NCBI GenBank assembly: GCA_016839555.1 | Contig: JAEOUA010000003.1 | Span: forward strand, 248,001-312,000 | Length of the DNA stretch: 64,000 bases | Source of the DNA: Promethearchaeota archaeon | GTDB lineage: Archaea; Asgardarchaeota; Lokiarchaeia; Sigyniarchaeales; SOKP01 | Direction of reading: 5' to 3' | Shown here: positions 1-64,000 of the stretch, piece by piece | How positions within the stretch are numbered: position 1 is the first letter of the stretch | How the letters are laid out: every line of letters begins with the position of its first letter | Notes under the pieces: generated by a model | Databases searched by the model: none | What the model was told of the DNA's origin: nothing | What the model saw: only the letters and a program-made list of their open reading frames with translations | Position numbers and translations under genes: made by a program

Positions 1-336
1 GATAAGTATTTGTTAGATGATGCAGAAATAGTTATTATTTCATATGGATTACCTGTGAGAGCAAGCTATCGCGCAGTGGATATTGCCCGAAAGGAAGGAA
101 TAAAGGTTGGGATTTTTAGATTAATTACTGTATGGCCGTTTCCCGAAGAAAAAGTGAGAGAAATTGTAAAAAATGCAAAAGCTGTAATTGTACCTGAACT
201 AAATTATACAGGCTATATTGCAGAACAAATAGAAAGAGTCACTAATATTGAAACCCCAGTGATTAAAATTCCGAATGTATGTGAATTTCATCATCCAGAT
301 CTAATTCTTAAACATATAAAGGAGGTGGCAAAATAA
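1..336 (+). CDS. korA: 2-oxoacid:ferredoxin oxidoreductase alpha subunit, C-terminal part (truncated by window edge)
   Basis: Open frame from base 1; C-terminal KorA-like sequence (GLPVRASYRAVDIARKEGIKVGIFRLITVWPFPEEKV...ELNYTGYIAEQIER); directly followed by korB and korC. Confidence 0.9.
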   Translation, partial: DKYLLDDAEIVIISYGLPVRASYRAVDIARKEGIKVGIFRLITVWPFPEEKVREIVKNAKAVIVPELNYTGYIAEQIERVTNIETPVIKIPNVCEFHHPDLILKHIKEVAK

Positions 337-337
337 A

Positions 338-1261
338 ATGTCTGGTATAGGTCCAATGTATCCTCAAGAAAAACCAGAACATCCGTATTTAGATAAATCA
401 TATGCAGGATATTTAATTGGTAATTATTCTTCACGATTTTGTGCAGGATGTGGCTATGGAATTATTGCACAACTCTATACCCGAACCTTTGAAGATGAAG
501 GATTAGATCCTAAGAAATTTCCTTTAATTGTAGGGATAGGTTGCTATAGTCAGATAATGTTACTGGTCCATTATTCTGCACAGAAGGTTCTAACTTTGCA
601 TGGTAGAGCACCAGCAATTGCTACTGGGATAAAGATGGGAAATCCAGAAATGAAACCAATCATTTTTTCAGGTGACGGGGATGCATTAGGAATAGGAGGA
701 AATCATTTCATACATTTATGCAGAAGAAACTTGGATGCTGTTATATTTATTTTTAATAATAGCATATATGCTATGACAGGAGGACAAGGAGCACCTACAA
801 CGCTTTGGGGAGCAGAGAGTACCACGACTCCCTATAAGATGTTTGAAAATCGTATAGATGGAGTAGATTTAGCACTAGCTGCTGGTGCTACCTATGTTGC
901 ACGTACTACCGTAGCTCATCCAAGAACATTCATGAAATATTTCAAAAAAGGTTTAAATCATAAAGGTACATCAGTTATTGAAGTTATTGTACCTTGTGTG
1001 ACCTATTTTGGCAGAAAAAATGTCAATACTTTGGGATCTGAATATTCTGAATTACAAGAAGAAGCTGAAAAGATGGAGACCGCAGGAAAGATGATAGATT
1101 GGATAAAGAAAAACACAGTAAGAATAAATCAAGCACAATTTATGACTGAAAAAGAGTTATTTAATAAATATATAATAGGTGAATTTCGTTATGATCCTGA
1201 TAAACCAGAATATTCCGATCAATATAATAGTATTATAAAAATCGCACAAGGAAGGGAATAA
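338..1261 (+). CDS. korB: 2-oxoacid (2-oxoglutarate-type):ferredoxin oxidoreductase beta subunit
   Basis: TPP-binding beta subunit motifs FCAGCGYGII, GIGCYS, LHGRAPAIATGIK, SGDGDALGIGGNH, NNSIYAMTGGQ. Confidence 0.95.
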   Translation: MSGIGPMYPQEKPEHPYLDKSYAGYLIGNYSSRFCAGCGYGIIAQLYTRTFEDEGLDPKKFPLIVGIGCYSQIMLLVHYSAQKVLTLHGRAPAIATGIKMGNPEMKPIIFSGDGDALGIGGNHFIHLCRRNLDAVIFIFNNSIYAMTGGQGAPTTLWGAESTTTPYKMFENRIDGVDLALAAGATYVARTTVAHPRTFMKYFKKGLNHKGTSVIEVIVPCVTYFGRKNVNTLGSEYSELQEEAEKMETAGKMIDWIKKNTVRINQAQFMTEKELFNKYIIGEFRYDPDKPEYSDQYNSIIKIAQGRE

Positions 1262-1263
1262 AC

Positions 1264-1863
1264 ATGGCGAGATATGAAATTCGTATTGTAGGATTTGGAG
1301 GGCAAGGTGTTATTACATTAAGTAAAATGATAATAACAGCATCTTCTCTTTATGATGGATTAGCCGCAACTCAAACAGAAGCCTATAGCGCTGCCGCAAG
1401 AGGAGGAAAATGTTGGGCAGAAATAGTGGTAGATTTGGACGAAACTCAAAAACTTATTGATTATCCAAAAGCTTTAGAACCTTATGATTTTTTAATCATT
1501 CTCTCAGATGAAGGGGCATCTGATGTAAAGAAAAGTGATTTAAAAAAAGGTAAAAATACAGGATACCTTATTTGGGATACATCAACAATCAAGAAGTTTC
1601 GAACGGCTAAAAGAGTGAAATCTTTTGGTTTTCCAGTTCAAAAAACATCCTTAGAAAAATTTGGTAATACCGTCTTTGGAAATTCCATTCTATTTGGTGC
1701 ATTTACTGCTATTTCAAAAATATTCTCGGAAGATTCAGCTATTAAAACAATTAAGCGTTTTGTACCATCAGGCACACTTGAAACTAATTTAAAAGCGTTT
1801 GAATTAGGAAAAGAAGAAGCAGAAAAATTTCTCATAGAATTAGATGAAAATGGAGGAAAATAA
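1264..1863 (+). CDS. korC: 2-oxoacid:ferredoxin oxidoreductase gamma subunit
   Basis: GFGGQGVITLSKMI...TQTEAYSAAARGGKCWAEIVV typical of the gamma domain; operonic with korB. Confidence 0.93.
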   Translation: MARYEIRIVGFGGQGVITLSKMIITASSLYDGLAATQTEAYSAAARGGKCWAEIVVDLDETQKLIDYPKALEPYDFLIILSDEGASDVKKSDLKKGKNTGYLIWDTSTIKKFRTAKRVKSFGFPVQKTSLEKFGNTVFGNSILFGAFTAISKIFSEDSAIKTIKRFVPSGTLETNLKAFELGKEEAEKFLIELDENGGK

Positions 1864-3688
1864 AATGTTCTTGAAAAGAATAAAAAAAGGCTGGAAAGAA
1901 TTAGAGACAGAAATAATAGAATCAGGTAAATGTGTTTATTGTGGAGCGTGTGGAGCATTTTGCGCCAATATAAAATTTAATCAGGAGAGGGAGGAACCTT
2001 ATGATGATGGTTCTTGTGAGGAAATGAATACCTGTAGGGATGGTTATGGAGTCTGTTATAATTTATGTCCCAAAACCGGAACTGATATTATCCCTCTGGA
2101 TTTATTGGATAAATGGGTTTTTGAAAAAGAACATGATAAAATTTTAGGTCATTATAAAGATATTTTATCGGTTAAAGTTGAAGATTCTTTTAAACAAAAG
2201 TTTGATGATAACAACGCAGATCCAATAACTGCTCTATTAGCCGTTGCTATGGAAAATAATGAGATCGATTGCGCAATATTAAATAAAACAGATGAATTAT
2301 ATAGACCCGTCCCTTATATAGCAAAGAAAAAGGATGATTTAAAATCGTTTGTAAATAATAACCTAAGTCAAGCACCCACTTTATCTCTGATTGGTGAGGC
2401 AATAAATGAAGGATATGTAAATATTGCTGTTGTTGGAAATCCTTGTCAAATTCAAGGTGTAAGAAAAATTCAAAACCATCCGAGATTTGATTTTGAAGCT
2501 TATGATTTGATTTCTTTAGCCATAGGAACATTTTGTTTTGGAAAATTCCAAAATGAACAATTATCAAAGATTCTTCAAGAACATGATATCGATCGAAAAA
2601 ATATTAGAAAAACAGAAAAAGATGAAAACAATTTCAAAATAAGGATTATTACAAATAATGGAACAAAAGAAATTAGATTGAATCAATTGTATGATAGTTC
2701 CATTCGAAATGCTTGTTTTTCTTGCTCTGATTATACTGCTTCCTTTGCAGATATCTCTGTTGATAGTATTGGAAGTGAAAATGGATGGACCACCGTAATA
2801 ATCAGAACCAAAAAAGGTCAAAGTATTTTTGTTTCTGCAGTAAAGAAAGGATATTTCAAAACAAAAGAGTTGGAGCAAGATAAGAGGGAATTAATATTAG
2901 ATATTACCAGAGCGAGTGTTGATATCGTAGAAATTGAGGATATAATAGAGCATTCCCCCAATATTAAGAGTTTTTGGATCCGAAATCCCCGAATAGCAAA
3001 AGCTTATAGACCAGGAAATTTTGTAATTCTCTGGATACCAGATGTTGATTTCTTGCCAATGTCTATTTCGAATGTTAAAGGAAGTCTTTTAGAAATAACA
3101 GTTGAGAGAATAGGAGAAGGAACCTCAAAATTATTTGATATGAAGAAAGATGATAAACTAGGAATACGAGGACCCTTTGGAAATAGTTGGAATTATGAAG
3201 ATGCTTCAAATATCCTTGTAATTGGAGGAGGATTAGGAGTTCCTGCTCTATCAACGGTGATCCAACCATTAAAATTAAACAATAAGAATGTTTTTGTAGC
3301 TATCGGAGCAAAAAATCAAGCATCATTACTGTTTGAAGAAAGATTTAAAGAATTGATACCAAATACTTTATGTACTACAGATGATGGTTCTGTTGGTAGA
3401 AAATGCTATGTTACCGATCCAATTGAAGAAATAATTGATCAAAATAACATAGATCTCATTTTAACTTGTGGACCAGAAGTTATGATGAAAAAAATATTAG
3501 AAATAGCAAATAGGAAAGGAATTGAAATACAAGCATCATTAGAAAGGAAAATGAAGTGTGGTGTAGGATTATGCGGATCTTGTTGTATAGGAGTGAAAAA
3601 TGATATAACTGTTTGTAAAGATGGTCCTATTTTCAATTCAGAACAATTAAATAGCTTTCCACAATTTGGCACATACAAGAAGGAATAA
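1864..3688 (+). CDS. Fusion: FrhB/FdhB-type flavo-iron-sulfur domain + PyrK-like FAD/NAD(P)/[2Fe-2S] electron transfer domain
   Basis: N-term CVYCGACGAFC...CRDGYGVCYNLCPKTG and VVGNPCQIQGVRKI (FrhB/FdhB family); C-term RPGNFVILWIP..LPMSIS, GGGLGVPAL, CGPEVMMKKI, MKCGVGLCGSCCIG...VCKDGPIF (PyrK). ORF track starts at 1844, but ATG at 1864 fits better after korC stop. Confidence 0.87.
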
Positions 3689-3958
3689 TTTTTTTTCTTT
3701 ATTTTATTATTAGGTTCAATGATGAGTTTTCCCGAGGGATAATCAAAAACAATCATTTGATAAAGCATTATCAAAAACGTAATAAAATCATCATAATTTA
3801 AATTTATTTAATAATAAAATATGAATTCATGAAAAAAATTGAAAATTATCATTTAAAGATCAAGAAATTAAATTCTTTTAGCCTACCCCGTCAATTTTAA
3901 TAATTCTTAAATATTTCTTAAATTATTATTTCCTAACTTCTAAAAGGAATGAATTATC

Positions 3959-5041
3959 ATGGATGATAATTGGAAAAATGAAATTCCAACTCCTGCTCTT
4001 GTTTTAGACTATAATAAAATGATGGAAAATATTAATACCATGGCTAAATTTGCTAAAGAGCATGATATAAACCATAGACCTCACGTCAAAACTCATAAAT
4101 GTCCTATTATTGCCCATTTGCAATTAAAAGCAGGATGTAAGGGGATTACGGTAGCAAAGGTTGGGGAGGCAGAAGTTTTTGCTCAATCGGGAATTGATGA
4201 CATATTTATAGCGAATCAAGTGATCGTTCCAAATCATATAGATAGATTCGCAAAATTAAATAAATATATAAAAATAAGATGTGCCGTTGATTCTCAAAAA
4301 AATATTCTAGACCTGAGCAAAATAGCAGCTCAAAATAATACTACATTAAAAGTGTTTCTTGATATTAATTTGGGATTAGGCAGATCTGGTGTTGAACCGG
4401 GAGAGCCTGCTCTTGAGATGGCTAGATTTATTGAAAAAACACCAAACATAGATTTAGTAGGCCTCATGGGCTATGAAGGTCATCTTACTCCAATGATGAA
4501 TCTAGATCAAAAAGAAAAAATGGCAAATGAATGTTTCAAAAGGATTGTTGATACCAGGGATTTATTAAACGAAAATGGATTTAATATCAAAAACATTACT
4601 ACATCTGGCTCAGGAACATATAGGTATGCGGCGAATTACGAAGGGATTACTGAGATACGCCCTGGTACTTATGTGTTTTCCGATGAACATTTAGATATGG
4701 TCGAAAAAGCGTTTAAAATTGCAGTAACAATATTAGGTACCATACAAAATCAAACTGGAAAAAAAGAATTTACAACTGATGCTGGTGCTAAAGCAATCGC
4801 GACTGGAGATGGGAAACCTGAATTTAAAGATTTTCCCAAATCTAAAATTAGAGTAATGAATGAAGAGCACACTCAATTTAAGGCAATTGGTCTGGATAAA
4901 AATTTGGAAATAGGACAAAAAATTGAATTTTACCCTGCTCACATATGTACTACTATTAATTTACATGACCATATCCACGTGATAAAGGATAATGAGTATG
5001 TCGGAAGATGGGAAATATTAGCAAGAGGTAAAAGTTATTAA
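3959..5041 (+). CDS. D-threonine aldolase / D-serine dehydratase-like PLP enzyme (alanine racemase N-terminal fold)
   Basis: TPALVLDYNKMMENI...HRPHVKTHKCP...GITVAKVGEAEVFAQSGIDDIFIANQV; C-term HICTTINLHD metal site. Confidence 0.88.
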   Translation: MDDNWKNEIPTPALVLDYNKMMENINTMAKFAKEHDINHRPHVKTHKCPIIAHLQLKAGCKGITVAKVGEAEVFAQSGIDDIFIANQVIVPNHIDRFAKLNKYIKIRCAVDSQKNILDLSKIAAQNNTTLKVFLDINLGLGRSGVEPGEPALEMARFIEKTPNIDLVGLMGYEGHLTPMMNLDQKEKMANECFKRIVDTRDLLNENGFNIKNITTSGSGTYRYAANYEGITEIRPGTYVFSDEHLDMVEKAFKIAVTILGTIQNQTGKKEFTTDAGAKAIATGDGKPEFKDFPKSKIRVMNEEHTQFKAIGLDKNLEIGQKIEFYPAHICTTINLHDHIHVIKDNEYVGRWEILARGKSY

Positions 5042-5063
5042 TAAGGGAAGTGTTTTAAAAAAT

Positions 5064-5444
5064 ATGGTAGATATTGAATATGTAAATCCCGGAACTCCGG
5101 TTGCTGGACCTTATACACCTGGAGTCCAAGTAGGAAATCTTCTTTTTGTATCAGGTCAGGGTTCTGCACCAGGCATTGATAATATTAAGGATCAGACTAA
5201 CTCGGTACTTGAAAACATCAAAAAGATTGTTGAGGCTGCTGGATGCAGCGTTGCTGATATCGTAAAAACAACCGTTTTTTTAAGCGATATTAAGGATTTT
5301 GGTAAAATGAACCGAACTTATAAGAAATTTTTTGATAATAATGGTGCTGAAGGAAAATATCCAGCTCGAACAACTATCGAAGTAGCAAGCTTACCTGTTC
5401 CTAGCATGTTAATAGAAATTGACGCAATAGCCGTAATAAAATAA
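5064..5444 (+). CDS. ridA: RidA family (YjgF/YER057c/UK114) enamine/imine deaminase
   Basis: GPYTPGVQVGNLLFVSGQG...TVFLSDIKDFGKMNRTYKKFF...YPARTTIEVASLPVPSMLIEIDAIA. Confidence 0.93.
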   Translation: MVDIEYVNPGTPVAGPYTPGVQVGNLLFVSGQGSAPGIDNIKDQTNSVLENIKKIVEAAGCSVADIVKTTVFLSDIKDFGKMNRTYKKFFDNNGAEGKYPARTTIEVASLPVPSMLIEIDAIAVIK

Positions 5445-5502
5445 TAACTTTTTTTTTAATTTTTTTGATCAATATTTCTTCAATAATCTTAATACCTGCT
5501 CC

Positions 5503-5613
5503 TTAAAAGAAAAAAAGAACACTGCGAGAACAACCGTTCAAGTTGCATATTTACCTGCTACTGGAATGTTAGATGAAATTGAAGTTATAAGATTACAATT
5601 TATTGGTTCTTAA
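5503..5613 (+). pseudogene. C-terminal remnant of a second RidA gene
   Basis: In-frame peptide TARTTVQVAYLPATGMLDEIEVIRLQFIGS* aligns with the intact neighbour's ARTTIEVASLPVPSMLIEIDAIAVIK; no upstream RidA body or start. Confidence 0.7.
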
Positions 5614-5833
5614 GGTATTTAATAAGATTTTCTTTATTTTCCCTTTTTTTTAACTCTTTTATAATTGCAATCGCTTCTTTTACGCTACAATTTTTAGAAA
5701 ACTTTGATGCCTGTTCAAATTTAAAAGAATGGTTGCATTTGAAACATATTTTTCTTTTAATTCTTCTTGGAGTATAAAACCATGTACCACAAAAGGTACA
5801 TCTGAAAAAATAGAATTTTTTAGCGTTAGGCAT
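5600..5833 (-). CDS. Small zinc-ribbon protein, DUF1922-like
   Basis: RCTFCGTWFYTPRRIKRKICFKCNHSF plus C-terminal helix EAIAIIKELKKRENKE resemble the archaeal DUF1922 architecture. Confidence 0.65.
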   Translation of the reverse strand: MPNAKKFYFFRCTFCGTWFYTPRRIKRKICFKCNHSFKFEQASKFSKNCSVKEAIAIIKELKKRENKENLIKYLKNQ

Positions 5834-6019
5834 TTATGAAAAGAGTATAAGAAACGCCTCATAAATCTTAATAGTGAGCAAATTTAATGATTTTTTTTAA
5901 TATATAAAATCTTTTTATAGATTAATAACTCAAACATAAAACTAAATAATCATATATATTTTCCTTAATCATACAGATAAATTTATTGAAAAATTGATTT
6001 TTCTATTTTAAGGGATTTT

Positions 6020-6691
6020 TTGATTACCATGAAAACTTATGATAAAAAAGAGCTAGATAAATTAAGTATTAATGAATTAACTCATACTTTTATGGACATT
6101 ATTAAGGAGCAGACTTCAATTCTAATAGAGGGAATTGAACATCTAATTGATGAAGATTTCGAGACATTTAACAAGAATTTGAATTATGTAATTGAAACTT
6201 CGACCGAAGTTAAAGTAAAAAAGAAATTTGAGTCAAAGATTTTTAAATCCAAGTTAATGTTCAGTAAGGCTGATAGATTAAAAGTTTTTAGTAAAATTAA
6301 TGACATAAAAAATATTGGTGAATTTCTCGCTAATAAAATGCTCCTATATAAAGTAATTTTTCCTGACGAAGAATTTAAAAATCAATTAAGAGAGATAATA
6401 TCCTCTCTAAGAATAATTTCTGATAATATATCTGACTCGGTAAAATTTATTGGTTCTGATCTCATAAAAGCGCATGATATTTGCGAAGAAATTAAAGAAG
6501 AAAGACGCAAAATGAGAAAGGAGGAATTTGATTTGTTGAAACGTCTTTGGGGGTATGATATGGATTATTTATCACGGACTTTTTTATATTTAAAAGAGTT
6601 AATTGAAGGCATAATGATGTTAGCTGATCATATCAAAGATTTTGCGGAATATATCCAATTTTTATCAATAAAATATTTGATTTTCGATTAA
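6020..6691 (+). CDS. DUF47 (PhoU-like) family protein
   Basis: All-helical PhoU-like sequence; directly upstream of a PiT transporter. Confidence 0.75.
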   Translation: MITMKTYDKKELDKLSINELTHTFMDIIKEQTSILIEGIEHLIDEDFETFNKNLNYVIETSTEVKVKKKFESKIFKSKLMFSKADRLKVFSKINDIKNIGEFLANKMLLYKVIFPDEEFKNQLREIISSLRIISDNISDSVKFIGSDLIKAHDICEEIKEERRKMRKEEFDLLKRLWGYDMDYLSRTFLYLKELIEGIMMLADHIKDFAEYIQFLSIKYLIFD

Positions 6692-6709
6692 TACTTATTG
6701 GGAGTTTCC

Positions 6710-7738
6710 ATGGCAGATAGCGTTTCTTTTTCTTTAGTATCAGTTCTTATTATTATGGGAATTTCTTTAGCATTTGCTATTGGAGCTAATGATGAAACTT
6801 TATCGGCTTTAGTTGGCGCTGGTGTAGTGAAGTTTAGGATTGCATTGATAATAGGCGGAATCGCAACTGGATTTGGGATGATTTTTTTTAGCCAAAATGT
6901 TGGAAAAACAGTTGGAGAAGATATATTAGGCTCCGGAGTAAAATATACAGATATTATGCTTTTAGCTGTTTTGATTAGTAGTATAATTTGGTTAATTATT
7001 GGTTCTTTTGCTGGAATTCCTTTGAGCTCGACCCATAGTACAGTGGGAAGCATATTTGGAGTTTTAATAATATATTCATTAACTCAAGGAGGCGTTAATC
7101 CTGAAACGGCCCTAAATTATGGTAAACTTTTAGAAATAGTTTTAGGATGGTTTTTCTCTCCAGTTTTGGGATTATTGGTGACATTTATCCTTTTTAAAAT
7201 AATAGCTAAGATATATTTAACACGACTAAGGGGGCTGAACCAAATAGAAAAAGCCGAAAAAAGATTTAATTGGATCTTATTTATCGCTGTAATTTTTGCA
7301 GAAGTGTGGGTTGGAGCTAATTCAGCAGAATGTATTGGAATATTTTATGGGATATTGAACAGTAATTATATAAACATGATGCAATATTGGTTTTTTGTTG
7401 TTATATGTGGCATCTTTGTTTTTCTTGGGATATTTTTTGTGGGTAGATATGTTATTAGAAATTTAGCGAGTCATATGACTAATGCTCGTCCTAGTGAAGG
7501 TGTTATTCTTCAATCTTCTTCGGCGCTTATATTAATGCTCGCAACTTTTCTTGGACTTCCCATCTCACATTCACATGTTATTGTATTTTGCATTATTGGC
7601 TTAAATATCTCTCAAAAAAAGGAAATTGACAAGAAAGGTTTGTTAAAAATGGCGCTATATTGGTTCTTAACCTTTCCTGTGGCAGCAATTTTAGGGGGAT
7701 TTCTTTATTGGATTTTTGTTTTATTTGGGTTTTCATAA
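6710..7738 (+). CDS. Inorganic phosphate transporter, PiT family
   Basis: GANDETLSALVGAGVV, GIPLSSTHSTVGSIFG, GLPISHSHVIVF; multi-TM. ATG at 6710 preferred over the TTG at 6698. Confidence 0.92.
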   Translation: MADSVSFSLVSVLIIMGISLAFAIGANDETLSALVGAGVVKFRIALIIGGIATGFGMIFFSQNVGKTVGEDILGSGVKYTDIMLLAVLISSIIWLIIGSFAGIPLSSTHSTVGSIFGVLIIYSLTQGGVNPETALNYGKLLEIVLGWFFSPVLGLLVTFILFKIIAKIYLTRLRGLNQIEKAEKRFNWILFIAVIFAEVWVGANSAECIGIFYGILNSNYINMMQYWFFVVICGIFVFLGIFFVGRYVIRNLASHMTNARPSEGVILQSSSALILMLATFLGLPISHSHVIVFCIIGLNISQKKEIDKKGLLKMALYWFLTFPVAAILGGFLYWIFVLFGFS

Positions 7739-7804
7739 TGTTTAATTTCATAAACTATATAAAATATATAGCCTATATATGAAAATAATGATTATTAATT
7801 TGAT

Positions 7805-8494
7805 GTGAAAAAAATGGGTTCATTAATAGAATACTTTAAGAAAGAAACTGCTAAAAATGTACTAGAAAAGGCAATAGAGCACGCAAAAGAAGTTCAAAAA
7901 ACTGTTAAAGAATTAAATAAGGGGATAAAAGTACTTTTGCTGGAAAAAGATTCCGAAAAAGCACACGATATATTTCATGCAGTTGATCTTATAGAGGGGA
8001 ATGCCGATTCGATTAGAAGAGATATTCTTTCCTCAATTTCCAAAGGTGAACTAAATCCTAGTGTAAGAACTGACCTTTCCCATCTAATAAAGAGATTAGA
8101 TGATGTTGCAAATTGTTCAACTGGAGTAGCGAGGAGAATAAATACAATTCCTATGAACTTTTGGGAACAAACGAGCAATGAATCAACAAATCTTATATTG
8201 AATATGATGGAAACGACTGTAGAATGTTCTAACTATTTGGATAAAATAGTAATAGACTTATTAGGAAATAGAAAAAGCGTTAAGGAATATGCGAAACAAA
8301 TAAATCTGCTTGAGCATGAAATTGATTTATTAAACATTAAATTAAGAAGAAGTTTACAAGAAACCAATTATAATGTTAATAGTTTTTCAATTTTTACAGT
8401 GGGAAATACAATCGATATAATAGAAGCAATCTCTGACGCTATTGAGGCAGTGGCTGATTATATTATGCTTCTCCTTACAAGCGCCTCAGTTTGA
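7805..8494 (+). CDS. DUF47 (PhoU-like) family protein, second copy
   Basis: KKETAKNVLEKAIEHAKEVQKTVKEL...RRDILSSISKGEL...RLDDVANCSTGVARRI typical of DUF47; GTG start. Confidence 0.85.
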   Translation: MKKMGSLIEYFKKETAKNVLEKAIEHAKEVQKTVKELNKGIKVLLLEKDSEKAHDIFHAVDLIEGNADSIRRDILSSISKGELNPSVRTDLSHLIKRLDDVANCSTGVARRINTIPMNFWEQTSNESTNLILNMMETTVECSNYLDKIVIDLLGNRKSVKEYAKQINLLEHEIDLLNIKLRRSLQETNYNVNSFSIFTVGNTIDIIEAISDAIEAVADYIMLLLTSASV

Positions 8495-8824
8495 ATAAAA
8501 TTATAATATCAGAATTAAAAATAGCTCCTTATTTGTAAATTGATTTGATCCTCTTCATTTTAAACTGACTTAAACCTTATTGAGAGTGAATTTCTCTTTT
8601 TTCTAATCCCTTAGTTAAGAATAATAGATAAATAGACTTAAATATGAATCAAACCTTTTGTTTAATTTTCTAACTTTAAAAAGTATAATTAATAAGACTT
8701 AAAACGTATTTTATTGGGGTTTTAATATGATCAGATATATTGAATGATTTATTTTTTATTTACAATTAATTATAATAATATCTAATAATTTACATTAAAA
8801 TAAAATTTAATAATTTAAATTAAA

Positions 8825-10177
8825 ATGTCACCATTAACTCCAATAGAGAACAGATATCGAACGGAAATTGCGGATATTTTTACCCAAGAAAAAAAGCTGG
8901 AAAATTGGTTAAAAGTAGAAGCTGTTTTAGCAAAAGTTCATGCTGATGTAGGGAATATTCCAAGAGAAGCAGCGGATGAAATTAGAAAAAAAGCAAATCT
9001 TGAATATGTCAAATTGGAAAGAGTTGAGCAAATAGATAGAGAAATCCATCATGATCTCATGGCAATGATAAAAGCATTAGCAGAACAATGCGAGGATGAT
9101 GCTGGAAAATATATTCATTTAGGAGCAACTAGTTATGATATTGAAGATACTGCCTTAGCATTACAATTAAGAGAGGGTTTAGAATATTTAAAAAATTCCT
9201 TAATAGAACTAATTAAAACCTTAACCAATTTAGCAGAGCAAACAAAAAACTTAATTTGTATTGGACGAACACATGGTCAACACGCAATCCCTACTACATA
9301 TGGGATGAGATTTGGAGTGTGGGCATATGAAATTGATCGCCATCTAAAACGATTAGATCAAATTAAAGAGCGGATTTCTTATGGCAAAATGTCTGGGGCA
9401 GTTGGAACGATGGCAAGCTTTGGAGATAAAGGAATGGAAATTCAAGAAAAAGTCATGAGAGAATTAAATCTAAATGCTGTCTTAATAGCAAATCAAGTAT
9501 TACAGCGAGATCGGCATGCTGAGGTAATATTTTTAACCTCACTTATAGGACAAACTTTAGCTAAAATTGCGAAAGAAAATAGAATCCTTCAGAGAAATGA
9601 AATTGCCGAAATATTCGAACCATTTAAAAAAAAGCAAGTTGGAAGCTCCACGATGCCACATAAACGAAATCCTCACAAATCTGAAAGAATATGTAGCTTA
9701 GCACGAATCTTAAAATCCAATGTAATAGCTAGCTTGGATAATATAATATTAGAAGATGAAAGAGATTTGACTAATTCTGCATCTGAGAGAGTGTTATTTC
9801 CGGAAAACTTTATCTATCTTGATTTTATGTTGGAACAATTAACTAAAAATCTAAAAGGATTAGAAATTAATAAAAAAAATATTGAAAAAAACCTTAATCT
9901 TACTAAGGGAGCCTGCTTAGCAGAAAAGATTATGCTACATCTAGTTGAAAAAGGTATCGGGAGGCAAGAGGCGCATGAGATTTTACGCCAAGCCGTTATT
10001 AAAGCACAAAAAGAAGATCTATTTCTTTATGAGATATTAAGTAAGCATGAAGAAATAAAAGATAAATTTTCAGAGCAAGAGTTGAAAGAATTGTTGGATC
10101 CGCATAATTATATCGGGACTGCGGTATTACAAGTTCAAAATCTAGTGAAATACTTAAAGAAAAAATATAACTTTTAA
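8825..10177 (+). CDS. purB: Adenylosuccinate lyase
   Basis: Fumarase/ASL signature GSSTMPHKRNPHKSE; IGRTHGQHAIPTTYGMRFG; full length. Confidence 0.97.
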   Translation: MSPLTPIENRYRTEIADIFTQEKKLENWLKVEAVLAKVHADVGNIPREAADEIRKKANLEYVKLERVEQIDREIHHDLMAMIKALAEQCEDDAGKYIHLGATSYDIEDTALALQLREGLEYLKNSLIELIKTLTNLAEQTKNLICIGRTHGQHAIPTTYGMRFGVWAYEIDRHLKRLDQIKERISYGKMSGAVGTMASFGDKGMEIQEKVMRELNLNAVLIANQVLQRDRHAEVIFLTSLIGQTLAKIAKENRILQRNEIAEIFEPFKKKQVGSSTMPHKRNPHKSERICSLARILKSNVIASLDNIILEDERDLTNSASERVLFPENFIYLDFMLEQLTKNLKGLEINKKNIEKNLNLTKGACLAEKIMLHLVEKGIGRQEAHEILRQAVIKAQKEDLFLYEILSKHEEIKDKFSEQELKELLDPHNYIGTAVLQVQNLVKYLKKKYNF

Positions 10178-10390
10178 ATATTAATTACTCTTTTTAAAAC
10201 CTACTGTTTTCTAAAATAATTTGATACCATTATCAATAGATTTTAGTTGTTATAAAAAATTGAATTAATGTTTTATTAAATTTTCTCTGTTGTTTCTACT
10301 AATTTCTAAATATTTCTCGAGTATCTTTTATAAATAATAATGCGTAGATTCAAATTTTAATGAAAATATGAGGAGATATGAGAGATTGAT

Positions 10391-12502
10391 ATGATCAAAG
10401 ATAATCAAAAAAAACCTAATAATTTAATTAAAGAAAAAAGCCCTTATCTCTTACAACATGCTTATAATCCTGTGAATTGGTATGCATGGGGCGATGAGGC
10501 GTTTAGAGCAGTGAAGACCCAAGATAGGCCAATATTTCTTTCTATAGGGTATTCTACTTGCCATTGGTGCCATGTAATGGCACATGAATCATTTGAAGAT
10601 CCTGAAGTTGCTCAATTAATTAATGAAACCTTCATTCCCATTAAAGTAGACCGAGAAGAAAGACCTGATGTTGATAAAATATGTATGTTTGCATGTCAAT
10701 TAATGTCAGGAAGGGGGGGATGGCCCTTAACCATTATGATGACTCCCGATAAAAAACCTTTTTTTGCAGGAACTTATATTCCTAAAGAAGCTAGATTTGG
10801 TCAACCTGGGCTTTTAGAATTAATCCCAAAAGTTAAAGATATGTGGGAAAATCAGAGAGATAAATTATTTCAAGCAAGTGAGAAGGTTACTTTTGCGATT
10901 CAAAATGCGTTAAATGAAGCTCCCGGTGAAAAATTAGATAAAGAAACTCTAAGGGAAGCTTATGCGCAACTTTCAAAAAGATTCGATTCTCAAAGTGGAG
11001 GGTTTGGAATGGCACCTAAATTTCCCACTCCTCATAATTTTTATTTTTTACTAAGATATTGGAAAAGAACTGGAGATGAAAAGACCTTAAAAATGGTGGA
11101 AAAAACCCTTCAAGAAATGCGGAAAGGGGGTATTTATGATCATATCGGATTTGGATTTCATAGGTACTCAACTGATTCAAGGTGGTTCCTTCCACATTTT
11201 GAAAAGATGTTATATGATCAAGCTTTATTAGCTATAGCATATTTGGAGGCATATCAAGCCACAAACAAAGAATTTCATGCTCAAATAGCAAGAGAAATTT
11301 TCACGTATGTTTTACGAGATATGACCTCTAAGGACGGAGGATTTTATTCTGCGGAGGATGCTGATAGTGAGGGTGTTGAGGGAAAATTTTATGTGTGGTC
11401 TAAACAAGAGATTGAAGATATATTAGGGAAAGGGGAAAGAAATACGGAATTATTTATAGAGAGTTATAATATTACAGATTCGGGAAATTATAAGGAAGAA
11501 GCATCAAAACAAAAAACAGGAAAAAGCATTTTATTTCTTAAAAAATCTTTTGAAGATCTTGCCTTGGATTATAAAACAAGCCCGTCAGAATTGAAAGAAA
11601 AATTAGAAGAAGCACGTAAGAAAATATTTTCATATCGTGAAAAACGAATTCATCCCCATAAGGATGATAAAATATTAACGGATTGGAATGGAATTATGAT
11701 ATCTGCCCTCGCACAAGGGGCGAGAATATTAAATGATGAGGAATTACTTAATGCTGCTGAAAAAGCTATAAATTTCATGCTGACTCATCTCAGAACAGCA
11801 AATGGAAAATTAATGCATCGATTTCGAGAGGGCAAAGCCGGGATTAATGCTTATGTTGATGACTACTCTTTTATGATATGGGGTTTGATTGAAATGTATC
11901 AAACAACTTTCGAGACTAAATACCTTAAATTAGCTCTGGATCTAAATAATACCTTAATTTCAGATTTTTGGGATGAAAATATTGGAGGTTTTTATTTTAC
12001 TTCCGATGATGGGGAACAATTAATTATCAGACAGAAAGAAATTTATGATGGTGCAATACCTTCGGGAAATTCTGTCGCTATGATGAATTTGCTCAAATTG
12101 AGCTATTTAACAGGAAATCTTGAATTTGAAAGAAAAGCAGACATTATTAGTAGAGTATTCGCGGAAAAAATTAAATTAAATCCCAGTGCTTTTACAATGC
12201 TTATGAGTGCGGTAGATTTTGGTATCGGTCCTTCGTATAAATTAGTTATTGCGGGAGATTCTAATGCAGAAGATACAAAAGCTATGATAGAAGAAATCAG
12301 AAAACATTTTTTCCCTAATATTATGCTTATACAACGCCCAATGGAGCTTGAAAGTCCTGAAATTGATCAGATTGCCTATTTTATTAAACTATATTATGAT
12401 ATAGATAAAAAAGCTACCGCATATGCATGTTTCAATCAAGGTTGTAAACCTGCTACTACTAGCAAAACCCAAATGCTTGAATATCTAAATTCAAATTGGT
12501 AA
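10391..12502 (+). CDS. Thioredoxin-domain protein of the DUF255 / YyaL (SPATA20-like) family
   Basis: [60 protein letters not shown]...FFAGTYIP. Confidence 0.96.
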
Positions 12503-12650
12503 AATTTGACTATTCTTACTTAATCCCTCTTTTTATTAGACAAGGAAACTTAAATGAAATATTTCCAAATAATCATATATATTAATGATACTTAATTACA
12601 TGTTTTCAATTCATTTTATTAAAAATTAGAAATAAAAAGTGTGTTAAAAA

Positions 12651-13022
12651 TTGAATTTTAGCTATTTTAAACAGCTAATTATTTTTCTAATAGTTACAAT
12701 AATCATTACAATAATACTACAGCTTCTTCATGTGGGAGATATAGTACTTTTCATTGGTTTGATGGTTTTATTTGTATTAGGCAGTGTGAGCTATTTTACT
12801 TCATTGAAAGATGTCTCTGAAGATCTTAATCGAGAGTTCTCCCCTAGTTTAAAAAATTTTAGTCCATTGATTATATTTTTAGTAGTTAGCATTCCCATTT
12901 CGATTGTCATTTTTGTACTAAAAACCAGCGAACTTGTTAAGATGGTTGGTCTAGTTATCTTATTGATATTCATCTCCATTGTATATTATTTAGGAATGCG
13001 AATCGTGTTAAAGGAATCTTAG
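12651..13022 (+). CDS. Small four-TM membrane protein
   Basis: Four hydrophobic segments in two repeat-like halves; TTG start. Confidence 0.55.
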   Translation: MNFSYFKQLIIFLIVTIIITIILQLLHVGDIVLFIGLMVLFVLGSVSYFTSLKDVSEDLNREFSPSLKNFSPLIIFLVVSIPISIVIFVLKTSELVKMVGLVILLIFISIVYYLGMRIVLKES

Positions 13023-13152
13023 ATCAGCAATTAGAAATGTTTTGAAGAAGTTTAGAAGATTAATGAAAAAAAGAACTAAAAATATAAAAATTTTTTAACA
13101 TTTTCTTTAATTCCAAATATATTTTTCTGAAAAAATAGAAAAAGGGAGAAAC

Positions 13153-13392
13153 TTATGCTTTTTCTCTCAAACGAGTGTTCACTAATTTTTTTAATTCTTC
13201 TACAAATTCTACAGAATTCATCTCTTTTTGAGTTATAAAAACTTTAATGCCATCTGGTCCCTCTATGTATGCAGAGGGATATTTAGCATCTGTGACTTCT
13301 GGATAGTACTTCTCAAACTCATCTCTATGATAAAATTCAACGTTCACTTCCTGATCTAATTCAGTTATATATTGAGCCCATTCTTTTTTCAT
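13153..13392 (-). CDS. Small hypothetical protein (possibly thioredoxin-fold-like)
   Basis: 79 aa ORF with coding-like composition isolated between + strand genes. Confidence 0.5.
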   Translation of the reverse strand: MKKEWAQYITELDQEVNVEFYHRDEFEKYYPEVTDAKYPSAYIEGPDGIKVFITQKEMNSVEFVEELKKLVNTRLREKA

Positions 13393-13663
13393 TCCAAAAT
13401 TACCAAACGTAACTGCGCATAGATATATTTAAACCTAATAATTATTAACTTAATTATTTCTACATTTTAACGTTTCAAATTACTTTATTTAGGCAATTTT
13501 TAGAAGTAATATCATTAAATTATAGGATATTATTATTTCTATGGAAAGAGCAAAAAGTATTAATCACTATTTAAATCTGATGGTTTTAAGAAATAAATGG
13601 TATTATTTTTAGAAATTCTTTCACTTATGAATTAAATGGATTTTATAGCTTTAAAATTATGAT

Positions 13664-14410
13664 TTGTTTCTGTTTATGAAAAATAAAGAATATGTAAATC
13701 TAAGTGAAAAAGTATTAAAGGTTTATCAATATGCAGAACACATAGTAAATGAGGGAGGTTACGGCAAACAGGTAGAATCTCTGAAGGAATTAATGGAAAC
13801 AAAACCATACAAAACAATTTCAGTAGAGGAATTCTTTAGAGAATATACATGGGTGGTATTTACTTGTGGTTTTAAAGCAGCTTATGTGCAAAAATACTGG
13901 AATAACATAAAAAGAATGTGTTGTGGCTTTGATATATCTAAAACAAAAGAATTATCATTTGAGGAGCTCTTAGAGGTAAGTCCGATAAAGAATAAGAAGA
14001 AATTAAAAGCTATTAAACAATCATGTGAAATCATTAATGATTGTTTTGTTGAAAAGATCCATAAAATCAAAGATAAAGATGAAGCTAAAGATTTATTTAA
14101 AACTCTTCCTTTTATTGGAGAAATCACAGTATATCATATAATGAGAAATATTGGGATTGATTGCTTTAAACCAGATCGTCATATAGTTCATATAACAAGA
14201 GATCTTAATATTTCAGAAACAGATTTATTTCAAATTATTTGTTCAAAATATAAAGAATATATTGGTGTTATTGATTATATTCTTTGGCGTGCATCCGCAA
14301 CATTACATAATTTACAACCCAATTCATCTTTGGTGGAATTCGCGCTGAATGGAAAGCAATTGAATGAAGTTCCAAAAAATAATTTTATGAATAGTAATTT
14401 TTTATTCTAA
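13664..14410 (+). CDS. HhH-GPD superfamily DNA glycosylase-like protein
   Basis: Helix-hairpin-helix LPFIGEITVYHIMRNIG followed by KPDRHIVHITRDL (catalytic Asp context). Confidence 0.65.
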   Translation: MFLFMKNKEYVNLSEKVLKVYQYAEHIVNEGGYGKQVESLKELMETKPYKTISVEEFFREYTWVVFTCGFKAAYVQKYWNNIKRMCCGFDISKTKELSFEELLEVSPIKNKKKLKAIKQSCEIINDCFVEKIHKIKDKDEAKDLFKTLPFIGEITVYHIMRNIGIDCFKPDRHIVHITRDLNISETDLFQIICSKYKEYIGVIDYILWRASATLHNLQPNSSLVEFALNGKQLNEVPKNNFMNSNFLF

Positions 14411-14547
14411 TAATTCCAAGATCGCTATAAAAATAGATTTTGAAATAAAAATTCATTAGCATTTCAACCAATTTTTAGATTATAGATAAAATGTATTTAT
14501 TTTAAGAAAAAGTTATTATTTTAAGAAAAAAAATAAAGAGAAATACA

Positions 14548-15924
14548 ATGATTTTAAAAAGAATTAAATCAGAAGGCTTAGCTCATATATCTTATTTCAT
14601 TGCCTCAGAAAGTGAAGCTTGTGTAATCGATCCACGAAGAGATATTGGGAAATATATTGAATTGGCCTATAAAGAAGATGCTACTATAAAATATATATTC
14701 GAAACACATCGAAATGAAGATTATGTAATCGGATCTGTTGAACTTGCTCAAGATGGAAACGCCAAAATCTTTCATGGGCCTAACTTGGATTTTCAATATG
14801 GTAATACTTTACAAGAAGGTCAAGAATTCCAAGTAGGAAATTTGAAGATAGGATGGATTTATACCCCAGGACATACTGATGAAAGTGTTTCCTATATACT
14901 CTATGATTTAGATTCAGGGCCAGAGCCGATAATGGCCTTTACGGGAGATACATTGTTTATTGGCGATGTGGGAAGAACAGACATGTATGGTCCAGATGAA
15001 GACAGAAGGATGGCGGAAAATCTTTATGAAAGTCTTTTTAATAAAATTCTTCCTTTAGGAGATCATGTAATTGTATGTCCAGCTCACGGATCTGGTTCTG
15101 TTTGCGGAGGAAATATCAGTGAGCGAGAACATAGTACCATTGGAATTGAGAGAATGCAAAATCCGGCATTACAACTTACTGATAAGGAGGAATTTATTCA
15201 ATATAAGATGAATGAAAACCATTTTTATGCTCCCTATTTTAAAATGATGGAGAAATATAACCGAGAAGGGGCACCACTTTTAAAGACTCGTCCAAAAGCG
15301 AAACCAATGTCTCCTAAAGAATTTCAAGTTAAAATGGAAAAAGGAGCATTCTGCGTTGATACTCGTGAACCCGCTGATTTTGGCGGAGCACATATTGAGG
15401 GCTCTTATAATATCATCCTCGATGGACTTCCCCTCTTTAGCGGGTGGGTATTGATCTATGATAAACCAATCCTATTAATTGTAAAAGATTATCAAGATCT
15501 CGAGAAAGCTATCAGATTTTTAAATAGATTAGGTTATGATAATATAATTGGTTACTTAACAGGTGGTATAATAGGGTGGTATAGTCATAATTTTCCCACC
15601 AAGTCTATTCCTCTATTAACTGCGAGAGAATTGAAAAAGAAAATCGAAAAAAATGAGGATATCTTTATTTTAGATGTAAGAAGCCAAGATGAATGGGAAA
15701 CAGGGTATATAGAATCAGCAAATCATATCTATATTGGTAAATTAAAAACTAATTTAGAGCATGTACCACATGGAAAACAAATTGTTACTTTGTGCGGGAA
15801 TGGCACCAGAGCAAGTCTTGCAGCAAGTCTTTTGCGAAAAGAGGGATATAAAGATGTAATGAATGTTTTGGGCAGTATGAAAGCTTGGAATAGCGGAGGA
15901 TATCCTGTCGTCAAGGAAAATTAA
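14548..15924 (+). CDS. Metallo-beta-lactamase fold hydrolase with two rhodanese domains (persulfide dioxygenase-like)
   Basis: ETHRNEDYVIGS, TPGHTDESVSYIL, FTGDTLFIGDVGRTD, CPAHGSGSVCG; two C-terminal rhodanese domains, the second with TLCGNGTRAS. Confidence 0.92.
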   Translation: MILKRIKSEGLAHISYFIASESEACVIDPRRDIGKYIELAYKEDATIKYIFETHRNEDYVIGSVELAQDGNAKIFHGPNLDFQYGNTLQEGQEFQVGNLKIGWIYTPGHTDESVSYILYDLDSGPEPIMAFTGDTLFIGDVGRTDMYGPDEDRRMAENLYESLFNKILPLGDHVIVCPAHGSGSVCGGNISEREHSTIGIERMQNPALQLTDKEEFIQYKMNENHFYAPYFKMMEKYNREGAPLLKTRPKAKPMSPKEFQVKMEKGAFCVDTREPADFGGAHIEGSYNIILDGLPLFSGWVLIYDKPILLIVKDYQDLEKAIRFLNRLGYDNIIGYLTGGIIGWYSHNFPTKSIPLLTARELKKKIEKNEDIFILDVRSQDEWETGYIESANHIYIGKLKTNLEHVPHGKQIVTLCGNGTRASLAASLLRKEGYKDVMNVLGSMKAWNSGGYPVVKEN

Positions 15925-15973
15925 GCTCTTTATTAATAAATAAAAATAAAAAAAAAATAACAGAGGATAAAAA

Positions 15974-16312
15974 ATGGGAAATACAAAAGATAAATTAATG
16001 GCTGTTGATAAAACTCTTAAGAATTTAGGAGCGCTCAATCCTAAAGCTATGAAAAGTTTCAAGGAATATATGAATTCCGTGAAAATGGAGGGGATTTTAT
16101 CACCTAAAATAAAAACTATTATAGGCGTGGCTGTTGCTGTTTCAAAACAGTGTGAATATTGCGTTCCATTTTATGTTAAGCAGGCATTGGATAGTGGTGC
16201 CACTAAAGAAGAGATATTAGATGCTTGTATGATGGCTGCATTATTAGGAGGTGGTCCTGCTATCACATTCATAAAACATGTATATGATGCCCTAGAGGAG
16301 TTAACGAAATAA
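15974..16312 (+). CDS. Carboxymuconolactone decarboxylase / AhpD-like family protein
   Basis: KIKTIIGVAVAVSKQCEYCVPFYVKQALDSGATKEEILDACMMAALLGGGPA (CxxC). Confidence 0.9.
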   Translation: MGNTKDKLMAVDKTLKNLGALNPKAMKSFKEYMNSVKMEGILSPKIKTIIGVAVAVSKQCEYCVPFYVKQALDSGATKEEILDACMMAALLGGGPAITFIKHVYDALEELTK

Positions 16313-16351
16313 TTTTTGTCTATTAAAAAAAATCAAATAATTAAATACGAG

Positions 16352-16756
16352 ATGATTAAGATGGTAGATATATTAAAAAAAGAACTTTCTATGAAATTTA
16401 ATGATGCTGTGGAGCATGTAAGAAAAATTGTCGAGGATGAGGGTTTTAGTGTAATGCTTGTAAAAAATATAGATGAAATTTTCAAAAAAAAACTCGGAGT
16501 CAAAGAATATGAGAGATATACAATTATTTTAGCATGTGCTCCTCAATTTGCTAAAGGAGCATTAGATGTTTCTAAAAATGTGGGCCTTCTTTTTCCTTGT
16601 AGTTTCGCAGTTTATGAAGATCAAGGAAAAATATATGTTGGCCATGCGTCTATCATGAAAATTGCTCCTGAAGTTGGTCTAGCACCCCAAGATAAAATGG
16701 CACCTGTAATTGAAGCCACTGGTAAGGCAGTTCACGCAGCATGGGATAAATTATAA
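16352..16756 (+). CDS. DUF302-family protein
   Basis: FNDAVEHVRKIVEDEGFSVMLVKNI...YTIILACAPQFAKGALDVSKNVGLLFPCSFAVYED. Internal ATG preferred over the upstream TTG at 16316. Confidence 0.75.
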   Translation: MIKMVDILKKELSMKFNDAVEHVRKIVEDEGFSVMLVKNIDEIFKKKLGVKEYERYTIILACAPQFAKGALDVSKNVGLLFPCSFAVYEDQGKIYVGHASIMKIAPEVGLAPQDKMAPVIEATGKAVHAAWDKL

Positions 16757-17083
16757 TTAAAAAATTTTTTTAAAAAATTCTATTTCTTTTTTTATTCTAA
16801 AATTTCTAATGAGATTTTCCTAAAAATGCCTAATATAGTTAGATTAAGTATTCTTCAGCTATAGGATTTTCATGGATACATTCTTTCAAAGAATATACTA
16901 TATTTTAAAGACGGAATTTGTATTTTAAAGCATAGATGAATTAAGAGCGTATATAAAAAAAATAGTCTTATAAAAATTAAAACATATATTAAATTGTAGC
17001 AATATGAGGATTTAATGATTTTTATTGCCCTTTCCAGCAATAGTTTTATCCTCAAAGAAGATTTTAAGCTAGGCTCTATTAAT

Positions 17084-18412
17084 TTAATCTATCTTATTTT
17101 TGTTCTTATTTTGAAGAAAATAGCACAGTAATAATAGTAGAAGTGATATTTCATTGATGAAAAAAAATATCCAATAAATAATTGGATTTAACGAAACTGC
17201 TTTTATATATCTTTGAATTAAGTAGGTTATCAAAAATATTATCAATAAAAAACTCATGAATGTTTTCAAATCTTTATGTTTCCGATTTAATTCTACAATA
17301 ATATTTCCAAGCTCAATTGCGCCTAAATAAAATATAATTGGAAAAAAATATAAAATCACTCTATAATCCAAATCAAATCCAATGATTGATACAAAAATAC
17401 TCAGATAAGCAAAATTCACACCTATAAATACAAATATAAAAAGAAATTGCTTCTTTTTGATATTTTTAATTAAAATATATATACTTAATATGGTAAAAAC
17501 CAATCCAATTAAAACAAATAAAAAATAGAATTCTAATGGAATTCCAAGAAGTATTCCATTTAATAATACTTGTATAAATGATGATATGCTTGAAAATAAA
17601 CTCGAATATAAATTAAGGTAAAAAGTATTTTGTACCTTCCAATTATAAAACGGATTTCCAAATCTATAATCACTAAATAATAACCAGAAAAAAAAAGATA
17701 ATATAAAAGCAAGGACTATAATCATAACTTTTTTTATGGATATGGTTTCAAATTTAAATTTAAAGATTTTTAATTTTGAGATAACAAAAAAAAATACAAT
17801 TATAATTGTACTAAAAAGTCCCGCAGTTAAAAGAGTGAGTGTCAGATATGAAATTGAAAGCGCTAAGAATATATTATCTTGTAATTTCATTTTTTCTTTT
17901 ATAATAGTAAAATAGAATATGATAATAATCAAAAGTGCTAATAGATTTTCTCTTAATCCTAAAGCTGAATCAATTATGAAGGGAAGAGAGAAAGATATTA
18001 AAAAACTTACGATTAACCCAGTATATTTTGATTTTTCTCTATTTTTCTTATTTTCTCCAAAATATTTCAGAGAAGCTTTAGTAAATATAATGTAAGAACA
18101 AATTATTAATAAAATACCAGAAGTAAATGAAGCTAATTTAGCAGATAAAATATAATTAGAATAAGTAGATACTATGTTATTATTTGTAGGGAATATCAAA
18201 TTGGTCAATAAAATAAATAAAACAATTAAAAGTGGAAAACCTGGTGGTCTTACTGAATAGTAAAAAACCTCAATTATACCTACGGCTCCACGTATATAAG
18301 TTGGAGTATCAAGAGCATCGGGAAGTGTTTTTAAATGGTATAACCTAATGAGAGACCCTATTATTAATACAATTAAAAACCAATAATCACTTGTTCCTAA
18401 TCTTTTTTTCAA
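17084..18412 (-). CDS. Multi-pass membrane protein, GT39/ArnT-like (GT-C) glycosyltransferase candidate
   Basis: About 10-12 hydrophobic segments; N-terminal RLYHLKTLPDALDTPTYIRGA acidic loop as in GT-C enzymes; SVRPPGFPLLIVLF. Confidence 0.55.
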   Translation of the reverse strand: MKKRLGTSDYWFLIVLIIGSLIRLYHLKTLPDALDTPTYIRGAVGIIEVFYYSVRPPGFPLLIVLFILLTNLIFPTNNNIVSTYSNYILSAKLASFTSGILLIICSYIIFTKASLKYFGENKKNREKSKYTGLIVSFLISFSLPFIIDSALGLRENLLALLIIIIFYFTIIKEKMKLQDNIFLALSISYLTLTLLTAGLFSTIIIVFFFVISKLKIFKFKFETISIKKVMIIVLAFILSFFFWLLFSDYRFGNPFYNWKVQNTFYLNLYSSLFSSISSFIQVLLNGILLGIPLEFYFLFVLIGLVFTILSIYILIKNIKKKQFLFIFVFIGVNFAYLSIFVSIIGFDLDYRVILYFFPIIFYLGAIELGNIIVELNRKHKDLKTFMSFLLIIFLITYLIQRYIKAVSLNPIIYWIFFFINEISLLLLLLCYFLQNKNKNKID

Positions 18413-18836
18413 TTTAAAAACCTTATAATAAAGTTTGATATTACACTTAAATTGTATTTATAACTTAAATCTTTCCTTTAATTAAATATTTTAAAAACTA
18501 TTCGATATTGATGAATAATTTTAACTTGATTTAAAATCTAATAATAATAATTCTTTTACATTATTTTTTCTATTGTGAGAGAATAATTTTTTTAATTATT
18601 ATTAAAATTAGTTAGTTATTATCTTATTATGATTCTTTCAAATTTTTATGAGTTTTCTTATTCTTAGTTATTTTAGAAATTAAAAACAAATTCAGCAAGA
18701 TTCTTTTCATACCTCTATAGAATGATCTACTTCCTTAATTCTTTTAAATTCCTTTAGCTTATTATAGAAACGAAAATTATTTAGATCTTATCAAACTTTC
18801 TACTAGAATAATTTTATTATCACAAAATAGCTAGAA

Positions 18837-19751
18837 TCATAGGATTTTCTCTAGTAATTTTAATATTTCAGTATTTAAATCTTTATTAGATGCAAAAAAT
18901 CCTGAACTTGCAATTACTAACTCATCATGCTTATATTGAAAATTATTTCCGTAAAAATCAGTGACCTTCCCCCCTGCTTCTCTTACCAAAAGATCTCCAG
19001 GACAAAAATCCCATATTTTGGGATTGGTAGTTAATGGGCGAAAATATATATCATACATTCCCTCTGCTACTTTACAAAACTTTACCATACTATCCATCGC
19101 AATTGTATTTTTAATTTGAGCCATTTCAATAAATTTATCGGATAATGGAGAATCATAATGAAGAGAATGACATAATATAGCTTGATTTAATTTTTTTTGA
19201 TTGCTTACATTAATTTTTTTAAATGATTCACCATCTTCCGATCTCCAAGCTCCTCCCTTATCAATTGCTTTATATATGATACTTTTTTGATTATGGATTG
19301 AAGGAACAGCAATTACTGATGCTTTAGGGATATAATTTTCCATGAACCCAATCCCTATTGCATATACTAATCCTTTTTTATATCCTATTGTTCCATCGAT
19401 TGGATCTATTGTCCATTGCCGATTTGAATTAGGACCTCTGTAAATTAGAGTTTCTCGAAGATTTACTATCTCTTTAATATCTAAGGAATCATAAGATTTT
19501 TTAATTAAAGATATAGTTTGAGGAGTTAATAATTGAATATTACTCTCTTCAGCGATAATTTGATCCTCAGGAAAGTTCTTTTTTATTCTTGAGATTATAT
19601 AGATTTGAGAAGCAAGATCAGCTATTGTTACTGGTGTATTATCAGTTTTCTGATAAGAATCAAAATTTTTTGTTTTAAGATATTCTGTTATATCTAATGC
19701 TTTTTTTGCTAAATTTATCGCGAGGGATACCTCATCATTAAATTTATGCAT
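18837..19751 (-). CDS. 3'(2'),5'-bisphosphate nucleotidase / inositol monophosphatase family (CysQ/HAL2-like)
   Basis: DNTPVTIADLASQ, IIAEES, WTIDPIDGTIGYKKG, KIWDFCPGDLLVREAGG. Start at MHKFND preferred over the 19817 ORF start. Confidence 0.9.
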   Translation of the reverse strand: MHKFNDEVSLAINLAKKALDITEYLKTKNFDSYQKTDNTPVTIADLASQIYIISRIKKNFPEDQIIAEESNIQLLTPQTISLIKKSYDSLDIKEIVNLRETLIYRGPNSNRQWTIDPIDGTIGYKKGLVYAIGIGFMENYIPKASVIAVPSIHNQKSIIYKAIDKGGAWRSEDGESFKKINVSNQKKLNQAILCHSLHYDSPLSDKFIEMAQIKNTIAMDSMVKFCKVAEGMYDIYFRPLTTNPKIWDFCPGDLLVREAGGKVTDFYGNNFQYKHDELVIASSGFFASNKDLNTEILKLLEKIL

Positions 19752-19826
19752 ATAATAATTATAATACTTAATTATCAATAAATAGAACTTAAAGTTACGC
19801 TCCACATTCCGCACCAATCCAACAAA

Positions 19827-22664
19827 CTAATTGATCTTCTCCTTTTTTTCATTCATATTAATTTTAGATTCTGTTTGGATATATTTTTCAGGATTTTGCT
19901 TAAATTCTGTCAAACATGAAGGATTGCAGAAATAGTATTTTTCGCCCTTATATTCATATTCACTCCAATTTTCTGGCTTTCCCATCATCCCGCATACTGG
20001 ATCAACAACAAGTGCTTGCTCTTCTTTATCTTTCGATTTATGCATTAATTTGGGATCTATATTCTTGAAATCCTTATATTTTTCAGGATCTTGTTTAAAT
20101 TCAGCCAAACAAGAGGGATTGCAGAAATAATATTTCTCTCCTTTATATTCATACTCAATTGATTGACTAGGAATTATTTTCATACCGCAGATTGGGTCAA
20201 TCACTCTCTCTTCTTTTAATAATTTTTCTTCTTCAAGCTGCTGCTTTGTTTTAGGATTATACCGCTTTAAAAATAACGCATTAGTCACGACTGATACTGA
20301 ACTTGTTGCCATAAATACTGCTGCTAAATATGGAGGTAAGAAAAACCCAGCTAAATAATATAACAAACCAGCAGCAAGAGGAATTCCAATGATATTATAT
20401 ATAAATGCCCAAAATAGGTTGGTTATCATTTTACGATAAGTTTTTTTAGATAATTTTAATGCAGCAACAACATTGCGTAGATCTCCTCTCATTAATACAA
20501 TATCTGCAGTTTCGATTGCAATATCCGTCCCAGAACCTATTGCAATCCCTACATCCGCCTGTGCCAAGGCGGGGGCATCATTTATTCCATCTCCAACCAT
20601 CCCAATTATACGATTTTGATTAGATTCTTGCAACTGTTTAATTTTTAAAGCTTTATCATTAGGTAAAACTTCGGCGAGTATATTTTCTTCTTTAAAATCC
20701 AATTCTTTTCCAATATTAATTGCTGTTTTTCTATTATCTCCGGTGATCATAAAAAGGTCTAATCCTAATTTTTGGAGTTTCTCTAAAGCATAAGGGGCTT
20801 GTTCTTTTATTTTATCGGAAATTCCAATTAATCCTTTAATGGTGTCTTCTATACTTATGAATATTGTAGTTTTTCCTTGCTCTCTAAATTCATTAAATTT
20901 TTGCTCATAATTAGCTATAGAAACTGAATTCTCTTCCATTAATTTCTTATTTCCAACAAGAATTTTTCTATTATGAATAGTAGTTTTTATACCTTTTCCA
21001 GGAATCGCTTTAAAATCTTCGGGCTCATCCAAATTAAGTCCTCTTTGGTTTGCTTCTTCAATTATAGCGTAGCCAATTAGGTGCTCAGAACCCAATTCCG
21101 CACTGCCTGCATAATATAGCAATTGTTTCTCATCTATCCCCATTCCTTGCAAATCTTTTTCGGTAAATATTGCCGAGATCTTAGGTTTTCCAACTGTCAA
21201 TGTACCTGTCTTGTCAAATACAAGAGTATTTATATTCTGTATAGCCTCCAATGAATCGCCTCCTTTAATTAAAATCCCATTTTCGGCGCCTTTACCAGTA
21301 CCGACCATTACTGCAGTAGGTATTGCTAATCCTAAAGCGCATGGACATGAAATTACCACTACTGAAGTAAAAACTAATAAAGATAATTCAAGACCAATAT
21401 CAGCAAAAAAGAACCAATAGGAGAATGCAAATATGGCTATTGCTATTACAATCGGAACAAAATAATTGCTCACTCTATCCGCCAATTTTTGTTTTTCTGC
21501 TTTTCTACTTTGAGCTTTTTTAACAAATTCAATAATCTGTGATAATACAGTATATTTTCCTACTTTTTCTGTTTTTATATGAATTAATCCCGTTTGATTA
21601 ACAGTGGCTCCAATCACATTATCTTCTATTTCTTTTTTTACATATTCGCTTTCCCCTGTAATCATAGATTCATCTATTTTAGTTTCTCCTTTTATGATTT
21701 TCCCATCCACAGGGATTTTTTCCCCAGGTCTCACCACAATTATATCTCCAATCTCGATTTCCTCAATTGGAATTTCTGTTTCTTTTCCATCTTTTAATAA
21801 AGTCGCTGTTTTTGGTTGCAATCCAATTAATTTCTTTATTGCCTCAGAAGTTTGCCCTTTCGTTTTATGCTCAAAATACTTTCCAATTAATAGAAATGTT
21901 AAAATCATGCTCATAGCTTCATAAAATGTTGTTCCATCAATTAAAAATGTAGTAAGTATTGAATAAATATACGCTGTGGATGTGCCGAGAGCTACCAGAA
22001 CATCCATATTTGTAGATTTATTTCTAAGAGATTTATAAGCTCCCTTTAAAAAAAATGAACCTGCGATAATATAATTCGCGGTTGCCAGAAAAAATAAGAA
22101 TAGATTTCTGGTTAATGATTCCTCCATAAACCAGCTTATGGGGGTAATTATAAGACTAAATATTAATGAAATAAAAAGAATTCGTAATCTATATCTTAAT
22201 TCTTTTTGATGAGCTTCTATTTCTTTTTCCATTGCTCCTGCAGATTTCTCAATTTTATAACCTAAATTTTTGATCTCGGAATAAACTTCGTTCTCATCTA
22301 ACTCTAATTCATTAAACTCTATAAAAAGCTTTTTCGCATTAAAATTTCCTCTCACATTATAGATGCCTTTAATTAATTCTACATCTTGAACTATAGTATC
22401 GAATTGATTTTCAGAAATAGCATCTACTATTTTTATGTCTATCTTTGAGAGCGATGCTTTATATCCCAAATCAAAAATTGCTTTATTAAAATTATTATAT
22501 CCCGTTCTAGATGGATCATATTCCACAGTTGCTTCTTCATTCGCAAAATTTACAACCGAAGAATTAACACCCTCTAAATTCTTTAATTTTGTTTCAATTT
22601 TTAATGCACATGATGCACAAGTCATTCCACCGAGTTTAATTTTTACGCTTTTGCGTTCGCTCAA
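19827..22664 (-). CDS. copA: Copper-type P1B ATPase with N-terminal HMA domains and two C-terminal YHS domains
   Basis: [52 protein letters not shown]-term VIDPICGMK...[19 protein letters not shown] and VVDPVCGMM...[19 protein letters not shown]. Confidence 0.96.
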
Positions 22665-22989
22665 AAAATTTCACCACATATTAATTTTTGTTTATTTAAT
22701 CAGATTTTTTTAAAAAAAGTGAATCTCAAAATATTCTATTAAATTAAGATTATCCAATAAGTTAAATGATTTGTTTATGATAAATAAATTGCGGGATAAG
22801 AGCGAAATTTTTTAATAAGGATCTTAATTTTCTGATTTATATTTAAAAAATCAAACCATGGAGAAAATCAAAATATATATAAGGTTGTGATTAAAGTTTC
22901 ACTAATAAAAAATCACTCTATAAGAATTATATATAACCTCATCTTATCATTCAATAAACAAAAATATTAAATTTTGGAGAATAAAGAAA

Positions 22990-23367
22990 ATGGCAGAAAA
23001 AAAGGATGATGACATCTATCATTCAACTTTTATGTATAAAGAAAGCCATGATATTTTAGAAAAGTGTATATTAAACGAGGATGAAATGTGCGAATATCTT
23101 GAAAGAACAGAACATATTGATCCTAAAGAGGAACATGATCACCTGTATTCAGTAATGACAAATGAAATGAGACGGGAGCTTCTAAAATTTATAGACATTA
23201 ATGCAAGATCTTTTGATGAAATAAAGGATAAGTTCCAAATAGAGGATCAGCTATTGAATTATCATTTATCTATGCTAGAACAATTATTTTTTCTCATGAA
23301 TACAGAAAGTGGGTGGAAAGCAACCCCCAGAGGACTAGGATTTTTATATTATACTATCTTGAAATAG
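22990..23367 (+). CDS. ArsR-like winged-helix transcriptional regulator, paralogue 1
   Basis: TNEMRRELLKFIDINARSFDEIKDKFQIEDQLLNYHLSMLEQLFFLMNTESGWKATPRGLGFL. Confidence 0.75.
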   Translation: MAEKKDDDIYHSTFMYKESHDILEKCILNEDEMCEYLERTEHIDPKEEHDHLYSVMTNEMRRELLKFIDINARSFDEIKDKFQIEDQLLNYHLSMLEQLFFLMNTESGWKATPRGLGFLYYTILK

Positions 23368-23535
23368 TAAGCAGTTAAATTCAAAATAGGCTCAATAGAA
23401 ATCAGAATAATGAAAGTTTCTTCGTTCTATCATTTAATTAAACACAATTCTATTTTTTTTATTTAGAAAATAAAAATTTGATTTCTATTAATTTATAAGG
23501 ATCTTAAATATAAATTATATTAATTTTCATTTAAT

Positions 23536-23901
23536 ATGAAAGAGGAAAATAAAAATGATATTTCCTCCTTTAAGGGAGAAAAAGAAGTTTTAGAAAATTG
23601 TAAATTAACAGAAGAGGAAATGAAAAAATATTTAGAATTATTTGAAGGAACGAACCATAAGCTGGATCATGCCCGGGCTTATAGAACAATGATGAATCAA
23701 ATAAGACGGGAGATCCTAAATTTTGTGGGCAGTAATGTTAAATCTTTTGATGAGATAAAGGATAAGTTTCAACTAGATGAAAATCAATTGCAATATCATT
23801 TATCTATGCTAGAACAATTATTATACCTCATGAATACTGCAAGTGGGTGGAAAGCAACCCCCAGAGGGCTTGCATTTTTATATAATACTATTCTAGAGTA
23901 G
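23536..23901 (+). CDS. ArsR-like winged-helix transcriptional regulator, paralogue 2
   Basis: MNQIRREILNFVGSNVKSFDEIKDKFQLDENQLQYHLSMLEQLLYLMNTASGWKATPRGLAFL; tandem paralogue of 22990..23367. Confidence 0.75.
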   Translation: MKEENKNDISSFKGEKEVLENCKLTEEEMKKYLELFEGTNHKLDHARAYRTMMNQIRREILNFVGSNVKSFDEIKDKFQLDENQLQYHLSMLEQLLYLMNTASGWKATPRGLAFLYNTILE

Positions 23902-24129
23902 TAAGGAATTATTTGTAAAAGAAGAATAATATAATAATTTAATGACTAAGTAAGAATTAAACCTTCTTTAAAATCAATTTAACTAATTCTAAATATTATT
24001 TGGATAGTTATTTGCTTATCAGAGAATATTAATATTTTATAAAAATAAGTGTTAAATTGTATCCTCATTTAGCAAAATTTAATAATTAATTAGATAAAAA
24101 TTAATTAGAAATCTAAAAGGTTATAAAAT

Positions 24130-24801
24130 ATGTCAGAACAACATAAGGTTGGAATTCCTCTCTTAGGAGACCCGTTTCCAAAAATGACGGTAACTACGAC
24201 ATTTGGTGTATTTAACTTGCCAGAAGATGCAACCGAAAATGGTAAGTATTGGGTTGTGTTATTTAGTCATCCCGCAGATTTTACTCCCGTATGTACGACT
24301 GAGTTTCATGCTTTTGCAAAACGTAATGATAAATTTCAGGAATTAAATACACGTTTAATTGGATTATCTATTGATCAAGTATATTCTCATATTAAATGGG
24401 GAGAATGGATCAAAGATAACTTGGATACGGAGATTCCATTCCCAATAATCGCGGACCACGGACAAGTAGCTACTACATTAGGAATGGTACATCCAGGAAA
24501 AGGAACATCAACAGTAAGAAGTGTATTTATAATTGACCCACAAGGTATTATCCGCATTATACTTTATTATCCTCAGGAAATCGGAAGAAACATGGACGAA
24601 ATATTGCGATGTGTGAAAGCTTTGCAAACAGCAGATAAAAACAAAGTTGCTATACCCGCAAATTGGCCAAATAACGAATTATTTGGAGATCATGTGATTG
24701 TGCCACCAGCAAAAGATGTGAAAACCGCAAAGGAGCGGCTTGCCAACGCAGGAAAAGATTATGAATGCTTGGATTGGTGGCTATGCCATAAGAAATTATA
24801 A
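24130..24801 (+). CDS. Peroxiredoxin (Prx6-type family)
   Basis: [22 protein letters not shown]...[38 protein letters not shown]. Confidence 0.96.
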
Positions 24802-24970
24802 ATCCTATTTTTCTCTTTTTTTTTCTATTTTTTCTGATAGCAAAAAAATCATTTGTAAAGGCCTTGTTAATTTTTATAAAACCTAATATAAAGACTAATT
24901 TTTTATTATATAAAACTTAAAAAATTATTTCCAGTCTATATATAATAATAGGTATTAAACCAATAGAGAT

Positions 24971-25429
24971 GTGATAGTAATGGCAGAATCAAAATCAGAA
25001 GAAATAAGTACAGAAGTAGGACTTAAATTAAAAGAAAAAATGATTTTTAAATGTGATCTGGGTGAAATGAAGGTAAAAGATTGTTATATTGATGAAACAC
25101 ATAAGACAGAAGCAGATATGTGGGGTCCAAATCCCTCTCGAATGTTAGGGATGGCAATATTAGGCTGTCTAAGTGCTAGTTTTATGTTTTGCTTGAAAAA
25201 AAGAGAATTTCAAATAGAAGATCTTAATGCCAACGCAAAAGTGACAGTAGCGAGGAATGAGAAGGGATTTTGGAGAGTAAAAAAAATTGATGTCACCATA
25301 GAGCCCAAAATTGACACCCCTGAAATGCGTAAACGCGCAGATCAATGTAAAAAATTTTTTGAAGATTATTGTGTAGTCACTCAAGCTGTACGGGAAGGAA
25401 TTAATATAGAAGTTGATTTAAAATATTAA
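24971..25429 (+). CDS. OsmC family protein
   Basis: WGPNPSRMLGMAILGCLSASFMFCLKKR and conserved second Cys in C-terminal KRADQCKKFFEDYCVVTQAVREGI. Confidence 0.85.
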   Translation: MIVMAESKSEEISTEVGLKLKEKMIFKCDLGEMKVKDCYIDETHKTEADMWGPNPSRMLGMAILGCLSASFMFCLKKREFQIEDLNANAKVTVARNEKGFWRVKKIDVTIEPKIDTPEMRKRADQCKKFFEDYCVVTQAVREGINIEVDLKY

Positions 25430-25575
25430 ATTTTAACTCTGTTTATTTTAAGTTATTAAGTCAATTTTTTCAATAAATTTTTCAATAGTTATCTTAATTT
25501 TTTTGCGATTAAATCTTATTATTATTATCTTATCAAATCTTAATATAATAAAGATAGGTTGCAACCTTTAAAATC

Positions 25576-26757
25576 ATGAATAATAACAATGACCTCTATT
25601 CTAAATTAGGAGTCTCATCCAATAAAGAGGATGTTCACAAAGCAATTCAAAATATTGATAAAGGTTTATTTCCGGGGGCTTTTTGTAAAATAGTAACAGA
25701 TATTAGGAATAGAGATGAGTTTTGCTCAATATTTCATACTGATGGCGCAGGAACAAAAGCCAGCCTTGCGTATATGTATTATAAGGAAACAGGAGATCTT
25801 TCTGTTTTTAAAGGAATAGTGAAAGATGCGGTTACTATGAATATTGATGATTTACTCTGTGTTGGAGCTACTGGCCCTGTTTTTTTGTCAAATGCTATTG
25901 GAAGAAATAATAAACTAATATCAGGGGATATAATTTCAATACTTATCAATGAATATTCTGATTATTGTGAAGAATTGTCCTCATGGGGGTTAAACACAAT
26001 CCCTTGTGGTGGTGAAACTGCAGATGTAGACGATTTGGTAAAAACTATCATGGTAGATGCGACTGTATTTACCACTATGAGGCGAGAGCATGTGATTGAT
26101 GCTAGTAAAATTAACAATAAAGATATTATTATAGGACTTGCAAGTTTTGGAAAAAGTAACTATGAAATAGAATATAATAGCGGAATTGGAAGCAATGGAC
26201 TAACATTAGCCAGACATGGAACCCTTTCTCATATTTATTATGAAAAATATCCTGAATGTTATGATAAAAATCTAGATGAAGAGTTGGTATTTTTTGGAAA
26301 GTATGAATTGAGGGATAAAGCGAAGGGATTAGAATTATCTGTTGGAAAAGCATTATTATCACCTACAAGAACTTATACTCCAATAGTTCTTGAAATTTTA
26401 AAATCCTATAGAAAAGAAATTAATGGAATTATTCACAATACCGGAGGTGGTCAAACAAAAGTACTCAAATTTGGTGCTGGAATAAAATATGTAAAAGATA
26501 ATCTTTTTGAGTCCCCTCCAATATTTAAAATAATCCGAGAATCCTCAAATAGTTCATGGAAAGAAATGTATCAAGTTTTTAATATGGGACATCTTATGGA
26601 AATTTATTGTAATGAGTCCGTGTGTGATGATATTATAAATATAGCAAGAAGATATGGAGTAGATGCGAAAGTAATAGGCAATTGCGAGAAGTCCCCACTT
26701 AAGAATAAAAATATATTAGAAATAATAACTCCTTTTGGAACATTAGAATATAAATAA
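25576..26757 (+). CDS. purM: Phosphoribosylformylglycinamidine cyclo-ligase (AIR synthetase)
   Basis: HTDGAGTKASLAYMYYKETGD, MNIDDLLCVGA, CGGETADV, HNTGGGQTKVLKFG, YQVFNMGHLMEIY. Confidence 0.92.
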   Translation: MNNNNDLYSKLGVSSNKEDVHKAIQNIDKGLFPGAFCKIVTDIRNRDEFCSIFHTDGAGTKASLAYMYYKETGDLSVFKGIVKDAVTMNIDDLLCVGATGPVFLSNAIGRNNKLISGDIISILINEYSDYCEELSSWGLNTIPCGGETADVDDLVKTIMVDATVFTTMRREHVIDASKINNKDIIIGLASFGKSNYEIEYNSGIGSNGLTLARHGTLSHIYYEKYPECYDKNLDEELVFFGKYELRDKAKGLELSVGKALLSPTRTYTPIVLEILKSYRKEINGIIHNTGGGQTKVLKFGAGIKYVKDNLFESPPIFKIIRESSNSSWKEMYQVFNMGHLMEIYCNESVCDDIINIARRYGVDAKVIGNCEKSPLKNKNILEIITPFGTLEYK

Positions 26758-26786
26758 TTTAAAAATCATTAAAGAAAAGAATTTTT

Positions 26787-27749
26787 ATGGAAAAGATTGA
26801 CGTAATTTGTATTGGCGCGGCATTAGTTGATATGATTGCAAAAGTTGAGAGATTTCCATTAGATGATGACGAAGTCTTTGTCTCAGATTTAAAAATATTA
26901 TCAGGAGGCGCTGCCGCAAATACAGCAGCCGCTTGTAGTATTTTAGGTTTAAATGTAGCTTTTATTGGAAAATTAGGAACAGATGATGAATTTGGGAGAA
27001 AAATTATTAAAGATTTTGAAAAAGTATCTGTTAAGACTGATTATATTAAATATTCAGACCAACATAGTACGGGATCTGCCTATGTAGCGCTAAATAAACA
27101 GAATAAGACTAGACGCATTTTTGCACATAGTGGAGCAGCAAATTATTTATCACAAACAGATATAAAAGAAGAGGAATTAATTACCACGAAATTAATATAT
27201 TTAAGTAGCCTAAAGAATTTAGTTCCTTTCATAGAAGCAGGCAAAATTGGAAAGCAATATAGGATTCCCGTTGTGTTAAATCCCGGCATGTTAATAATCG
27301 AGCAAAAATTGGATAAAATTAAAGACTTATTGCAATATATAGATATTTTAATATTATCAAAACATGAATATGCAACATTATTTAATCTAAAAAATAAAAA
27401 GTTCTCAGAAAAGACTTATATTGAAATAAGTGAAGAATTAAAGCAGTTAGGGATAAAAGTTATTATTATAACTTTGGGAAAAAAAGGAGCACTCTTAATC
27501 TATGAAGATGATTCCCATATCTCACCAACAATAAAGATTGAGAAGATCGTAGATACTACTGGTGCTGGCGACGCCTTTTCGGCAGGTTTTATGTACGAAT
27601 ATTTGCTTTTAAAGGATCTTACTTTTGATAATTTAATTAAATGTGTTAAGATTGGAAATTTTGTCGCTGGAAAATGTATACAGAAATTAGGAGCAAGATA
27701 CGGTATCCCATCTCGAGAAGAACTTGAACAATTTCAAAAAAAGTTTTAA
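26787..27749 (+). CDS. PfkB-family carbohydrate kinase
   Basis: LSGGAAANTAAACSILG...GKLGTDDEFGRKII; DTTGAGDAFSAGFMYEYL. Confidence 0.93.
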   Translation: MEKIDVICIGAALVDMIAKVERFPLDDDEVFVSDLKILSGGAAANTAAACSILGLNVAFIGKLGTDDEFGRKIIKDFEKVSVKTDYIKYSDQHSTGSAYVALNKQNKTRRIFAHSGAANYLSQTDIKEEELITTKLIYLSSLKNLVPFIEAGKIGKQYRIPVVLNPGMLIIEQKLDKIKDLLQYIDILILSKHEYATLFNLKNKKFSEKTYIEISEELKQLGIKVIIITLGKKGALLIYEDDSHISPTIKIEKIVDTTGAGDAFSAGFMYEYLLLKDLTFDNLIKCVKIGNFVAGKCIQKLGARYGIPSREELEQFQKKF

Positions 27750-27807
27750 AATATTTCTAGTTTTATTTTATTATTATTTAAACGATAATTTTTAATGTGA
27801 ATTATTA

Positions 27808-28872
27808 GTGAGTTCAAATACAAGAATAAGCGGAGAGATATTCAAAAGAAGAGTTAGATTTTTAGTAGAAATTGTTGTTATTTTTTTCGGATTATTTTTT
27901 ATTACAGTTATTTTAATTTTGATATTATATCTTTTCATTACGCCTCAATCTACATTATATGGCCCATTATATTATATTTTTCGGGCATTAGCCATCTCAA
28001 TTGCGGTCCCTTTATTTCTTTACCTTACTAATTATATCTTGGGATGGACTAAAAATAGAGATGATCAAGAAAAAATAATTAATCCAGTTTTAAGTTATTT
28101 TAAACTGTTTAAAATAACTAAAACTAATTTTAAATATCAATTATTTTATGGAATATTGTTATTATTCTTGGTGTTTATTCCTCTAGATTTTATTTTTTAT
28201 TTAATACCAGGAATGCTTGAATATAGTATAGATTCTTTAATAACAAGTAGCAATACAAACCGTTATTTATTATACGAGGATTATTTTCTCTTTCTTATCT
28301 CTGTTATCATCATTCAAGTTTCTGTCGCATATTTTGAAGAGATTCTTGTGAGAGGGGTTTTAGCAAAAAGAGGAAATGATTATTTTAATAAAATGTCAGC
28401 TGTCATGATTTCCTCATTCTATTTTGGTTTAGGGCATCTTGCCTATTTTTTATTACCAATTAGGGAGAATTATCCCATTTGGTTTCCAATTATCTGGTTT
28501 ATTCAAGCATTCTTTGTGGGGATTATATTAGGAATCTTTTTTTTAAGAAAAAAATGGTTATTTCCCTTAATTTTTTCTCATGGACTTAATAATATCATAT
28601 CTGCTAATGCTCTTTGGTTTTGGGTCAATTCATATGATTTTTTAATCATTACATTGTTTCAATATATCCCTTTATTATGTATAAGTGTGATCTTGTTTAT
28701 TTTACAATATTCAACGATAAAGGAAGCTATAATTAGTGGATTAATTGAAATTAAGAACTATTTTACAACCAATGAGAAAATAGGAATAAATAAGAAGATG
28801 ATAATTCTTAGGGTATGTTTTGATTTTTTTATTGGATTTATAATTTTTGTAATTGCCTTATTTCTTGTATAG
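27808..28872 (+). CDS. CPBP-family intramembrane metalloprotease
   Basis: AYFEEILVRGVLAKRG, SSFYFGLGHLAYFL, FSHGLNN; multi-TM; GTG start. Confidence 0.85.
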   Translation: MSSNTRISGEIFKRRVRFLVEIVVIFFGLFFITVILILILYLFITPQSTLYGPLYYIFRALAISIAVPLFLYLTNYILGWTKNRDDQEKIINPVLSYFKLFKITKTNFKYQLFYGILLLFLVFIPLDFIFYLIPGMLEYSIDSLITSSNTNRYLLYEDYFLFLISVIIIQVSVAYFEEILVRGVLAKRGNDYFNKMSAVMISSFYFGLGHLAYFLLPIRENYPIWFPIIWFIQAFFVGIILGIFFLRKKWLFPLIFSHGLNNIISANALWFWVNSYDFLIITLFQYIPLLCISVILFILQYSTIKEAIISGLIEIKNYFTTNEKIGINKKMIILRVCFDFFIGFIIFVIALFLV

Positions 28873-28897
28873 TTATAAATTAAAGAGATAAATCAAG

Positions 28898-29419
28898 ATG
28901 AGATATGGAATAATATCTGACACGCATATAAAAGATATGAATGATGAGAAAGTAAAACCATTAATAAAAGCATTGAAAAATGCATTTCGAAATGTTGATA
29001 AAATTATTCATGCCGGTGATATTTCTAATTTAGCATTCATAGAAGAGCTTAATAAAATAGCACCTGTCAGTTTTATCATAGGAGAAGATGATGAATTTAC
29101 TGATTTAAAAAGATTCTTAAAAATTAAGACGCTTCATTATAATATTGGAGTAATTCATGAAGTTCCTTCTAATTTAGAAGAATTCTGTAGGAGTAATGAC
29201 TTAATTAGAGGGATTTTAATTTTCGGTCATACTCATAAACCTTTGATAAAAGGCACTGAATTCAACACTCTTTTACTAAATCCAGGGTCACCCACTATTC
29301 CTAAAGCTCCAGATAAAATAGCAGGCTTTCAAAAACCAGTGGCAAGAAAAAGTGTTCTTACTTTGGAAATAGATCAAAAAGGAATAGTAAAAGTATTTAT
29401 CATAAATTTAAAATTATAA
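28898..29419 (+). CDS. Metallophosphoesterase (YfcE/MJ0936-like)
   Basis: GIISDTHIKD, IIHAGDIS, IFGHTHKPLI, LLLNPGSPTIPK. Confidence 0.93.
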   Translation: MRYGIISDTHIKDMNDEKVKPLIKALKNAFRNVDKIIHAGDISNLAFIEELNKIAPVSFIIGEDDEFTDLKRFLKIKTLHYNIGVIHEVPSNLEEFCRSNDLIRGILIFGHTHKPLIKGTEFNTLLLNPGSPTIPKAPDKIAGFQKPVARKSVLTLEIDQKGIVKVFIINLKL

Positions 29420-29566
29420 ATAAGAATAAAAAAATGATGCAAGAATTTTCTGATTTTAATAATTCTAAGATTTATAAACAATAATTAATTCCTAAAAGAT
29501 TAAATATTTAATCTTTTTATAACTAATTATACAAAAATATTGATCGATTTTCAATGGTAATTAGAT

Positions 29567-29962
29567 ATGGTAAGTAAGATTGAACGTGTTTTGATGGAGC
29601 TAAACGAAAATGGCGGCTTTAAAGCTTCTTTATTCTCCACTCCCGCAGGTCTACTTCTGGCTTCTCAAAAAACAGAAGAAGTTGATGAAAAATCTTTAGC
29701 TGCAATGGGATCCCTCTTAACAGATGCTGCTTTTAAAGCAAGAGAGGAATTAAATTTATCAAATTTAGAAACTATAAGATTAGGATTTATGGATGATTTG
29801 ATAATAATGAAAAATATAATTCTATCCAATGACGCACATTTCATATTAGCTATACTTTCCAAAGCCCCGGAATCTAGAGATGTTGACAAATACTATGATG
29901 ACCTTTTAGATTGGGCTGTCGAGAACTCTAAGGAAGAGCTTAAAAAATTGAGCTCAATTTAA
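29567..29962 (+). CDS. Roadblock/LC7 domain protein
   Basis: NGGFKASLFSTPAGLLLASQKTEEVDEKSLAAMGSLLTDAAFKAREELNLSNLETIRLGFMDDLIIMKNI. Confidence 0.85.
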   Translation: MVSKIERVLMELNENGGFKASLFSTPAGLLLASQKTEEVDEKSLAAMGSLLTDAAFKAREELNLSNLETIRLGFMDDLIIMKNIILSNDAHFILAILSKAPESRDVDKYYDDLLDWAVENSKEELKKLSSI

Positions 29963-30053
29963 TAAACAAGATAAATAATTTATCTTAAAAAAATTCTTTT
30001 TAAGGCTTAAAATTAAATAAATATAATAAAAAATTCAATTTAGAATTATATTT

Positions 30054-30728
30054 TCAATTTTTATTCGATTTTAGTTTATTATAGAATGAAATAACTAAAT
30101 CAGCAAGTTGATTTTCATAGCCCCAATAGAAATGGTCCGCTCCTTTAATAATTTCAAATGTTTTTGGTTCATGATAAAAGCTGTAATGGTTTTTAAAGTT
30201 ATTATAAACCGCAATATCATCTCTATCTCCTTGGATGAATAGTTTTGGTTTGTCGGATTGGGAAAGATTTTTAAAAGTTTTTCCCATAAAATCCCAAGGG
30301 AAAGATATTGCAATATAACTTATTATATTATCATTATAATTAATTGCTGAGCATCCCACTGCAGCGCCATATGAGTATCCACAGATTAAAATTTTTTTAA
30401 TTTTATCTTTATTTAATAAATAATCGATACATAACTCCACTTGATTGATGGGACTCATTTTTGTGGAGGATATATTTATTGATCCACCTATACCAATAAA
30501 ATTAAATCTTAAACAAGAAATATCATTAGTTATTACCTCGTTAAAGATTCCTGAAACTACATTATTATGCATATTTCCTCCGAACTCTGGGTGGGGATGG
30601 ATCAATAATATGCCACAATCCTTATCGTTAAGATTTTCAAAATATTCTGCTTCAAGTTTTGCGTTTTCATTGGAAATAAAAATTTTTTTCACTTCGCTCA
30701 TATGAAATATTAAATCTTTTGCATTCAA
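30054..30728 (-). CDS. Alpha/beta hydrolase
   Basis: GILLIHPHPEFGGNMHNNVV, CGYSYGAAVG nucleophile elbow, FIQGDRDDIA, KGADHFYWG. Confidence 0.85.
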   Translation of the reverse strand: MNAKDLIFHMSEVKKIFISNENAKLEAEYFENLNDKDCGILLIHPHPEFGGNMHNNVVSGIFNEVITNDISCLRFNFIGIGGSINISSTKMSPINQVELCIDYLLNKDKIKKILICGYSYGAAVGCSAINYNDNIISYIAISFPWDFMGKTFKNLSQSDKPKLFIQGDRDDIAVYNNFKNHYSFYHEPKTFEIIKGADHFYWGYENQLADLVISFYNKLKSNKN

Positions 30729-30755
30729 AAAAATTTAACTTATCTTTATCCTTAA

Positions 30756-31553
30756 TTGTTACTTATGGGAGAAAAAGTGGCTTTAATAACTGGAAGTACC
30801 CGCGGTATTGGGAAAGCAATTGCTTTGGAATTAGCAAATATGGAATATTTAATAGCAATAAATGGAGCATCAACGAATCACCTTCCAAAGGAATATATTG
30901 ATGAATTAGAAAGGGTATATGGGCGAAATTATAAGAAAAAATTTTTATATATTCAAGCAGATATAAGTCAAAAGATTGATCGTAAAAATCTTGTAGAAAG
31001 AATAAAAAAAGAATTTAAACGATTAGATTTATTAATAAATAATGCTGGAATATCTCCTCCAGAAAGAAGAGATATATTAGAAGCTTCTGAAGAATCTTTT
31101 GAAGAGGTGTTGAAAATTAATCTACAAGGTCCATATTTTTTAACGAGAGATATCGCAAATTGGATGATCAATCAAAAGAAAGAATTGAAGAATTATAATC
31201 CGTATATTATAAACATTTCATCCGTTTCTAGCTTTGCTTCTTCACCAAATAGAGGTGAATATTGCATCTCAAAAGCAGGAATCTCCATGATGACCAAATT
31301 ATATGCCGATAGGCTCGCTGAATTCAAAATTCCCGTATTTGAAATTCAACCAGGAATCATTGAAACTGATATGACTTTACCTGTTAAGGGGAAATATGAT
31401 GAATTAATTAATCAAGGGATACTTCCCATTAAAAGATGGGGATTTCCTGATGAAGTCGCGAAGGCGGTAAGAGCTATAGTATCTGGATTATTACCCTATT
31501 CTACAGGAGATATTATACATATTGATGGAGGATTTCACCTAAAAAGATTATAG
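30756..31553 (+). CDS. Short-chain dehydrogenase/reductase
   Basis: ALITGSTRGIGKAIALEL, LINNAGISPP, NISSVSSFASSPNRGEYCISKAG, IHIDGGFHL. Confidence 0.94.
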   Translation: MLLMGEKVALITGSTRGIGKAIALELANMEYLIAINGASTNHLPKEYIDELERVYGRNYKKKFLYIQADISQKIDRKNLVERIKKEFKRLDLLINNAGISPPERRDILEASEESFEEVLKINLQGPYFLTRDIANWMINQKKELKNYNPYIINISSVSSFASSPNRGEYCISKAGISMMTKLYADRLAEFKIPVFEIQPGIIETDMTLPVKGKYDELINQGILPIKRWGFPDEVAKAVRAIVSGLLPYSTGDIIHIDGGFHLKRL

Positions 31554-31667
31554 AAGAAAAAATTTTACTTGATTATCATAAAGCTACGCAGCCAAATTAT
31601 TTTAAATACTTCAATAACTTTTTTTATATAATTTAAAAAAATCTGTAAAAAAAAATTCAAATTTTAT

Positions 31668-33692
31668 ATGATTGCTTCTAATAATATTGAGAAATTTCTT
31701 GATTTTAAATTTATAAAATATGATACCATCATAATTGGGAGTGGAGCTGCAGGATTAAATTGCGCACTTCATTTAGTAGAAGAGGGGATAGAGCCCAGTG
31801 AAATTGCAATTATAACAGAAAAATTAGGAGGCGGTACATCATTTAATGCAGGTTCAGATAAGCAAACTTACTATAAATTGTCCATAATAGGAAAACAGAA
31901 AGATTGTCCTACCGATATGGCACAAGATCTATATTCAGGGGGTGCTATGCACGGTGATATAGCATTAATAGAAGCAACTAATTCAATTCGTGAATTTTTT
32001 CATTTGGTTCAACTGGGAGTTCCTTTTCCCCATGATAAATATGGTGGATATTTTAGCTATAAAACGGATTATGATCCCAAACAAAGGGCTACCTCAATAG
32101 GACCATTAACCTCCCAAAAAATGTGCGAATGTTTATTAAGAGCCGTTAATGAGGCAAATATTACTATTTTTGATTATTACTATGCTGCGGAAATTATAAT
32201 TAATCAATCTCAAGGATATAAAGAATCTGTTGGATTGATTGCCTTGGACATTAAAAATCTTTCTAATCATAAAGATCTTGAAAACTTAATTGATTCAATT
32301 AAAATTTTTCAGTCTAAGAACATTATTTTAGCTACCGGTGGTCCCGCAGCATTATATAAATATTCTGTTTATCCAAAATCTCAATGGGGAGGTATGAGCC
32401 TTGCTATTAAGGCAGGATGCAAATTCCAAAACCTAACAGAATCTCAATTTGGTTTAGCCTCAATTAAATTTAGATGGAATCTTTCTGGTTCTTATCAGCA
32501 AGTTATTCCACGATATTTTTCACTTGATAAAAATGGGAAAGAAACTGAATTTTTAAATCAGTATTTCGATTCATTTTCTCAACTTTCAAAAGCGATATTT
32601 CTAAAGGGATATCAATGGCCATTTAGTTCAGATAGAATTGAAGCTAATGGATCCTCTTTAATTGATTTAGCAGTATATTATGAAACGGAAATTCTTGGGA
32701 ATAAAGTGTTTTTAGATTATAGGAACAATCCGGAATCTTATAATCAAAATGAATTAGATTTAATTGCTAAAGAATATTTAGAAAACTCAAATGCTCTTCT
32801 TAACAATCCAATAGAAAGACTAAAGCAATTAAATAGAGATGCTTTCGAACTTTATAAAAGTCATAATATTGATTTAACAAAAGTACCTTTAGAAATTGCT
32901 GTGTGTAATCAGCATTTAAATGGAGGTGTTAAGGGAGAGATTTGGTGGGAAACTAATATTAAACACTTATTTGCTATTGGGGAAATTAATGGAAATCATG
33001 GTATTCATCGACCAGGTGGAGCGGCACTAAATTCAGGTCAAGTTGGAGGCTTACGAGCTGCTCAAAAAATAGGAAATGTTTATAATAACTCCAATTTTTT
33101 GGAAAATGAAGATTTTAAAAAGATTGTAAGAAATTATCTAAAAAACTTCATAGCAGAGTTTAAAAATTTGATTTCAAATGAACATGCAGAACTAAAATCC
33201 AAAGAAATCTTAAGAAATATACAAGAACGAATGACAAAATTTGGCTCTATTATAAGACCATTAAATGGTCTTCGGGAGGCAGAACAAAATCTGAAATCTG
33301 AAATAAAAAATCACAACTCTATGGTCAAACTAGACCAAAATCTAGAGATCTTAGACTATTTGAGGGTAAAAGATGCCTTACTTACACAACAATATATTTT
33401 TAACTCAATATTAAATTATCATGAATCTTATGGCTCAAGCAGAGGGTCATATCTCATTATTAGAGATTCACTTAATCCCTCCTTCAAAGAACAATATATA
33501 TCGCCGCCCAGAAAATTAACATGTTTTAAATTTGTGAAAAGTGAAAGAAATTTTAAAAATAAAATTCAAACTATTAAATCTTCTAATGGAAGAATTATAT
33601 TTAAATGGGAACAAATAAGAGAAATTCCTAAAGAATCTGGTTGGTTTGAAACGATTTGGAAGAAATATAAAGACAAAGAAGTTTTTAAATGA
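31668..33692 (+). CDS. FAD-dependent oxidoreductase, fumarate reductase/succinate dehydrogenase flavoprotein-like
   Basis: DTIIIGSGAAGLNCALHLVEEG; NIILATGGPAALY; HLFAIGEINGNHGIHRPGGAALNSGQVGGLRAAQKI. Confidence 0.88.
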   Translation: MIASNNIEKFLDFKFIKYDTIIIGSGAAGLNCALHLVEEGIEPSEIAIITEKLGGGTSFNAGSDKQTYYKLSIIGKQKDCPTDMAQDLYSGGAMHGDIALIEATNSIREFFHLVQLGVPFPHDKYGGYFSYKTDYDPKQRATSIGPLTSQKMCECLLRAVNEANITIFDYYYAAEIIINQSQGYKESVGLIALDIKNLSNHKDLENLIDSIKIFQSKNIILATGGPAALYKYSVYPKSQWGGMSLAIKAGCKFQNLTESQFGLASIKFRWNLSGSYQQVIPRYFSLDKNGKETEFLNQYFDSFSQLSKAIFLKGYQWPFSSDRIEANGSSLIDLAVYYETEILGNKVFLDYRNNPESYNQNELDLIAKEYLENSNALLNNPIERLKQLNRDAFELYKSHNIDLTKVPLEIAVCNQHLNGGVKGEIWWETNIKHLFAIGEINGNHGIHRPGGAALNSGQVGGLRAAQKIGNVYNNSNFLENEDFKKIVRNYLKNFIAEFKNLISNEHAELKSKEILRNIQERMTKFGSIIRPLNGLREAEQNLKSEIKNHNSMVKLDQNLEILDYLRVKDALLTQQYIFNSILNYHESYGSSRGSYLIIRDSLNPSFKEQYISPPRKLTCFKFVKSERNFKNKIQTIKSSNGRIIFKWEQIREIPKESGWFETIWKKYKDKEVFK

Positions 33693-33820
33693 AGAATTAA
33701 ATAAACCAAGCTAAAGTATATTTATTTCTTTTTTTTTATAAATAGAATAATTAATTATTTAACTAACTAATTAGATAGGTAAGTCAATTAAAAATTAAAA
33801 ACTATTAAGCTATTAAAAAG

Positions 33821-35038
33821 GTGTTCGAAATTTCATCAGAAAAATCCATAGTTTACTGGGCATCGCCCTATGAATTAATTGCCATTAAAAATTCTTCTAA
33901 AAATATGATAACTAATAATTTAGTAAAAACGAGATTTATCTTAGATAAAATTTTAAATAATTTCATATCCCCTGATGAAAAAGTGGGTGTAAAAGTACAT
34001 GTAGGTGAAGCTTATAATACGCGATATTTACGACATGATTATGTTCATGAAGTTGTTGAAGTTATAAAGGAAAAAGGAGGCATACCAAAACTTATAGAAA
34101 CACAAGGCATAGGAATGGAGACTCATCTTGTTAAAATTCCCAATAATTGTGTGATATGTTTAGGGAGTCGTAAAAATAAAGAGGACCATTATAATATTGC
34201 TCATCTTCATGGTTATACGGAAACCATTATTGGTGCGCCGTTAGAATTTTTAGATGGTGAAAAAGGACTTGATGGAAAGAACGTTAAGATAGATGGTATT
34301 CATCTAAAAGAGGTTAGTGTAGCATCTGGTCTCTTTGATTTTGACAAACTAGTTTTAATTTCTCATTTCAAGGGTCATCCTCAAGCAGGCTTTGGAGGTG
34401 CTTTAAAGCAATTAGGTATAGGATGTGTTACCAAACATAACAAATTTAAAGCTCATTTCTCTGGCAGTCTAAGTACAACTAAAAGATGTGACATTTCTAA
34501 ATGTAATCAAGAATGTATTACTGCTTGCCCAGTAGATGCCATTAGAATAGAGGAAGATTCTGCTATTATCGATCCTTCGAAATGTATCGGGTGTTTAGGT
34601 TGTCAAGAGGCTTGCCCAGTGAGAAAGGCAATAAAATCCGCTACATATAATGATTTAAAGGTGTTTAATGAAAGACTTATTGATAATGCTCTTGCTGTGG
34701 TAACTTCATTTGGTCCTGAAAAAATACGTTATATTAGTTTTGCTTTTGATATACCAGCTATGTGTGACTGTGTTGTAAATGCCAACATGAATATTGTGCC
34801 TGATTTAGGCATTTTTGGATCAAATGATCCTGTTGCTATCGATCAGGCATGTATCAATATGGAAACCGCAGCACCTGGGCTCCCTACATTAAATGCAGAA
34901 GGAGAATGGATAGAGCCAGTTGCAGCAGGAATAGAAAAATTTAAAGCTTTCAACAAGAGTTTAGACACAACTTGGCAACTTAATGCTGCGAAAACAAATA
35001 AACTCGGAAATGGGGAATATGAATTAATTAAGATTTAA
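33821..35038 (+). CDS. DUF362-domain protein with 4Fe-4S ferredoxin motifs
   Basis: VGVKVHVGE, SHFKGHPQAGFGGALKQLGIGC, CDISKCNQECITACPVDAIR, CIGCLGCQEACPV; GTG start. Confidence 0.9.
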   Translation: MFEISSEKSIVYWASPYELIAIKNSSKNMITNNLVKTRFILDKILNNFISPDEKVGVKVHVGEAYNTRYLRHDYVHEVVEVIKEKGGIPKLIETQGIGMETHLVKIPNNCVICLGSRKNKEDHYNIAHLHGYTETIIGAPLEFLDGEKGLDGKNVKIDGIHLKEVSVASGLFDFDKLVLISHFKGHPQAGFGGALKQLGIGCVTKHNKFKAHFSGSLSTTKRCDISKCNQECITACPVDAIRIEEDSAIIDPSKCIGCLGCQEACPVRKAIKSATYNDLKVFNERLIDNALAVVTSFGPEKIRYISFAFDIPAMCDCVVNANMNIVPDLGIFGSNDPVAIDQACINMETAAPGLPTLNAEGEWIEPVAAGIEKFKAFNKSLDTTWQLNAAKTNKLGNGEYELIKI

Positions 35039-35212
35039 TTTTAAATACCTTTATTACTAGCTTTTTTATCTTTTTACTTTTTTTTAATATGATGGTTGAT
35101 TTAAAAAATATCTGTAAAAATAAGTATTATTTGCTCTTCTTCAACTGAACTGCTAAAAAATATTAAATTAACCAAATTTTCATTCTTAATATTAAAAATA
35201 AGAAAAAAAAAA

Positions 35213-36607
35213 TTATAATTTTAATTGTCTTAACTGAATTCTATTGTTTTTCACCTTATCTGGCGTGAGATCATATAGTTTCCAAAACGCTATCGCTCCA
35301 ATAAATATAAAAATGGCGGGAATGAGACTGGTATGAATATGAATTCCCCATATTGCCAAACTAGATTGAGTTGCAATTGCATCATTGAAACCTGTTAGAG
35401 TATGGACAATTGAAAAAGTAAGTGCTTGTGCGACAATTCCAAGGCGCCCGAAAAACATTTGAAATCCAGTATAAAGTCCTTCTTCACGCTTTTTTGTTAA
35501 AATAATTGAATTATCTATAACATCACCCGAGACAGGATATATCATTATCCAGAATCCTCCTAGTGGCACCCCCCATAAAACCATGTTAATTATAATTCCG
35601 ATATAGCTCCTTAAAAAAAGAAGAGGCAAAGTAAATACTCCCAACATTAAAGCAGCAATAAATAAAACTTTACGATTATCATTAAGTTTATCAGAAAGCT
35701 TTTTCCAGAAGGGAGCCGAAACTAAGACTCCAATGAGAAATGCAGCAAATACTAAGGTCTGAGCTTGAGACTCCATCCCAAGACTAAAACGAACTACGTA
35801 TGGGATTGAAGCTTGCATAGTTTCTATCATGGATTGATATAGGGTATAAATTACCATGAAAGTAATAAATGCCCTCTGAATCACAGCCTTTTTCATACTC
35901 TTAAAAAATGATTCTTTTTCAGTAAGTTTTTGATATTTTTCAAAATATTTATCTATTAACGCTTGATCTTCTCGAACCCCTGGGATTGCAATTATGAAGC
36001 CTATCGTAACGATGATAAAGGATACAAGACCTTGATAAAAGAAGGATGGAATATTTCCATAGTTGAAAACTAACGGGGGAACTATTGCACCAAGAGCAGT
36101 GCCAACCACCCCAATCATTATTTGAAAACTACTTGTTAATCGTCGTTCTTTCATTGAGCGAAATTTATCGGGGTAAAGCGCAATAAAATTCACAAAAAAT
36201 AACGAATGAAATGTATCGAATAAACAGGTTGTAAATAATAACCATATAAATAAGATCAAAGCATCATTAACTGCATCGGTCGTGGGTGGTAAGAATATTA
36301 ACGCATAGGAGAGCCCCCAAGGCAATCCTCCTATTAAAATCCATATAAATCTTCTTCCATATTTCCTAGTAAACCTAAACTGTTTATTGGTTAAATACCC
36401 GATGATAGGATCATTGAACATATTGTAGACAGCAAATATCACAAATGCTAATCCTACCAACCACACATCTAAATGAATCTCGCTTTCAAAGAAATAAAAA
36501 GCATTTGCAGAAAAGGCAATGCGCATAAATTCCCGAGAAAATGATCCGAAAGCATAGGAGGCAAGTTCTTTTTTTGGATGTAATATTTCTTCATTAATTT
36601 CTTCCAA
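35213..36607 (-). CDS. MFS transporter, GPH/MelB-like
   Basis: FAVYNMFNDPIIGYLTNK (MelB-type motif), RKYGRRFIWILIGGLPWGLSYAL; about 12 hydrophobic segments. Confidence 0.88.
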   Translation of the reverse strand: MEEINEEILHPKKELASYAFGSFSREFMRIAFSANAFYFFESEIHLDVWLVGLAFVIFAVYNMFNDPIIGYLTNKQFRFTRKYGRRFIWILIGGLPWGLSYALIFLPPTTDAVNDALILFIWLLFTTCLFDTFHSLFFVNFIALYPDKFRSMKERRLTSSFQIMIGVVGTALGAIVPPLVFNYGNIPSFFYQGLVSFIIVTIGFIIAIPGVREDQALIDKYFEKYQKLTEKESFFKSMKKAVIQRAFITFMVIYTLYQSMIETMQASIPYVVRFSLGMESQAQTLVFAAFLIGVLVSAPFWKKLSDKLNDNRKVLFIAALMLGVFTLPLLFLRSYIGIIINMVLWGVPLGGFWIMIYPVSGDVIDNSIILTKKREEGLYTGFQMFFGRLGIVAQALTFSIVHTLTGFNDAIATQSSLAIWGIHIHTSLIPAIFIFIGAIAFWKLYDLTPDKVKNNRIQLRQLKL

Positions 36608-36764
36608 AAATCACACCTTTATACATTATTTTTGTAAAATAAAATTATCTTAAATAAAAATTATGATCTTAAAGATATTTAAAACTGATCATAAAACAAA
36701 TTAATAATATTGGGTTTTACTAAAAATTTCTATTAAAAAAATAAGTTCTTAATAAAGCACTCCT

Positions 36765-38138
36765 CTAAGATTTGTAGAGTGGATCTCGAACCATGCACCC
36801 AGTGTTTTTTCCTTTACTCATTAATTCTGAGCATTTTGAACAAGCGATACAGACTTTATTTTTATCTATTTTTTGATTCTGCAAAATTTGTTTTGGAAAA
36901 TTGGGATTTGCAAAGCTCATTCGCCCGAGGCCACAAATATCTACCATTCCATTAGTTATTAGAGCTGAGCATATATTTATGGCGAATTGACGTAAATATG
37001 AGTATCCTGACCCAATTATAATCATATCTTTAGGGGAGTTCTTTTTTATAGATGAGGTTAAAGTTATCATTCTATTAACACTACATAGAGGATGCTCCGG
37101 TGGCTTTTCAGCTCCCGCTGCGGGGATATCATAGGGTCTCGTAAGAAATGGTTTGTAATGGGGATTTCCACTACTAATATTCAATAACTTTACATCTTGC
37201 CTATATAAAAGTTGGATTAATTGGAAAGGTTCTGAGAGATCTATAGTAGCAGGAAAATTTTCGTTTTGTAATTTTGCATTTCCAAATCCATAGGGATAAG
37301 GTATTCCATCATATACTCCCAAGCGTGTAGTTATAATAAAGTCTGATGTAGGAACGCTGTTATTTAGTTTTTTTATTACATTTAATAGTAATCGAGCACG
37401 ATTTTCAAGAGCATACCCTCCATAGATCGAATTCTTTTTAGTTCTAGCACTCAATAGTTCTGAAATTAGATAGCCATGACACGCTTTAATATCAACACCA
37501 TCAAAACCAGCATTATAAGCTAATTCAGCTTTTTTTACCCAAATATCCTCTAATTTTATGAGTTCTTCATCTGAGATGATTTTCCCTTCTTTTTTATTGA
37601 CATTAATAGCTGCATCCAAATCATTATGATAATATGTGCGAATTGGATAATTTTTTTTTCCTTTTTTAGAGTATCTCCCCGAATGATTGAGTTGTAAGAT
37701 TATTATACCTTTATTATCAAATCCAAGGGTTTTTAGTGTATCATCTAATATTTTTCTAAGATATCTTACAAATCTTTTAAATTTTTCAAAATTTCTCTGT
37801 GTTATAACTAACTGATGGGGATTGGATTTAAATTCTTCTAAAATAGAGGTCGCTTCAATCCAAATAATTCCAGCCCCACCATTCGCATATCGTTTATATC
37901 GGCGAAGAGTTAAAAGGCTTGGACTTCCATCTAACTGAGCATCAAAACCCTCCATAGGTTGTACTGCTAATCTATTAGGAATTTCTATATTATTTAAAGC
38001 TATAGGTTGCTTGAAGCACTCAAAATTATCATCCATCGAAAGAGATATTTTTAATTTTTTTATTGTTAATTTTAGATCCGCAAGAGAATTATATGAAAAG
38101 GGTTCGAATTTTTCACAATCTTGTGGAACTTTACTCAT
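36765..38138 (-). CDS. Old yellow enzyme / NADH:flavin oxidoreductase TIM-barrel with FeS cysteines
   Basis: NRLAVQPMEGFDA, IILQLNHSGRYS, GFDGVDIKACHGYLISELLSARTKKNSIYGGYALENRARLLL; C-term CIACSKCSELMSKGKNTGC. Confidence 0.9.
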   Translation of the reverse strand: MSKVPQDCEKFEPFSYNSLADLKLTIKKLKISLSMDDNFECFKQPIALNNIEIPNRLAVQPMEGFDAQLDGSPSLLTLRRYKRYANGGAGIIWIEATSILEEFKSNPHQLVITQRNFEKFKRFVRYLRKILDDTLKTLGFDNKGIIILQLNHSGRYSKKGKKNYPIRTYYHNDLDAAINVNKKEGKIISDEELIKLEDIWVKKAELAYNAGFDGVDIKACHGYLISELLSARTKKNSIYGGYALENRARLLLNVIKKLNNSVPTSDFIITTRLGVYDGIPYPYGFGNAKLQNENFPATIDLSEPFQLIQLLYRQDVKLLNISSGNPHYKPFLTRPYDIPAAGAEKPPEHPLCSVNRMITLTSSIKKNSPKDMIIIGSGYSYLRQFAINICSALITNGMVDICGLGRMSFANPNFPKQILQNQKIDKNKVCIACSKCSELMSKGKNTGCMVRDPLYKS

Positions 38139-38232
38139 AGCTGATCTTTGCTTTAATAAATATTTATAAATATAGACAATTATGATTATATTTAAAAAAG
38201 ATATTAAAATATAAAAAGGAGAAGGATACTAC

Positions 38233-38901
38233 TTGGATATTATTTCAATGGTCGGACAAACCATTGCGTATGTGGCTGCTTTTTATGTAGTAATCGTCAT
38301 TATTAGAAAAGATATAAAATATATAGGAAATAAATTATTTGTGATTTCATTTTTATTATTTGGATTATATGCGCTTGTTCTATTCTTATATGAATTCCCA
38401 ATATCAATTATCATTAATGAAATTCTTTTAAGAGGTTCTTTATTAATAGTGGTAATGGGAATCCTTTTTTTTGTACTCTCAATGCAAGTATTTGCCCAGA
38501 GTTCGATATATCTTGAAAAAATTATGAGTAAGCTAATCATTACCGTATCTATAGCCGTTTGCATTATAACTTTCATTTTTCCATATAAAGTTTTACAGAT
38601 TCAACCAGAGATAGAAGCAGATAAAAATATTATTTCTTTGTTAGCTACTGGCATCTTTTCTTTTACTTTAATGATTTATAATTCAATTCAGCTTTATAAT
38701 GTATTAAATGATATAGAAAATGCAAAAGTTCAGATAAGGAAAAAGATCAAGATATTAATAGTTGCCCAATTAATCGGAATATTAAGTCCTACTATGAGTG
38801 TTATTGGAAATATAACTAAAAACTCTTTTATACATGCTCTGATGTTTGTATTTCTTGCTATTCCAATAGTGATTGTTGGATTTATAATTTCAAAGGATTA
38901 A
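38233..38901 (+). CDS. Multi-pass (6-7 TM) membrane protein of unknown function
   Basis: Repeated hydrophobic helices; TTG start. Confidence 0.55.
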   Translation: MDIISMVGQTIAYVAAFYVVIVIIRKDIKYIGNKLFVISFLLFGLYALVLFLYEFPISIIINEILLRGSLLIVVMGILFFVLSMQVFAQSSIYLEKIMSKLIITVSIAVCIITFIFPYKVLQIQPEIEADKNIISLLATGIFSFTLMIYNSIQLYNVLNDIENAKVQIRKKIKILIVAQLIGILSPTMSVIGNITKNSFIHALMFVFLAIPIVIVGFIISKD

Positions 38902-38958
38902 AAAAATGAGAATTAAGTTCATAAAGGAGGTTATATCAAAAATAAAATATTTTTTGAA

Positions 38959-39600
38959 TTATTTTATTTCGGATTTAATTAAAGAAAGCACTCTAATTAT
39001 ATTGGTTTTTATTTGATCAAGATTATTACCTTTAGTGAGCCAACTTCCAGCGCAAGCAAGCACATTGTCCAATTTTAAATAATCCAAAAAATTTGTTTCA
39101 TCAATTCCACCCGTGGGGATGAATTTTATATTATTGAATGGTCCAGCTAAAGCCTTTAAAAAGGATGGCCCACCACAAACTTCAGCAGGAAAGAATTTAA
39201 ACACTTCTAAGCCTCTTTCAATTCCCCATTCTACAAGAGTAGGACTATCTATGCCAGGAATTACTACAATATTATTTTTAATACAATAATCAACAACAGT
39301 AGGGTTAAATCCGGGAGATACTATAAATTGTGAACCTGCATTAATCGCTTTATCAACTTGCTTAATGGTTAATACAGTTCCTGCCCCAATAAAGATTTCT
39401 GGAATCTCTTTTTTAATATTTTTGATTGATTTTTCGGCAACCGCTGTCCGAAAGGTAACCTCGATTATGGGAAGACCCGAATTTACTAAAGTTTTTGCTA
39501 AAGGCACAGCAAATTTAGCATCTTGGATTGACACAACTGGTGTAATTTTTAATTTATTTAGAGTATTAAAGACTTCATTCATGGTTTCTAAAAAATGCAA
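38959..39600 (-). CDS. eda: 2-keto-3-deoxy-6-phosphogluconate (KDPG) / KHG aldolase
   Basis: LPIIEVTFRTAVAEKSI, GAGTVLTIKQVDKAINAGSQFIVSPGFNP, VFKFFPAEVCGGPSFLKALAGPFNNIKFIPTGGI. Confidence 0.96.
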   Translation of the reverse strand: MHFLETMNEVFNTLNKLKITPVVSIQDAKFAVPLAKTLVNSGLPIIEVTFRTAVAEKSIKNIKKEIPEIFIGAGTVLTIKQVDKAINAGSQFIVSPGFNPTVVDYCIKNNIVVIPGIDSPTLVEWGIERGLEVFKFFPAEVCGGPSFLKALAGPFNNIKFIPTGGIDETNFLDYLKLDNVLACAGSWLTKGNNLDQIKTNIIRVLSLIKSEIK

Positions 39601-39671
39601 AAAATATAATTTATATAATTAAATAATGTAACAAATATTAAAAGCAAATTCAAAATATAATATATTTAACC

Positions 39672-40712
39672 ATGGAAAACTTTAAGATTGTCACATTTGG
39701 CGAAATTATGCTTCGACTTTCTCCGCCAAATTATCAAAGATTTATTCAAGCTCGATCTTTTGATGCTATTTATGGAGGAGGTGAGGCTAATGTTGCTGTA
39801 TCGCTTGGAAATTATGGAATTAAGGTAGATTATGTAACACGATTACCTGATAATGAGTTAGGGGATGCATGTGTTAATTATTTAAGGCAATTTGGGGTTG
39901 GTACTGATAAAATAATTAGAGGGGGTGAAAGGATCGGGATATATTTTCTTGAAAAAGGTGCCTCGATTCGATCAAGTAAAGTAATTTATGATAGAGCCCA
40001 TTCTGCTATCTCAACTGCTGAAAAAGAGATGTTCAATTGGGAAGAAATTTTTGAGGGAGTAAACTGGTTTCATTGGACGGGTATTACTCCTGCTATCTCT
40101 CAAAACTTAGCTGATATCTGTTTGGATGCCGTAAAAATTGCTAAAAAAAAAGGAGTAATAGTTTCTTGTGATTTAAATTATCGTAGTAAACTTTGGAAAT
40201 ATGGAAAAAAACCTATTGATGTGATGGGGGAATTAGTTAAATATTGTGATATAGCTATAGGTAATGAAGAAGATGCAGAAAAAAGTTTAGGTATTACTGC
40301 TCTTGATACGGATGTTAGTTCGGGAGAATTGGATCCAGAAAATTATAGATTTGTTGTAGAAGAAATGTTCCTTCAATATCCAAATCTTAAAAAAGTAGCT
40401 ATCACTTTAAGGGGGTCAATTTCAGCATCCCATAATACCTGGTCGGGGCTCCTTTATGATGGAAATACGATGTTCATATCTCCAACTTATGATATTGATT
40501 TTATTGTGGACAGAGTTGGAGGGGGTGATTCTTTTAATGCTGGTCTTATTTATGGATTAAATTTTTACCCAAATAATTTGCAAAAAGCCTTAAATTTTGC
40601 CACAGCAGCATCATGCTTAAAACATTCAATTGAAGGAGATTTTAATTTGATCTCTAAAGAAGAAGTAGAAAAATTAATGGAGGGAGAGGTTTCAGGTCGA
40701 ATTTCTCGTTAG
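39672..40712 (+). CDS. kdgK: 2-keto-3-deoxygluconate kinase (PfkB family)
   Basis: FGEIMLRLSPPNYQRFIQARSFDAIYGGGEANVAVSLGNYG; RVGGGDSFNAGLIYGL. Confidence 0.92.
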   Translation: MENFKIVTFGEIMLRLSPPNYQRFIQARSFDAIYGGGEANVAVSLGNYGIKVDYVTRLPDNELGDACVNYLRQFGVGTDKIIRGGERIGIYFLEKGASIRSSKVIYDRAHSAISTAEKEMFNWEEIFEGVNWFHWTGITPAISQNLADICLDAVKIAKKKGVIVSCDLNYRSKLWKYGKKPIDVMGELVKYCDIAIGNEEDAEKSLGITALDTDVSSGELDPENYRFVVEEMFLQYPNLKKVAITLRGSISASHNTWSGLLYDGNTMFISPTYDIDFIVDRVGGGDSFNAGLIYGLNFYPNNLQKALNFATAASCLKHSIEGDFNLISKEEVEKLMEGEVSGRISR

Positions 40713-40842
40713 ATTAGTGATATGATAAATTTTCATATTTTAAGAAAAAATTTAAATTGAAATAACTTTATTTAATATTCCTCTAATGCTTTTTTATAAT
40801 GAAATTTGGCTAAATAACTAGTATAAAAACAATCTTTATTGG

Positions 40843-41703
40843 ATGAAAATGAAATTAAACAAACTGATAGTGAAAGAGAAATTAAAGCAATTTTTAGAGG
40901 AGGATTGCCACTTTAAAGATGTTAGTTCGGAATTCATTCCTGAGGACGCCATAGTAACAGCAAAAATTATGGCAAAATCTGAAGGATATATTTCAGGATT
41001 GGAAGTAATGAAAATCCTATTTGAAATGTTAGATGTGAATATCGAAATCAAAATAAAAGATGGAAAGAAGATTAAAAAGGGAGATATAATTGCAATATTA
41101 AAAGGAAACGCTAGAAACATTTTATTAGGGGAAAGAATAGGATTAAATTTGATAACTCTAATGAGTTCTATTACAACTACCACACAAAAATATAATAAAA
41201 TCATTAAAAAATCCGGAAAAAAAGTTAAAATCGCCTGTACAAGAAAAACTACTCCTGGGCTCCGTATGTTTGAAAAAATTGCAGTTGAGTTAGGAGAAGG
41301 AGATACACATCGCTATTCATTAGATGATATGATTCTTTTAAAAGATACTCACTTAGAATATTATGATGGGAATATTCAAAAGTTAATTAGGGATGTCAAG
41401 AAAAAAGCTAGCTTTTCTAAGAAAATAGAGATCGAATTAGAAAAAGTTGATGACGTACTGCTTGCTGCTAAAGAGGGGGTTGATATTATAATGCTTGATA
41501 ATATGACTCCAGAAGAAGTAAAAAAATCTATTGAGTTACTCAAGCAACATCAACTTCGAGACCGAGTAGTAATCGAGGTTTCTGGAGGAATTACAATAGA
41601 AAATATTTCTGATTATCTAATCGCTGAACCAGATATTATCAGTACGAGTGAATTAACCCTCCTACCTAGGGAAAAGGTTGATCTTTCTCTTAGATTTGAA
41701 TAG
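40843..41703 (+). CDS. nadC: Nicotinate-nucleotide pyrophosphorylase (quinolinate phosphoribosyltransferase)
   Basis: CTRKTTPGLRMFEKIAVELGEGDTHRYSLDDMILLKDTHLEY; IEIELEKVDD; IMLDNMTPEEVKK; VIEVSGGIT. Confidence 0.93.
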   Translation: MKMKLNKLIVKEKLKQFLEEDCHFKDVSSEFIPEDAIVTAKIMAKSEGYISGLEVMKILFEMLDVNIEIKIKDGKKIKKGDIIAILKGNARNILLGERIGLNLITLMSSITTTTQKYNKIIKKSGKKVKIACTRKTTPGLRMFEKIAVELGEGDTHRYSLDDMILLKDTHLEYYDGNIQKLIRDVKKKASFSKKIEIELEKVDDVLLAAKEGVDIIMLDNMTPEEVKKSIELLKQHQLRDRVVIEVSGGITIENISDYLIAEPDIISTSELTLLPREKVDLSLRFE

Positions 41704-41727
41704 CAAATATAGATTTTTAATTCAAAC

Positions 41728-42402
41728 TTAGAGGTTTTTCAAGAAATTTCTCGGAGCATTACTAAATAACCCCTTGAATAATGCTTTGAATTTATCAAGA
41801 TTTTTATCATCCAATATATACGGATTTCCCACTTGGAGGGTGCCCCAGTAAATTTTTGCTAATTTTTCTACTAATTCCGCAAATTTTACAGCGTGATCAA
41901 TACTTCTACCACATACTATTGAACCATGATTTGCTAAAAGTGCCCCATTTTTATATGATAATGCATCAAGTGCTACTTTTCCAAGATCTTCGGTATGAGC
42001 TTCTCCGTATGAACCTATATCAATTGAGCCACCTAAAAAGACTAATTGCTCTTCCATTATGATTGGAATACCTTTGCGTAGAACTGACAAAATTGTCGCG
42101 TATGTAGAATGGGTATGAATTACTCCATTTACTTTATCACGAGCCTTATAAATAGCAGTATGCATTTTAGCTTCTGTTGAGGGAAGTTTTCCGCTACTAA
42201 GAGCTTCGCCATCGAAATTCATATGCACTACATCTTCGGATTTTAAATCTACATATTGATTAAAAGAAGGAGTAATGAAAAATTCATCCCTATTTCCGTG
42301 TCTAATACTTACGTTTCCTTCACCAGCCTCAACTAAACCCTTACTAAATATTGCCTTTGCAGCATTTACAACTTCCACACGAATTTGTGCTTCATCTGAC
42401 AT
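41728..42402 (-). CDS. Class II aldolase/adducin family protein (fuculose-phosphate aldolase-like)
   Basis: EGNVSIRHG, SSGKLPSTEAKMHTAIYKARDKVNGVIHTHSTYATILS, LLANHGSIVCG. Confidence 0.92.
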   Translation of the reverse strand: MSDEAQIRVEVVNAAKAIFSKGLVEAGEGNVSIRHGNRDEFFITPSFNQYVDLKSEDVVHMNFDGEALSSGKLPSTEAKMHTAIYKARDKVNGVIHTHSTYATILSVLRKGIPIIMEEQLVFLGGSIDIGSYGEAHTEDLGKVALDALSYKNGALLANHGSIVCGRSIDHAVKFAELVEKLAKIYWGTLQVGNPYILDDKNLDKFKALFKGLFSNAPRNFLKNL

Positions 42403-42611
42403 TTATTTAAACCAATTCTTTTTGTTTTATTATATTTTTAATCTATTCTTAATTAGGATTAGGTTTGATTTCCAATTAAATTTTATACTTTATCTACTAA
42501 AATTATTAAACTTTTAAGGTATAGTTATTTAAATTATAATTGGTATTTTTACACGTAGAATAATTTTAAGATAAGAAGTTGAATACTTAGCATTTAACAG
42601 ATTTATAAAGT

Positions 42612-43700
42612 ATGGATAGCTTCATTTTGCATGCTGATTTAGATGCATTTTTTGCATCGGTTGAAATGCGGGACAATCCAGAATTAAAAAACAAACCAGT
42701 AATTATTGGTGCTGATCCCAAAGATGGAAAGGGTCGTGGAGTTGTATCAACTTGTTCTTATGAAGCAAGAAAATTTGGAATTCATTCTGCGATGCCTATT
42801 TCAAAAGCATATCGTTTATGCCCTCAGGGTATTTATTTACAACCGAATTTTGAAAAATATTCTCAAGCTTCTAAACATGTAATGAGTATCTTATCCTCTT
42901 ATACGGATGAATTTCAACAAGTAGGAATGGATGAAGCATATTTAGATGTCTCTGATATTTGTAAATCTTTTAAGGATGTTGAAGTTTTAGCTAATAGAAT
43001 TAAAGATGATATAAAGACACAAGTGGGAATTACCTGTTCAATAGGAGCATCAATCACAAAATCAATCGCAAAAATAGCTTCAGATGAAAACAAACCTGAT
43101 GGGCTATGCATTGTACCTCCAGATAAAATTAAAACCTTTCTTTCCATGAAAAATATTACTAGAATACCAGGAATTGGGAAAAAAACTAAAATTTTTTTTT
43201 ATAAAAAGGGGATAAACAAAATTGGTGATTTAATTGATTTCCCATTACATAAATTGATGGATTTATTTGGAAAAAGTGGAAAATGGATTTGGAAAGTAAT
43301 AAATGGATTAGATAAACGAAAAGTAAAGGAATTTCATGAAGGAAGAAAATCTATTAGCAAGGAACGCACGTTTTATGAAGATACAAAAAATTTTGAATTA
43401 ATTTTATCAAAAGTAGAAGAAATAAATGAAAAGATTCACACAAAATTGCTTGAGAAAAAGATGAGTTATAAAACAATAGCCCTTAAAATTAGATTTGAGG
43501 ATTTCCAGACCTTTACTCGTTCAAGAACAATAGATTACCCTATTTGTGATAAGGATAAAGCTATCAAGATATTTCTGGATTTATATAAAGAATTCTCAAA
43601 TGTGGATAAAAAAATAAGGTTAATCGGGATTAAATTTTTCAATTTTGAGAGGACCTCTAAAATAAAACAAGAAACAATAATGAAATATATAAATGTATAA
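42612..43700 (+). CDS. dinB: DNA polymerase IV, Y-family
   Basis: LHADLDAFFASVEMRDNPELKNKPVIIG, VVSTCSYEARKFGIHSAMPI, GMDEAYLDVSD, SIGASITKSIAKIASDENKPDG. Confidence 0.96.
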   Translation: MDSFILHADLDAFFASVEMRDNPELKNKPVIIGADPKDGKGRGVVSTCSYEARKFGIHSAMPISKAYRLCPQGIYLQPNFEKYSQASKHVMSILSSYTDEFQQVGMDEAYLDVSDICKSFKDVEVLANRIKDDIKTQVGITCSIGASITKSIAKIASDENKPDGLCIVPPDKIKTFLSMKNITRIPGIGKKTKIFFYKKGINKIGDLIDFPLHKLMDLFGKSGKWIWKVINGLDKRKVKEFHEGRKSISKERTFYEDTKNFELILSKVEEINEKIHTKLLEKKMSYKTIALKIRFEDFQTFTRSRTIDYPICDKDKAIKIFLDLYKEFSNVDKKIRLIGIKFFNFERTSKIKQETIMKYINV

Positions 43701-43776
43701 TCTATTAATGAAGAATTATTAGATCTTTCTAATTAATATGAAAAATTTTTTTCCATTTCAAAAAAATATTTAGGCG

Positions 43777-44391
43777 TTATTTTTGCCACTTTTTTAGAAA
43801 GTTTTGAGCTGCTTTTTTAGTTTTTGGACTATTATTATTTATTTGATTATTCACGAATTTCAAAATCTCTTCTTTATTCTCAGCATCTTTGAAGTATTCA
43901 TCGAAAGATTCAATAATATAACTTTTTATCAACTCTTTTTGCTTTCCACTATGAAGCTTATCTATATTCAATAGCTTCTCAGTAATTATGTTTCTTAAAT
44001 CTATTCTTTTTTTTGCTATCTTCCCCGAATTTTTTGCCACTTGTGCGGGAACAATAGTTTTTTCACTTTTAAATAAACTAAAATACTCATTAAATATTTC
44101 ATCAAATTTTTTATCTGGATCTGAACAAGCTAAATTAGCAATAATATTTATTGCTATATTTTGATGATAAGTATTTGAACTCTTAAGCATTTGGATAAAG
44201 TAGTTGAACTCAGAATATATTACTTCAGGATTTTCTTTACTAATATAATTTAAAACGTAAAATGAATTCTCTCTTATTGTTGATTCTTTATTTAGAATTC
44301 CCTCCAGCAATTCTGAAAGAATTTTTTTATTAGAGATTGCTTTTTTTCCAATTTTTTTGATATCGATATTCTTTTGATTTAATTTAAGCAT
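43777..44391 (-). CDS. HEAT/ARM-like alpha-helical repeat protein
   Basis: Serial helix pairs (RENSFYVLNYISKENPEVI, YHQNIAINIIANLACSDPDKKF) typical of HEAT-like repeats. Confidence 0.55.
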   Translation of the reverse strand: MLKLNQKNIDIKKIGKKAISNKKILSELLEGILNKESTIRENSFYVLNYISKENPEVIYSEFNYFIQMLKSSNTYHQNIAINIIANLACSDPDKKFDEIFNEYFSLFKSEKTIVPAQVAKNSGKIAKKRIDLRNIITEKLLNIDKLHSGKQKELIKSYIIESFDEYFKDAENKEEILKFVNNQINNNSPKTKKAAQNFLKKWQK

Positions 44392-44577
44392 AATTATTAA
44401 TAATTAAGATTAGGTGGTTATACTTTTTTAATAATATTTAAGGTATTTCTATTAAGAAACTAAATGTTGTGTTAATATTAAACCATTTCTAGTCTTGGTT
44501 TTTTTTTAATAGAAAGAAAAAAGCTTATCTATTAATAAAAAAGTTATATTAAAAAAAAGATATAAAAATAGGGATAA

Positions 44578-45036
44578 TTATGGAAGTTTAATTATTTGTT
44601 TTCCCATTACTATATGATAAATCTCATTAAAAAGTTTTGGACCTTCTGCGAGTATTTCATAATCCAATTTTTCAAATAAACCTTGGGCACTTTTTCGAGC
44701 ATTAAGTTTTATATATTGAATGCCTAATCCAATTGAATATTTTTCTATATACTTCAATAAACTTTTTCCAACATTTTGCCCTCTATATTCTTCCTCCACT
44801 GCTAAAAACCTAATCTGTCCTTCATGTTCATTGCATGTATGATAACGAGCGGTTCCTACTATTTTTTCGTTTATTACTGCGATAAAATGATGTACTCCAT
44901 TATCTTTACCATCTTTTTCATCTTTTTCAGATCCTTTCGGTTGGTTCCAGGGTTTTCTTAATACTCTCCACCTAAGATCATACATACTTTCAAATTCTTC
45001 TTCAAGGCAAGGCTGTCGTATAACAATATCTTTCAT
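44578..45036 (-). CDS. GNAT-family N-acetyltransferase
   Basis: QIRFLAVEEEYRGQNVGKSLLKYIEKYSIGLGIQYIKLNARKSAQGLFEKLDYEI. Confidence 0.9.
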   Translation of the reverse strand: MKDIVIRQPCLEEEFESMYDLRWRVLRKPWNQPKGSEKDEKDGKDNGVHHFIAVINEKIVGTARYHTCNEHEGQIRFLAVEEEYRGQNVGKSLLKYIEKYSIGLGIQYIKLNARKSAQGLFEKLDYEILAEGPKLFNEIYHIVMGKQIIKLP

Positions 45037-45219
45037 TTTTAATAAGAAAGTGTTTATTATATATTACTACTCCTTATTTTATTTATTATTTACTATTTCC
45101 TTTAAAAATTGGTAAATTCAGTTTTTTCAATGTTTTCTTCTTATAAGGTTCCAAAAATAAATTATATTTTTTTTTCTTTCATTAAAATTTATTAAAGAAG
45201 AATTAATTTAATTTATCAA

Positions 45220-45993
45220 ATGTTATTATTTGAATTACAAGGAACTGAAGAGCGATTCTTGAATTTTGTGGGATTAATTTATGAATCTGTGATAATTACT
45301 ATCGCAGTATGTCTTTTAATTTTAATTTATCTAAAATATCGTGAAAAACGCCACGAGCTTACCTTGTATTTATTCATAATTTTCATACTTTATAACCTTG
45401 GGATCTTGTTTTCTTGGATGTCAAAACTTTTCGTCGTGTTAAAATTAGATACTGTAGTGGGAGGGTATACGCCATTTGGGTTCATTTTCTACAGAATCAT
45501 GAGCTTCAGAATAAGTGAATTGATGATTTGTATCGCAATTTTTTTATCCTATATTTTGAAGGTAAAACTATTTCACAAGGGATATTATAATACAGTTCAT
45601 AAATACATAGTTATAATCTTTGGTACATTTACTTCGATTTATGTTTTCTTTTTTTATCTCTATGAAGATACCAGTTTTGCTGTGTTATTAGACACAATAG
45701 CATTTTTACTGACCTCTATATTTATGGGAATGGTTTATTTCCCATTTTTTTACCGGTCATTTGAAGCTTATAAAACAGTGAAGGAGAAGCAATATAAGAA
45801 AGCCTTTCTTTCGCTAGGGATTATGTCGATTTGCTATATTCTTATCTTTGTAAACTTTTTTCTCGATAGATTATTAATTTTATTACTAGAAATACCTGGA
45901 TTCACTCCATTTTATTATTTAGCATGGATAGTTGCTATTGTGGCGATAGCAGGCGCATATTTTGGCTATATACGACCAAAAGCAGAAGAATAA
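45220..45993 (+). CDS. Seven-TM-like membrane protein of unknown function
   Basis: About seven hydrophobic helices; immediately upstream of a longin/roadblock-like gene on the same strand. Confidence 0.6.
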   Translation: MLLFELQGTEERFLNFVGLIYESVIITIAVCLLILIYLKYREKRHELTLYLFIIFILYNLGILFSWMSKLFVVLKLDTVVGGYTPFGFIFYRIMSFRISELMICIAIFLSYILKVKLFHKGYYNTVHKYIVIIFGTFTSIYVFFFYLYEDTSFAVLLDTIAFLLTSIFMGMVYFPFFYRSFEAYKTVKEKQYKKAFLSLGIMSICYILIFVNFFLDRLLILLLEIPGFTPFYYLAWIVAIVAIAGAYFGYIRPKAEE

Positions 45994-46116
45994 TAAAATA
46001 ATTTTTAATTTTTTTTTTAATTAAATTTTTAGGGATAGATTATTTTGTTATTCAATATATATATTCATAATTCAACATCGTAGTAAAGTCGCACAGTAGT
46101 TTTTTTTAGTAAAGAT

Positions 46117-46527
46117 ATGGTAAAAGTAATACAAGACATTTGGATATTGGATAAGGCAGGAATAGTGGTATTCCATAGAACATTTGATAAAAATTTAGAT
46201 GTACAGTTGTTCGGCGGATTAATGTCAGCACTTAATTCTTTCGCTGAGAATTTATCCGAAGAGGGACTAACCAGTTTCGAATTATCGCAAAAAAAATTTG
46301 CTATAGTTCAAAAAAATGAATTTTTATTTATAGGAAACGCAAAAAATAAAACAAAAGAAAGGGAAATTTTTAGGGAGTTGGAATCGATCAGTGAAAAATT
46401 CTTTGAATTATATTCTGAGATATTTGAAACCTGGCAAGGAGATATTACATTATTCCAAAATTTTGAGGATGAAATAGAAGACTCCCTTGAGGGTACAATC
46501 GAGCGGTTTAAAAAAGCTTTCTGGTAG
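46117..46527 (+). CDS. Longin/roadblock-like small domain protein
   Basis: IQDIWILDKAGIVVFHRTFDKNLDVQLFGGLMSALNSFAENLSEEGLTSFELSQKKFAIVQKNEFLFIGNA: sensor-type alpha/beta fold pattern common in Asgard archaea. Confidence 0.65.
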   Translation: MVKVIQDIWILDKAGIVVFHRTFDKNLDVQLFGGLMSALNSFAENLSEEGLTSFELSQKKFAIVQKNEFLFIGNAKNKTKEREIFRELESISEKFFELYSEIFETWQGDITLFQNFEDEIEDSLEGTIERFKKAFW

Positions 46528-46571
46528 GTAAAATCAAAATTTTTTTTGCATTAATTTTTTTGCTAAATTAA

Positions 46572-47039
46572 TTATATTTCACCGCAACCTTCACATGTAT
46601 ATTTAAAGAAGTTAGCGTCTCTTACTTTTTCTATTTTTTTAACCTCACCTAACAAATCATTTAAATTAATTGTATTAGAATCTGTTATTGAAAAGAAAAT
46701 CCCAAAAAAACAGAGATCTTTGCTCTTACAAAAGCCTGTTGAAGTTATAATATTATTTACCTTGTTTTTTATAATTTCGAGACATTTATGTAATAATTCT
46801 GGTAATATCACGGGTGTTTCTACTTCTAATAGATAAACAGGTTCTGATTTGGTAGGATATAAGGAGAGATGAACATGATTTTCATGTCCATGTCGCTCTT
46901 CCTCAGGTGAAATTGTTAAAAAATAGTATGGATAATCCTTGACATTTAATTTCTCTGCTACCTTTTCAGGAAGTTTCCATTTTAGTATAGCATCTTTATC
47001 GTATAATTTACCTTGGAAAAATTTAATTATGTTGCTCAT
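46572..47039 (-). CDS. Uncharacterised protein, possibly ACT-like fold with C-terminal CxxC
   Basis: IIKNKVNNIITSTGFCKSKDLCFFGIFFSI...LLGEVKKIEKVRDANFFKYTCEGCGEI. Confidence 0.5.
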   Translation of the reverse strand: MSNIIKFFQGKLYDKDAILKWKLPEKVAEKLNVKDYPYYFLTISPEEERHGHENHVHLSLYPTKSEPVYLLEVETPVILPELLHKCLEIIKNKVNNIITSTGFCKSKDLCFFGIFFSITDSNTINLNDLLGEVKKIEKVRDANFFKYTCEGCGEI

Positions 47040-47180
47040 TGAACAATATAAATTTTTATAGATTAAAAATCTAATTTTTGAAGAAGTTCTATTCTTAAAA
47101 GTGGGAATAAACTATTTTATGATCTTATATTTGTTTAATGCCCTTTAAATTTAAGATTTTTCTCTCAGAAAAGAGATTAT

Positions 47181-47984
47181 TTATTTTTCATTATCCTTAA
47201 TCGGAGGAAATAATCCTGACCCTAATTCTACGATTTGAGATCCTATTTTTAACGGCGCTTGAGTTCCAAATTTCAAACTTTTCTTTATACTATATAGAAA
47301 TTTTGGTGACAAGGAACTTATTTTCTCCATGATCTTTAGAATAAAATCCTCAAACTCGTCATTCTCTACGAGAAAATGAACATATCCCCATTGATACATT
47401 TGCTCTGCGCTGATTCTCTCACCAAAAAATAGCATACGAGTCGCTCTTGCTAATCCAATGTTTCTTGCCATACGTTGAGTACCTCCACCAGCAGGGAAAA
47501 TCCCCCTTAATATTTCAGCAAATCCAAAGGTAGAGCGTTTACTGGCAATGATGATATCACAAACAAGTGAAAGCTCACAGCCTCCACCTAGCGCATATCC
47601 GTCTATGGCACCAATGAGCGGCTTAGGAAATTGTTCTATCATATTAAATCTGTTATGAAAGAGATACATTGCATAAGTCATATGAATTGGAATATTAGGC
47701 TTAATACCGGGTTTAAAAGGGCTAGTTAAATCAGCCCCAGTTGAAAATGAAGGTTTTTTAGTAAAATCTTTTGTTCCTCTTAGCATCACACATTTTATTT
47801 CAGATTTAAGCTCCATAGAATTTAGCGCAACAACAATTTCCTCTAAAGTCTGAACCGTTATTGCATTTAATTTGTCTGGACGATTTAATGAAATTATCGC
47901 ATAATTTCCGGGAATATTTCCACCACTTGATTCCGGAAATTCAATCTTTATATGCTGAAATTGAATTTTTTCCATCAAAAACAA
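47181..47984 (-). CDS. Enoyl-CoA hydratase/isomerase family protein
   Basis: AIISLNRPDKLNAITVQTLEEIV, KPSFSTGADL, PLIGAIDGYALGGGCELSLVCDIIIASKRSTFGFAEILRGIFPAGGGTQRM. Confidence 0.95.
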   Translation of the reverse strand: MFLMEKIQFQHIKIEFPESSGGNIPGNYAIISLNRPDKLNAITVQTLEEIVVALNSMELKSEIKCVMLRGTKDFTKKPSFSTGADLTSPFKPGIKPNIPIHMTYAMYLFHNRFNMIEQFPKPLIGAIDGYALGGGCELSLVCDIIIASKRSTFGFAEILRGIFPAGGGTQRMARNIGLARATRMLFFGERISAEQMYQWGYVHFLVENDEFEDFILKIMEKISSLSPKFLYSIKKSLKFGTQAPLKIGSQIVELGSGLFPPIKDNEK

Positions 47985-48126
47985 TCTCTATTAATCTTCA
48001 AGTTATTAATCTAATTTTTAGAGTGTTATTAAATATAACTATACTAATGTAAATATACATAAAAATATCAGTTATCAAAATTAAGAAAGAATATCAAAAT
48101 ATTATAATAAAAAAAAGGATAAAAAA

Positions 48127-49692
48127 TTAAGATGCTTGGTAGCGTGCATTGCCATTCATGATCTTACCATTTAAAATCATATCATTGGCCTGCATGCCTG
48201 CTAATAATGCCCCAAAAACGCCATGTACAAATTTAGGATTAAATAATCCTTTTATAGGAGTTCTCATCTTTAGACGTGTTCTTCCAAAATTATCCGTATA
48301 TGGAGCCATTCCGTATATCGAACCAGTTGGGGAAGCTGAATAACGTTTATAAGTCGCTGGAGTAGAGACGTCCATCACTAAAATATGTTTCGAAAGTTCG
48401 GGTATCATGTATTTTTCGACTTTATCAATAAAGAATTTCGCCCACTTTTCTTTTCTCTCATTATATTTTTTTCTATCTTTCTTACGTAATTCCTCCCAAT
48501 CACCCAAAGCCATAGGAGTTATCCTAATAGTGAGGTTTGGTCTACCACCTGTGGTAAGGGAGGGACAAATAACACCAACATGGAATATTTGATCACTAAA
48601 TCCTATTTCTCCCCTTTCATATGCATCAAATAATCGATCATACGAGTCTCCTCCAGTGGTTAATACATTATACCCGCAATCTAATCCTAAAGCTTCGAGA
48701 TCGATTTTATCATCAAGTCCTAAACTTACATTCATGGAAGATGTAGACATTTTTACTTCTTCCACTTTTTGTGCATATTTCTTATCTAATCCTCGAATAA
48801 TGTCTAAACCAATCATTTTTTCCATGAGTAGTTTTGTATCGGCGGTATTAATCACATAATCCGAAAAGATTTGTTCTCCTCCTTCTGTTTCAACGCCTTT
48901 TACTTGATCACCCTCAACTAGAATTTTCTTTACTTCCGTTTTTAACATTAATTCTCCTCCCAATTCTTTAAAATGTTCCTCAAGTTTGTTAGAGAATTCA
49001 ATAAAAGGGCCTTTGGTGCGAAAAGTTCCATCCAATAAAGAATTCATAGCTGAGAGAGGTACTATTGCCGCAACGCGTTCGGAAGGTAGCGCAGCAAATT
49101 CAGCAAATACGTTAAATATTTCTTTAACATTGGGTTCTGTAATGTTAAATTGATCGAAATATTCCGCGAATGTTTTACTCCCATTCTTTATAATCTTTGG
49201 ACATGTGAATAAAAGTTTTAAAATATCGACAAATTTAAGCTCCATCTTAAGTTTAAACAATTCTAAATACATCTCTCTCGAATAATCTAAAAATTTCTCA
49301 ATTTGTGAAGCATTACTGGGATATTTTTCCATTAAATAATTCTTAAAAGTTTCCACACCTGAGGGTAATTCTAATAGTTTCACTTCATCTGTATCCGGAT
49401 TTACATGAAAAATTCTCATGTAATAACCCTTAAATTTTTTAAACTCCATATCAATTCCAAGATACTCCAAAATATCCGAGATATTTGGAAGCATTTGGCA
49501 AGTATCAAACCAATAGTCTTCTCGCTCATAAGAAGTAACGAACCCTCCCGTTTTGGGATTCTTCTCAATAATCAGAACAGGATCTTTTTTTACGTCATTA
49601 TTTATTGCCCATGTTATACCAGCACTTAATCCCGAGATTCCACCACCTATAATAATTAAACTCTTCTTATTTGTTTCTGTCATGAATAACAC
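48127..49692 (-). CDS. Phytoene desaturase-like (CrtI/amine-oxidase-fold) FAD oxidoreductase
   Basis: SLIIIGGGISGLSAGITWAIN...VLIIEKNPKTGGFVTSYERE; FDTCQMLPN; PTGSIYGMAPYTDNFGRTRLKMRTPIKGLF. Confidence 0.87.
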   Translation of the reverse strand: MLFMTETNKKSLIIIGGGISGLSAGITWAINNDVKKDPVLIIEKNPKTGGFVTSYEREDYWFDTCQMLPNISDILEYLGIDMEFKKFKGYYMRIFHVNPDTDEVKLLELPSGVETFKNYLMEKYPSNASQIEKFLDYSREMYLELFKLKMELKFVDILKLLFTCPKIIKNGSKTFAEYFDQFNITEPNVKEIFNVFAEFAALPSERVAAIVPLSAMNSLLDGTFRTKGPFIEFSNKLEEHFKELGGELMLKTEVKKILVEGDQVKGVETEGGEQIFSDYVINTADTKLLMEKMIGLDIIRGLDKKYAQKVEEVKMSTSSMNVSLGLDDKIDLEALGLDCGYNVLTTGGDSYDRLFDAYERGEIGFSDQIFHVGVICPSLTTGGRPNLTIRITPMALGDWEELRKKDRKKYNERKEKWAKFFIDKVEKYMIPELSKHILVMDVSTPATYKRYSASPTGSIYGMAPYTDNFGRTRLKMRTPIKGLFNPKFVHGVFGALLAGMQANDMILNGKIMNGNARYQAS

Positions 49693-49865
49693 CTTCCTTT
49701 TTTTAAATATACGATAAAAGAATATATAAAGCTTTACAATTAAAGAAAAAATTATTAATCATATTTCTGAAAATAGGAGGAAAATATTAAGCAATCAAGA
49801 AAGAATAAATAAATTTTCAAAATAAGTTGTTCTTTACAAACTTTATATTGAATAATTCAAATTTA

Positions 49866-50792
49866 TTAAGCTCGTTTTATAACTACTCCTGGCTTTTTCT
49901 TATTCTGTTTTCTATGTTTAATTACGATCTGACCATTCACAAGTACATAAGATATTCCTTCGGGAATTTGATAAGGTTTTTCATAGGTTGCTTTATCGAT
50001 GATTGTATCAGGATTAAATATCACGATATCTGCCCAGTAATTCTCTAAAAGAAGCCCTCTATCTTGCAATCCCAATCTCTGAGCGGGAAAGGAAGTCATT
50101 TTACGAATAGCTTGTTCTAAAGTTAAGAGTTTTTCCTCCCTTACATATTTACCCAGAATTCTCGGATAAGTACCAAAACATCGAGGGTGAAACGCACCAC
50201 TACTGAATGAAACAGGAATGCCAAATGCCCCCGCTTCCATGGCCTCCCTAAGATAGCTTTTCATGCGCTCCATTTCATCCTGTGTAGCATCTCTGTTTGC
50301 TCTTCCTTGACCGCCAGCAAATCTTAGATTTTCATAACCCACTAAGAAAGCAAGATTAGCAGAAGGTCGCTTTTTCTGTAAATATTCTAAATATTCCGTA
50401 AAAGTATGATAAGGATAGTCAAATTGTCCAAGAATTGCGTCAGCTGAGGCCATAATTTTTTTAAATTCTTCTTCTTTACCTTCAGGGATTGGTGCCATAC
50501 CGAGTCCGCACATTCCTACCACATTAGTTGTGATTCCTTGATGAAGAGTAGATTCTAGATTTCTGCTAATTAGCAATATATAATCCGAATGAGAATGAAT
50601 ATCAATAAATCCAGGAGAGACAATCTCATTAGAAGCATCAATTATTTCTCTTGCTGTTCCAACTATTTTTGTCCCGATTTTTACAATTTTTCCCTCATTA
50701 ATTCCTATCTCTCCATAATACCATGGATTTCCTGCTCCATTTATAATCTTACCATTTTTGATTATAAAATCATAATCCATATTTTTTCCCAT
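49866..50792 (-). CDS. N-acyl-D-amino-acid deacylase (D-aminoacylase) family, internally deleted
   Basis: N-term DFIIKNGKIINGAGNPWYYGEIGI...SPGFIDIHSHSDY; C-term HPRCFGTYPRILGKYVREEKLLTLEQAIRKMTSFPAQRLGLQDRGLL; the catalytic middle of the amidohydrolase barrel is missing. Confidence 0.8.
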   Translation of the reverse strand: MGKNMDYDFIIKNGKIINGAGNPWYYGEIGINEGKIVKIGTKIVGTAREIIDASNEIVSPGFIDIHSHSDYILLISRNLESTLHQGITTNVVGMCGLGMAPIPEGKEEEFKKIMASADAILGQFDYPYHTFTEYLEYLQKKRPSANLAFLVGYENLRFAGGQGRANRDATQDEMERMKSYLREAMEAGAFGIPVSFSSGAFHPRCFGTYPRILGKYVREEKLLTLEQAIRKMTSFPAQRLGLQDRGLLLENYWADIVIFNPDTIIDKATYEKPYQIPEGISYVLVNGQIVIKHRKQNKKKPGVVIKRA

Positions 50793-50934
50793 TTATTATT
50801 TACACTTTAAAATTAAAATTAACTACTTTAATATACCTAATGATAATAATAAATGAAGTAGAATTAGCTTAAAAATTATATAAAAAATATTAATAATCCT
50901 AATCCCATTTTATAATTCAAAAATTTAATATTTA

Positions 50935-51330
50935 TTGTCAAAAGTAAATACTTTATCAGAAAAGGAGTATAGAAAAATGGAACCTATAGGAATAGTATTT
51001 TTATTTAATATGAAAGAAGGGACACCTCAAGATGTGTCAAAAAAGTTTAGTGATTATTTTTCAAGTGTAACCGAAAATCTTGTACGGCAAGGGCTTCTTG
51101 AATTAGTAAAGTTAAAAGAGATTATGGATGAAAATAAAATCTTTTGGGGAGGAATCAAGAAAGATTTTGAGAAGGTTCTTCAAAATAATGAAATGATTGG
51201 AGATTTGGCATGGCAAGTATTTAAAAATCACACAAACATCGAACCATCGGAGGATGTAAAATGCTTGATATATGATGGTGAAAAAGCACCATGGAATTTT
51301 ACATTAATGGTATGTGTTTTATATAAATAG
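50935..51330 (+). CDS. Hypothetical protein
   Basis: 131 aa ORF with coding-like composition; TTG start; no family recognised. Confidence 0.5.
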   Translation: MSKVNTLSEKEYRKMEPIGIVFLFNMKEGTPQDVSKKFSDYFSSVTENLVRQGLLELVKLKEIMDENKIFWGGIKKDFEKVLQNNEMIGDLAWQVFKNHTNIEPSEDVKCLIYDGEKAPWNFTLMVCVLYK

Positions 51331-51404
51331 GTATATTTTTAGAGAAAAAAAATTTTTTAATTAATAATTCTTTAAAATTTTTTTCTAAGTAATTAAGTAG
51401 GAAA

Positions 51405-53144
51405 TTAAATATCATAACTACCAGAATCTCGCATTATTTCAAACATTTCCTTCTCATCTTCTTCTGCTTCTTCGGGAATAGCATATATTGTTCCAAATAA
51501 AGACGCATGATATTGTATTCTAGCAGCAAACTCAACTTGTTGTAATACAGTATAAGCATGCTTCATATTGGTACCGCAACAGACATTTCCATGATTGGGA
51601 AGAAACACAGCATAATTATTTCCTAGAGCTTGTACAGCTTTGAGTGCGATATCTTCGGTTCCCGCCATTCCATATTCTGCAACTTCACATCCCCCAATAA
51701 AAGGAATAATTTCATCTACTATAGGTCCTAATCGCATTCTTGCAATAGAAAGGATAGTAGAATATTCTGCATGAGAATGAATGACAGCATTTATATCTTC
51801 TCGAGAGAGCATTATATACACATGTAGGTGTTTTTCAGAAGTAGGATTCCGTTTTCCCGCTAGAATCTTTAGAGTTTTATCTACTAATACTAAATCATCT
51901 TCCTTCATATTTTCATAGCGAACAGTGCTTGGTGTCATAAGGAAGCCATCCTCTCCATTAGGCAACTTCACTCTCATAGAGACATTTCCTGCGGTCCCAA
52001 TAATAAATCCTTTATCCAACATAACGTTGCAAATATCAATTATTTCTTTACACTGTTTTTTATAGCTTGATAATTCTATTGGAATTTCTTTTCCTTTTTC
52101 CGGAATAGGAATTTTTTCGGGAGAATAACCCGGAAGAACTTCTGGATTAACTATATTCGAGGGAATTTCATTATTAAGTATTTTTTTAATACCATCAACC
52201 ATCATTATTCCATTATTATGATCCGTTTCAAAAGTATCTCCTCCTATATGAGGGGTTACAATTACATTATCTAATTCTAAAAATTCATTATCTTTATCAA
52301 TAGGCTCGATATTGAATACATCTAAAGCGGCACCTGCTATTTTCTTTTCTTTTAAAGCATCAAATAGTGCAAATTCATCTGTTATTGATGCACGAGCGAA
52401 ATTTATAAAAAAACTAGTTTTTTTCATTAAATTTATTTGTTTTTCCCCAACCAACCCATCAGTTTCGTCCGTAGGGGGACAATGAATTGTAACAATATCA
52501 GAATTTGCCATTAAAGTATCGAGATCCACTAATTTTCCATTTATATAGTTTAATCTCTCCTTAATTACATAAGGATCATACACCAGGAAATTTACTTCAA
52601 AAGCTTTCAATCTTTTTGCAATTTCAAATCCAATTCTTCCTAAACCGATAATCCCAATAGTCTTACCTTTTAATTCGTGCCCTTGAAACATATTAAAATA
52701 ATCGAGATAATCTGAAAAATCTTCCACTTTAAAGTTATTTGAATGGAGGACGTGTTCAACCCTATGGAGTTTACGTATTAAAGCAAGTATTGCCGTTATT
52801 GTCATTTCAGCAACAGCATTAGTATTTCTACCAACTGCATTAAGAACGGGTATACCTAATTTCGTTGCGGTCTCAATATCAATATTATTTGGATCACCAC
52901 GAGTTGAGCCAATAATTTTTAGGTTTACATTCTCTAAGACATCCTTTTTTACATTATCTCCTTCGCAGATAAAAATATCAACATTTAAATCTTTAATTTT
53001 CCTTACTAAATCTTCTGCATTAAAGTATAATTTCTTAGTTTCTCGCCAACTCTCATAAATAACTTTATCTCCCGTTAGTTCCTTGAGTTTTTTTAATGAT
53101 TCTGGAGAGATTTGAGCGGTTATGTAAGTTTTCATAAATCTCAC
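51405..53144 (-). CDS. Fusion: D-2-hydroxyacid dehydrogenase (SerA-like) + class II aldolase/adducin domain
   Basis: N-half GKTIGIIGLGRIGFEIAKRLKAF, FFINFARASITDEFALFDAL, NVIVTPHIGGDTFE; C-half GTAGNVSMRV, SEKHLHVYIMLSREDINAVIHSHAEYSTIL, LPNHGNVCCG. Confidence 0.92.
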   Translation of the reverse strand: MRFMKTYITAQISPESLKKLKELTGDKVIYESWRETKKLYFNAEDLVRKIKDLNVDIFICEGDNVKKDVLENVNLKIIGSTRGDPNNIDIETATKLGIPVLNAVGRNTNAVAEMTITAILALIRKLHRVEHVLHSNNFKVEDFSDYLDYFNMFQGHELKGKTIGIIGLGRIGFEIAKRLKAFEVNFLVYDPYVIKERLNYINGKLVDLDTLMANSDIVTIHCPPTDETDGLVGEKQINLMKKTSFFINFARASITDEFALFDALKEKKIAGAALDVFNIEPIDKDNEFLELDNVIVTPHIGGDTFETDHNNGIMMVDGIKKILNNEIPSNIVNPEVLPGYSPEKIPIPEKGKEIPIELSSYKKQCKEIIDICNVMLDKGFIIGTAGNVSMRVKLPNGEDGFLMTPSTVRYENMKEDDLVLVDKTLKILAGKRNPTSEKHLHVYIMLSREDINAVIHSHAEYSTILSIARMRLGPIVDEIIPFIGGCEVAEYGMAGTEDIALKAVQALGNNYAVFLPNHGNVCCGTNMKHAYTVLQQVEFAARIQYHASLFGTIYAIPEEAEEDEKEMFEIMRDSGSYDI

Positions 53145-53168
53145 TTATTCTTATTTAAAATTTAGTTA

Positions 53169-54041
53169 TTAAAACATCAATTTTCGTAATTTTAATAAAT
53201 TCCTCATTTTTCCAGAAACTTCCAACTCTCCACTTGAATAAGCTTTTATCGGATTGATCTGCTTTGTCATCATCTTAATAAAGATGTTTGAACTCAGTTT
53301 TACTTGAACTGCAGCTTCTTCATCATATCCTTCCATTAAAGTTATTCCATGATCATTATCGATTTTGTACAAATATGATTGATTAATATCTGGAAAGCTC
53401 ATCATTAAGGTTTCGTTCCATTTTTGAAATGATTTCGCAACTTTAGGATCATTATATCTATCCACAATCTTTTGAAGAGCTTCTTCAAGTGTTATTTCAA
53501 TCCCCTCCTCTGTAGCGATATCACTTTTTTCAGGACTTGGTTTAGACGTTACAGCCGCAGGCTCTCTGCTGATTGCTTTTTCAGCTTGTTGAATTGGGGG
53601 GGATACTTTTGCTGCAGCTCGAACTGATTTCGATACAGGAGCTTCCTCTCTTTCAATCATGGGAGGACGAATAACAGTTAATCCGCCGCCAATCCCTGAA
53701 GATCTTTTGATACCACTTTCAGAAATTTTCTCTTCCGTTTGTATAACCACTTCTCCAGAGAGTATAGCTTCAATTACCTTTTTAGTTTTTTTTAATAAAC
53801 TAATTGATTGAATCGCGGCCAAAAAAATTAAGATTAATCCAAGAATTATAATTATTATTGCTAATCCGTTAAATAATCGGAGATTTATCCTTAGCTCGTA
53901 AGATATTTCTAAAAGATTGACACTAAATAACAATCCAATAAAAATCAATGCTATTCCAGTAAAAAATAAGGATATTAATGCAACTATCATGTGAACATTT
54001 AATGATTGTAGAATATTTTTTCTATTAGTAGACGAATTCAT
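53169..54041 (-). CDS. Membrane-anchored SCP-2 sterol-transfer-domain-like protein
   Basis: Two N-terminal TM helices, Pro/Ala/Lys-rich linker, C-terminal SCP-2-like domain ending IKAYSSGELEVSGKMRNLLKLRKLMF. Confidence 0.7.
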   Translation of the reverse strand: MNSSTNRKNILQSLNVHMIVALISLFFTGIALIFIGLLFSVNLLEISYELRINLRLFNGLAIIIIILGLILIFLAAIQSISLLKKTKKVIEAILSGEVVIQTEEKISESGIKRSSGIGGGLTVIRPPMIEREEAPVSKSVRAAAKVSPPIQQAEKAISREPAAVTSKPSPEKSDIATEEGIEITLEEALQKIVDRYNDPKVAKSFQKWNETLMMSFPDINQSYLYKIDNDHGITLMEGYDEEAAVQVKLSSNIFIKMMTKQINPIKAYSSGELEVSGKMRNLLKLRKLMF

Positions 54042-54123
54042 AATTTATTTAATAATTTTGTATTGTTATAATTTATTATAAGAATTTATATTGATATAGT
54101 TTATTTTAATATTTTATATTGAT

Positions 54124-55692
54124 ATGACTGACTATAGATTGGTTTATGATACGGGCAGTAAATTAGTAAAATGCGTTATAGCAGATGATCTAGGGCATAT
54201 AATGGCCTTGGAATCGTGGAAACCAGAGGTGATTGAAAGCCCGGATGGTTTTCAACGAGAATGGAATTATAGAACATATTGGGATAATTTAATTGAATTA
54301 ACTAAAAATACAATTACAATAGCTAAAATTAATCCAAAAGATATTAAATATATTACTTCTTCCTCTATTCGTCCGAGTTGTGTATTTACGGATGAGAATA
54401 ATGATACTCTTTATATTGGGGCGAGTTTCGAGCTTCGAGGAATTGATTATGCAGATGAAGTAGAAGAAGATTTTTATAATCGGGCAGGAAAAACAATTTA
54501 TGAGAGTTCTGGACATTTTCCATCGCTATTATTACCACCCACTCGATATAAATATTTTCAAGAAGAAATAAAAACGGATGATAGAATAAAACAAATAACC
54601 CAATATGTTCCGCAAGATAGTTGGATTCTTATAAAGTTGGGGGGAGAGGTTCATGCAAATATTGTTAGTGCGGGAGAATCAGGTTTTCTAGATTTGGAAA
54701 CTAAATTATGGCATCCCGCTTGGAAAGATATATTTAATTTACCAGAATATTTTTTTCCATGGCCAGTTCTTCCTGGAGAAATAATTGGCACCGTTTCTGA
54801 GCAATATCAAGAAAAATTAGGCTTAAATTCTGAAGCTAAGCTCATAGCGGGCCTTCCGGATACTCAGGCAGCATTATTAGGAAGCGGATGTATAGAAAAA
54901 GGATCAATTGGGGCTGTATTAGGTACAACAACTCCAGTCCAAATGGTTACTGATAATTTAATTATTAGCTCTGAGGAAACAACTTGGTCCGGGTTAATGA
55001 CAGCAAAAAACCTATTTGATAAATATTATATTGAAGCTAGTACAGGGTTAACTGGTCAATTGTTAATATGGGCTGCAAAACTATTTTTTTCAGATAATAA
55101 TCTTAGCTTAAAGCAGAAATTCAAAGAATTAGATAATGCATATCAACGGTACGATCAATTTGAAGCACAAGCAACTCAAGAACAAATAAGAGAGACTTCG
55201 GTCTATGCATTTTTAGGGCCTTCACCATTGGCAAGTACTCAGATGGGCATAACTCCAGGGCTCTTTCATTTTCAAAGTCCTGGAGGAGTTGAAGAAATCA
55301 CAAGCAATAAAGAATCCTTTATCGCAGCTGTTTTCGATAATATTCAGTTTGCAATTATGGGAAATATAGAATTTTTAAAAAATAAAATGAATTCTATAGA
55401 TCATTCAATTTCAATTATGGGTGGAATTACCCGTAATCCCGTATTATTGCAGCGATTTTCAGATTTATTAGGAACTTCAATAAGCACATCCAGAAGTTTT
55501 GAGACAACGATAGAAGGTATGCTCGTATTATGCGATATTGCTGCTGGAAATATTCAATCCCTTGGAGATTTTAAAAAAAGAGTTCAAAATCAGCAAGAAT
55601 TAGATAAGATTCACCCAAGAAATGGAATGAAGCAAAAATTATCTGTCAGATATACTGAATGGCAAAGATTATTTAAACAGTATAGAGAATAA
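54124..55692 (+). CDS. FGGY-family carbohydrate kinase
   Basis: LVYDTGSKLVKCVIADD; LIAGLPDTQAALLGSGCIEKGSIGAVLGTTTPVQMV; ISIMGGITRNPVLLQRFSDLLG. Confidence 0.88.
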   Translation: MTDYRLVYDTGSKLVKCVIADDLGHIMALESWKPEVIESPDGFQREWNYRTYWDNLIELTKNTITIAKINPKDIKYITSSSIRPSCVFTDENNDTLYIGASFELRGIDYADEVEEDFYNRAGKTIYESSGHFPSLLLPPTRYKYFQEEIKTDDRIKQITQYVPQDSWILIKLGGEVHANIVSAGESGFLDLETKLWHPAWKDIFNLPEYFFPWPVLPGEIIGTVSEQYQEKLGLNSEAKLIAGLPDTQAALLGSGCIEKGSIGAVLGTTTPVQMVTDNLIISSEETTWSGLMTAKNLFDKYYIEASTGLTGQLLIWAAKLFFSDNNLSLKQKFKELDNAYQRYDQFEAQATQEQIRETSVYAFLGPSPLASTQMGITPGLFHFQSPGGVEEITSNKESFIAAVFDNIQFAIMGNIEFLKNKMNSIDHSISIMGGITRNPVLLQRFSDLLGTSISTSRSFETTIEGMLVLCDIAAGNIQSLGDFKKRVQNQQELDKIHPRNGMKQKLSVRYTEWQRLFKQYRE

Positions 55693-55815
55693 TTTTATTC
55701 TTAATCAAACTCAAAAATTTAAAGTATCTATTTAGGTTTATTTTTTCTCTAAAAAAGATTACCTCTTTTTTTAAAAGCTTCAAAGAGAAATAAGTTATTA
55801 AAGTGAAAATATTGA

Positions 55816-56166
55816 TTAAAACATCAATTTCCTTAATTTCATTAAATTTTTAATGCTTCCCTCCACGATCTTTATCAGACCACTTGAATATGCTTTAATA
55901 CCTCCTATCGAACCATTAAACATATCCATTAGTACTTGTTCCTTTGTAAAATCAATTTTCACAGGAGCATTTTCATCCCCAGTATTATCTTTCACTTCAA
56001 TTCCTTGATCTCCATTAATGAGAAGGAGGGCTTTTCTATCTGTATCTAAAAATCTCATTTGGATGGGATCATGGAATGAACTTAATTTATCCCTTGCTTT
56101 TTCATTTTCATTATAGCGGCGCTCTATTTCTTTTAAACACTCTTCTACATTCTTAAAATCTGCCAT
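55816..56166 (-). CDS. SCP-2-like domain protein (soluble)
   Basis: Stand-alone SCP-2-like domain; C-term GGIKAYSSGLIKIVEGSIKNLMKLRKLMF parallels 53169..54041. Confidence 0.7.
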   Translation of the reverse strand: MADFKNVEECLKEIERRYNENEKARDKLSSFHDPIQMRFLDTDRKALLLINGDQGIEVKDNTGDENAPVKIDFTKEQVLMDMFNGSIGGIKAYSSGLIKIVEGSIKNLMKLRKLMF

Positions 56167-56293
56167 TTTTATATTATGCCTCTATTTTTAATAAAATTGA
56201 GTTAAACCTCATATAAATAATTATTGAATAATGAAATAATAGTATATTTTTTAAATTAAACAATCTGGAATAATTATCATTAAGATTATGATA

Positions 56294-56932
56294 TTATTCA
56301 CTTCTTTCAAGGTATTTTCTAACAACCTCGCCTCTGGGTTCTGTTTCCTCGAAAAGTATAGCTGAAAATTTATAAATTTTGGTATCATCGTCTTTCCATG
56401 CATCTGTTGAAAGCCAAGCTTTTCTACAAGTTTGTTCTAGAAATGTTTTTGCATCCCAGTTCCTTCCGTGTTCCACTGGTACTTGTGGTAAAAGGAGACC
56501 TCTTCTCATCCCTCTTTCAACGATAAGTCCATCCCTTCCAATTTCTATATGATCAAAATATTCTTGAGGATAATCAACTTCAATAAGCTTTGGAGGGGTT
56601 AAGATTGAAATTTCTATTACAATATTATCCATTTCCTCAAGTGATACTGATGGAAATCGGGGGTCTTCGCATGCTGCACTCACAGATACTCGTTTTACAA
56701 CTTCACATAGTTTATATTTAGGTTCTATATAGCCAATACATCCTCTTAAAGGGTTTCCACTCACATTAGTTTTATTAAGCGTTACAAAAGCACCGCATTT
56801 ATCCCCAAAAAGTTCTTCAAATTCCTCTGGATAAGAGAGTCTTTTTCCCGTTTTTAAATAATTCTCAATATTTTCTCTGATATATATTATTAAATCCTTC
56901 GCATGCTCTAAAGTTATATCTATCTCAGACAT
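56294..56932 (-). CDS. AMMECR1 family protein
   Basis: GAFVTLNKTNVSGNPLRGCIGYIEPKYKL, AACEDPRFPSVSLEEMDNIVIEISILTPP, GRDGLIVERGMRRGLLLPQVPVEHGRN. Confidence 0.96.
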   Translation of the reverse strand: MSEIDITLEHAKDLIIYIRENIENYLKTGKRLSYPEEFEELFGDKCGAFVTLNKTNVSGNPLRGCIGYIEPKYKLCEVVKRVSVSAACEDPRFPSVSLEEMDNIVIEISILTPPKLIEVDYPQEYFDHIEIGRDGLIVERGMRRGLLLPQVPVEHGRNWDAKTFLEQTCRKAWLSTDAWKDDDTKIYKFSAILFEETEPRGEVVRKYLERSE

Positions 56933-57006
56933 AGATCTAGTTAAATTTATAATTTTTATTTAATATTTATTTTTTCATTAATTTATAATTATTCTCGAGA
57001 AACTTA

Positions 57007-58401
57007 TTATAAATGCTGGGTTATTATTCTTCCAGTTGGGTTAACATTTTCTAAATTTATCTCAATTCCTCTAAGTAATACTTTCCAGATTTGAATGTTT
57101 GTTTTAAATCCTTCATATGGGGAGATTTTAGATTTTGTATGGAAAGTTTCAGGATTAATTTTATATTCAGAAGATTTATCTACAATTAACATGTCCGCAT
57201 AATAACCCTCCTTGATAAATCCCTTTTTTTCTAGCTTAAATAATTTAGCAGGATTTTCTGATGCTACTTTTACAAAATTAGCCAAAGAGAGTTCATATTT
57301 GGCAATTTTATTTAATAATAATAAGGGATAGGTTTCTAATCCTGGAAAACCAGAAGGAGCTTCAAAAAAATCTACAGATTTTTCTTGGATTGTATGTGGT
57401 GCATGATCTGATCCTATTACTAATAGGTTTCCATCACATAGTTCTTTAAATAAAAATTGCGAATGCTTTTTATTCCTCAAGGGGGGCATTACTTTTCCAA
57501 TTGATGGGTTTGATAAAATTAATTCATTAGATAATAGGAGGTGATGAGGAGTCACTTCATAGCTTATTTTATAGTTAGAATTGGCGGCTAAGACCTTTTT
57601 TATAAGAGAATAACTTTCTTTACAACTAATATGGCAAAAATGAATAAGAGGATAATCCTTAGGTGCTAATTTATTAGAAATTATAAATTCTTTATAATTC
57701 TTTAGTGCGTATTTTACAAACTGAGTTTCGGATTTACACGGATATAGTTTATTATGTAATTTCAACAAATTTGAATGCCGAAAAACATAATCTTCAAATA
57801 GATTTCTGGTTTCTTTTTCATCAATTGGCCACTGGGGATGGATGAAAATTCTTATTTGATGTATTGAAGAGACGTTAAGTAATATTTGAAAATTTATTTT
57901 TTGAGTCCAATCGAGATTAGTAATAGGACTATGGGGATAAATTTTGAATCCCATAACTCCTAAATCTAAAATCTTCTTAATTTCATCTTGATTTATTTGT
58001 TCTGGGACGCCAGAGATAAATCCCACATCTATAAAAATATTTTCTTTTGCCTTATTCATCCATTTCTTTATGTTTGTTGAATTATTTGCTGGAGGAATTG
58101 TGTTTGGCATATTAAAAACAGTAGTGATTCCTGAAAATGCTGCTGCTTTTGTTGCAGTTCGAAAGGTTTCTTTTTGATTTTGTCCCATATCTCTCAAATG
58201 AGTATGGCAATCAATGATTCCCGGTAAAATAATCTTATTTTTACAATCAATAACATTATTATCTTCATTTAAATCTAATAGTTCTTTATAATCTTGATTT
58301 AAAGGATTTAATCTAATATTTTTAATTATGCTTTGCTTAATTAACATAATTCCTTTCACTAATTCACCTTTTTGATAAATCTTTGCATTCTTTAAAATCA
58401 T
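57007..58401 (-). CDS. pyrC: Dihydroorotase
   Basis: GIIDCHTHLRDMGQNQKETFRTATKAAAFSGITTVFNMPNT, GFKIYPHSP, HFCHISCKES, VIGSDHAPHT. Confidence 0.93.
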   Translation of the reverse strand: MILKNAKIYQKGELVKGIMLIKQSIIKNIRLNPLNQDYKELLDLNEDNNVIDCKNKIILPGIIDCHTHLRDMGQNQKETFRTATKAAAFSGITTVFNMPNTIPPANNSTNIKKWMNKAKENIFIDVGFISGVPEQINQDEIKKILDLGVMGFKIYPHSPITNLDWTQKINFQILLNVSSIHQIRIFIHPQWPIDEKETRNLFEDYVFRHSNLLKLHNKLYPCKSETQFVKYALKNYKEFIISNKLAPKDYPLIHFCHISCKESYSLIKKVLAANSNYKISYEVTPHHLLLSNELILSNPSIGKVMPPLRNKKHSQFLFKELCDGNLLVIGSDHAPHTIQEKSVDFFEAPSGFPGLETYPLLLLNKIAKYELSLANFVKVASENPAKLFKLEKKGFIKEGYYADMLIVDKSSEYKINPETFHTKSKISPYEGFKTNIQIWKVLLRGIEINLENVNPTGRIITQHL

Positions 58402-58431
58402 ATCATTAATCTACCATATTATCTAATAAAT

Positions 58432-59070
58432 TTATATTTCTAAATTATCTAAACAATTATTAATATAAATAATCTTATCTTGCACTTTTTTAATTTTAAT
58501 TAAATATATTATTTTCAAATTTAATGCTTTTTTTTTGGCAAGAAATTGAAATAAGGTGGAATATTCTTTTGAAAAATTAAATAAAGGAAATATGAATTGG
58601 GTTTTTTTATCAAAATTCTTAATATCCTTTTTAAGAGATAAATTAATGTTATGAACTGAGTTATCATTTTGGAAGGCTATAAAAAAGGTATTATTATAAT
58701 CTAATGAAATGAATTCTTTGAAAATTAAAAATTCATCCATATACTGTTTTATATATATTCCTGGAGTAGAATTTGTCCAATTATTAAGGGAAAGATTCTC
58801 TTGTAGCTTAAACAGCGCTTTATTTAATAAGATAGCTTGTGAACGCTCATCAGGGCCTAAATATCTTAACTCTTGTCCAATAAATTTTATGGCAATTTTA
58901 TCATCAATAAAATAAATGTATAAATCATTATTTTTTCTAATAGAATAAGAAAGGCAAAAAGTTTCCCTAATACAGCAACACAGTTTATAGATTTGAGGAG
59001 GAACTAATCCATTGTCAATATCTTTTTTAGTATAATTTGTAATCGCCTTACTCAACAATAAAAATTTCAT
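58432..59070 (-). CDS. trmY: Divergent tRNA (pseudouridine(54)-N1)-methyltransferase, TrmY family
   Basis: N-terminal two thirds match family motifs: KLCCCIRETFCLSYSIRKN, KIAIKFIGQELRYLGPDERSQAILLNKAL, NSTPGIYIK; C-terminal knot motifs poorly conserved. Confidence 0.75.
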   Translation of the reverse strand: MKFLLLSKAITNYTKKDIDNGLVPPQIYKLCCCIRETFCLSYSIRKNNDLYIYFIDDKIAIKFIGQELRYLGPDERSQAILLNKALFKLQENLSLNNWTNSTPGIYIKQYMDEFLIFKEFISLDYNNTFFIAFQNDNSVHNINLSLKKDIKNFDKKTQFIFPLFNFSKEYSTLFQFLAKKKALNLKIIYLIKIKKVQDKIIYINNCLDNLEI

Positions 59071-59174
59071 AAAAATTTTCTGTTTAAATTAAAATTAAAA
59101 TTTAAAAATAATTTAATGCTTTTAAGAAGAGATTTATCAAATGCAAAAATTTTTGTTGAAAAAAGAGAGATGAT

Positions 59175-60551
59175 TTACAATTTAAAATCTTTCCCTAATC
59201 TATTCATAAATTGGGCCATTTGCTTATTCATTCCGGGCATTGCGCCTATTCCTTTTCCTTTCTTTCTTAATTGCATAAATTGTTTCATCATTTTTTTCAT
59301 TTGATTATATTGATCAAGCATACGATTTATTATGGAATAATCTGTACCCGAACCAATACTAATACGATGTTTTCTTGATTTTTTAATTATTTTTGGATTT
59401 TCTTTTTCTAATGCTGTCATACTATCCAGTACAACCCGCCACCGCTCAATATTTTTCTCAGCATCTTCTTTTAACGCTTCGGGAATATTTCCACCTCCCA
59501 TCATTGATAAAATATTCCTAAATTTCCCTACTTTCCTAAATGCCTTCAATTGCTCATATAAATCTTCCAAGGTAAACTTACCATATAACATTCGTTTTAC
59601 CATCTCAGGGTCTGGAGTTGCCTCAGCTTGTTGGACTTTTTCGATTAAACCTTCTATATTTGGAACTCCTAAAAGTGTACCTACAAAATCAGTAGGATTA
59701 AATAATTCTAAATCTTCGATTTTTTCTCCGGTGCCAATAAATCTTATCGATGCATTGGTAGCTGCACAAGCTGAAAGTGCCCCACCTCCTTTTGCAGTAC
59801 CATCGAGTTTTGTTACAATTATACTTCCCAAATTTGTTGCTTTCGAAAATTCCTCTGCTTGCGCATAAGCTTGTTGACCTAAAGTACCATCTACAACCAA
59901 CATAACTTCATTTGGCTTTAAAACCTTTTCAATTTTTTGCATTTCTTCCATTAATTCTTTTTCTTCCTTATGTCTTCCCGCTGTGTCAACAAGTAACAGA
60001 TCATATCCTTTATTTAATGCTTTTTTAGTTTGGTTTACAGCAATCTTTAATGCACTCTGTTCCTTTGGATTTCCAAAACATTTTATTCCAATCTGATCTG
60101 TCAATTGTTGAAGCTGTTCATACGCCCCAGGTCTCCAAGTATCGGTGGTAATAACTGCAACCTTTAAACCTTTACTCTGATAATATTTGGCTAATTTCGC
60201 AACAGTAGTGGTTTTTCCAGAGCCTTGAATTCCAACCAATAATATTACATTTTTTTTCCCGGGTTTTATTCTAATAGGCGCTGGTTTTCCTCCAAGAGTA
60301 TCTATAAGTTCATCATGAACCAGTTTTATAATAAAATCTTTTCTTTTTGCTCGCTGCAGTTCAGTATTCATCCCTTCTTTTTTAATATTCTCAGTCATTT
60401 CGAATACTAATTCTACTTTAACATCTGAACTTAATAGAGCTCTTTGTAAGTCTTGTATAAGGGCATTTATTGCATCTTTGTCGATTTTGGGTAATCTACG
60501 CATTCTTCTTATTGCTTGTTCTAATTTTCTTCCTAAGCTTTCTAATACCAT
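59175..60551 (-). CDS. srp54: Signal recognition particle 54 kDa protein
   Basis: [55 protein letters not shown]-domain at C-terminus. Confidence 0.98.
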
Positions 60552-60614
60552 AATGTAGAGATTCTTCTAAATTATTTTGATTTCAAATAATATAATTCTC
60601 TTTAATAAAATAAA

Positions 60615-60945
60615 TTAATTCATATAAATAATTTCATTCCAAACTTCATACGAACAATTTTTATTAAAATCTTCTTGTGATGACTCTTCCCTAAATAGTG
60701 TAGCAAGGCACCCTTCTTTCAGTTTGTTTATTTTTAATTTAATCTGTGCGTCTCGCTTTCTTTCTTCACCTAAATCATTCCAATAATTTTATTGCTCGAA
60801 TTCATTATTCTTCAGGGACGGAAGATTCGAGCATTGTTTTCGTTTCTATTTCTGTTTCCTTATATCTATTGTAAACCCTTTTCTTAGATAAAAAAGTTGT
60901 AAAATAATTTTTTTTGAATTAAAATGATTGATGATAGAAAAAAAA
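60615..60945 (-). pseudogene. Disrupted protein-coding remnant (frameshift/stops), family unknown
   Basis: Minus strand reads KKNYFTTFLSKKRVYNRYKETEIETKTMLESSVPEE* then, after a frame change, EFEQ*NYWNDLGEERKRDAQIKLKINKLKEGCLATLFREESSQEDFNKNCSYEVWNEIIYMN*. Confidence 0.45.
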
Positions 60946-61039
60946 ATCAATAGAATTAGGTTTTAATATTAATGTTAAAAAGAATAAAAAAAAAGGTATA
61001 TATTTATAAATAATATTTCTCTCTCTCTTTAAGCTACTC

Positions 61040-62743
61040 CTAAGTGGGTATGTTTCTCATTCTCCTTCCAAAGAGGTATATCGCCCCAATGAAAATACTA
61101 CTCAAAGTTATTGGGATGAAAATCATTGGAGGGAAGCTTGGTATTTGCGCTTCCGTAGGGGTTGGAAGTAGGAGAAATAAAAGTGAAGGTTGTTGAAACT
61201 CAGAATCTAAAATTAAATATGCTTGTCCCGCCCAGATCCCGCCCTCAGCATTTCCATGTGCTCCGATAAGGATATCATCGTAATCATCCCCATTCACATC
61301 GCCCGCCCCCGCCACCGAGCCTCCCGCTTCATCATCCAAATGTTCTCCTATAAAGGAAACATCTGCAGTTGAAAGATCAGTATCCATAGTCCAGCCCGAT
61401 GCTTTTCCGAGAATCAAATAAGCTTGTCCCGCACCGAACCCGCCCTCAGCATTTCCATGTGCTCCGATAAGGATATCATCGTAATCATCCCCATTCACAT
61501 CGCCCGCCCCCGCCACCGAAGATCCCGCATAATCACCTGCTGCCTCCCCTATGAAGGAGGCATTCGCATTTGTCAAATTCACATCCATAGCCCAGCCCGA
61601 TGCTTTTCCGAGAATCAAATAAGCTTGTCCCGCATAGGACCCGCCCTCAGCATTATAAAGTGCTCCTATGAGGATATCATCGTAATCATCCCCATTCACA
61701 TCGCCCGCGCCCGCTACTGACTCTCCCGCATCATCACCTGCTGCCTCCCCTATGAAGGAGGCATTTGCATTCGTCAAATTCACATCCATAGCCCAGCCCG
61801 ATTCCTTTCCGAGAATCAGATATGCTTGTCCCGCATCGGACCCGCCCTCATCATTATAAAGTGCTCCGACGAGGATATCATCGTAATCATCCCCATTCAC
61901 ATCGCCCGCGCCCGCTACTGACTCTCCCGCATCATCACCTGCTGCCTCCCCTATGAAGGAGGCATCTGCATTTGAAAGAGGAGTATCCATAGCCCAGCCC
62001 GATGCTTTTCCGAGAATCAAATAAGCTTGTCCCGCACTGGACTCGCCTTCACTATTTAAATGTGCTCCGATAAGGATATCATCGTAATCATCCCCATTCA
62101 CATCGCCCGCACCCGCCACCGAATATCCCGCATAATCACCTGCTGCCTCCCCTATAAAGGAGGCATTCACATTCGCCAAATTCACATCCATAGCCCAGCC
62201 CGATTCCTTTCCGAGAATCAGATATGCTTGTCCCGCATCGGACCCGCCCTCAGCATTTCCCCATGCTCCGATGAGGATATCATCATAGGTGTCATTATTG
62301 ACATCGCCCACGCCCGCCACCGAATATCCCGCAGCATCACCTGCTGCCTCCCCTATGAAGGAGGCATTCGCATTTGTCAAATTCACATCCATAGCCCAGC
62401 CCGATGCTTTTCCGAGAATAAGATAAGCTTGTCCCGCACCGCCCCCGCCCTCAGCATTTCCCCATGCTCCGATGAGGATATCATCTTTCCCATCCCCATT
62501 CACATCACCCACGCCCGCCACCGAATATCCAGCATAATCAAATGCTGCCTCCCCTATGAAGGAGGCATCTGCATTCGTCAAATTCATATCCATTTTCAAT
62601 ACCGCACTATGTGGAGAACTCAGATTGTTTATAACCCCTATATATTGGTTCTTAGCTTCTATCATATTTGCAATACTCATAAAACATAAAATAACAAGTA
62701 ATAACATTATAATTTTAGCTTTTTTAACAATCATTTTCATCAC
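61040..62743 (-). CDS. Secreted/anchored FG-GAP (integrin-alpha-like) seven-repeat beta-propeller protein
   Basis: N-terminal hydrophobic signal (KIIMLLLVILCFMSIANMIEA), seven repeats with Ca-binding DVNGDDYDDILIGA and AGQAYLILGKASGW, C-terminal TM IPITLSSIFIGAIYLFGRRMR. Confidence 0.93.
   Translation of the reverse strand: MMKMIVKKAKIIMLLLVILCFMSIANMIEAKNQYIGVINNLSSPHSAVLKMDMNLTNADASFIGEAAFDYAGYSVAGVGDVNGDGKDDILIGAWGNAEGGGGAGQAYLILGKASGWAMDVNLTNANASFIGEAAGDAAGYSVAGVGDVNNDTYDDILIGAWGNAEGGSDAGQAYLILGKESGWAMDVNLANVNASFIGEAAGDYAGYSVAGAGDVNGDDYDDILIGAHLNSEGESSAGQAYLILGKASGWAMDTPLSNADASFIGEAAGDDAGESVAGAGDVNGDDYDDILVGALYNDEGGSDAGQAYLILGKESGWAMDVNLTNANASFIGEAAGDDAGESVAGAGDVNGDDYDDILIGALYNAEGGSYAGQAYLILGKASGWAMDVNLTNANASFIGEAAGDYAGSSVAGAGDVNGDDYDDILIGAHGNAEGGFGAGQAYLILGKASGWTMDTDLSTADVSFIGEHLDDEAGGSVAGAGDVNGDDYDDILIGAHGNAEGGIWAGQAYLILDSEFQQPSLLFLLLPTPTEAQIPSFPPMIFIPITLSSIFIGAIYLFGRRMRNIPT
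61187..62593. repeat. Seven tandem 201-bp (67-aa) units within the FG-GAP gene
   Basis: Anchor ggatatcatc (minor variants) recurs at 61270, 61471, 61672, 61873, 62074, 62275, 62476: constant 201 bp spacing. Confidence 0.97.
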
Positions 62744-63084
62744 TCTATTAAAATCTTTAATTAAAATCTATTTTACAACGGTCTTTAGTGTTCTTATAAT
62801 TTTTAATAGATTTCAATAATTCAAACTGTTTACATTATATTTAAATATTATTTTTTTTTTTTTTAAAAAAAGAGACGAGAAGATAGATATGAATCATAAT
62901 TTCCTTAATGAGTATGAATATCATTATAAATACAATTTACCATTCTCTGATTATCCTGTAATGAATAAAGAAAGATTGATAAAACAGCTATAAGAAAAGA
63001 ACTCTGATTTTTAGGAAGAGATTATTTGAACGATTACAGCGTTCCCAAAATTTTTGATATAAAAGAGTTTTACTAATAAAAAAA

Positions 63085-63486
63085 TTATTTTGAATATATA
63101 CGATTAATTAATACACGGTTTCCAGGAAATCTCCAGAATTCAACCTGACTTTTAGCCATATTTTCAGGATGAGCCCGTAACTCTTTTATTTTTTCTCGCA
63201 TTTCTTCATTTTCTGGCCATCTTACGTCAAAAGACTCGTAAGTAGAGAGATCCATTATATTGATTGTATTCTCATCAATATAATTGACTTGAGCATTGCC
63301 TTTTTCCACTTGAGGGACTTCTACTAAATCGCCACTAGGAAAAGTGAGGGATCTCTTTTTATCGTCAAAAATCCCAATACAAACAACTCTGACTTTTGCA
63401 TGGCCGTGCTTCCCACTTTTCGAACGCTCTGTACTTTTAATGATGCAAGGTTCCCCTTCTATAATAATATAATTGCCATCCTTCAA
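63085..63486 (-). CDS. eif5a: Translation initiation factor 5A (aIF5A)
   Basis: LKDGNYIIIEGEPCIIKSTERSKSGKHGHAKVRVVCIGIFDDKKRSL including the hypusination loop SGKHGHAK. Confidence 0.95.
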   Translation of the reverse strand: MKDGNYIIIEGEPCIIKSTERSKSGKHGHAKVRVVCIGIFDDKKRSLTFPSGDLVEVPQVEKGNAQVNYIDENTINIMDLSTYESFDVRWPENEEMREKIKELRAHPENMAKSQVEFWRFPGNRVLINRIYSK

Positions 63487-63696
63487 TTTCTGTATTTCTT
63501 TTCTCTCAATCGAAATAGTTAATCACCTTACTGTATTAAAACCCTTATTTTTAATTAGTTTTATGATTTTATATGAAATTTATATGAAAATTCAAATAAA
63601 GATTTATCTGATTTATCTTATATCTAGCATTTATCTGATATATAGTATTTTTAAAATTAATATTTTCAAATAAAAAAAACAGTATCATTTGTAATA

Positions 63697-64000
63697 ATGA
63701 CGAGTAAAGGCATTTTAATCGCAACTCGTATGGATAAAAAGAAAGCTGTGGAATTAACACGTTCAATTTTTAATTTCCTACGAAAAAAAAATATTGATGT
63801 ATATGTGGAGACCAGACTCTCTCCCAAATTTGATGGACTGTATGCAAAAGATTTAAGTACGGTTACTGCCGATCTAATAGATTGTGTTATAGTTGTGGGC
63901 GGCGATGGGACAATTATGCGGGTTTCTAATAGTTTAAATCAAAGCAATCCTCCTCCTATTTTAGGGGTCAATATTGGTTCTATTGGCTTTTTGGATGAAA
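63697..64000 (+). CDS. nadK: NAD kinase, N-terminal part (truncated by window end)
   Basis: ATG at 63697; translation MTSKGILIATRMDKKKAVELTRSIFNFLRKKNIDVYVETRLSPKF...VIVVGGDGTIMRVSNSL...ILGVNIGSIGFLDE; GGDGT and NIGxxGFL motifs. Not in the ORF track. Confidence 0.88.
   Translation, partial: MTSKGILIATRMDKKKAVELTRSIFNFLRKKNIDVYVETRLSPKFDGLYAKDLSTVTADLIDCVIVVGGDGTIMRVSNSLNQSNPPPILGVNIGSIGFLDE

Follow-up and report, generated by a model that had tools for sequence, protein, structure and literature searches.

The 2-oxoacid oxidoreductases known as KORs are textbook ferredoxin enzymes. One KOR-type enzyme, the NADH-linked phenylglyoxylate dehydrogenase (Pad), has an NAD-linked flavoprotein subunit. 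Lokiarchaeia, which carry the system described here, are related to the archaeal lineage that gave rise to eukaryotes, and the fate of the low-potential electrons released when Asgard archaea oxidize 2-oxoacids is a central question in models of their syntrophy and of eukaryote origin.

FrhB modules on ferredoxin-type enzymes are already known. Two of them, CODH zeta (8RIU) and FwdI (8RJA), are F420-reducing subunits on CO2-releasing enzymes of Ca. Ethanoperedens thermophilum (PMC11493965). The FrhB-like zeta subunit of the ethanotroph CO dehydrogenase (CODH) docks by its cluster domain and relays electrons, providing a template for such an arrangement (PMC11493965). In ANME-1, the FrhB paralog FrhB6 is encoded in pyruvate:ferredoxin oxidoreductase clusters and has been read as F420-reducing, with no mention of a PyrK fusion (PMC9012536). 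For KOR itself, a survey of archaeal fusions reports only korA-korC and korB-korC fusions (PMC11237513). Neither an FrhB-PyrK fusion nor a fifth KOR gene in Lokiarchaeia or other Asgard archaea is described in the literature searched, which gives partial coverage.

Here we describe a gene of this kind at the end of a Lokiarchaeial KOR operon. On balance its product is probably a dedicated electron-output subunit of one 2-oxoacid (likely 2-oxoglutarate) oxidoreductase, reducing NAD(P)+, a reading that we hold with modest confidence.

A fifth gene in a KOR operon

The window, a 64,000-nucleotide stretch of DNA, comprises bases 248001-312000 of contig C1 in a genome of 3.74 Mb, and its close relatives are Lokiarchaeota/Lokiarchaeia MAGs. 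It opens, on the plus strand, with the 3' end of korA (1..336; 2-oxoacid:acceptor oxidoreductase alpha subunit; PFOR_II, E 1.5e-21), the full gene being found at locus L010 7155-8336. Next come korB (338..1261), which encodes the beta subunit with TPP and [4Fe-4S] (TPP_enzyme_C, E 4e-30), and korC (1264..1863), which encodes the gamma subunit (POR domain, E 7e-24) and whose stop codon at 1861-1863 lies just ahead of the next ATG. This ATG, at 1865, is the likely start of the fusion gene (1865..3688, plus strand), a single uninterrupted open frame that encodes 607 residues. A GGAGG that resembles a ribosome-binding site (1852..1856, plus strand, by direct reading) is located 8 bases ahead of it; an alternative ATG at 1844 would run into korC. 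The sequence-only reading had given 1864-3688; its end stands, and its start is moved by one base. Farther downstream, the window contains a RidA-like gene (5064-5444), and the translation of a stretch directly behind it (5520-5590; TARTTVQVAYLPATGMLDEIEVI) resembles the 3' end of that gene and is probably a decayed tandem copy.

The fourth core subunit is encoded outside the window. At L010 6869-7150, about 850 bases ahead of the window, korD encodes a 93-residue protein with 2x[4Fe-4S]; in this genome, as in nearly all relatives, the gene precedes korA. Thus, the operon order is korD-A-B-C-fusion. The earlier view of an operon of korABC plus fusion had the order right and was missing korD, which is invisible from the window. 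The presence of korD upstream of korA also rules out the idea, raised by the window when read by itself, that the N-terminal cluster domain of the fusion substitutes for KorD, and since all four standard subunits (alpha, beta, gamma and delta) are separately present, the fusion is not one of them. At the usual korD start position (L010 6869-6871) the codon is ATT here and ATG in several relatives; the ATT may be an alternative start codon, or else a point mutation or an error. Upstream of korD, on the minus strand, are a LutB-like LUD/4Fe-4S gene and a CCG (LutA-like) gene (L010 4446-6486). Such genes adjoin the KOR operon in 17 of 41 loci, usually divergent from it, and a connection with the oxidation of lactate or of some other 2-hydroxyacid is possible.

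The placement of the fusion gene at the operon end, as first read, holds throughout. In all 41 loci read, it sits on the same strand directly behind korC, with korA and korB present as far as the contigs reach; the exception is G027, in which korB is on a separate contig. Across 83 genomes of the class, 44 have both the fusion and the KorB ortholog, 32 have neither, and 7 are discordant. Six of these were inspected and correspond to contig ends (G062, G065, G063), an N gap inside korB (G042) and fragments (G071, G075); in the seventh (G026) the match starts at base 5 of its contig. Together, the conserved position in the kor operon and the joint presence or absence of fusion and KorB uphold the proposed tie to this KOR.

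Other korDABC operons of the class do without the fusion. None is found behind korC in the more distant operons (KorB identity 43-53%), nor in the second korDABC of the same genome, in keeping with the earlier remark that this is not a recognized standard KOR subunit. In a tree of KorA and KorB, the 37 KORs linked to a fusion group together in one clade (ultrafast bootstrap 98), which contains no KOR that lacks it. Given its fusion-free korDABC relatives, the fusion is therefore a fifth gene that was gained once, and the simplest history is that an existing korDABC operon acquired it in one event and that the two were then kept or lost together.

These results bear on whether the fusion serves this KOR at all. 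It could instead be a stand-alone ferredoxin:NAD(P)+ reductase, joined to the KOR by co-transcription only, that works for the ferredoxin pool at large and does not dock to the KOR, and the presence of korD in the operon means that the KOR can reduce ferredoxin without the fusion. Against this stand its strict tie to one of several KORs, its absence beside the genome's other korDABC, and its coming and going with this KorB. We consider it distinctly improbable, and a dedicated output subunit remains the preferred reading.

The fusion, or a recognizable piece of it, is present in about 48 of the 83 genomes, mostly at full length; near-full-length copies occur in more than 35. Identity among orthologs is 59-67%, falling to 41-42% in one family of the Sigynarchaeales type. 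Elsewhere in the phylum, no full-length match is found at E <= 1e-60, and only PyrK-like pieces match. Likewise, in a contig scan seeded with PyrK peptides, fusions among the best 80 loci are confined to Lokiarchaeota/Lokiarchaeia and Sigynarchaeum/Sigynarchaeota MAGs. A split FrhB plus PyrK form was also sought: in other genomes, the top loci with PyrK alone (L258-L263) have neither a KOR nor an FrhB neighbor. The chance that an assembly error or frameshift merged two genes, a danger named by the sequence-only reading, is negligible: the many orthologs already refute it, and no split form tied to a KOR turned up at the examined loci with PyrK alone. FrhB-type domains are also present within 938-residue frames in two relatives (G057:C33:8817-9776 and G059:C201:29220-30173), which suggests that further FrhB fusions exist in Lokiarchaeia.

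Domains of the fusion and the remodelled FrhB pocket

The fusion protein has three parts. Residues 1-92 (1865..2140, plus strand) form a ferredoxin-like domain that aligns with the cluster domains of CODH zeta in 8RIU and FwdI in 8RJA; its eight invariant cysteines (C23, C26, C29, C33, C51, C57, C64 and C68) are read as the ligands of predicted 2x[4Fe-4S] clusters. Residues 93-345 (2141..2899, plus strand) form the FrhB/FdhB-like domain, defined by Pfam, a residue table and Foldseek (8riu_B), with the invariant [4Fe-4S] cysteines C194, C224, C284 and C287. Residues 353-607 (2921..3685, plus strand) form the PyrK-like domain, assigned by Pfam, NCBIfam, alignment and Foldseek (5jca_S, TM 0.80), in which the FAD region, the NAD(P) motif GGGxG (454-458) and the [2Fe-2S] cysteines C565, C570, C573 and C584 are all invariant.

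Multiple comparisons support this assignment. The Pfam models FrhB_FdhB_C (E 1e-37), FrhB_FdhB_N (4e-5), NAD_binding_1 (8e-5) and DHODB_Fe-S_bind (2e-12) all match past cut-off, as the sequence-only reading had anticipated; another family that it named, FAD_binding_6, is absent from the Pfam matches listed. The C-terminal half passes the cut-off of the NCBIfam PyrK equivalog (256 vs 224 bits), whereas the NCBIfam FrhB and FpoF models match under theirs. Among PDB structures, those closest to the first half are the FrhB-like subunits of the CO dehydrogenase (8RIU) and formylmethanofuran dehydrogenase (8RJA) of the ethanotroph, and those closest to the second half are NfnS and PyrK. An AlphaFold model of moderate quality (pLDDT 74, pTM 0.67) agrees on the two folds, with target-normalised Foldseek TM scores of 0.75 to 8riu_B and 0.80 to 5jca_S. 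Thus, one polypeptide does join an FrhB/FdhB module to a PyrK module. In an alignment of 31 sequences, the 8 N-terminal, 4 FrhB [4Fe-4S] and 4 PyrK [2Fe-2S] cysteines are invariant and the PyrK FAD/NAD motifs are intact. The loss of ligands that could have undone the first reading is therefore excluded for the Fe-S clusters and the PyrK half, but it is partly seen in the flavin/F420 pocket of the FrhB half.

In published structures, a QDGG loop and Lys75-Tyr76 are assigned to the FAD, and Ser209 and a GKGK turn to the F420 side; the later of the two papers withdrew the earlier F420 density and retained a conserved access channel (PMC3591093, PMC3930138). In the fusions, Q24, Y76 and S209 are each kept in 0 of 39 sequences and G26 in 3 of 39. 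By comparison, 26 FrhB paralogs of the class (control L242 being partial) keep Q24 in 24/25, Y76 in 24/26, S209 in 18/25 and G26 in 25/26. Of the two Lys in the GKGK turn, the second is nearly always lost in the fusions; most fusions keep the K75-type Lys and G27, and all 39 keep the four FrhB [4Fe-4S] cysteines. The fusion therefore has the fold and the four-Cys [4Fe-4S] site of the FrhB type without its pocket signatures (QDGG, Tyr76, Ser209, GKGK). Because the altered motifs (A-G-P, G-Y-K-P-S-Q and C-F-G-T) are themselves conserved among fusions, the pocket of most orthologs seems to have been remodelled, not left to decay. The copy in the window ranks with the most divergent, carrying N-A-D-P and N-N-N-L. 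Judged from these residues, the pattern would fit a domain that has lost its F420 site and kept its clusters as a wire.

An alternative is that the enzyme serves two acceptors, the FrhB half binding FAD and reducing F420 and the PyrK half reducing NAD(P), so that electrons from the KOR would have access to both pools, or that it also acts as an F420H2:NAD(P)+ oxidoreductase. Among solved structures, the FrhB half is closest to 8RIU and 8RJA, which reduce F420 (PMC11493965), and the K75-type Lys and G27 persist in most orthologs. In addition, the F420-synthesis genes CofH and CofD are present in the genome, and a search of it for an NpdG-type F420:NADP reductase gave no match, so that a use would remain for an enzyme joining F420 and NAD(P). 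On the other hand, the losses of Q24, Y76 and S209 extend to every ortholog compared, the pocket is altered further still in the window's copy, and the same genome has canonical FrhB paralogs. The earlier suggestion of an F420 role is thereby weakened, with the cofactor's synthesis genes still in its favor, and we regard a two-acceptor enzyme as unlikely. Output to NAD(P) is the reading taken up below.

The genome also contains two adjacent FrhB paralogs (G000:C10:209784-211897; L238 and L237). One of them, L238, is a second non-canonical FrhB, lacking Gln24 and Tyr76 and keeping the Fe-S cysteines. In family f3 (genomes G006-G013, in the same order), CofD is missing in 7 of 8, no strong CofH match is found, and there is no fusion. 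This gene content suggests that F420 synthesis may be lost or absent in the family; since it is one clade, the joint absence is weak evidence.

Proposed electron output from KOR to NAD(P)

The substrate of this KOR is likely 2-oxoglutarate, judging from its nearest solved relatives: for KorA, 2-oxoacid and 2-oxoglutarate:ferredoxin oxidoreductases (1yd7), and for KorB, the beta subunit of a 2-oxoglutarate:ferredoxin oxidoreductase (8ys5_C). In one relative, genes for methylmalonyl-CoA mutase and an isocitrate/isopropylmalate-type dehydrogenase lie beside the KOR operon (L049 11120-14445), and in another, an aconitase-family pair does so (L055 12149-13966).

We infer a path in which the 2-oxoacid, together with CoA, would be oxidized at the TPP of KorAB, and electrons would pass through the [4Fe-4S] of KorB to the 2x[4Fe-4S] of KorD. 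From KorD they would reach the two N-terminal [4Fe-4S] clusters of the fusion, either directly by contact in a putative complex or via soluble ferredoxin, then the [4Fe-4S] of the FrhB-like domain, which may or may not hold a flavin, and finally the PyrK domain, whose [2Fe-2S] and FAD would pass them to NAD+ or NADP+. The net result would be an NAD(P)-linked 2-oxoacid dehydrogenase made from a ferredoxin-type KOR. With the PyrK FAD/NAD motifs and the Fe-S ligands intact, the link of KOR electrons to NAD(P) suggested at the outset is likely.

PyrK modules serve other electron partnerships as well, a point against the KOR-to-NAD(P) reading. The fusion has the FAD/NAD(P) motifs and [2Fe-2S] cysteines of the PyrK type, with KOR neighbors in place of PyrD. 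A separate pyrD-pyrK pair elsewhere in the genome indicates that it is not a pyrimidine enzyme, and a role as PyrK of the pyrimidine pathway is ruled out.

A single chain with two potential flavins and a long chain of clusters, its PyrK half related to the NfnS of a bifurcating enzyme, also raises the idea of flavin-based bifurcation or confurcation, or of a reverse enzyme that drives KOR carboxylation from NAD(P)H and F420H2. This we find very hard to credit. In Nfn, it is the large subunit that carries the bifurcating flavin, and not the PyrK-like subunit, and established redox potentials allow 2-oxoacid oxidation to reduce NAD(P) or F420 without bifurcation. Moreover, Pfam and NCBIfam detect no HdrA, NfnL/GltD, Etf or NuoF-like domain in the fusion, the FrhB FAD pocket is altered, and carboxylation from donors at -320/-360 mV would be uphill without another driver. 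The bifurcating role that had been floated for the fusion is thus unsupported, as these models find in it no domain of a known bifurcating flavin site.

With respect to the NAD(P) reading, a more specific and more tentative proposal, held at somewhat less than even confidence, is that the five-part KOR (KorDABC plus fusion) serves Lokiarchaeia as a 2-oxoglutarate dehydrogenase linked to NAD(P). In this scheme, a former F420-reductase module would have become an internal wire, possibly without F420 or an FAD of its own, that feeds the fused PyrK. If true, an NAD(P)-wired KOR would fill the role of a 2-oxoglutarate dehydrogenase using archaeal parts, and an F420-reductase module would have been re-used as an electron wire. 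Because the pocket is remodelled, a single recombinant protein would suffice to test directly whether the acceptor is F420 or NAD(P).

Comparison with known systems

The four core subunits encoded by korDABC correspond to those of the 2-oxoglutarate:ferredoxin oxidoreductases OorDABC and KorDABC, although OorDABC has no fifth subunit. The flavoprotein subunit of Pad is likened to the fusion by description, and KorA falls far under the PadG cut-off. Like PyrK, NfnS and the sulfhydrogenase gamma subunit, the fusion has FAD, an NAD(P) motif and [2Fe-2S]. Its four cysteines are as in PyrK, whereas NfnS has an Asp in place of the first [2Fe-2S] Cys. Unlike all three, the fusion is joined to an FrhB-like partner and linked to a KOR.

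On the FrhB side, a cluster domain with the FrhB fold is common to the fusion, FpoF (FpoF/FqoF) and Fsr, and relatives of the FpoF, FrhB and Fsr types are recovered; unlike FpoF and FrhB, the fusion lies under their NCBIfam cut-offs and has lost the pocket signatures. The FrhB6 paralogs of ANME-1 share with it, by description, the location of an FrhB-family gene in a 2-oxoacid:ferredoxin oxidoreductase cluster (PMC9012536). CODH zeta and FwdI differ in having no PyrK domain, in their canonical F420 pocket (QNGG/QDGG, Tyr76) and in their partner, CODH or Fwd. They are nevertheless the best match in both sequence and fold, and like the fusion they place an N-terminal 2x[4Fe-4S] and an FrhB-type domain on an enzyme that is usually ferredoxin-linked.
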